NCBI GenBank assembly: GCA_023511915.1
Contig: JAIMAN010000028.1
Coordinates: 1 to 32,179, forward strand
Direction of reading: 5' to 3'
DNA: 32,179 bases
Source of the DNA: Armatimonadota bacterium
Lineage (GTDB): Bacteria > Armatimonadota > Fimbriimonadia > Fimbriimonadales > GBS-DC
In this document: piece after piece, positions 1 through 32,179 of the stretch
Layout of the letters: each line of letters begins with the position of its first letter
Numbering within the stretch: the first letter of the stretch is position 1
Translations under genes and position numbers: made by a program
Notes under the pieces: model-generated
What the model was told of the DNA's origin: nothing
What the model saw: only the letters and a program-made list of their open reading frames with translations
Database searches by the model: none

Positions 1-1181
1 GCTGCACAACCTGCATCGGCAACAGCGGACCCCTGCCGCCCGTCATTTCGGAGGCGGTCAAGCAGGGCGACTTGGTGGTCGCGGCGGTGCTGTCGGGCAA
101 CCGCAACTTCGAGGCGCGCATCAACCCGCAGGTGAAGGCGAACTACCTCGCCTCGCCGCCGCTGGTGGTCGCCTACGCGATTGCAGGCACGGTGGACATC
201 GACCTACAGCGCGACCCGCTGGGCTGGGATCCCAACGGCAATCCTGTGTTCCTGAAAGACCTCTGGCCCAGCCCGCAAGAGGTGCGCGAGACCATTGCCC
301 GCGCGCTGCAGTCGGAGCTGTTCAAGCACCGCTACGCGCAGGTGTTCGACGGCGACGAACACTGGCAGTCGCTGCCCGTGCCCGACTCGGAGGTGTACGA
401 GTGGGACGCGCGCAGCACCTATATTCAGCGTCCGCCGTACTTTGACGGGATGCCCGACGAGCCGCCCGTGCTGAGCGACATTCACGGGGCGCGCGTGCTG
501 GCAATCTTCGGCGACAGCATCACGACCGACCACATCTCGCCCGCAGGCAGTATCCCCGTGGACAGCCCTGCGGGGCAGTACCTGATTCAGCACGGCGTTG
601 ACCCGCGCGACTTCAACACCTACGGCTCGCGGCGGGGCAACCACGAGGTGATGATTCGCGGCACTTTCGCGAACATCCGCATCAAGAACCTGCTGCTGCC
701 CGGTGTGGAGGGCGGCTACACGATTCACTGGGACACGGGCGAGCGCACGACCATCTACGAGGCGTGCCAGCGGTACAAGGCGTCGGGTACGCCGCTGGTA
801 GTGCTGGGCGGCAAGGAGTACGGTTCGGGCAGTTCGCGCGACTGGGCGGCGAAGGGCACTGCGCTGCTGGGCGTGCGCGCCGTGATCGCCGAGAGCTTCG
901 AGCGCATCCATCGCGGCAACCTCGTTGGGATGGGCGTGCTGCCGCTGCAGTTTATGCCCGGCGAGACTGTGCAATCGCTGGGGCTGACGGGCCAGGAGGT
1001 GTTCCACATCGCGGGCGTCGCCGACCTGACGCCGCGCAAGGTGCTGACCGTGCGCGCGGTCAAGCCCGATGGCAGCGAGCGCACCTTCCAAGTGCTTGCC
1101 CGCGTGGACACGCCGATTGAGGTGGACTACTACCGCCACGGCGGCATCCTGCCGATGGTGCTGCGTAAGATGATGCACTGA
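1..1181 (+). CDS. acnA: Aconitate hydratase (AcnA-type), C-terminal part; 5' end outside window
   Basis: Frame opens at nt 3 with [68 protein letters not shown]; swivel domain [15 protein letters not shown] and [41 protein letters not shown]. Confidence 0.96.
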
Positions 1182-1182
1182 C

Positions 1183-1542
1183 ATGCAAGCACGGCGCAAG
1201 GCTCGGTCGCGCGTCCAATCGCGCCACGAGGTGGTGGAGCGTCTTCGAGCAGCGCTCCCCACCCTGCGCGAGCGGTACGGCGTGCGGCGTCTGGCGTTGT
1301 ACGGCTCCTTCGCAGAGGAACGCCCGCACACCCGCAGCGATGTGGATTTAGTGGTGGAGCTGGAGCGCCCGCTGGGATGGGACTTTGTAGCGATGGCGCA
1401 CTTTCTGGAACAGCTTCTGGGACGGCGCGTCGATCTCACCACTTTCGAGTTCCTCCAACACGCCGCTGCGACTCCCCACAAACGCCCGATTGTGGAATCT
1501 GTTTACAGGAGTCTGCAGGATGTCGAGGGGCGCATGGTATAA
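1183..1542 (+). CDS. MNT-type minimal nucleotidyltransferase domain protein (orphan; no HEPN gene next to it)
   Basis: LYGSFAEERPHTRSDVDLVVELERPLGWDFVAMAHFLEQLLGRRVDLTT shows the GSx9-10SDxDL nucleotidyltransferase signature; starts 1 nt after the aconitase stop. Confidence 0.85.
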   Translation: MQARRKARSRVQSRHEVVERLRAALPTLRERYGVRRLALYGSFAEERPHTRSDVDLVVELERPLGWDFVAMAHFLEQLLGRRVDLTTFEFLQHAAATPHKRPIVESVYRSLQDVEGRMV

Positions 1543-1543
1543 T
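1538..1543 (+). promoter_or_regulatory. Candidate -10 box TATAAT for the IscA-like gene, overlapping the stop codon of the MNT gene
   Basis: cgcatggTATAATctctgtGGTGAGcatATG; TAA stop of the upstream ORF lies inside TATAAT; ATG 15 nt downstream with GGTGAG SD. Confidence 0.45.
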
Positions 1544-1558
1544 CTCTGTGGTGAGCAT

Positions 1559-1900
1559 ATGACCCAAACCCAGTTCCCTATCCGACTGACGGAGCGAGCG
1601 ATTGCCCGAATCAAGCAGGTGCTGGCGCGGCAGGGCAAGCAGGACGCCTACCTGCGCATCGGCGTGCGCGCGGGTGGGTGTTCAGGGTACGAGCATGTGA
1701 TGCTGCCTGTGGACGCGCCGCGCCCGAACGACCTCGTGGCGGAGTTCGACGGCGTGCGCGTCGTGATTGACCCCAAGAGCGCGGAGATTCTGGAAGGCGC
1801 GACCGTCGACTACACGGGACAACTCATCGGCGGCGGGTTCCACTTCGACATCCCGAAGGCGAAGCGCACCTGCGGGTGTGGGACTTCGTTCAGCCTGTAG
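1559..1900 (+). CDS. HesB/IscA/ErpA-type iron-sulfur cluster carrier
   Basis: MTQTQFPIRLTERAIARIKQVLARQG...LRIGVRAGGCSGYEHVM...IDPKSAEILEGATVDYTGQLIGGGFHFDIPKAKRTCGCGTSFSL; three conserved cysteines (GGCSG and CGCG). ORF track start 1490 is upstream of the likely ATG at 1559. Confidence 0.93.
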   Translation: MTQTQFPIRLTERAIARIKQVLARQGKQDAYLRIGVRAGGCSGYEHVMLPVDAPRPNDLVAEFDGVRVVIDPKSAEILEGATVDYTGQLIGGGFHFDIPKAKRTCGCGTSFSL

Positions 1901-2057
1901 CCTGCCCCGTCTTGCATTGAGGTGGGGCGATGGGGTATACTTGAATCGAACAAGGGTAAAGCTCCAGCCTCGGCGGCTGTGCGCGAAGCGCGAAAGGCTT
2001 TGGGCACTATATGGCGAGGCGTAGGGAGCGTGCGAATGCAATCGGTAGCGGACACGA

Positions 2058-2131
<74 letters not shown>

Positions 2132-2152
2132 GAGGTAATCGTATGCCCTATC

Positions 2153-2212
2153 TTTGGAGTGCGGAAGCGCCAGCTTCCGCAAAACGCTGAAGCTTCGCTT
2201 CAGCACTCCAAA
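2153..2212. repeat. Two-hairpin palindromic repeat (family R54), single copy; inverted relative to the array at 27.5 kb
   Basis: TTTGGAGTGCGGAAGCgccaGCTTCCGCaaaaCGCTGAAGCttcGCTTCAGCACTCCAAA: outer inverted repeat TTTGGAGTGC/GCACTCCAAA with two internal 8-bp hairpins. Confidence 0.88.
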
Positions 2213-2218
2213 CTACTG

Positions 2219-3118
2219 CTACCCTGCCCTGACCTCCTCAATCGCGCCGTCGCGACAGACGAAGGCGTTGAACCGCTCGGGCTGCGTGGCTGCCAGCCCG
2301 AACTCGCCCCGCGCAGAGAGGGCAATCACGGCGCACTGGTGCTGGGCAACATCGGGCAGGCGACGCAGCATAAAGTCGATGCTCCGCTCGCAGGCTTGCT
2401 GTGCCGAGTAGCCCGCGCGCATCGCCTCCACGACGCGGCTGGCTAACGCGAACCGCCAGATTTCCTCGCCGACGCCCGTGCAGACCACCGCGCCCGCCTC
2501 GTTGTCGGCGTACAGCCCCGCGCCCACAATCGGCGAGTCGCCCACGCGCCCCGGCAGCTTCCACGCCAAGCCACTGGTGGTACAGGCGACCACCAGATGC
2601 CCGTCGTTCCAGCCCAGCACGCCTACCGTGTCGTGCGACTCGCGGGGCGCATCGGCGCGCTCTTGAGAGACCTCTTTCGGCGCGGTCTGCTGTTCTCGCC
2701 ACTCCTGCCAGCGGCGTAGCGACTCGGCGGTTAGCAGCTGTTGCGGCTCGTAGCCTTGCCGAAGCGCGAAGCGCTCCGCGCCGTCGCCGACCAGCATCAG
2801 GTGCGGGGTGCGCTCCATCACCGCACGCGCGAGGTACACCACAGGCATAAACCTGCGCACGCTTGCCACTGCGCCCGCACGCAGCCGCGCGCCCTCCATC
2901 ACGGCGGCGTCCAGCTCCACCTCGCCGTCGCGGTTGGGCAAGCCCCCGTAGCCGACTGACAACACCTGCGGGTCGCGCTCCGCTGTCGATGCGCCTTCCA
3001 CAACCGCATCCAGCAGACGCTGCGCGGAGTCACTCTCGGAAGACTCCTGCCAACGCTGGTACGCCGTCTCAACGCACGCGCGCCCGAACCACCAAGTCGC
3101 TGCGAAAACCGTTTTCAT
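2219..3118 (-). CDS. Glycosylasparaginase / isoaspartyl peptidase-like Ntn hydrolase
   Basis: DPQVLSVGYGGLPNRDGEVELDAAVMEGARLRAGAVASVRRFMPVVYLARAVMERTPHLMLVGDGAERFA ... HDTVGVLGWNDGHLVVACTTSGLAWKLPGRVGDSPIVGAGLYADNEAGAVVCTGVGEEIWR; HDTVG is the Thr-nucleophile autoprocessing site. Confidence 0.92.
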   Translation of the reverse strand: MKTVFAATWWFGRACVETAYQRWQESSESDSAQRLLDAVVEGASTAERDPQVLSVGYGGLPNRDGEVELDAAVMEGARLRAGAVASVRRFMPVVYLARAVMERTPHLMLVGDGAERFALRQGYEPQQLLTAESLRRWQEWREQQTAPKEVSQERADAPRESHDTVGVLGWNDGHLVVACTTSGLAWKLPGRVGDSPIVGAGLYADNEAGAVVCTGVGEEIWRFALASRVVEAMRAGYSAQQACERSIDFMLRRLPDVAQHQCAVIALSARGEFGLAATQPERFNAFVCRDGAIEEVRAG

Positions 3119-3219
3119 AGGGCGCAGGAGTTCGCCTCGCAGCGCGTGTTTCCTGTCGGGTATGGGGCTTGCAATTCGCGTCGGGGCGGGTATACTGTGG
3201 GCAGTTTGGGGGTATCACG

Positions 3220-5076
3220 ATGGCGTTGAACGCTTTGAACTGGGTGGATCGCCTGCGCCCGTACCGACGGCGGGTGCGCATCCTGCTGATGTGGCGCTAC
3301 GGCGCGATGGCGGGCGTGGCGGGCGCGTTCGTTGCGACGCTGCTCAGCCTGCTCGATTGGCGCGGCGTGCTGACCGTCTATCCGTGGCAGTTGGGCGCGT
3401 GCATTCTGGCGGGCGTGCTGATGGGCGCGCTGTACGGGCTGCTGCTGCGCGTGTCGGACGCGGCAGTGGCGCAGCTGATTGACCGCCGCGCAGGACTCAA
3501 AGACCGCCTGCAGACCGCGATGGAACATACCGACGGCGCGCACTTGTTTGACCCGCCGCTCATTGAGGACGCGCAGAACGCCCTGCAGAACGCCGACCCG
3601 AAGCGCATCCTGCGCCTGCAGTTCGGTAAGTGGCAGAAGCTGTTCGTCGGCGCGGTTGCCCTGACGCTGTTTGTGCAATTTTTGCCCCAAATCTTGGCAA
3701 TTGCGCTGCCCGAACGGCGCGAGGAGCAGAAGGAAATCAAACAAGCGGCGCAGGAGATTCAGGAGGTCGCCAAGCCCATTCTGGAGGAGGCGAAAAAGCC
3801 CGACGCTGACGAGCTGACCAAGCGTATCGCGCAAAATGTGGAACTCTACAACAAGCGCGCCCGCGAAGCCAAAATGAGCAAGCAGGAAGCCCTCCTGCGC
3901 TACAATGAAATCCTCGACGAGGCGCGTAAACTGGAGCAGCAGACCCAACGGCAACTGGAGCAAGCCGCCCAGAAAGCCCAGACCGCAGCCGAGCAGATGC
4001 AGAAACTCGCCGAGAAGTCCAACCAGCAGAATCAGCTCCCGCCGCAACTGCAACAGCAGATGCAGAGCCTGCAGCAGCAACTCCAGCAACAGATGCAAAG
4101 CCTGCAACAGCAACTCCAGTCGGGTAAAGATCTGCAAGGACGCCCGCTGACTGCCCAGCAACGCGCCGACCTGCAGCAGCAACTCCAGCGCATGCAAGCG
4201 ACCCTACAGGCGATGCAGAACCCGAACCAGGCGAACCTGCAGGCACAGATGAACGACCTGCAACGCAAAATCGACGAACTGCAGAAGATGCTCCAGTCGG
4301 GTAAGGACGCCAACGGCAACCCGCTCACCAAAGAGCAGATGGAGCAACTCAAAAAGCAACTGGAGTCGCTGCAACAGCAGATGCGCGCGCTGAAGCTCTC
4401 GCAGGAGGCGCAGGAGTTCCTGCGCAAGCTGATGAACGACCCCGCCTACAAAGAGGCGATGGAACACCTGCGCAAACTCGCCGAGCAAATGCAGAAACTC
4501 AACCAGCAGCAAGACCCCCAGCAGCGCAAACTCACCCAAGAGGAGATCGAGCAACGCCTGCAGGAACTGCAGCGCCAATTGGAGGAACTCGCGAAAAAGT
4601 ATAACAGCGACGAGAAAATCCGTGAGTTGGCGCAACAGCTACTGGAACAGGTCAAGCAGATGAAGGAGCTGTCCCAGTGTCAAGGCGCGTGCATGGGACT
4701 GGGCATGGGCAACTGCTTTGGTTTGGGCATGGGACTGGGAGCGGGCGGCGCGTTCGGCACGAAGCAGAAGCAGGCGTGGGACAAGGGCGAGTTCGTCGGT
4801 CAGCCGGAGATGTTCAATCAGGGTGACAAGCAGCCCGAGCTGAAGATCCCCATGAAGGACACTGCCGTCAGCGGGCAGCCGCCGCTTGTGCCCGGCGCAG
4901 GCGACTACATGGACTATGAAGCGCCCCCTACCCCAGGCGGCAGTTCCATCCCGCTGACGCAGGCGCTGCCGACCTACCAGAAGAAGGCGGAGCAGGCACT
5001 GAGCCAGCAGAATGTGCCCCCCGCCGAGCGCAAGCGCGTGAAGCGATACTTCGAGTCGCTGCAAAGCGGGAAGTAG
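3220..5076 (+). CDS. Gln-rich coiled-coil membrane-anchored protein (possibly DUF4175-like)
   Basis: N-terminal TM segments, then VAQLIDRRAGLKDRLQTAMEH (DUF4175-like phrase), long QQQLQQQMQSLQQQ coiled coil with internal repeats (LQSGKDLQGRPLTAQQ / LQSGKDANGNPLTKEQ), Cys/Gly/Met-rich C-terminal part. ATG 3220 preferred over ORF-track 3169; TATACT at ~3190. Confidence 0.75.
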   Translation: MALNALNWVDRLRPYRRRVRILLMWRYGAMAGVAGAFVATLLSLLDWRGVLTVYPWQLGACILAGVLMGALYGLLLRVSDAAVAQLIDRRAGLKDRLQTAMEHTDGAHLFDPPLIEDAQNALQNADPKRILRLQFGKWQKLFVGAVALTLFVQFLPQILAIALPERREEQKEIKQAAQEIQEVAKPILEEAKKPDADELTKRIAQNVELYNKRAREAKMSKQEALLRYNEILDEARKLEQQTQRQLEQAAQKAQTAAEQMQKLAEKSNQQNQLPPQLQQQMQSLQQQLQQQMQSLQQQLQSGKDLQGRPLTAQQRADLQQQLQRMQATLQAMQNPNQANLQAQMNDLQRKIDELQKMLQSGKDANGNPLTKEQMEQLKKQLESLQQQMRALKLSQEAQEFLRKLMNDPAYKEAMEHLRKLAEQMQKLNQQQDPQQRKLTQEEIEQRLQELQRQLEELAKKYNSDEKIRELAQQLLEQVKQMKELSQCQGACMGLGMGNCFGLGMGLGAGGAFGTKQKQAWDKGEFVGQPEMFNQGDKQPELKIPMKDTAVSGQPPLVPGAGDYMDYEAPPTPGGSSIPLTQALPTYQKKAEQALSQQNVPPAERKRVKRYFESLQSGK

Positions 5077-5112
5077 GTAGGAACTCTGCCCGCGCAGGCG
5101 TATCTATAGGCT

Positions 5113-6867
5113 ATGCGTCGCCTGTGTGGGTTCTGGATTGCCGTTAGTGTTGCCTGCGCCGCGTCGGGGCAGGTCGTCAGCGAGCGCGTCGGCGTCACGG
5201 CTGCGGGGAACAACCTCGCCGTGCGCCCTACCCCGTGCAGCACAAGCAGTCTGGGCGCACTTCCGTCGGGGATGGACGGCGCAGTGCTGGGCGCGGCGCA
5301 AGCGTGCAACAGCCTCACTTGGCTGCCCACGCGCTGGGCGAACGGCTTGCAGGGCTGGACGACGACGGGCGCGGGCGGAACGGACTACCTCGCGCCGCTG
5401 GCGGGACAGGGCGTCTTCCCGAATGTGTCTGCTCCGCTGGCGTACCCCGTGCGCGTCGGACCGAACGCCTCCGCGCTGAATGTGCGCACAGGGCCAGGTA
5501 CGGAGAACGCCATCGTCACCACGAAGTCTGCAGGCGCGACGGGCTGGGCATACGAGGTGTTCAACAACACCGCCGCGAACACCGTCTGGTGGAAAATCCG
5601 CTGGGATGACGGGGTGATCGGCTGGTCAGCGGAGGGCGTGCGCGAGGCGGGCGTCTACCTCTCGCTGGCGGGGCAGCCGCGCCCGAAGGCGACGCTGTAC
5701 CTGCAGACACTGGGCACATCAAGCGTGGAAGTGCAAGTTTCGCCCACAGACTTAAACACAGGCACGACGACCATCACCCTGCCTGCGACGCTGGTGTACC
5801 TATCGGGTGAGCGTGTGAGCCTCACTGCGCCCGAATTCGCCCCCAATGGCGCACGGTTTACCCGCTGGCTGGTGGACGGCGCGAGCCACCCACGCCGCAC
5901 GCTGACCCTCTATGCCGTGCAGGTCAGCCGCATCACGCTGATCTACAGCCCGAACACGCCCCAGACCGAAGAGCAGTTCCTGCGCAGCCTCGTCGCGCCG
6001 TGGCGACAAGGGCAGGTGTGGCTGCCCTCTACCTATGACACGCACGCAGGCAACAACCCCGAATACGCCGTGGATTTCAATCGCCTCTCCAGCGCGCGGG
6101 CGACTTGCCCCTACTACAACAGCTTCCTGCAGGACTGCAACGAGCCGATACTGGCGTCGCATGCGGGGCGCGTCTACATCCGCGCCCAAAGCGGCTGCAC
6201 GGGCTACGGCAACTACGCCATCGTGGTGAGCAATGTGCGCCCCACAGGTGGGGGCAGCAACACCTACTTGGCGACCATCTACGCACACCTCAACTACTTC
6301 CTCGCACCGAACGGGGCAACCGTAGAGGCGGGCGCGCCGATTGGACGACTCGGTAGCACGGGCAGCTCGACGGGACCACACCTGCACTACGAGATTCGCC
6401 ATGTCACGGTATCGGGCAGCACGCTGACGCTGGGCACGCGCGTGCAGGTGCTGAACAACCCGCGCATTCGCCTGAGCGGGCAGCTGCTGCAGGTCAACTT
6501 CAACTGCCCGATTTCGGGGTTGGGCTACGGCGGTCCCGCGATTACGGGAACCGCGCCGCTGGGTAATGTTCCGCCGAATATCGACCCGCCCTGCACGCCC
6601 TACAACTGCCCTGGCGGGCTGACCGACGGGCTGGACGGGCTGCCCGATTTCGCGCCCAGCCGCTGCGACGGCGAACTACCCGACACGCTGACGCTGTATC
6701 TGTCGGATGTGAACGGCGACGGCTGCGTCGACGACGCCGACCTGCTGCAGGTGCTGCTGCGCTTCGGCGAGACCTGCGACAGCGGCGAGGACATCACTTG
6801 GGACGGCATCGTGGACGACGCCGACCTGCTGACGCTGCTGATGGACTTCGGACGGGGCTGCGATTAG
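5113..6867 (+). CDS. Secreted SH3b-like + M23 (LytM) metallopeptidase with C-terminal dockerin-like EF-hand module
   Basis: Signal peptide; LNVRTGPGTENAIV (SH3b); HAGRVYIRAQSG, GSTGSSTGPHLHYEIR (M23 HxH motif); DVNGDGCVDDADLLQVLLRFG ... DGIVDDADLLTLLMDFGRGCD dockerin-like C-terminus. Confidence 0.9.
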   Translation: MRRLCGFWIAVSVACAASGQVVSERVGVTAAGNNLAVRPTPCSTSSLGALPSGMDGAVLGAAQACNSLTWLPTRWANGLQGWTTTGAGGTDYLAPLAGQGVFPNVSAPLAYPVRVGPNASALNVRTGPGTENAIVTTKSAGATGWAYEVFNNTAANTVWWKIRWDDGVIGWSAEGVREAGVYLSLAGQPRPKATLYLQTLGTSSVEVQVSPTDLNTGTTTITLPATLVYLSGERVSLTAPEFAPNGARFTRWLVDGASHPRRTLTLYAVQVSRITLIYSPNTPQTEEQFLRSLVAPWRQGQVWLPSTYDTHAGNNPEYAVDFNRLSSARATCPYYNSFLQDCNEPILASHAGRVYIRAQSGCTGYGNYAIVVSNVRPTGGGSNTYLATIYAHLNYFLAPNGATVEAGAPIGRLGSTGSSTGPHLHYEIRHVTVSGSTLTLGTRVQVLNNPRIRLSGQLLQVNFNCPISGLGYGGPAITGTAPLGNVPPNIDPPCTPYNCPGGLTDGLDGLPDFAPSRCDGELPDTLTLYLSDVNGDGCVDDADLLQVLLRFGETCDSGEDITWDGIVDDADLLTLLMDFGRGCD

Positions 6868-6876
6868 ATGGTACTA

Positions 6877-7050
6877 ATACTAACCGTGCAACCAAAGTCC
6901 GTAAACACAGGTGCAAATGGCGACCCCCTCCTCAAGGTTCCCCCTGCGGGCAGGGGGAACCGAGTGGGCGCGCGACTTGGTTCCCCTCGCGAAGCGGGGG
7001 GAACCTACGGAGGGGGGCAATTCGTGAACTCTGGACGCGCAGGTCGGTAT
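6877..7050. repeat. MITE-like element, copy A (174 bp) with terminal inverted repeats and two internal hairpins
   Basis: Left TIR ATACTAACCGTGCAACCAAAGTCCGTAAA matches the reverse complement of right end (ATACCGACCTGCGCGTCCAGAGTTCACGAA); core GACCCCCTCCTCAAGGTTCCCCCTGC...GCAGGGGGAACC...GGTTCCCCTCGCgaaGCGGGGGGAACC...GGAGGGGGGC; same length and layout as copy B. Confidence 0.85.
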
Positions 7051-7088
7051 TCGCAGGAATCGGCGAACTCTCGTAGAATTCTGGGCCT

Positions 7089-8387
7089 ATGCAACGGATG
7101 CGATTACTCGGATTAGCGCTGCTGGCGACGCTGCTATCGGCAGGTTGGGCGCAAAAACCGCTGGACGACTACTTCAAGCGACCCGAACCCGCCTACCGCT
7201 GGGAGAAGCGCGAGACCAAGCGCGTCGACGGCGTCACGATACACACGCTGTTTATGATTTCCCAGACATGGCAAGGGATTGAATGGGATCACTTTGTGCA
7301 GGTGTTTTACCCCGACCGCCCGCGCTTCCCGCGCTTTGCAGGACTCTACAACACAGGGGGTAGACCCGACGCTGAAGACGAAGCGTTCGGAACGCACATC
7401 GCCCGCGAATCGGGCGCGCCGTTCGTGATTCTGTACGGTATTCCCAAGCAGCCACTGTATAACAACCTATACGAAGATGCGCTTATCGTCTACACTTGGC
7501 AGAAGTTCATCGAGACGGGCGACACGACTTGGCCGCTGCACTTCCCGATGGCGAAGGCAGTGCTGAAGTGTATGGACGCCGTGCAAGCGTTCCTGAAAGC
7601 GGAGCGGCTGCCTGTGGTGGAGCGGTTCATGGTCACGGGCGCATCGAAGCGCGGGTGGACGGCATGGCTGGTGGGCGCGAGTCAAGACCCGCGCGTGGCG
7701 GGCATCGCGCCGATGGTTATCGATGTGCTGGATCTGCCCAAACAGGTGCCCCACCATCTGGAGTTCTACAAGGGCAAGCCGAGCGAGCAAATTGGCGACT
7801 ATGTGGCGGGCGGGATGCTGCAACTGCTGAACACCCCCATCGGGCAACGGCTGATAGAACTGGAAGACCCCTACAGCTATCGCGACCGCTACACGATGCC
7901 GAAGCTCATTATTAACGGCACGAACGACCGCTACTGGGCGCAGGACGCGCTGAACCTGTATTGGGACGGCTTGCCCGAGCCGAAGTGGATTCTGTACGCG
8001 CCCAACAGTGGGCACGGCTTGGACGACCGCACACGCGTGTTGGCGACGCTGGTCGCGTTCATCCAGACGCTGGCGCGTGGGCGGTCGCTGCCGAAGATGG
8101 CGTGGACGCTGAACGAGACCCCGCAAGGGCTGGAGATTCGCGTGCGCAGCCAGCCTGCGGCGCGCGAGGCGCGGATGTGGTTCGCCAGCACGCCCGACTA
8201 CGACCTGCGCGAGTCGCGCTGGGCAAGCGCGCCGATGACGCGCACGCGCGACGGCGGCTGGCAGGGCTTCCTGCAGCGACCCCGCCGCGGACGCGCGACC
8301 GCCTACGCCGAACTCGTGTTCGACATCGACGGGCGGCTGTTCACGCTGACCACACAACTGAAGGTGCTGGAAGCAAATCCGCAATAG
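7089..8387 (+). CDS. PhoPQ-activated pathogenicity-related (PqaA-like) alpha/beta hydrolase family protein
   Basis: ISQTWQGIEWDHFVQVFYPDRPRF ... ERFMVTGASKRGWTAWLVGASQDPRVAGIAPMVIDVLDLPKQVPHHLEFYKGKPSEQIGDYV ... KLIINGTNDRYWAQDALNLYWDGL. Confidence 0.88.
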   Translation: MQRMRLLGLALLATLLSAGWAQKPLDDYFKRPEPAYRWEKRETKRVDGVTIHTLFMISQTWQGIEWDHFVQVFYPDRPRFPRFAGLYNTGGRPDAEDEAFGTHIARESGAPFVILYGIPKQPLYNNLYEDALIVYTWQKFIETGDTTWPLHFPMAKAVLKCMDAVQAFLKAERLPVVERFMVTGASKRGWTAWLVGASQDPRVAGIAPMVIDVLDLPKQVPHHLEFYKGKPSEQIGDYVAGGMLQLLNTPIGQRLIELEDPYSYRDRYTMPKLIINGTNDRYWAQDALNLYWDGLPEPKWILYAPNSGHGLDDRTRVLATLVAFIQTLARGRSLPKMAWTLNETPQGLEIRVRSQPAAREARMWFASTPDYDLRESRWASAPMTRTRDGGWQGFLQRPRRGRATAYAELVFDIDGRLFTLTTQLKVLEANPQ

Positions 8388-8397
8388 GAGGCGAGCA

Positions 8398-9690
8398 ATG
8401 AAGCAACCGAATACACTGACACGGCGCGAGTTTCTGAAGGCGTCGGCGGGCGTCGCCGTCGGCGGCGCACTCGCCAGCCTGCCGATTGAACTCTTCGCGC
8501 ACGCGCAGGGATCGGACAAGCTGCGCGTCGGACTCATCGGCTGCGGCGGGCGCGGCACAGGCGCAGCCATCGACATCATCGTCGCGCACCCCAGCGTCGA
8601 ACTCTACGCACTGGGCGACGCCTTCAAAGACCGACTGGAAGGCTCGCTGAACGCACTACGCGAGGAGCTGAAAGACGAGCGCAAGGCGCAACTGAATGTC
8701 GGCGACCGCCTGTTCGTCGGACTGGACGCCTACAAGCAGGTGATTGCCAGCGGGGTGGATGTAGTGCTGCTCTGCACGCCGCCCGCGTTCCGACCTATCC
8801 ACTTCCGCGAGGCGATTCAAGCGGGCAAGCATGTGTTTATGGAGAAGCCTGTCGCAGTGTGCCCTGCAGGAGCGCGGCTGATGTTCCAGATGGGCGAGCT
8901 GGCGACCCAGAAGGGCTTGAGCGTCGTCGCGGGCACGCAACGCCGCCACGAGCCGAACTATATCGAAACCATCCGCCGCATCCGAGACGGCGCAATCGGC
9001 GAAATCGTCGGCGGCGCATGCTACTGGAACCAAGGCGGACTGTGGCATGTCGAGAAACGCCCCGACTGGAGCGATGTGGAGTGGCAGATGCGCAACTGGC
9101 TCTACTTCACTTGGCTCTCAGGCGACTTCATCGTCGAGCAGCACATCCACAACATCGATGTGATGAACTGGGTGCTGGGGGCGCATCCCGTGCGTGCGAT
9201 GGGCATGGGCGGACGCCAGTCGCGCACCGAGCCGCACTACGGGCACATCTACGACCACTTCGCCGTGGAGTTCGAGTACCCCAACGGCGTCAAGGTGCTG
9301 AGCATGTGCCGTCAGGTGGACAACTGCGCGATTCTGATTGGCGAGCGCGTGTACGGCGCCAAAGGCACGGCAGACCCGTCGGGGAGCATCACGGTCGGCG
9401 GCGAGACTTGGCGCTACGACGGACCCAAGCGCAGCGGCTACCGCAAGGAGCAGGAAGACCTCGTGCAAGCCATCCGCGAGGGCAAGCCGCTTAACGAGAC
9501 GCGCGCCGTCACAGAAGCGACGCTCGCAGCGATTATGGGGCGCATGTCCGCCTACACAGGCAAGGTGGTCACTTGGGACTTCGTGATGAACCAATCGCAG
9601 CTGAACCTGCTGGAGCGCGCCGAGAAGCTGGAGTTCGGACCGATGCCCATCGACGAGGTGGCAGTGCCTGGCAAGACGGCGTTAGTATAA
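8398..9690 (+). CDS. Gfo/Idh/MocA-family oxidoreductase with Tat-like signal
   Basis: TRREFLKASAGVAVGGALASLP; RVGLIGCGGRGTGAAIDII; GKHVFMEKPVAVCPAGARLM; SD GGAGG upstream of ATG. Confidence 0.93.
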   Translation: MKQPNTLTRREFLKASAGVAVGGALASLPIELFAHAQGSDKLRVGLIGCGGRGTGAAIDIIVAHPSVELYALGDAFKDRLEGSLNALREELKDERKAQLNVGDRLFVGLDAYKQVIASGVDVVLLCTPPAFRPIHFREAIQAGKHVFMEKPVAVCPAGARLMFQMGELATQKGLSVVAGTQRRHEPNYIETIRRIRDGAIGEIVGGACYWNQGGLWHVEKRPDWSDVEWQMRNWLYFTWLSGDFIVEQHIHNIDVMNWVLGAHPVRAMGMGGRQSRTEPHYGHIYDHFAVEFEYPNGVKVLSMCRQVDNCAILIGERVYGAKGTADPSGSITVGGETWRYDGPKRSGYRKEQEDLVQAIREGKPLNETRAVTEATLAAIMGRMSAYTGKVVTWDFVMNQSQLNLLERAEKLEFGPMPIDEVAVPGKTALV

Positions 9691-9863
9691 TACCAATCGC
9701 CGAGCCAGAGTTCATAAAAGCACGAATAAACGAGAACCCCCTCCTTAAGGTTTCCCCTGCTCGCAGGGGGAACCGAACGGGCGCGCGACTTGGTTCCCCT
9801 CGCGAAGCGGGGGGAACCTAAAGGAGGGGGGCAACTCATGAACTTTGGACGCGCGATTGGTAT
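9690..9863. repeat. MITE-like element, copy B (174 bp)
   Basis: Left ATACCAATCGCCGAGCCAGAGTTCAT versus reverse complement of right end ATACCAATCGCGCGTCCAAAGTTCATGAG; same core as copy A. Left edge coincides with the TAA stop (9688-9690); right part contains AAAGGAGGGGGGCAACTCATG. Confidence 0.88.
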
Positions 9864-10983
9864 AAGGGTATCCTTACATCCAGTGTGGCTCATCATCTAC
9901 GGCGTGCTGGCGGTGCAAATCGGCATCCTGCTGTATAACCTTGCCTATTGGCGCAGGCGTCGGCTGCGGGCAGCTGCATCGGTGAGTGCGCCGACGCTTT
10001 CGGTGCTGATCCCTGCGCGGAACGAGGTGGAGAACTTGCCCGCGCTGCTGGAAAGCCTTGCGCCGCAGCTGGGCGCGGGGGTGGAGTGTTGGGTGTGCGA
10101 CGACGGCTCCGACGACGGCACGACCGAGTGGCTGGCGCAGCACGCCGAGCCGCTGGTCGTGCGCTGGTTTCGGAGCGAGCCGCGTCCCGACGGCTGGGTC
10201 GGCAAGAACTGGGCGTGCCATCAGCTGGCGGTACGGGCGCAGGGCGACTGGCTGCTGTTTCTGGACGCCGACCTGCGCTGTGAGGCGGGTTTCCTGGACG
10301 CGCTACGGGCATACCTGCAGACGACTGACGCGCACTTGGTGAGTGCCATCCCCGCGTTCGCGCCCGCGAGCCTGCCCGTCGCGCTGCTGAAACTGATGGT
10401 GCCCTTCTCGGTGTTCACGCTGCTGCCGTTGCCGCTGGCAGAGCGGCATCCGAACCCCGCGTTCGCCTTCGCGAATGGGCAGGTCATCGCCTTCCGCAGG
10501 GACGACTACTTGCGATGGCAGCCCCATCAGACAGTGCGTGGTGCAGTGCTGGAGGATGTCGCGCTCGCCGCGCTGGTGAAGCGGCAGCGCGGGACGGTGC
10601 ATTTGCTGGACGCGCGGGCGTGGCTGCGCGTGTCGATGTACCCGACGCTACGGGCGGCGATGGACGGCTTCGCCAAAAACGCCGTCGCCATCTGCCGCAC
10701 GGCGCTGGTGGCGGTGCTGGTCGGCGTTATGCTTACGCTGGTCTATCTGTACCCGCTGGGCGCGGCGATTGCACTGGGGCAGTACGCGCAAGCATCGGGG
10801 GCGATTGCGGGCGCGGTGCTGGTGTTCGGGCTGTCGGCGCGGGTGGTCGGCATGCCGCTTGCGATGGGGTTGGGCTATGCGGGCAGCGTGTTGATTGGGC
10901 TGCTGACGCTCGCGCGTTCGATCGTGTGGTATCGGCGAGGTTGGGTGCGATGGAAGGGACGGGTCTATCAGGCGCGCTCGTGA
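9838..10983 (+). CDS. Membrane glycosyltransferase family 2 (CrtQ-like?)
   Basis: TLSVLIPARNEVENLPALLESLAPQLGAGVECWVCDDGSDDGTTEWL; LLFLDADLRCE; C-terminal TM helices. ATG 9838 (inside repeat copy B) or GTG 9883 preferred over the 9790 TTG of the ORF track. Confidence 0.85.
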   Translation: MNFGRAIGIRVSLHPVWLIIYGVLAVQIGILLYNLAYWRRRRLRAAASVSAPTLSVLIPARNEVENLPALLESLAPQLGAGVECWVCDDGSDDGTTEWLAQHAEPLVVRWFRSEPRPDGWVGKNWACHQLAVRAQGDWLLFLDADLRCEAGFLDALRAYLQTTDAHLVSAIPAFAPASLPVALLKLMVPFSVFTLLPLPLAERHPNPAFAFANGQVIAFRRDDYLRWQPHQTVRGAVLEDVALAALVKRQRGTVHLLDARAWLRVSMYPTLRAAMDGFAKNAVAICRTALVAVLVGVMLTLVYLYPLGAAIALGQYAQASGAIAGAVLVFGLSARVVGMPLAMGLGYAGSVLIGLLTLARSIVWYRRGWVRWKGRVYQARS

Positions 10984-11657
10984 GGCTGCAGGCGCGGTTC
11001 GTGGACTGGCTGATCGGGCGCGACTTGCGGCGAAACTTTCGGGCGGTCTATGTGCGCGGTGTGCTGCCTGAACCCGCCCGCCCCCTTGTGCTATTCGCCA
11101 ATCACCACTACTGGTGGGACGGCTACTTGGGCTACTGGCTCATCCGCGCGTGGGGACGGCGCATGGTGGTGTGGATGGAGGCGTATCGTCGCTTCCCGCC
11201 GTTCGGGGCAATCGGCGCACTGCCCTTCCCGCCTGACGACCCGCAGGCGCGCGCCCGCGCGGTCAAGCGCACAGTGCAGATTCTACGCACGGAACCTGCG
11301 GCGCTGCTGCTGTTTCCTGAGGGCGTGCTACACGGCGACACGGAGCGGCTGCTGCCGTTCCAGCGGTCGCTGCACTGGCTGGCGTGTCGCGTCCCGCAGG
11401 CGACGCTGTTGCCGCTGGCAATCCATATCGAGCCGAGCTATCACCAGTACCCGCGCGCGTTTCTGAGTGTGGGTGCGCCGTTCCAGAGCGCGGCGACCGA
11501 CGAGACCGCGTGGCTCGCGGAGGCGGCGGGCGCAGTGGAGACGCTGCTGCGCCAGACCCGCACCGACGCCCGCGCCGCGCTCACCGACGAGGAACGCGCC
11601 GCGCAGGGCTTCCAAGTGCTGCTGCGGGGCACGCGCTCAATTCACGAGCGGTTCTGA
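10980..11657 (+). CDS. PlsC-like 1-acylglycerol-3-phosphate acyltransferase family protein
   Basis: LVLFANHHYWWDGYL (Hx4D motif), LLLFPEGVLHGDTE; GTGA overlap with the GT2 stop (alternative ATG at 10950). Confidence 0.82.
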   Translation: MRLQARFVDWLIGRDLRRNFRAVYVRGVLPEPARPLVLFANHHYWWDGYLGYWLIRAWGRRMVVWMEAYRRFPPFGAIGALPFPPDDPQARARAVKRTVQILRTEPAALLLFPEGVLHGDTERLLPFQRSLHWLACRVPQATLLPLAIHIEPSYHQYPRAFLSVGAPFQSAATDETAWLAEAAGAVETLLRQTRTDARAALTDEERAAQGFQVLLRGTRSIHERF

Positions 11658-11680
11658 CCGTTTTGGGTATCCTACTGCCG

Positions 11681-12607
11681 ATGCGTTCGCTGATGGCGCG
11701 CCGCGGGGAGGAACCGACGCTGGAGCAGGACTACGCGCACTGCCAAGCGGTGCAGCGGGCGCATGGCGTCAGCTACTACTTCGCGACGCGGTTTTTCCCG
11801 CCCGAAACGCGCCGCGCCGTACACGCGCTCTACGGCTTCGTGCGCTACCCCGACCAGTGGGTGGACTGCCCCGACGCGCACAGCTCGCCCGAGAGCATCC
11901 GCACGCAACTGGACGCCTACGAGCGCGACCTGATTCGCGCCGTGTGCGGCGAGCCTGTGTCGCTGCCGCCGCTGCGGGCGTTCGCCGATGTCGTGCGCCG
12001 CTACCACATCCCCCTGCGCTACCCGCTGGAGTTTCTGGACGCGATGCGGATGGACTTGACGCGCACGCGCTACGCGACTTTCGACGAGTTGCAGACCTAC
12101 ACTTGGGGCAGCGCGTCGGTGGTGGGTGTGATGATGTGCTACATTCTCGGCGCAGTGCAGCCCGACGCGCTGCACTACGCGGCGACGATGGGGCTGGCGA
12201 TGCAGATGACAAACTTCCTGCGCGATGTGGGCGAGGACTGGGCGCGCGGGCGCGTCTACCTACCGCAGGACGAGTTGCAACGGTTCGGCGTCTCGGAAGC
12301 GCAAATCGCCAACGGCGTCGTAGACGACCGCTGGGTCGCGCTGATGCGCTTCCAGATTGACCGTTGCCGCGCGCTGTACGCCGAAGCCGAGCAAGGCATC
12401 CCGCTGCTGCCGCGCGAGGCGCAGTACCCCGTGCTGCTGGGCGGACGGCTCTACGCGCGGATCTTGAACGCGATTGAGCGCAACGACTACGATGTATTCC
12501 GTCAGCGCGCCCGCACCACGCATGCCGAGAAGCTCGCGCTGGCGGCGGCGACCTACTACGAGTGGCGCTACAGCATCACCACGAACCGCTCCGCCTCGCG
12601 CATGTAG
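11681..12607 (+). CDS. Squalene/phytoene synthase family protein
   Basis: HGVSYYFATRFFPPETRRAVHALYGFVRYPDQWVD (DxxxD), GLAMQMTNFLRDVGEDWARGRVYLPQDEL (DxxxD). Confidence 0.95.
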   Translation: MRSLMARRGEEPTLEQDYAHCQAVQRAHGVSYYFATRFFPPETRRAVHALYGFVRYPDQWVDCPDAHSSPESIRTQLDAYERDLIRAVCGEPVSLPPLRAFADVVRRYHIPLRYPLEFLDAMRMDLTRTRYATFDELQTYTWGSASVVGVMMCYILGAVQPDALHYAATMGLAMQMTNFLRDVGEDWARGRVYLPQDELQRFGVSEAQIANGVVDDRWVALMRFQIDRCRALYAEAEQGIPLLPREAQYPVLLGGRLYARILNAIERNDYDVFRQRARTTHAEKLALAAATYYEWRYSITTNRSASRM

Positions 12608-14043
12608 GTGTTGAACGGGTCGCGCATGTCTACCTGGCGATTGCGGTCGACATACACAATATCCCAGTCGATGTAGTAGCGATTGTAGCGGCGTTCCGCG
12701 AGACGCTTGATGACAAACCCGCGGGCGCAGGCGCGTGTGTCGGCGGGCGGGGTGGTGATGCCTGCGTCAATCTGCACATCGTCCACCACGCGCTTCACCT
12801 CACCCATCTGTTGCAGTGCGTAATACAGCCCCTGCTCTGGGTTGATGTTATGGTACTCCAGGTCGAGCGAGTGCAGCGCGTCGTCGCCCCACTGCGCGCC
12901 CGTCTCCGCCATATACTCGCGCAGGATGCGCAGCTTGATTAGCCAGTCGAGGCGGTCTTCCAGTTTTTCGGGGTCGGTCTCTAAGGTGTCCAGCACATAC
13001 TCCCACTCCTGCAGCACCCAGTCGGTTTCGGGGTCGCGCCCTGCGAAGCGTTTCTGGGCGAGTTGCAGGTAGGCGCGCTGGAGGTCGATTGCCGACATGG
13101 TGCTGCCGTCCAGCAGCGTGACAATCCACTTGCGGGTCGGGTCGCGCGAGATGCTCTTGAGGGTGTGCAGGGCGTCTTGCAAGCGCAGCCAGTTCGGTAG
13201 CGCGCGCGCCTCCGCGAGGTCTAACACGAGGCAGGTCGTACCGATTTTCAGCGCGGCGGCGTACTCGCTCATGTTGCCCTCGCCGAACAGCAGGTGCAGC
13301 CGCTGGTAGTTCTGGTAGCCGTACACGCTGTCCCACTTCGGGTTGATAATCGCACGGTTGAAGCGCACGCGCGAGGCGTTCTCGCGCACGATGTGGTCGG
13401 CGCGCTGCGACAACTGGTACTGCACCGTCGGGTCAGGCTCCACATTGTAGACATTCGAGACCCAGATGAAGTCAATCGGGTGGTCGGCGACTTCGGAGAG
13501 GGAGGGTCGGAAGCCTGCGTGCTCGAGTCTGTGCCCGCCGACGCGCCCCGCGCCCGCGAAAATCTGCCGCGTGGTCAGAAACGGCAGGATCAGCTTGTGC
13601 CAGTCGCTGGGGAGCCGCTCGTCCGTGCGCACAAGGTAGTTCTCGTGGCAGCCGAAGGTGTGCCCCGCGAAGTGGTCGATGTTGTTGTTGTGGAAACTCA
13701 CACGCTCGTCCCAGTTCATCTGCTTGAGTGTATTGTAGACGATGCGCTGCCCTGCTTTCTCGTGAGCGACAATATCGAACAGGCTGGCGCATTCGGGCGT
13801 GGCGTACTCCAAGTGGCTGCCGACGGCGTCGATATATAGTCGCCCGCCGTTGATGAGAAAGCCCCCACTGCGGGCAGGCTCGAACGCCTCGTCGCGGGCA
13901 GTTAGGTCGATTAGCCCCAGCCGCGCCTTGTGGAACACATAGTTCTTGACCGCTTCCACCACAGTTTCGGAAGTGCCCACGCGCTCGTCCCGCACGAAGC
14001 ACCCGAACTCGGTCTCGATGCCAAACACGCGACGCCCGATCAT
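12568..14043 (-). CDS. pafA: Pup/UBact-type ligase of the PafA/Dop family (PafA more likely)
   Basis: MIGRRVFGIETEFGCF; GGRLYIDAVGSHLEYATPECASLFDIVAHEKAG; FHNNNIDHFAGHTFGCHENYLVRTDERL (GCHENYLV resembles PafA rather than Dop); GSTMSAIDLQRAYL. Confidence 0.88.
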   Translation of the reverse strand: MIGRRVFGIETEFGCFVRDERVGTSETVVEAVKNYVFHKARLGLIDLTARDEAFEPARSGGFLINGGRLYIDAVGSHLEYATPECASLFDIVAHEKAGQRIVYNTLKQMNWDERVSFHNNNIDHFAGHTFGCHENYLVRTDERLPSDWHKLILPFLTTRQIFAGAGRVGGHRLEHAGFRPSLSEVADHPIDFIWVSNVYNVEPDPTVQYQLSQRADHIVRENASRVRFNRAIINPKWDSVYGYQNYQRLHLLFGEGNMSEYAAALKIGTTCLVLDLAEARALPNWLRLQDALHTLKSISRDPTRKWIVTLLDGSTMSAIDLQRAYLQLAQKRFAGRDPETDWVLQEWEYVLDTLETDPEKLEDRLDWLIKLRILREYMAETGAQWGDDALHSLDLEYHNINPEQGLYYALQQMGEVKRVVDDVQIDAGITTPPADTRACARGFVIKRLAERRYNRYYIDWDIVYVDRNRQVDMRDPFNTYMREAERFVVML

Positions 14044-14073
14044 CTTCGGCTCCCCCTACGGCTCATGTACCTA

Positions 14074-15699
14074 TTATACACCATGCGACGGCGTTTCGGT
14101 TCCTTGCACACGCACCCGCCCGAGAAACACGCCCAGCAGCAGACCCACCAGCACCATCCCGCTGCCCCACAGGAACATCGACTCGTGGGTCTGCACGGCT
14201 CGTGGCCCGGAAAGCGCGTCGAAGAACGGCTTGAACACCCACAGCTGCATCGCAACAAACTCGGCGCGGTTCCAGAAAAACATCAAGTCGATTATCACGG
14301 GCAGCGTAATGACCCCCGTGATTATAACCAGCGTCAGGGCGCGCGCCGTCGCCAACGAACGCGCCCGCAACATCACCGAACAGTACCGTCCAATCCCCCA
14401 AAATAGCATCCACACACCCGTGAAGTAGATCAGCATCGACAGCAGGTAGTTCCAAAACAACGGATCCATGATCGCGGGGATGCCCGACTGGTAGAGAACG
14501 AGAATGAGCGCGCCCGCAGTGAGCAGCCACACTGTCCAGAGGAACGGCAGTGCGCCCGACGGCGCAGCAGTGAACATTCGCGACGGCTTGAAGACCCCAT
14601 CGTCAGGGCACGGCGCGTCGCCGTCCTGACCAAACGGCGCAATCCACGCCGCCAGCAGTAAAAACGGCGCGACACAAAACAGCACAATCACCAGCGCATA
14701 CTCTGCCCCTCCAATCCCCCCTGCGCCGCCGCCCCGCGCCAGCAGCGGTAGCACGCACAGCAGCATGTTCAGCGGGAATAGCAGCATCAGCTGGCGTCGC
14801 GCGGAGGGCAGCACATCCTTGTCGTACAGCCCGACCTTGCGCGCGGCGGCAGTCAGCGTCAAGCGCGTGAATAGCAGGCACAGCACGACGCCCACAACCC
14901 ACGCAGGCGCCTGCCAGCGCACAAAGTCCACCTGCATGTCCGCCACAAACGGCACCGCGAAGGGATTCAGCAGCGCCTGCGGAAACGCCAAGTTGAGCGC
15001 GCCCGCGCCACGCCCGCCGAACGCGCCGAACGCGAGCGCCTCCTGAAGCGCGATCAGCACACCTGTCGCCAGCAGAAAGCCCGCCACGCGCAAATAACTC
15101 CACAACACTGCCAGCGTCGAGTTGCGGGCGTACACCGAGCTGAACAGCGCAATCGCGCACAGCACCAGCCCGCCGCACGCAATCAGCAGATACGCTTTCA
15201 GCAGCTCGGGGAACGACACCCCGCCCAGCAGCACGCTCACCGCGCTCACGGGCAGCGTTAACGCAAGCAGCAGCACAATAAACGCGAACGAGCCAAGCAG
15301 CTTGCCCACCAGCAACTGGCGCGCGGTCAGCGGCGTGGCGAGCAGCAAGTCCATCGTCTTGCGCTCGCGCTCCAGCGTGATTGCGTTCGCCGTCAGCGCA
15401 GGCGCAATCAGCGCAATCAGCGCGACCAGCATGCTCATCACGATGCGGTAGAACTCCACCAGCGCATCCTGCACGCGCACGGGGTTTCGGAGGTCAGGGT
15501 TGTCGCCAGTCGCTGCTTGGTACGCCAGCGCGACAATCAGAATCAGAAACGCGAGGTAGAACGCCTGCAGCAAGTAGGCGCGCCCGACGCGCACCCGCAC
15601 GCGCAACTCCCGCCCAATCACGGGATTGCCCAGCACCTGCGTAAACACCCCAACCAGATACTTGCGCCAATCGATCAGCGCCGTGCGTATCGCTGCCAT
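14074..15699 (-). CDS. ABC-2 type transporter permease
   Basis: NPVIGRELRVRVRVGRAYLLQAFYLAFLILIVALAY; ITLERERKTMDLLLATPLTARQLLVGKLLGSFAFIVLLL; multiple TM helices. ATG at 15699 preferred over 16017. Confidence 0.85.
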   Translation of the reverse strand: MAAIRTALIDWRKYLVGVFTQVLGNPVIGRELRVRVRVGRAYLLQAFYLAFLILIVALAYQAATGDNPDLRNPVRVQDALVEFYRIVMSMLVALIALIAPALTANAITLERERKTMDLLLATPLTARQLLVGKLLGSFAFIVLLLALTLPVSAVSVLLGGVSFPELLKAYLLIACGGLVLCAIALFSSVYARNSTLAVLWSYLRVAGFLLATGVLIALQEALAFGAFGGRGAGALNLAFPQALLNPFAVPFVADMQVDFVRWQAPAWVVGVVLCLLFTRLTLTAAARKVGLYDKDVLPSARRQLMLLFPLNMLLCVLPLLARGGGAGGIGGAEYALVIVLFCVAPFLLLAAWIAPFGQDGDAPCPDDGVFKPSRMFTAAPSGALPFLWTVWLLTAGALILVLYQSGIPAIMDPLFWNYLLSMLIYFTGVWMLFWGIGRYCSVMLRARSLATARALTLVIITGVITLPVIIDLMFFWNRAEFVAMQLWVFKPFFDALSGPRAVQTHESMFLWGSGMVLVGLLLGVFLGRVRVQGTETPSHGV

Positions 15700-15807
15700 T
15701 GCTGCTTCGCAAAGGATTCGCTGCGTTTCAGGCGATTCCTGCTGCGTTGCGCCGATTGCGCTGGAGATTGAGGGCTTCGCCTCCCTGCCGCGTGCGCTGG
15801 GCATGGG

Positions 15808-15813
15808 TATACT
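15808..15813 (+). promoter_or_regulatory. Candidate -10 (TATACT) for the toxin-antitoxin operon
   Basis: gggTATACTtttagtGGTGAGaacATG; same spacing and SD as the IscA gene promoter. Confidence 0.4.
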
Positions 15814-15828
15814 TTTAGTGGTGAGAAC

Positions 15829-16185
15829 ATGGCGCGAACCATAGAGATCGACGATGCCATCTGGGAGCAACTGTGCGAACAAGCACGGCAGCTCGGCTGC
15901 GACGCCAACGCGCTGGCGCAGAACCTGCTGGCAGGCTCGCTCCAACAGAAACACGCACACATCCAACAACTCTGGGATGAGGTGCGACGCCTTTTGAATG
16001 AGATGACTGGAGCGCAAGCACGCCCAACAGTCTCAGAGGCGCGCTCCGTCCTAACGCCGCCGCTGGTAGACCAGTGGCATGCGCTGATGGACAGACTGAT
16101 GCGGGAACTGAACATCGCACCAGAGTCCATCGAGGCGGATATTACCGCCGCCTTTGACGAGTATCGCCGCGAATGCTCGTCGTAA
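15829..16185 (+). CDS. Putative antitoxin of PIN toxin (RHH-like N-terminus)
   Basis: MARTIEIDDAIWEQLCEQARQLGCDANALAQNLLAGSLQQ; overlaps the start of the PIN gene by 13 nt. Confidence 0.65.
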   Translation: MARTIEIDDAIWEQLCEQARQLGCDANALAQNLLAGSLQQKHAHIQQLWDEVRRLLNEMTGAQARPTVSEARSVLTPPLVDQWHALMDRLMRELNIAPESIEADITAAFDEYRRECSS

Positions 16186-16667
16186 TCGATACGAATGTTT
16201 GGGTCTCCGCACTGTTGAACCCACGCGGGTTTCCTGCGCGATTGCTTCGGGCGTTTCTTGAGGGGCAGTTCACGCCTGTGGTCAGCCGCGAGCTTCTCCA
16301 AGAGTTGGCTGATGTTCTCTCGCGCCCGCGCCTCTGGCGAAGCTTTACCCGCCGACTGTCTCGTCTGGATACGCGGCTTGCGCTCAGTGTGCTGCGGATT
16401 TACCAGTGGGTTGCCGCGTTGCTTTTGCACACGCTCAATCAAGCAGGGCACTGGGTTGTCCTGCAAGGCGATACTGAGGGGTGTCGCGACCTGCGCGACA
16501 ATATGTTTTTGGAGGCAGCTGTGCGCGGCAACGCACGCTACTTGGTGAGCCGTGATGACGACCTCAAGCGCGATCTTGAGCTGGTTGCGCAGATGGAAGG
16601 TCGCGGTATTCAGGTGGTATCCGTCCAGCAGTTTCTGAACATTCTCAGTGGCAGCGCGGATGGCTAA
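16173..16667 (+). CDS. PIN-domain toxin (putative toxin-antitoxin RNase)
   Basis: MLVVIDTNVWVSALLNPRGFPARLLRAFLEGQFTPVVSRELLQELADVLSRPR ... GCRDLRDNMFLEAAVRGNARYLVSRDDDL. Confidence 0.92.
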   Translation: MLVVIDTNVWVSALLNPRGFPARLLRAFLEGQFTPVVSRELLQELADVLSRPRLWRSFTRRLSRLDTRLALSVLRIYQWVAALLLHTLNQAGHWVVLQGDTEGCRDLRDNMFLEAAVRGNARYLVSRDDDLKRDLELVAQMEGRGIQVVSVQQFLNILSGSADG

Positions 16668-16686
16668 GCCAGTTAGATTGCGCGCC

Positions 16687-17721
16687 TCATTCTGGTATTA
16701 GCACGCTCTTCACCGTGCGCCGTTGCTCCATCGCGTGAAACGCCTCGCGCCAGGCTTCCAGCGGGAAGACGCGGCGCATCGGCGCGAGTTTGAGTTTGCC
16801 CGCGCCCATCAGCGTCAGCACGCGCTCCCAAGTGCCCCAAGTGTGGCTGAAGGTTCCCTGCAGGCGCAGGTTCTTGCCCACCAGCGGGTCTAAGCTGTAA
16901 CCGAGCGGTTCGGGTCCCCAGCCGACTTTGGTGATTTGCCCGTCGGGGCGCGTGATGCGCAGGCACGGCTCCAGCACGGCGGAGCTGCCCACCGCGTCGA
17001 TGACCAAGTCCGCGCCCAGCCCGTCGCCCTCACGACGCACAATCGCCTCGATGTCGTCGCGGTCGGCGCACAAAATCGCGTCCGCGCCGACCGCTTCGGC
17101 AATCCGCAGCCGTTCGCCGTCCGTGCTTAGCCCGACCAGGATCGCCTTGCGCGGGCTGAACAGCTTCGCCATCTGCAGGCACAGCAACCCGATGGGTCCG
17201 CTGCCGAACACGACCACCAAGTCGCCTGGCTCAGGCTGCGAGCATTCAATGACGGCGTGTGCGGCGACGCAGCACGGCTCGGTCATCGCGGCGTCTTCAA
17301 AGCACAAGGTGTCGGGCAGGCGGTGCAGGATTCGGGCGGGGGCGCGCACATAGCGGGTCATCGCGCCGTTGACGCCGTAGCCGAAGCCGAGCCGCTGCGG
17401 ACACAGGTTGTACCGCCCTGTGCGGCAGTAGGCGCACTGCCCGCAGATGACCGCCGCCGTCTCGCACGCGACGCGGTCGCCCACCTGCCAGCCTTGCACG
17501 CCCTCGCCGACCGCCTCAATCACGCCCGCGAACTCGTGCCCCAGCACCACAGGCACATTCACCTGCCACGACTGCGTGTTGTGGTACTGGTGTAGGTCGG
17601 AGCCGCACACCCCGACGGCGCGCACGCGCACCAGCACTTCACCCGCGCGGGGCGTCGGCTCCGCAATCTCGCGCAGCTCCACACTGCACGGCTCCAGCGC
17701 GTAGTGGACGACCGCCTTCAT
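16687..17721 (-). CDS. Zinc-dependent medium-chain alcohol/sorbitol/threonine dehydrogenase
   Basis: AVGVCGSDLHQYHNTQSWQVNVPVVLGHEFAGVIEAVGEGVQGWQVGDRVACETAAVICGQCAYCRTGRYNLCP; VVVFGSGPIGLLCLQMAK. Confidence 0.93.
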   Translation of the reverse strand: MKAVVHYALEPCSVELREIAEPTPRAGEVLVRVRAVGVCGSDLHQYHNTQSWQVNVPVVLGHEFAGVIEAVGEGVQGWQVGDRVACETAAVICGQCAYCRTGRYNLCPQRLGFGYGVNGAMTRYVRAPARILHRLPDTLCFEDAAMTEPCCVAAHAVIECSQPEPGDLVVVFGSGPIGLLCLQMAKLFSPRKAILVGLSTDGERLRIAEAVGADAILCADRDDIEAIVRREGDGLGADLVIDAVGSSAVLEPCLRITRPDGQITKVGWGPEPLGYSLDPLVGKNLRLQGTFSHTWGTWERVLTLMGAGKLKLAPMRRVFPLEAWREAFHAMEQRRTVKSVLIPE

Positions 17722-20390
17722 TTATCCACCGCAATTTGCACGCGCTTGCGCAGCGCGGCTTGCGCCGCTGCCAGCCGCGCAATCGGCACGCGGAACGGCG
17801 AGCAGCTCACATAGTCCAGCCCCACCTCGTGGCAGAAGGCGATGGAGTCGGGGTCGCCGCCATGCTCGCCACAGATGCCCACCTTCAGGTCGGGGCGCAC
17901 GGCGCGTCCAAGGTCGAACGCCATCCGTATCAGCTTGCCCACACCGTCGCGATCCAGCGTGATGAACGGGTTTTCGGGCAGGATTTTATGCTCCACATAG
18001 TACGCCAAGAACTTGCCCTCGGCGTCGTCGCGGCTGAAGCCGAAGGTGGTCTGCGTCAGGTCGTTCGTGCCGAAGGAGAAGAACTGGGCGTACTGGGCGA
18101 TTTCGTCGGCGGTCAGCGCGGCGCGCGGGATTTCGATCATCGTGCCGAACTTGTAGTCCACGCGCACGCCCTCGCGCTCCATCACCTCTTTGGCGACGCG
18201 CTCCAGATGCTCGCGGGCGAGTTTCAGCTCGTTCACATGCCCCACCAGCGGGATCATAATCTCCACATGGGGGTCGTAGCCGCGCCGTTGCGCTTCGGCA
18301 GCCGCCTCCAGAATCGCGGCGACCTGCATCTCCACGATTTCGGGGTACAGCAGCGACAGGCGCACGCCGCGCAGTCCCAACATCGGGTTCGCCTCGCGCA
18401 GCTCCTCCACGCGCTGTAGCAGCCGACGCTTCTCGGCAAGCGTCTCCGAGTCGGGCGCGGTAATCTCCAACTGGGCGACCTCGCGCAGCAGGTCTTCGTA
18501 GCGGGGCAGGAACTCGTGCAGCGGCGGGTCAATCAGCCGAATGGTGACGGGCAGCCCGCGCATCACCTCGAAGATCTCGAAAAAGTCGCGTCGCTGGAAG
18601 GGCAACAGGCGGCTCAACGCCTCGCGCCGCTCTTTCTCCGTCTTGGCGAGAATCATCTCCTGCATAATCGGCAGGCGTTCCTCGCCGAAGAACATGTGTT
18701 CGGTACGCGCCAGCCCGATGCCCTCTGCGCCGAACTCCAACGCTTTGGCGGCGTCGTGCGGGTTGTCGGCGTTCGCCCGCACGCGCAGGCGACGGAACTC
18801 GTCCGCCCAGCGCAGGAGCGTGTGCAGGTCTTCGCTGAGTTCAGGCGCGACGGTGGGCACGGCGCCCTTGTAGACCTTGCCCGTGCTGCCGTCGATGCTG
18901 ATAAAGTCGCCCTCGCGGATGGCAACCGTCTGCCCGTCCACCTGCACGGTGAACAGGTTCTCGTGTTCGTCGACGCTAATCGCCTCGCACCCAGCCACGC
19001 ACGGGATGCCGAACCCACGCGCTATGACGGCGGCGTGACTCGTATTTCCCCCTCGTGCTGTCAGTATCCCCTTAGATACCAACATCCCGCCTACATCGTC
19101 GGGGTTCGTTTCGGGGCGCACGAGGATCACAGGCTCGGTCTTGCCCCGTTCCATCGCGCGTTTGGAGTCGAACACGGCGCGCCCGCTGGCTGCGCCAGGC
19201 GACGCGCCCAAGCCCTGCGCCAGCAGCGGATAGTCGCCGCTTGCCAGCGCGGTCTCGTCAAAGTGGGGGTGCAGCAGTTGGTCTAACTGCTTGGGCTGCA
19301 CGCGCAGCACCGCCTCGTCGCGCCCGATAAGCCCCTCTTTCGCCATATCCACCGCGATTTTGACCGCCGCCCTGCCCGTGCGCTTGCCAACGCGACACTG
19401 CAACATCCACAACCGCCCGCGCTCCACCGTGAACTCCAAGTCCATCATGTCGCGATAGTGGCGCTCCAGTCGCTCGGCAATCTCCAAAAACTGCGCGTAC
19501 ACTTCGGGCATGCGCTCGTGCAGCGCGCTCAGGGGCAACGGCGTGCGGATTCCTGCGACGACATCCTCGCCCTGCGCATTCGGCAGGAACTCGCCGTACA
19601 ACTCGCGCTCGCCTGTGGCGGGGTTGCGCGTGAACGCCACGCCCGTGCCCGAATCGTCGCCCATGTTGCCGAACACCATCGCCTGCACATTGCACGCTGT
19701 GCCCAAGTCGTGCGGGATCTTCTCGCGCTCGCGGTAAATCACGGCGCGCTCGTTGTTCCACGAGCGGAACACCGCCTCAATCGCCATCTCCAGCTGCTGG
19801 TAGGGGTCTTCGGGGAACGCTTTGCCGAAATCGCGCACGATTTGCTTGAACTCGCTTACCAACTCGCGCAGCGCATCGGCGGGCACATCGGTGTCTTGCG
19901 TGACGCCCAGCCGCTCCTTGAGCGCATCGAACCGCGCCTCGAAGTACCGCTTCGGAATATCCATCACGACATCGCTGAACATCATCACGAAGCGGCGGTA
20001 GGCGTCGTACACGAAGCGCGGGTTGTTGGTCAGCCGTATCATCCCCTCGGCGGTGGCGTCGTTCAGTCCCAGGTTCAGAATTGTGTCCATCATGCCGGGC
20101 ATGGAGAACTTCGCGCCTGAGCGCACGGAGACCAGCAGCGGGTTGTGCGGGTCGCCGAACTTTTTGCCGACGCGCCCCTCCACAATTTGCATCTTTTCGC
20201 GCACTTCTTGCATTAAGCCGTCGGGCAGTCGCAGGCGTTTCATATAGCCGCGGCACACATCGGTGGTTATCGTGAAGCCTGGCGGGACGGGCAACCCGAT
20301 ATTGGTCATCTCGGCGAGGTTTGCGCCCTTGCCGCCCAGCAGGTCGCGCATGTCCGCACTGCCTTCCTCAAATAGGTACACTCGCTTCAT
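17718..20390 (-). CDS. ppdK: Pyruvate, phosphate dikinase
   Basis: KRVYLFEEGSADMRDLLGGKGANLAEMTNIGLPVPPGFTITTDVC; ARGGNTSHAAVIARGFGIPCVAGCEAI; IGLARTEHMFF; SFGTNDLTQTTFGFSRDD; GICGEHGGDP. ATGA overlap with the downstream dehydrogenase. Confidence 0.98.
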   Translation of the reverse strand: MKRVYLFEEGSADMRDLLGGKGANLAEMTNIGLPVPPGFTITTDVCRGYMKRLRLPDGLMQEVREKMQIVEGRVGKKFGDPHNPLLVSVRSGAKFSMPGMMDTILNLGLNDATAEGMIRLTNNPRFVYDAYRRFVMMFSDVVMDIPKRYFEARFDALKERLGVTQDTDVPADALRELVSEFKQIVRDFGKAFPEDPYQQLEMAIEAVFRSWNNERAVIYREREKIPHDLGTACNVQAMVFGNMGDDSGTGVAFTRNPATGERELYGEFLPNAQGEDVVAGIRTPLPLSALHERMPEVYAQFLEIAERLERHYRDMMDLEFTVERGRLWMLQCRVGKRTGRAAVKIAVDMAKEGLIGRDEAVLRVQPKQLDQLLHPHFDETALASGDYPLLAQGLGASPGAASGRAVFDSKRAMERGKTEPVILVRPETNPDDVGGMLVSKGILTARGGNTSHAAVIARGFGIPCVAGCEAISVDEHENLFTVQVDGQTVAIREGDFISIDGSTGKVYKGAVPTVAPELSEDLHTLLRWADEFRRLRVRANADNPHDAAKALEFGAEGIGLARTEHMFFGEERLPIMQEMILAKTEKERREALSRLLPFQRRDFFEIFEVMRGLPVTIRLIDPPLHEFLPRYEDLLREVAQLEITAPDSETLAEKRRLLQRVEELREANPMLGLRGVRLSLLYPEIVEMQVAAILEAAAEAQRRGYDPHVEIMIPLVGHVNELKLAREHLERVAKEVMEREGVRVDYKFGTMIEIPRAALTADEIAQYAQFFSFGTNDLTQTTFGFSRDDAEGKFLAYYVEHKILPENPFITLDRDGVGKLIRMAFDLGRAVRPDLKVGICGEHGGDPDSIAFCHEVGLDYVSCSPFRVPIARLAAAQAALRKRVQIAVDK

Positions 20391-20480
20391 CGTTCTGCCT
20401 CCTCTGTATTCGCTGTGATGCGCGACGGCGGCGTCCGAACCGCCTCCGACGCTGGAGGCGCGTAAGTCGCTATATTATGG
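20391..20480 (-). promoter_or_regulatory. ppdK 5' leader with hairpin CGCCTCC-AGCGTC-GGAGGCG and strong SD
   Basis: Minus strand: CCATAATATAGCGACTTACGCGCCTCCAGCGTCGGAGGCGGTTCGGACGCCGCCGTCGCGCATCACAGCGAATACAGAGGAGGCAGAACGATG. Hairpin at 20441-20460. Confidence 0.5.
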
Positions 20481-20541
20481 CACATTCGAGAAGGCAGCGT
20501 ATCAGACCCCTACGCCTATGCACAAGGGCGGGCAAGCGTGC

Positions 20542-21330
20542 CTACTTTCGGATGGCGAACAGGGCGACAATTACGAACGCCTCACCGCCTTCCGCTTCGA
20601 GGGCGACCGCAGGTGCGTACACGCCTTCACTGGAGATTGCATGCAGGGCAAGCCGCTTGCCAGACGCCGTCTGCTCTGGGTGCTTGCCGTCGCGTTGCAG
20701 GCGCATCGTCAGCGTGCGCACGCGGTTATCGCCTGCCGCTGCCCAGAGGTGATTGCCCGCGTCTAACTCCAGTTGCCCGACCGCGAACGCGCGCCCCGCC
20801 GATGCGAGACCGCCTACCATGCACAGCCCTTGCTCTGCAAGCGCAACCGAAATGCCTTGCGCCTCCAGCGCGGTCATCGCCTGCTGCACCCTGCCCAGCG
20901 CGTCACTCCAGTGTTTCACGGTTGCTTGCCAGTCGCCCAATTCCGCTGTCAGTAGCGCGGAACAGTACGCCAAGCCCTGCGCCTTGCGAAGGCTTAGACG
21001 AAGGGTATAGATGCCCGTCGCGTTGGGGGTAAAGCGCATCAGCGTTTCCCGAACGCCCTCGTCGCCCAGCGCGACTACCCTGCCCAGCGGATCCAGCACC
21101 TCACACCGCACCGCTCGCGCCTGCGGGTCGCCCATCACGAACAGCCGATAGCGCACACCCGCCTCAAAACGGCGCGTGAAGACGACGGTCTCACCCTGAC
21201 GCAAGGCAACCATCCAGAAATTGCAGTCCTCGTGGAGCGTAAAACTCGCGCGGGCAGGCGCGCCGCTATATCCAACACCCCCATAAAGTAGCGCCAGCGC
21301 AATCAGCAGGCTTCTCAAGCATCCGTGCAT
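20542..21330 (-). CDS. Secreted hypothetical protein
   Basis: Signal-peptide-like N-terminus MHGCLRSLLIALALLYGGVGYSGAPARA; SD AAGGAGG; no recognised family. Confidence 0.7.
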   Translation of the reverse strand: MHGCLRSLLIALALLYGGVGYSGAPARASFTLHEDCNFWMVALRQGETVVFTRRFEAGVRYRLFVMGDPQARAVRCEVLDPLGRVVALGDEGVRETLMRFTPNATGIYTLRLSLRKAQGLAYCSALLTAELGDWQATVKHWSDALGRVQQAMTALEAQGISVALAEQGLCMVGGLASAGRAFAVGQLELDAGNHLWAAAGDNRVRTLTMRLQRDGKHPEQTASGKRLALHAISSEGVYAPAVALEAEGGEAFVIVALFAIRK

Positions 21331-21335
21331 CAGTT

Positions 21336-21368
21336 GCCTCCTTAGCCCGCGTAATGGGGCTAAGAGGC
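21336..21368 (-). promoter_or_regulatory. SD-sequestering inverted repeat upstream of the secreted protein
   Basis: Minus strand GCCTCTTAGCCC-CATTACGC-GGGCTAAGGAGGC, then AACTGATG; 12 bp with one bulged G, 3' arm contains AAGGAGG. Confidence 0.6.
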
Positions 21369-21394
21369 ATTATGGCGTTAGGCGCATGAACTCT

Positions 21395-22441
21395 TTATGG
21401 GCTGATCCCCGCAATTGGCAGCCCCAGCGTCTGCGGCAGTCCCAGCAGCAGGTTCATGTTCTGAATCGCCTGCCCCGCCGCGCCCTTGACGAGGTTGTCG
21501 ATGACGCTAATCACGACGGCGGTCTGCGTGCGCGTGTCGACGGTCAGCCCAATATCGCAGCGGTTGGAGCCGTACACCTCGCGCGTGGCGGGATACTCGC
21601 CCAGCGGGCGCACAACCACGAACGGCTGGTCGCGATAGAACGCGGCGTAGTGGGCGTGTAGGGTTTCCGCCGCAATCGGCTCGCGCAAGCGGGCATACGC
21701 CGTGCAGAGGATGCCGCGCGTCATCGGCACTAAGTGCGGGGTGAACCGCACGCGCACGGGGCGCTCGCTAAACGCCTGCAGCGTCTGCTCGATTTCGGGC
21801 GTGTGGCGATGCTTTTCCACGCCATACGCCTTGAAGTTCTCGTCCAGCTCGGTGAACAGGTACTCCACGCTGACGCGCGACCTGCCCGCGCCCGACACGC
21901 CCGACTTGGCGTCGATGATAATCCCGTCGGGATCGGCGACGCCCATCTGCAGTAGGGGCGCGAGCGCAAGCCCCGCCGCTGTGGGGTAGCAGCCTGGGTT
22001 AGCAATCAGCCGCGCGTTTTTGTAGGCGTCAGTCGGCGTCAGTTCGGGCAGCCCGTAGACCGCTTCGGCAAGCCACGCGGCGGCGGTGTGCGCTTTGCCG
22101 TACCAGTCGGCGAACTGCGCGGGGTCTTTCAGGCGGAAGTCGGCGGAGAGGTCAATCACCTTCAGCCCGCGCTCCAGCAAGGCGGGCGCGTGTTCCATCG
22201 CGAAGCCCGTCTCGCCCGCCAGAAACACGAGGTCGCACTGCGCCGCCAGCACGTCGGGGTCAAACGCGCTCAGCGTCGGCAGCGACAGCCCGTTCAGGTG
22301 GGAGAGGAGCGTCTGAATCGGCTTGCCCGCCTCCGAGCGCGAGACGAGCGCAGTAATCCGTGCCTGCGGATGCCCGCTCAGCAGGCGGATGAGTTCGCTT
22401 CCCGTGTATCCCGTCGCGCCGACGATGCCTACGCGATGCAT
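21395..22441 (-). CDS. argC: N-acetyl-gamma-glutamyl-phosphate reductase
   Basis: MHRVGIVGATGYTGSELIRLLSGHPQARI; ARLIANPGCYPTAAGLALAPLL; SGVSGAGR; HRHTPEIEQTL. ATG at 22441 preferred over 22540. Confidence 0.96.
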   Translation of the reverse strand: MHRVGIVGATGYTGSELIRLLSGHPQARITALVSRSEAGKPIQTLLSHLNGLSLPTLSAFDPDVLAAQCDLVFLAGETGFAMEHAPALLERGLKVIDLSADFRLKDPAQFADWYGKAHTAAAWLAEAVYGLPELTPTDAYKNARLIANPGCYPTAAGLALAPLLQMGVADPDGIIIDAKSGVSGAGRSRVSVEYLFTELDENFKAYGVEKHRHTPEIEQTLQAFSERPVRVRFTPHLVPMTRGILCTAYARLREPIAAETLHAHYAAFYRDQPFVVVRPLGEYPATREVYGSNRCDIGLTVDTRTQTAVVISVIDNLVKGAAGQAIQNMNLLLGLPQTLGLPIAGISP

Positions 22442-22447
22442 GGGGAT

Positions 22448-22453
22448 ACTATA
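22448..22453 (-). promoter_or_regulatory. Candidate -10 (TATAGT) only 6 nt before the argC ATG
   Basis: Minus strand GGTATAGTATCCCCATGCATCGCGT. Confidence 0.4.
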
Positions 22454-22487
22454 CCTGTTCTCTCGCGTCTGAGAGGTTCGGGAGGGA

Positions 22488-22520
22488 GCGGTACGGGCAA
22501 GGTCGCCATGCCCGTACCGC
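22488..22520 (-). terminator. Strong hairpin downstream of the subtilase gene, candidate terminator
   Basis: GCGGTACGGGCA-aggtcgcca-TGCCCGTACCGC: 12-bp perfect stem, 11 nt after the gene end; no obvious U-tract. Confidence 0.65.
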
Positions 22521-22530
22521 ACGCGACATT

Positions 22531-24384
22531 TCAGAACCACACGGTCAACTGCGCCGAGCGGGAGACGCCGTTGTAGGTCGCGGTAATGGTGACCGTCGTG
22601 ATGGAGAAGGCGGAGCGCGTCTGAATGGTGAAGCGCGCGCTGGTGGCTCCTGCTGGCACAGTGACCGTGCTGGGCACGCTTGCGCGGCTGGAGCTGCTGC
22701 GCAACTGCACCACCACGCCGCCCGCAGGCGCGGGACCGCTGAGGGTAACCGTGCCTGTCGCCGATCTGCCGCCCCAGACAGAGGTCGGGCTAATCGTCAG
22801 CGATTGGAGCGTCACATTCGAAGACGATGGGTTGACCGTGAGGGTCGCCGTGCGCGAAACGCTCCCCGCCGAAGCGGTAATCGTCACGCTCGTAGCGCTG
22901 GAGACCGCTCGCGTAGAGACCGTGAAGTTCGCGCTGGTCGCCCCTGCGGGCACGGTCACAGTGCTGGGCACAGTGGCGATATTCGTATTGCTGCTGCTGA
23001 GGTTCACCACGAACCCGCCCGACGGCGCAGGCGCGGTGAGGGTGACCGTGCCCGTGCTGCTGTTGCCGCCCACGACGCTGGTCGGGTTCAGGCTTAGGCT
23101 GTTCAGGCTCGGCTGCGTCGGTCCGCCGCCCCCAACCGCCTGCAACGCGCGATACACATTCAACCGCCCCGCGTTCGGCGCAAGCGTGCGCCCGCTGTAA
23201 GGCTGGTACGGATCCACATTCGTCTCCAGCGCGGCGCGTAGCTGGGCATTCGTCAGGCTGCCGTTGTGCGACCACAACACCGCCGCCGCCCCAGCCACAT
23301 GCGGACATGCCATCGAGGTGCCGTCATACGAGGCGTAGCGGTTGTTCGGGATGGTGGAGAGGATGCCTACGCCAGGCGCGGCGATGTCCACCCACGAGCC
23401 GTACTGCGAGAAGCTGGCTAAGCGATCTGCTGAGTCGGTCGCTGCCACAGCAATAGAATTGGTATAGTAAGCGGGATACTGCGGCGACGAACTCCCGCCG
23501 TTGCCCGCCGCAACCACCACCAAGCAGCCACGGTTCCATGCGTAGTTCACGGCGTCCTGCAACTGCTGCGCGCCTGAACCCGCACCGAGACTGAGGCTGA
23601 GGATATGCGCCCCGTTGTCCGCCGCCCAAGTAATCCCGCGCGCTACCGCGTCCAGACTGCCTGAACCGCTGGCGCTCAGCACCTTGACGGGCATCAGCTG
23701 CACATAGGCGCGCGCGTTGGCGACATTCGGGTTCCACGCCGCCACACCCGCAATCCCGACGCCGTTGTTGATTTCGGCGGCGGCAATCCCCGCGCAGTGC
23801 GTGCCGTGCCCGTTGTCGTCCAGCGCGTTGGTGGTGTTGTTCAGCGTGTTCCAACCGTACACCGCGCCGTTGCTGTGCCGACGCATCTTGTTGGTCAGGT
23901 CGGGGTGGTTGGAGTCGATGCCCGTGTCGATGATAGCGATGTAAACCGTGCGCTGCGGCTGCCAGATGTCCCACGCGAGGTTCGCCTGAATGCGTTGGGG
24001 CCCGTACTGCTGGCTGAAGGAGGGGTCGTTGGGGGTGGCAAACGCGAAGGCGAGGTAGTTGGGCTCCACATAGCGCACGCCTGGCAGCGCGCGCAGGAAC
24101 TCGCCTGCATCCTGCATCGTGAGGTTCGGCGCGAGTTTGATGACGAAGCTGTTGATAGGCGGGTTCTGCGCGGTGATGGTTCCGACCATCTCCATCGCGA
24201 GCATCGGCAGGGCAAGGTCGCCAGATTCCAAGCCGACGACCAGTTCATCGTGCACAAACGGCGCGTCGATCTGCGCGGGGTCTAAGCTGGGTTGGGCTGG
24301 CGTCTCTGTGTCCAGCTGCGCCCAGCTCAAATGCGCGCTCAACAACGCTCCTGCTAAGCCGAGAATCAGCATCCTGAATCGCAT
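22531..24384 (-). CDS. Secreted subtilisin-like serine peptidase (S8) with I9-like propeptide and two C-terminal beta-sandwich repeats
   Basis: Triad motifs IAIIDTGIDSNHPDL, NGHGTHCAGIAAAEI, YDGTSMACPHVAGAAAVLW; two ~90-aa repeats each ending PSTVTVPAGATSAxFTxxTR...VTITA. ATG at 24384 preferred. Confidence 0.95.
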   Translation of the reverse strand: MRFRMLILGLAGALLSAHLSWAQLDTETPAQPSLDPAQIDAPFVHDELVVGLESGDLALPMLAMEMVGTITAQNPPINSFVIKLAPNLTMQDAGEFLRALPGVRYVEPNYLAFAFATPNDPSFSQQYGPQRIQANLAWDIWQPQRTVYIAIIDTGIDSNHPDLTNKMRRHSNGAVYGWNTLNNTTNALDDNGHGTHCAGIAAAEINNGVGIAGVAAWNPNVANARAYVQLMPVKVLSASGSGSLDAVARGITWAADNGAHILSLSLGAGSGAQQLQDAVNYAWNRGCLVVVAAGNGGSSSPQYPAYYTNSIAVAATDSADRLASFSQYGSWVDIAAPGVGILSTIPNNRYASYDGTSMACPHVAGAAAVLWSHNGSLTNAQLRAALETNVDPYQPYSGRTLAPNAGRLNVYRALQAVGGGGPTQPSLNSLSLNPTSVVGGNSSTGTVTLTAPAPSGGFVVNLSSSNTNIATVPSTVTVPAGATSANFTVSTRAVSSATSVTITASAGSVSRTATLTVNPSSSNVTLQSLTISPTSVWGGRSATGTVTLSGPAPAGGVVVQLRSSSSRASVPSTVTVPAGATSARFTIQTRSAFSITTVTITATYNGVSRSAQLTVWF

Positions 24385-24477
24385 TGAGTTGCCTCCTAAC
24401 TTCTCATTTTCGACCGCCTGTTCAGATGTCCTGCTCACCTCTGTAGCAAATTCGCCGATTTTCCGACAATTTGCCCT

Positions 24478-25494
24478 GTGGAATGGCTACGGGCACTGTT
24501 GCGACGCTTAGACGATGAGACAGACACGCCCTATGAACGCGAGTTGCTGGCGGGCGTGCTGCGTGTGCTGGGCGAGTATGCGTTTGAGACCCATCGGCGG
24601 CGGGCGCAGGCGACACGCGAGGCGTTCCTGCGGCTCAGCGAGCAGGTATACGCGGGCGAGTACGGCGGGCTGTTTCCGTTCCTGCAAGAGCAGCGGCAGG
24701 ACGAGCAACAGTTCGTGCAGGGGCAACTGAACGACCTGCGCGACTTGACTTGGAACCTGCTGAGCGCCCTCGCCCAGATGACCCAGCAAGAGTCGCAGGA
24801 CGACGCCGCGCTCCAACAGCAGGTGCGCCACATCAACCTGCAGGTGCAGAACCCCGAATCGCTGGATGTGCAGTCGCTCCGACAGACCCTGCAGTCCATC
24901 ACGGAGATTCTCACCCAGCGCGAGCAGCGCCACCGCCAGACCCTGCGCCAACTGGAGAGCCAGGTGAACCACCTGATGCGCGAATTAGACCAAGCACGGC
25001 GCGAAAGCACCACGGACCCGCTGACGGGGCTGTATAACCGCCGCGCCTTCGAAGAGTGCCTGCAGCACACCATCGGGCTGAATCGGCTCTTTGGCTACCC
25101 TGCGACGATGATGCTGATCGACATCGACCACTTCAAGCAGGTAAACGATACCTATGGGCACGCAGCGGGCGACGCTGTGCTGAAAGCCGTCGCGGAGCAG
25201 ATTGTGCGCGTGTGCAAGCGCAGGAGCGATTTTGCCGCGCGCTACGGCGGGGAAGAGTTCGCCGTGATCCTGCGTGAGACGACCCTGCGCGAGGCGCAAC
25301 GAATCGCCCAACAGTTGGCTGAGCATTTGCGCCGACACGACATCCCAATCCCCGACGCCGAGCCGATACGGGTCACGGTCTCCATCGGCGTGAGCGAGCT
25401 GGCAGATCGCGAGGGCGCGGACGAATGGTTTCGACGCACAGATGCCCTGCTCTATCAGGCGAAGCAAGCAGGGCGGGATCGGATTGCAGCATAA
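24478..25494 (+). CDS. Soluble GGDEF-domain diguanylate cyclase with N-terminal coiled coil
   Basis: STTDPLTGLYNRRAFEECL; MLIDIDHFKQVNDTYGHAAGDAVLKAVAEQI; RRSDFAARYGGEEFAVIL (I-site RxxD plus GGEEF). GTG start. Confidence 0.94.
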   Translation: MEWLRALLRRLDDETDTPYERELLAGVLRVLGEYAFETHRRRAQATREAFLRLSEQVYAGEYGGLFPFLQEQRQDEQQFVQGQLNDLRDLTWNLLSALAQMTQQESQDDAALQQQVRHINLQVQNPESLDVQSLRQTLQSITEILTQREQRHRQTLRQLESQVNHLMRELDQARRESTTDPLTGLYNRRAFEECLQHTIGLNRLFGYPATMMLIDIDHFKQVNDTYGHAAGDAVLKAVAEQIVRVCKRRSDFAARYGGEEFAVILRETTLREAQRIAQQLAEHLRRHDIPIPDAEPIRVTVSIGVSELADREGADEWFRRTDALLYQAKQAGRDRIAA

Positions 25495-25495
25495 G

Positions 25496-25525
25496 TGCGC
25501 AGGGAGCCGATTAGCCCCCTGCGCA
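25496..25525. terminator. Inverted repeat between convergent genes, candidate bidirectional terminator
   Basis: TGCGCAGGG...CCCTGCGCA, 9-bp stem between the GGDEF stop and the 3' end of the gene at 25535. Confidence 0.55.
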
Positions 25526-25534
25526 TCGAGTGGT

Positions 25535-26044
25535 CTACGGACCCCACTGGCTCCAGTTCAGGCTGCCTGCCTGCACAGTCCCAGAGAAGCTGTAGGTGTA
25601 GGCGTTGACGCCCGAACCACGCTGGAACGCGAACTCGATGGTGTCTGCGCCCTCCGCGTTGTCGACAATCGTGAGCGTGAAGTCGCCGAGTTGAGGCGCG
25701 CCGCGCCGCCCACTCGCAGGCGGAAAGCCGAACTGTCCCAGCAAGCCCTCACCCGACGCTGTAATCACGGTCATACCGTCGTCCTCATCCACCTCCAGCG
25801 ACTCGATGCGGTGGACGCGCATCGCTTGCCTGCGCCCGTTCGCACTCCACGCGAAACTCCCGTGACCGAAGTAGCGGTGGTTGCCACCCTGACTGCGCTT
25901 GGCAAGGTTCAGTTGGAAGTCGAGTCGTCGGTTGCCCGAATCGGTCGCATGTCCGCGCGCCTGCACGCGCAGGAAAGTCACCGTCGCAAACGCGGTACTC
26001 ACCAGAATCAGCGCCGCCACGGCGCCCAGTGCCTTGAATCGCAT
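25535..26044 (-). CDS. Secreted hypothetical protein, possibly post-COAP-1-domain-like
   Basis: MRFKALGAVAALILVSTAFA signal peptide; DFQLNLAKRSQGGNHRYFGHGSF... DFTLTIVDNAEGADTIEFAFQRG beta-rich; family match by eye only. Confidence 0.6.
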   Translation of the reverse strand: MRFKALGAVAALILVSTAFATVTFLRVQARGHATDSGNRRLDFQLNLAKRSQGGNHRYFGHGSFAWSANGRRQAMRVHRIESLEVDEDDGMTVITASGEGLLGQFGFPPASGRRGAPQLGDFTLTIVDNAEGADTIEFAFQRGSGVNAYTYSFSGTVQAGSLNWSQWGP

Positions 26045-26126
26045 CGCTATCCTCCCTCTGTGTCGTGTTGGGGGACCCCTCCCCAGCGGGATTGTTCCAC
26101 AACACGCGGAAGGCATGCCCGTGCGC

Positions 26127-27392
26127 TTACGGGTTTTCGCGCTGCGCGGGCTGAACCTGCGCCGTGCGTCGCATCGGCATACGCTGTCCGTAGGTTAGGC
26201 TGCGCCAGAGCCACTCCATCGGTCCGAACTGATACTGCGCCTGCCAAAGCGTGCTAAACGCTGCCTGTACGCCCCACAGCACGACCGTAATCAGCGCGCC
26301 CTGCGCGATCCCGACCTTGTCGTGCAGCCCCAGCCCGTACCCATAGAACAGCAGCGTGCAGACCACCGACTGCATCAAGTAGTTCGTGAGCGCCATGCGC
26401 CCCGCGGCGGCGATGGGCGTCAGCGCACGCGGCAGTCCCTCTGCCGCCGACCAGAGCCACCCGAACGCGCCGATGTAGCCCAGCGCCAGCACGGGACCGA
26501 ACACAATCCCAAGCGTCAGCCATGCATAGGATTGCATCTCGTTCTCAGAGCGCAGGGCGTTCAGCAGTCCCCACGCATAGAGCGCGTTCAACACCACGCC
26601 TACGGGAATGCCCACGCCCGCCAGAAGCCCCATCCGCCCCCGATGCGCCGCCAACTGCCCAAACACGCCCTGCTTGCCGAAATAAAGCCCCAACAGGAAC
26701 ATCATCAGCACATTCGGCAGGAAGAAGATGGCGTTGAGGAACATCAGGAGCCACTCCACGAACCGAAACTGCTGCGCGACCCAGTAGCTGGGCTGGGCAT
26801 ACGCCTGTCGCCCCTGCTCGATATACGCGGTGAAGAAGTCGCCGCCTGCTGCCTCTGTGCCACTCATCGTCGCTGCCCAGAACATCAGCCCCCCGCAACT
26901 GAGGCAGCACAACGCCTGCGCGCCCCACAGCCCCAACGCCCAATACAGCACGGCGCGTGGGCTAAGCCGCGCGAACAGCAATAGCAGCATGCCACACAGC
27001 GCATACGCCAGCAGCACATCGCCCGTCCAGACAAACAGCCCGTGCAACACACCAATCCCCAGCAGCACCAGCAAGCGGCGCAGCATAATCCCCGTCGGGC
27101 TCACCCCGCGCGCCTGCAGCCGCTCCATCTGCAACGCGAAGCCCAACCCGAACAGGAACGCGAAGATGGGGTAGAACTTGGCGGCGAACAGCGCATGAAT
27201 CAGCAGAAACGCCGTCTGGTCGATGGGCTGCGTGAGGCTCTCGGCGCGCGGGAACATGTCCAGCGTGCTAAGCCCCTTGAACGAACCCATATTCACCATC
27301 AGGATGCCCAACAGGGCAATCCCGCGCAGCACATCGAGCGCGTGGATGCGCTCCCCCTCGCCCACTGGCGACGGTTGTATCGTGTGTGTCAT
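26127..27392 (-). CDS. DUF418 (YeiB-like) membrane protein
   Basis: ERIHALDVLRGIALLGILMVNMGSFKG; AGRMALTNYLMQSVVCTLLFYGYGLGLHDKVG; QYQFGPMEWLWRSLTYGQ. Confidence 0.92.
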   Translation of the reverse strand: MTHTIQPSPVGEGERIHALDVLRGIALLGILMVNMGSFKGLSTLDMFPRAESLTQPIDQTAFLLIHALFAAKFYPIFAFLFGLGFALQMERLQARGVSPTGIMLRRLLVLLGIGVLHGLFVWTGDVLLAYALCGMLLLLFARLSPRAVLYWALGLWGAQALCCLSCGGLMFWAATMSGTEAAGGDFFTAYIEQGRQAYAQPSYWVAQQFRFVEWLLMFLNAIFFLPNVLMMFLLGLYFGKQGVFGQLAAHRGRMGLLAGVGIPVGVVLNALYAWGLLNALRSENEMQSYAWLTLGIVFGPVLALGYIGAFGWLWSAAEGLPRALTPIAAAGRMALTNYLMQSVVCTLLFYGYGLGLHDKVGIAQGALITVVLWGVQAAFSTLWQAQYQFGPMEWLWRSLTYGQRMPMRRTAQVQPAQRENP

Positions 27393-27394
27393 CG

Positions 27395-27431
27395 TGTCCC
27401 CCTATGACACGGCGCGCCGTGTCATGGGACA
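27395..27431. promoter_or_regulatory. Large palindrome immediately upstream of the DUF418 gene
   Basis: TGTCCC-cct-ATGACACGGCGCGCCGTGTCAT-GGGACA; central 22 bp (27404-27425) is a perfect palindrome. Confidence 0.65.
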
Positions 27432-27467
27432 GATTCCGCCTGCGAGACTACCCTCCTGCTATCCCAC

Positions 27468-27640
27468 TATGGAGTGCTGAAGCGCAGCTTCAGCGTCAAG
27501 CGGAAGCGCCCGCCGACACGCCATATGGAGTGCTGAAGCGCAGCTTCAGCGTCAGGCGGAAGCGCCCGCCGACACGCCATATGGAGTGCTGAAGCACAGC
27601 TTCAGCGTCAGGCGGAAGCTGGCGCTTCCGCACTCCATAG
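27468..27640. repeat. R54-family array: three units, 56-bp period; last unit is a complete two-hairpin element
   Basis: Units start at 27471, 27527, 27583 (GGAGTGCTGAAGC[g/a]cAGCTTCAGCGTCA[a/g]GCGGAAGC...); third ends ...GCGGAAGCtggcGCTTCCGCACTCC; flanked TAT/ATA. Confidence 0.9.
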
Positions 27641-27675
27641 CAGGAACGCGCCCGCTTGCGGCGAAACCTACGCTT

Positions 27676-29040
27676 ATGACCCGCGATGCGCTGATTCAGT
27701 GGATTGACGACCACACCGACGAGATGATTCGCGATTTTCAGGCGTTGCTGCGCGCCGAGAGCGTGCGCAGTGAAGAGCGGTTGCCTGGCGCGCCGTTCGG
27801 CAAGGGCGTGCGCGACGCGCTGGATGTCACCCTCAGCATGGGCGAGCGGTTCGGGCTGAACCCGCGCGATTTTGATGGCTATGCTTGCGATTTGACGCTG
27901 GGCGACGGCGCGGAGATGGTCGCCTCGCTGAGCCACATCGATGTCGTGCCCGCAGGCAACGATTGGACTTACCCGCCCTTCGGCGCGGAGATCCACGACG
28001 GCTACCTCTACGCTCGCGGCGCCACAGACAACAAGGGCGCGACGCTGGCGAGCATCTACGCCCTGCGTGCGCTGAAGGAGCTGGGCTCGCCTCTCAAACG
28101 GCGCGTGCGCCTGATCATCGGCTGCGACGAGGAGAGCCGCTGGGAATGCATGCAACATTACCTGCAGAAGGAGCCCGAGCGTCCCGTGTGGGGCGTCAGT
28201 CCCGACGCGGGCTGGCCCTTCATCTACGGCGAGAAGGGCATCGCGAACCTGTACCTGACGAAGGCGGTGGAGCCGTCCGACGGGGTGCGCGTGCTGTGGG
28301 CGCGGGGCGGCGAGCGACACAACATGGTGCCCGACCGCGCCGAAGCGCTGGTCAACCTCGCGCTGCAGCCGCCGTATGCGCCCGAAGGCGTGGAGTGGGT
28401 TAGCGACCCCGCGGGCTGGCGCGCCGTCGCCAAAGGCAAATCGTCGCACGGCAGCCACCCCGAAGGCGGCATCAACGCCGTGACGCGCCTGCTGGAAGCC
28501 CTTGAGCCGCTGAACCTGCCCGACAACGAGCAGTGGCTGCACACCGTGCTGGAGTGGTCGCGGTCGCTGGACGGCGCGGCGCTGGGGATTGCGTACAGCG
28601 ACGAAGCGTCGGGCGCACTGGTCAGCAACCTCGGCGTGTTCGAATACGACGGCACGCGCGTGCAGTGCGTGTTCAACATCCGCTACCCCGTCACCTGGTC
28701 GCTGGAGGCGTTGCAGGAGCGGCTGCAGCCGACGCTGGAGCGCACGGGCTTTCAGCGTAGCGAAGTGCGCCACACCCCGCCGCTGTATATCCCGCCCGAC
28801 ACGCCGTTCCTGCAGGCGATTCTGCAGGTCTACCGCGAGGAGACGGGCGACTACGAGTCGCAGCCAACAACGATGGGCGGGGGCACCTACGCCCGCACGA
28901 TGCCGAACCTTGTGGCGATTGGCGCAGCGTTCGAAGGCGACGGCGAGGCGCACCAAGCCAACGAGCGCATCCGCATCGAGAGCCTCAAAACACTCGTGCG
29001 CTGCTACGCCCGAATCTTCGAGCGGTTGGCGAACCTCTGA
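27676..29040 (+). CDS. M20-family dipeptidase (PepV/Sapep-like)
   Basis: GDGAEMVASLSHIDVVPAGNDWTYPPFGAEIHDGYLYARGATDNKGATLASIYAL; IIGCDEESRWECMQHYL; TMGGGTYARTMPNLVAIGAAFEGDGEAHQANERI. ATG at 27676 preferred. Confidence 0.93.
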   Translation: MTRDALIQWIDDHTDEMIRDFQALLRAESVRSEERLPGAPFGKGVRDALDVTLSMGERFGLNPRDFDGYACDLTLGDGAEMVASLSHIDVVPAGNDWTYPPFGAEIHDGYLYARGATDNKGATLASIYALRALKELGSPLKRRVRLIIGCDEESRWECMQHYLQKEPERPVWGVSPDAGWPFIYGEKGIANLYLTKAVEPSDGVRVLWARGGERHNMVPDRAEALVNLALQPPYAPEGVEWVSDPAGWRAVAKGKSSHGSHPEGGINAVTRLLEALEPLNLPDNEQWLHTVLEWSRSLDGAALGIAYSDEASGALVSNLGVFEYDGTRVQCVFNIRYPVTWSLEALQERLQPTLERTGFQRSEVRHTPPLYIPPDTPFLQAILQVYREETGDYESQPTTMGGGTYARTMPNLVAIGAAFEGDGEAHQANERIRIESLKTLVRCYARIFERLANL

Positions 29041-29044
29041 GGGT

Positions 29045-29110
29045 AGGCGTTGGCTACAAGGCGCGTGCCTTGCAACCCGTGTGTCGTGTGGGGCATACAC
29101 ACAAACGCCT
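29045..29110. terminator. Nested inverted repeat between convergent genes, candidate terminator
   Basis: AGGCGTT ... CAAGGCgcgtGCCTTG ... GTGTGT...ACACAC ... AACGCCT: outer 7-bp stem with two internal hairpins. Confidence 0.5.
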
Positions 29111-29790
29111 TACCGCACACGCACAATCGGCACAAACCGACAACCCGTTATCCCCGCACCCTCCAACGCTGCACGCACATCCTCACGCACAACCTCCTCT
29201 GGCTTAGTCCACGTCTCCACATCTTGCACCCGAAACAACGGCGCGTCTGGCACCGCTGACCTCGCTACCTCAATACGAACCGTCTCCAATCCCTCACCAA
29301 GCACAATAACTCCCGACACGCGCAGCAGATAATGCACCAAATAAAAACGACCCAAATACAGACCCGTCGTCTCCTCGTACACGGGAACAGGAATAAGCTG
29401 CACCGCCTGCTCCTCAGCCCCAAAGCGCCTCAGTATCTTAGCTATCCGCTCTGACACCGCCATCGACATAGGGATATCAAACGGCATAATCACATCGGTC
29501 ATCTCAGGATAGTAGATGTAGTTCGGACGATGTGGGGTCAACAGCAACCGAAAGTCGGCACCCAAATACCCTTCAGGTACAACCTCACCCTTCCGAAACG
29601 GTTCGAACAACTGCTCCACTGCATCGTCGTAATTTTCAAATGCCTGTTGCCATCGTTCGGCGTCGATTTTTTCTGGTGGTTTTTCTTTTTCTCGGATCCA
29701 GTTGGCGTGCAGTTTGTCCAGATGCGCGTTGGACGGGCGGGCGCGTATCTTGAGTACCTTCGTTGTTGTCCACCAGTAGAACCGTCGCAT
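29110..29790 (-). CDS. Putative immunity protein (DUF1629/Imm11-like C-terminus)
   Basis: Ends with DAPLFRVQDVETWTKPEEVVREDVRAALEGAGITGCRFVPI, resembling the 'FRL...I.VSE.VK.ALE.AG.TG..F.P' pattern of DUF1629/Imm11; SD GAGGAGG before ATG 29790. Confidence 0.5.
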   Translation of the reverse strand: MRRFYWWTTTKVLKIRARPSNAHLDKLHANWIREKEKPPEKIDAERWQQAFENYDDAVEQLFEPFRKGEVVPEGYLGADFRLLLTPHRPNYIYYPEMTDVIMPFDIPMSMAVSERIAKILRRFGAEEQAVQLIPVPVYEETTGLYLGRFYLVHYLLRVSGVIVLGEGLETVRIEVARSAVPDAPLFRVQDVETWTKPEEVVREDVRAALEGAGITGCRFVPIVRVR

Positions 29791-29819
29791 CGTAGACCTC
29801 CTCGCCTGCGTAAGTTTAC

Positions 29820-30089
29820 CTACTCTCGGTTCCAAAGCGCACTCACTGGCCAGAGCAACTCGTTGAATGCATGCCCTATGCCACCTGAGTACCAGTCGTA
29901 GATAAAAACAATCACGTTTACTCCAGGCACCTTCCTGAGAGCCACGCCCCCTGCCCTCTTTGCAAAGCGGGTAGCAAGCGCTGATAGCTCGTTGATGAGT
30001 TCTGCGATTTGCTGCAGCAGTCTTTGCCCGTATCGTTGTATGTGTGGCAGTATCCTTTGGAGCGCTTGTATCGCTTCATCGGGTGTCAT
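29820..30089 (-). CDS. Small hypothetical protein in toxin/immunity cluster
   Basis: MTPDEAIQALQRILPHIQRYGQRLLQQIAELINELSALATRFAKRAGGVALRKVPGVNVIVFIYDWYSGGIGHAFNEL; SD GGAGGG 6 nt before ATG 30089 (ORF track start 30125 is TTG). Confidence 0.55.
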   Translation of the reverse strand: MTPDEAIQALQRILPHIQRYGQRLLQQIAELINELSALATRFAKRAGGVALRKVPGVNVIVFIYDWYSGGIGHAFNELLWPVSALWNRE

Positions 30090-30207
30090 CTGACCCTCCA
30101 GGACATATCTTTTGAGCGAGCTCAAAATGATCCATCTCCAACCTCCTATGGGCGGCGTATCCGATGCGCGCTGCTATTCCTGGGACGAACCGCCAAGTGA
30201 TTTTACC

Positions 30208-30456
30208 TCAAGGTAGTTGAAGGCTAAACCAACCAATAAGCTCTTCAATTTGCATCCCACGTTGTGTTGGTTCACCACCCGGTAAAAAACCCGACTCCAT
30301 TATTTCATCTGCAAGTATTGTATTCAAAATTTCTAAAATATCCTCCTCTGATAATGCACCCGCTTCGATGTCATCCCATCGTGCCAACCATTCAGGGGCA
30401 CGTTTGCTCAATATCTCATACAAAAGATCTTTTTGTTGATTAGACAGCTGGCGCAT
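30208..30456 (-). CDS. Small acidic protein, candidate immunity partner of the Rhs tip
   Basis: MRQLSNQQKDLLYEILSKRAPEWLARWDDIEAGALSEEDILEILNTILADEIMESGF; ATG 10 nt after the toxin stop, SD GAGGTGAG overlapping that stop. Confidence 0.6.
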   Translation of the reverse strand: MRQLSNQQKDLLYEILSKRAPEWLARWDDIEAGALSEEDILEILNTILADEIMESGFLPGGEPTQRGMQIEELIGWFSLQLP

Positions 30457-30466
30457 ACTTCTCACC

Positions 30467-31191
30467 TCAAGGACGGATTCGATGCCACCTAGATCCGTGG
30501 GGCCAAGTCGTCACTACAGTACCGTCTGGTTCCGTGACCACAGTAGCACCTTTTCCTTCATACCTGATCCTACCATTTGGTTGTATAATCACTTGCTGAG
30601 GGTTACGCACTGCATCTAAAATCGCTTGCGGATGAACCCCTACATTATCGCGACATATTGCACGGTCCAACCCATGAGGAGTATACCCTGTAATCCGTCC
30701 ACCAGCCACAACCGGGCGCGTAGTGCTGGTATAAACCGTAGTTTGGGAAGCTACAGCCGCGGCACGCAATCGGGTGGAAGGCACTTTCCCAATTACAGGG
30801 GCTGCTACCAGCAACAACCCACACAACGATTCGCCAAAGGCGCGTGGATCAGTCCCCGTCAACCCACTCCACCATGAGCCAAAACCCTCTTTGAGCAAGC
30901 TCCAGGCACTGCCCCACGAAAGCCCCTGCTGACGGAAGTAGTTATAAATCGTGGCAGGCGAGGTCAAGATGCCCCACAGACAATCGCCATAACCTGCGAA
31001 CACTTGACCCACATCGCCTAAGTAGGAGCCCGTTGCCGCCAGCCCAGAGGGATCGGCTGTGTTGAGCGGGTCATTCCCGGCGTAGCGATAGAGGTTGGGG
31101 TCGCCGGAGGCAGCGTCTATCGGGTCGCGCTGCAGCCATCTGGCGGTGCGGGATTATGCCATCGAACGCCTGCCTGACAACATACCCAGAT
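30467..31191 (-). pseudogene. Rhs/YD-repeat core remnant with C-terminal toxin-like tip; N-terminus missing and frameshifted
   Basis: Minus strand reads VRWHNP-(frameshift)-RTARWLQRDPIDAASGDPNLYRYAGNDPLNTADPSGLAATGSYLGDVGQVFAGYGD..., in frame with ORF 30467-31012, whose end is YTPHGLDRAICRDNVGVHPQAILDAVRNPQQVIIQPNGRIRYEGKGATVVTEPDGTVVTTWPHGSRWHRIRP; TAA in frame just before RTARW. Confidence 0.8.
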
Positions 31192-31227
31192 CCCCATTTT
31201 CTTCCCTACACCTCCTCACGGCACAAT

Positions 31228-32179
31228 TCACAAGCTCACTATCAGAAGCTCCTTAAATGTGCAACCGTGAACATCTGATTGCTCAAGAGCTTTCTTGACA
31301 TGCTTGCTGATGACAACCAGAGACGCATATTCAGCTACCACAAAAATCTCGGCGCTATAAATTCTGTCCGATAGTAAAGCAGGACGATGCAAATCCAGCA
31401 CCTTAGTGTAATCGTGATCCCATATCCCTATTGTCCGTTCACGGCTTAGACACGGTAAACGCACCTGGTAAACAGCCAAATAATATTTCCCCATCTCTTG
31501 AGCGGAGACCTTGCTCATCAGATGGACAGGTATATATCTTATCATCTTAGATAATCCCATCTTTTTCAGAACACTTCGTATCTTGGGCGAGTGCAAATGC
31601 ATTCCCCACGGGGTACACAAGCAGTCCAATGAAGGATCCGCATGGTTTACCCAGGCATAAAGGGTTGATAACGAAGCAACCTGTTCTGCAGACGCCTTTG
31701 ACAGCCACCGCGTAAACTCAACTCTCTGTTCAGATGACGCTTCAGGCGCTAAGGCGAATTCATCCAGATAATCTATTTCATCATAACAACTCCATTCAAA
31801 ATATAGAGCTGATGAATTCTGTTCACATTTCTCTTTCCATTGTCTCAGATGCTTCCACGGAGAATCTGGAATGCCGGCGAATATTCTCTCTGTACATAGG
31901 CTCGCCACTTCGTTCGGGTCAATGCTAGCACCCACATGCATCCAGTATAAAAGCGCCATGGATAACTCTAAACGCCCAATCCAGTCCAATACCCCTCCGT
32001 ATTGGGTCTCAAAGTACTGTAAAGCACAGAAGACAGCATATCGTTGAAGAGGATTCAGAGATGAGAATAATTCCAAGCGTCCATCTCTAACACGGGGAAG
32101 TGCATCGAGCAGTGACACAAGTCGCGAAACCACCACTTCGGAAACTGCCTCCCCCTCGAGCCGCTGCTGCACCAACCAC
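31228..32179 (-). CDS. Hypothetical protein, possible DUF1629/Imm11-like C-terminus; start outside window
   Basis: Frame open to the window edge; C-terminus SAEIFVVAEYASLVVISKHVKKALEQSDVHGCTFKELLIV resembles the Imm11-like end seen at 29110-29790; AT-rich codon usage. Confidence 0.45.
   Translation of the reverse strand, partial: WLVQQRLEGEAVSEVVVSRLVSLLDALPRVRDGRLELFSSLNPLQRYAVFCALQYFETQYGGVLDWIGRLELSMALLYWMHVGASIDPNEVASLCTERIFAGIPDSPWKHLRQWKEKCEQNSSALYFEWSCYDEIDYLDEFALAPEASSEQRVEFTRWLSKASAEQVASLSTLYAWVNHADPSLDCLCTPWGMHLHSPKIRSVLKKMGLSKMIRYIPVHLMSKVSAQEMGKYYLAVYQVRLPCLSRERTIGIWDHDYTKVLDLHRPALLSDRIYSAEIFVVAEYASLVVISKHVKKALEQSDVHGCTFKELLIVSL

Follow-up and report, generated by a model that had tools for sequence, protein, structure and literature searches.

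The two short elements in the 32,179-nt stretch of Armatimonadota DNA analysed here (the window) are likely built of two separable layers, a transposable outer shell and a passenger hairpin core, a separability of core and ends that the original prediction had missed. The elements look modular, with the same ends carrying differing cassettes and the same hairpin occurring in differing ends, and they are real, transposed, non-coding mobile elements in a little-studied bacterium of the Armatimonadota. The window is contig C13 of the host genome (G000), a MAG of 2.73 Mb in 122 contigs, and all genomes compared were MAGs.

Structure, Dispersal and Transposition of the Window Elements

Two 174-nt MITE-like stretches had been predicted in the window. 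Both copies are present, but the element ends TACY...GGTA, read from the flanks, delimit a unit of 172 bp; the bases at the very edges of the predicted spans are part of the target duplication, and 9690–9863, as predicted for copy 2, takes in a single base of each TAA. The features are as follows.

6878–7049, no strand assigned: MITE copy 1, 172 bp, ends TACTAACC / GGTCGGTA; the older copy, with flanks TAA and TTC, their match lost
6924–7017, no strand assigned: core of copy 1, with CCCCCTCC head, hairpin 1 (6936–6961), linker, hairpin 2 (6979–7005) and GGAGGGGG tail
9688–9690, plus strand: left target duplication TAA, which is the stop codon of the GFO/IDH/MocA gene at 8398–9690
9691–9862, no strand assigned: MITE copy 2, 172 bp, TIRs TACCAATCGCC.. 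/ ..CGCGATTGGTA
9737–9830, no strand assigned: core of copy 2, with hairpin 1 (9749–9774) and hairpin 2 (9792–9818)
9863–9865, plus strand: right target duplication TAA

The copies form a 143-nt direct repeat with 80% identity and a start-to-start distance of 2813. The outer CCCCCTCC/GGAGGGGG stem and the two GGTTCCCC..GGGGAACC hairpins described earlier were found in both; hairpin 2 (GGTTCCCCTCGCGAAGCGGGGGGAACC) is identical in the two copies, and hairpin 1 of copy 2 differs from that of copy 1 by one T change. Terminal inverted repeats, claimed for both, were recovered in copy 2 with arms of 26 nt (81% complementary) and less well in copy 1, whose arms are more worn. Folding of the window copies is far above chance: copy 1 reached -95.9 kcal/mol (z = -6.7) and copy 2 -108.9 kcal/mol (z = -13.2; z = -9.6 when folded as DNA), with 0 of 200 shuffles as stable in either case. 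The elements are free of transposase, as had been noted, and a scan of the 23 main proteins of the window found none either; no family-matched protein lies inside the 172-bp element, and Rfam at gathering score left the element unmatched, a tRNA being its only match in the window.

Several neighbouring genes were also recorded. The product of 5113–6867 has a C-terminus with dockerin-like DADLL..LFNFG repeats, as in L027, L051 and L092; such repeats lie at the C-terminal end of secreted proteins, gave dozens of cross-hits across the family genomes, and belong to genes directly behind which several elements lie. A Pup ligase gene at 12568–14043 (minus strand) makes a pupylation system likely in this Armatimonadota lineage, and an Imm11-like immunity protein domain is encoded near the contig end (31228–32175, minus strand).

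The claim of a dispersed family was borne out: the 27-nt core (hairpin 2) gave at least 78 matches in the host genome when up to 3 mismatches were allowed, 47 of them exact, so that the prediction's own counter-case, a genome without further copies, fails, and the reversed core gave 0 matches in the genome. Core copies are in excess near contig ends (11 observed versus 2.3 expected; binomial p about 2e-5), and the 78 matches are therefore a lower bound; such copies also account for part of the fragmentation of the MAG. Of 113 genomes of the class, 10 contain the core pattern, every one belonging to the host's own family, and the core is also present in a sister MAG labelled Armatimonadota. Phages and plasmids gave no match to the core, and viral contigs gave 0 matches to the exact core pattern; 31 exact 15-mer TIR matches in viral contigs were taken as chance.

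The proposed search for empty sites was successful for copy 2. A 5.6-kb query spanning both copies could be located in each of the 18 family genomes, and copy 2 is missing, leaving clean sites, from seven congeners (G010, G009, G004, G006, G012, G003 and G008), where ~17–30 bp, free of any element, separate the upstream stop codon from the downstream gene. The junction in the window reads GTATAA-[TACC..GGTA]-TAAGGGTATCC; copy 2 was therefore inserted into the TAA stop of the GFO/IDH/MocA gene, whose stop codon was retained through the target duplication. A stop-codon target of this kind allows entry into a tight gene junction with the upstream protein not lengthened. Copy 1 is missing from the sole orthologous spacer that was readable (G010), which holds a different hairpin. 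That the two copies are ends of one segmental duplication within the window, as the similarity of two 174-bp units at a spacing of 2.8 kb might suggest and as the prediction itself had warned, has practically no probability, since the flanking genes are unrelated (peptidase M23, PhoPQ-related, GFO/IDH and glycosyltransferase), the similarity ends at the element ends, and the sites are empty in relatives.

A target duplication of 3 bp (TTA/TAA) was supported statistically. Among 49 paired elements from G000, G010, G012 and others, 42 carry TTA or TAA at both flanks, and in 32 of these 42 the two triplets agree, a count equalled or exceeded in 12 of 10,000 shuffles (mean, 21). In a second, smaller set, picked blind to the flanks, only a length of 3 among duplication lengths of 1–6 beat the shuffles, with a match in 21 of 36 elements (shuffle mean, 12.5; 3 of 5,000 shuffles as high). 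Copy 2 has thus transposed with target duplication, and its family has a high copy number. TIRs, a fixed-length duplication, dispersed copies with empty sites and freedom from transposase are the features of MITEs, and the reading as a non-autonomous, structured, dispersed family is supported.

The hairpin stems appear to be conserved. Across 20 distinct hairpin-1 variants of the family, 98.3% of pairs are preserved, and conservation was destroyed when the pairing was shifted by sliding; seven cells have both sides changed (shuffle mean, 1.3; 0 of 500 shuffles), a count of compensatory changes that related sequences inflate. These data support, and do not prove, a constraint on the stem, which could come from the needs of the mobiliser or from the mechanics of palindrome copying. 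Such strong compensatory conservation, together with the position of both window copies between codirectional genes directly after a stop codon, might also be expected of a selected host element (a terminator, an mRNA 3' stabiliser or a site for a nucleoid protein) that MITEs disperse only incidentally. We regard a host element as very improbable, however, because neither window element has a T-tract terminator, orthologous sites in relatives lack the element, and the pattern is missing from 8 of the 18 family members.

Shells and Hairpin Cassettes as Separable Layers

Cassettes and shells are separable, and nested insertions occur. The shell, a TIR beginning TACCAATCG.. with 3-bp TTA/TAA target duplications, is found genus-wide. 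Among 82 core copies, with the maximum of 400 null windows as the threshold for a TIR arm, 17 have both arms, 22 have one arm and 38 have neither, the others reaching contig ends. The core occurs in tandem arrays (~100 bp) in G001, and three core-only loci on contig C93 have empty orthologous sites in relatives, in spacers too diverged for exact insertion borders.

The shell is likewise found around other interiors. The TIR pattern CGCGRTTGGTATWA gave 88 matches in G012, 28 in G010 and 41 in G000 (reversed-pattern control, 2–3), and the core head pattern gave 0 matches in G012. The many TIRs without a core head in G012 are explained by other cassettes, since shells of 123, 155 and 172 bp there hold cassettes A, C and B. 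Because the G012 and G010 samples were partial (ends with at most 1 mismatch, regions hand-picked), the following counts are not frequencies: cassette A (GTAGCGTCGGCGTC hairpins) occupies 12 shells in G012; cassette C (CCCTCACCCC..GGGTGAGGG) occupies 11 in G012, plus one nested C+A, and 3 in G010; cassette B (ACGGCTGAAGCCGT with GCCCGCGCAGGCGGGC) occupies 9 in G012; and cassette D (GGAGTGCGGAAGC) occupies 2 in G010. Thus, at least four cassettes besides the core are carried by the same shell in sister species, with 37 such elements read in G012 and G010. The core itself lies inside the TACCAATCG shell once in G010 and seven times in G000 (strict set), and the number of core hairpins in G000 shells varies from one (L224, 146 bp with TSDs) through two to three (L107, 209 bp). 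Every shell among the sampled elements held a cassette. Cassette D also occurs alone in the window, at two places.

2156–2211, no strand assigned: a lone cassette D (GGAGTGCGGAAGC..GCTTCAGCACTCC), a hairpin that in G010 lies inside the TACCAATCG shell
27470–27637, no strand assigned: tandemly arrayed cassette D units, also solo

Conversely, the core seems, from its flanking sequences, to sit inside at least two other shells, in few copies. In the MAG JAUQOS, possibly identical or close to one of the G-numbered genomes, the core (identical 27-mer) lies between TGCTTCATCAAGG.. and ..TTGACGAAGCA, and these elements are flanked by CTCAT/CTCAT and TTAG/TTAG. A second shell, with CTGATAAGGGTACA-type ends, surrounds the core in JAUQOS and G012, the loose scan for it being too permissive for a genome-wide copy count; at L419 in G012 this second shell, with its core, is inserted in cassette C of the TACCAATCG shell with an 8–9 bp duplication, GAGTCGGA, read by eye. 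Core copies of G003, G008 and G011 have a further flank in common, GTAGGTGCAGGTA.. / ..TTCCCCATACAACAGGCG (read in G003 and G011). Insertions of a repeat or IS into another are frequent, further cases being shell 3 within shell 1 (C15), shell 1 within shell 1 (L303), the CCTACCCCTTTAAG repeat within shell 1 (L109 and L119), an IS4-like element inserted in a MITE (L128) and an InsA-like element (L338). The CCTACCCCTTTAAG repeats constitute a family of their own (L109, L119, L323 and L020), with ends CCTACCCCTTTAAG / CTTAAAGGGGTAGG and body GCGGGCGTGCCTGCTCGCGGCG, often inserted beside TTAAGG of the core.

A simpler account would be one ordinary MITE family, in which the hairpins would be what decay has left of the interior of one ancestral IS and the solo cores would be old copies with worn ends. 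The one-arm intermediates (22 of the 82 cores, and further ones at contig ends) and ends visibly worn by eye, for example at L055, agree with this account, and part of the solo cores may indeed be old MITEs with decayed ends. It is nonetheless disfavoured, and we consider it quite unlikely, in view of solo cores with intact hairpins whose ends are wholly missing, the core-only tandem arrays in G001, the same core within unrelated ends, and the same ends around four unrelated interiors. For the two-layer reading, we favour a change of shells by nested insertion followed by loss as an unproven route. We also raise, tentatively and as less probable than its opposite, that the hairpin cassettes form a separate class of element, in which palindromes independent of RAYT hop between, and are amplified by, unrelated MITE shells, several transposases (with duplications of 3 bp, ~4–5 bp and ~8–9 bp) spreading one hairpin family.

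Proposed Mechanism and Candidate Mobilisers

In the mechanism proposed here, the TIR shell (TACCAATCG.., ~25–45 nt per side) would be the transposable part, which a DDE transposase acting in trans would insert at TTA/TAA by cut-and-paste, duplicating 3 bp. A 3-bp TWA-type target duplication, as for IS5/PIF-type derived elements, is present, and the TWA target suggests that the mobilising enzyme is most likely IS5/PIF-like, a 3-bp TWA/TNA duplication being typical of such transposases. The core of ~94 bp, with its CCCCCTCC head and two GGTTCCCC hairpins, would be a REP-like passenger with its own dispersal history. Shells would gain, lose or swap cassettes, probably as hairpin elements nest into each other's palindromic middle and deletion follows, and shell and cassette would then amplify as one unit. 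No strong host role would be expected, save possible hairpin effects at the gene 3' end.

The predicted autonomous partner, an IS or RAYT element sharing these ends, was not found at the loci searched. No TACCAATCG end pair was present at the DDE_Tnp_1 genes of G000, G010, G012, G009, G007, G004 and G006, and a candidate mobiliser is therefore unproven. An IS4-like transposase at C84 (L128, 2481–3635; NF033591 below cut-off), flanked by GGGTACTTTTTT / AAAAAAGTACCC, was rejected as the parent, since its own ends are GGGTACTTTTTT, not TACCAATCG, and it is inserted into a MITE; the CTGATAAGGGTACA shell may possibly derive from it. No TACCAATCG ends were visible at the IS5-like fragments that lie terminally on contigs C30 and C88, and a transposase-looking fragment at a lone TIR on C101 (L337) was discarded as a candidate, being unmatched in Pfam, NCBIfam, PDB and plasmid searches.

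The core might instead be a true REPIN/BIME, spread and put into MITEs by the Y1 (IS200-like, RAYT) protein of the family. The inverted hairpin dimers, solo and clustered, are REP-like, a head sequence stands at each hairpin, arrays occur, and one or more strong Y1_Tnp genes are present in each of the 18 family genomes. However, no core lies within ~1.5 kb of either Y1_Tnp gene in G000 or of the genes examined in 17 relatives, and the gene is equally present in core-free family members. The Y1 product, in which a sigma-70 region 4 domain is also present, passed the IS200 cut-off but not the REP-associated one, placing it nearer IS200. In addition, the known REP superfamilies are defined by a GTAG or CGTC tag next to the hairpin (PMC3733652) and by a neighbouring RAYT; the core, whose head is CCCCCTCC, lacks the tag and, at the Y1 genes examined, the neighbour. 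RAYT mobilisation of the core is thus not supported, though action in trans keeps a low probability, and a REPIN/BIME origin is unlikely. The fusion of an IS200-like Y1 HUH protein to a sigma-70 region 4-like domain was read at L127, 3553–4281 (G000:C111:22861 region); it has one strong homologue in each of the 18 family genomes, with a helicase-gene neighbourhood common to several loci, and looks domesticated.

Relation to Known Repeat Systems

The nearest precedent is that of GTAG-15 in Anabaena variabilis and CGTC-1 in Halothiobacillus neapolitanus, REP dimers inside long palindromes of which no empty ones were found (PMC3733652); the reason for such nesting of hairpin repeats in longer palindromes has been no more than an aside in the literature. 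CGTC-type REPs have no known mobiliser. As here, hairpin dimers lie regularly within a longer palindrome, whereas those families bear GTAG/CGTC tags and were described with one palindrome per REP family versus several cassettes per shell in the present elements, for which target duplication and empty sites were shown. The new point is this modularity of shell and cassette; the literature searched, with partial coverage, contained no account of a shell that carries more than one kind of cassette. One genus offers a shell with varied hairpins, a hairpin in varied shells, and empty sites; passenger and vehicle are therefore separable, and the question is testable.

RAYT-mobilised REPIN/BIMEs resemble the core in their inverted hairpin pairs, arrays, extragenic location and species-specific stem variants, but the core has no GTAG tag or adjacent RAYT and rides in putative DDE-type shells. 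Prokaryotic MITEs have been reviewed, including QMITE2 of Coxiella (PMC10969869). Like the present elements, they are short, non-coding, TIR-bounded, intergenic, foldback and of high copy number, and TIR-less copies of QMITE2 were noted as resembling REPs; in contrast, the interior here is interchangeable among unrelated cassettes, common to other shells, and a parent IS was not found at the DDE_Tnp_1 loci of seven genomes. The BrickBuilt MITE of Porphyromonas gingivalis (PMC4596501) likewise holds a repeat array within a MITE, but that array is a minisatellite, whereas the hairpin cassette here is found outside the MITE as well as within it.
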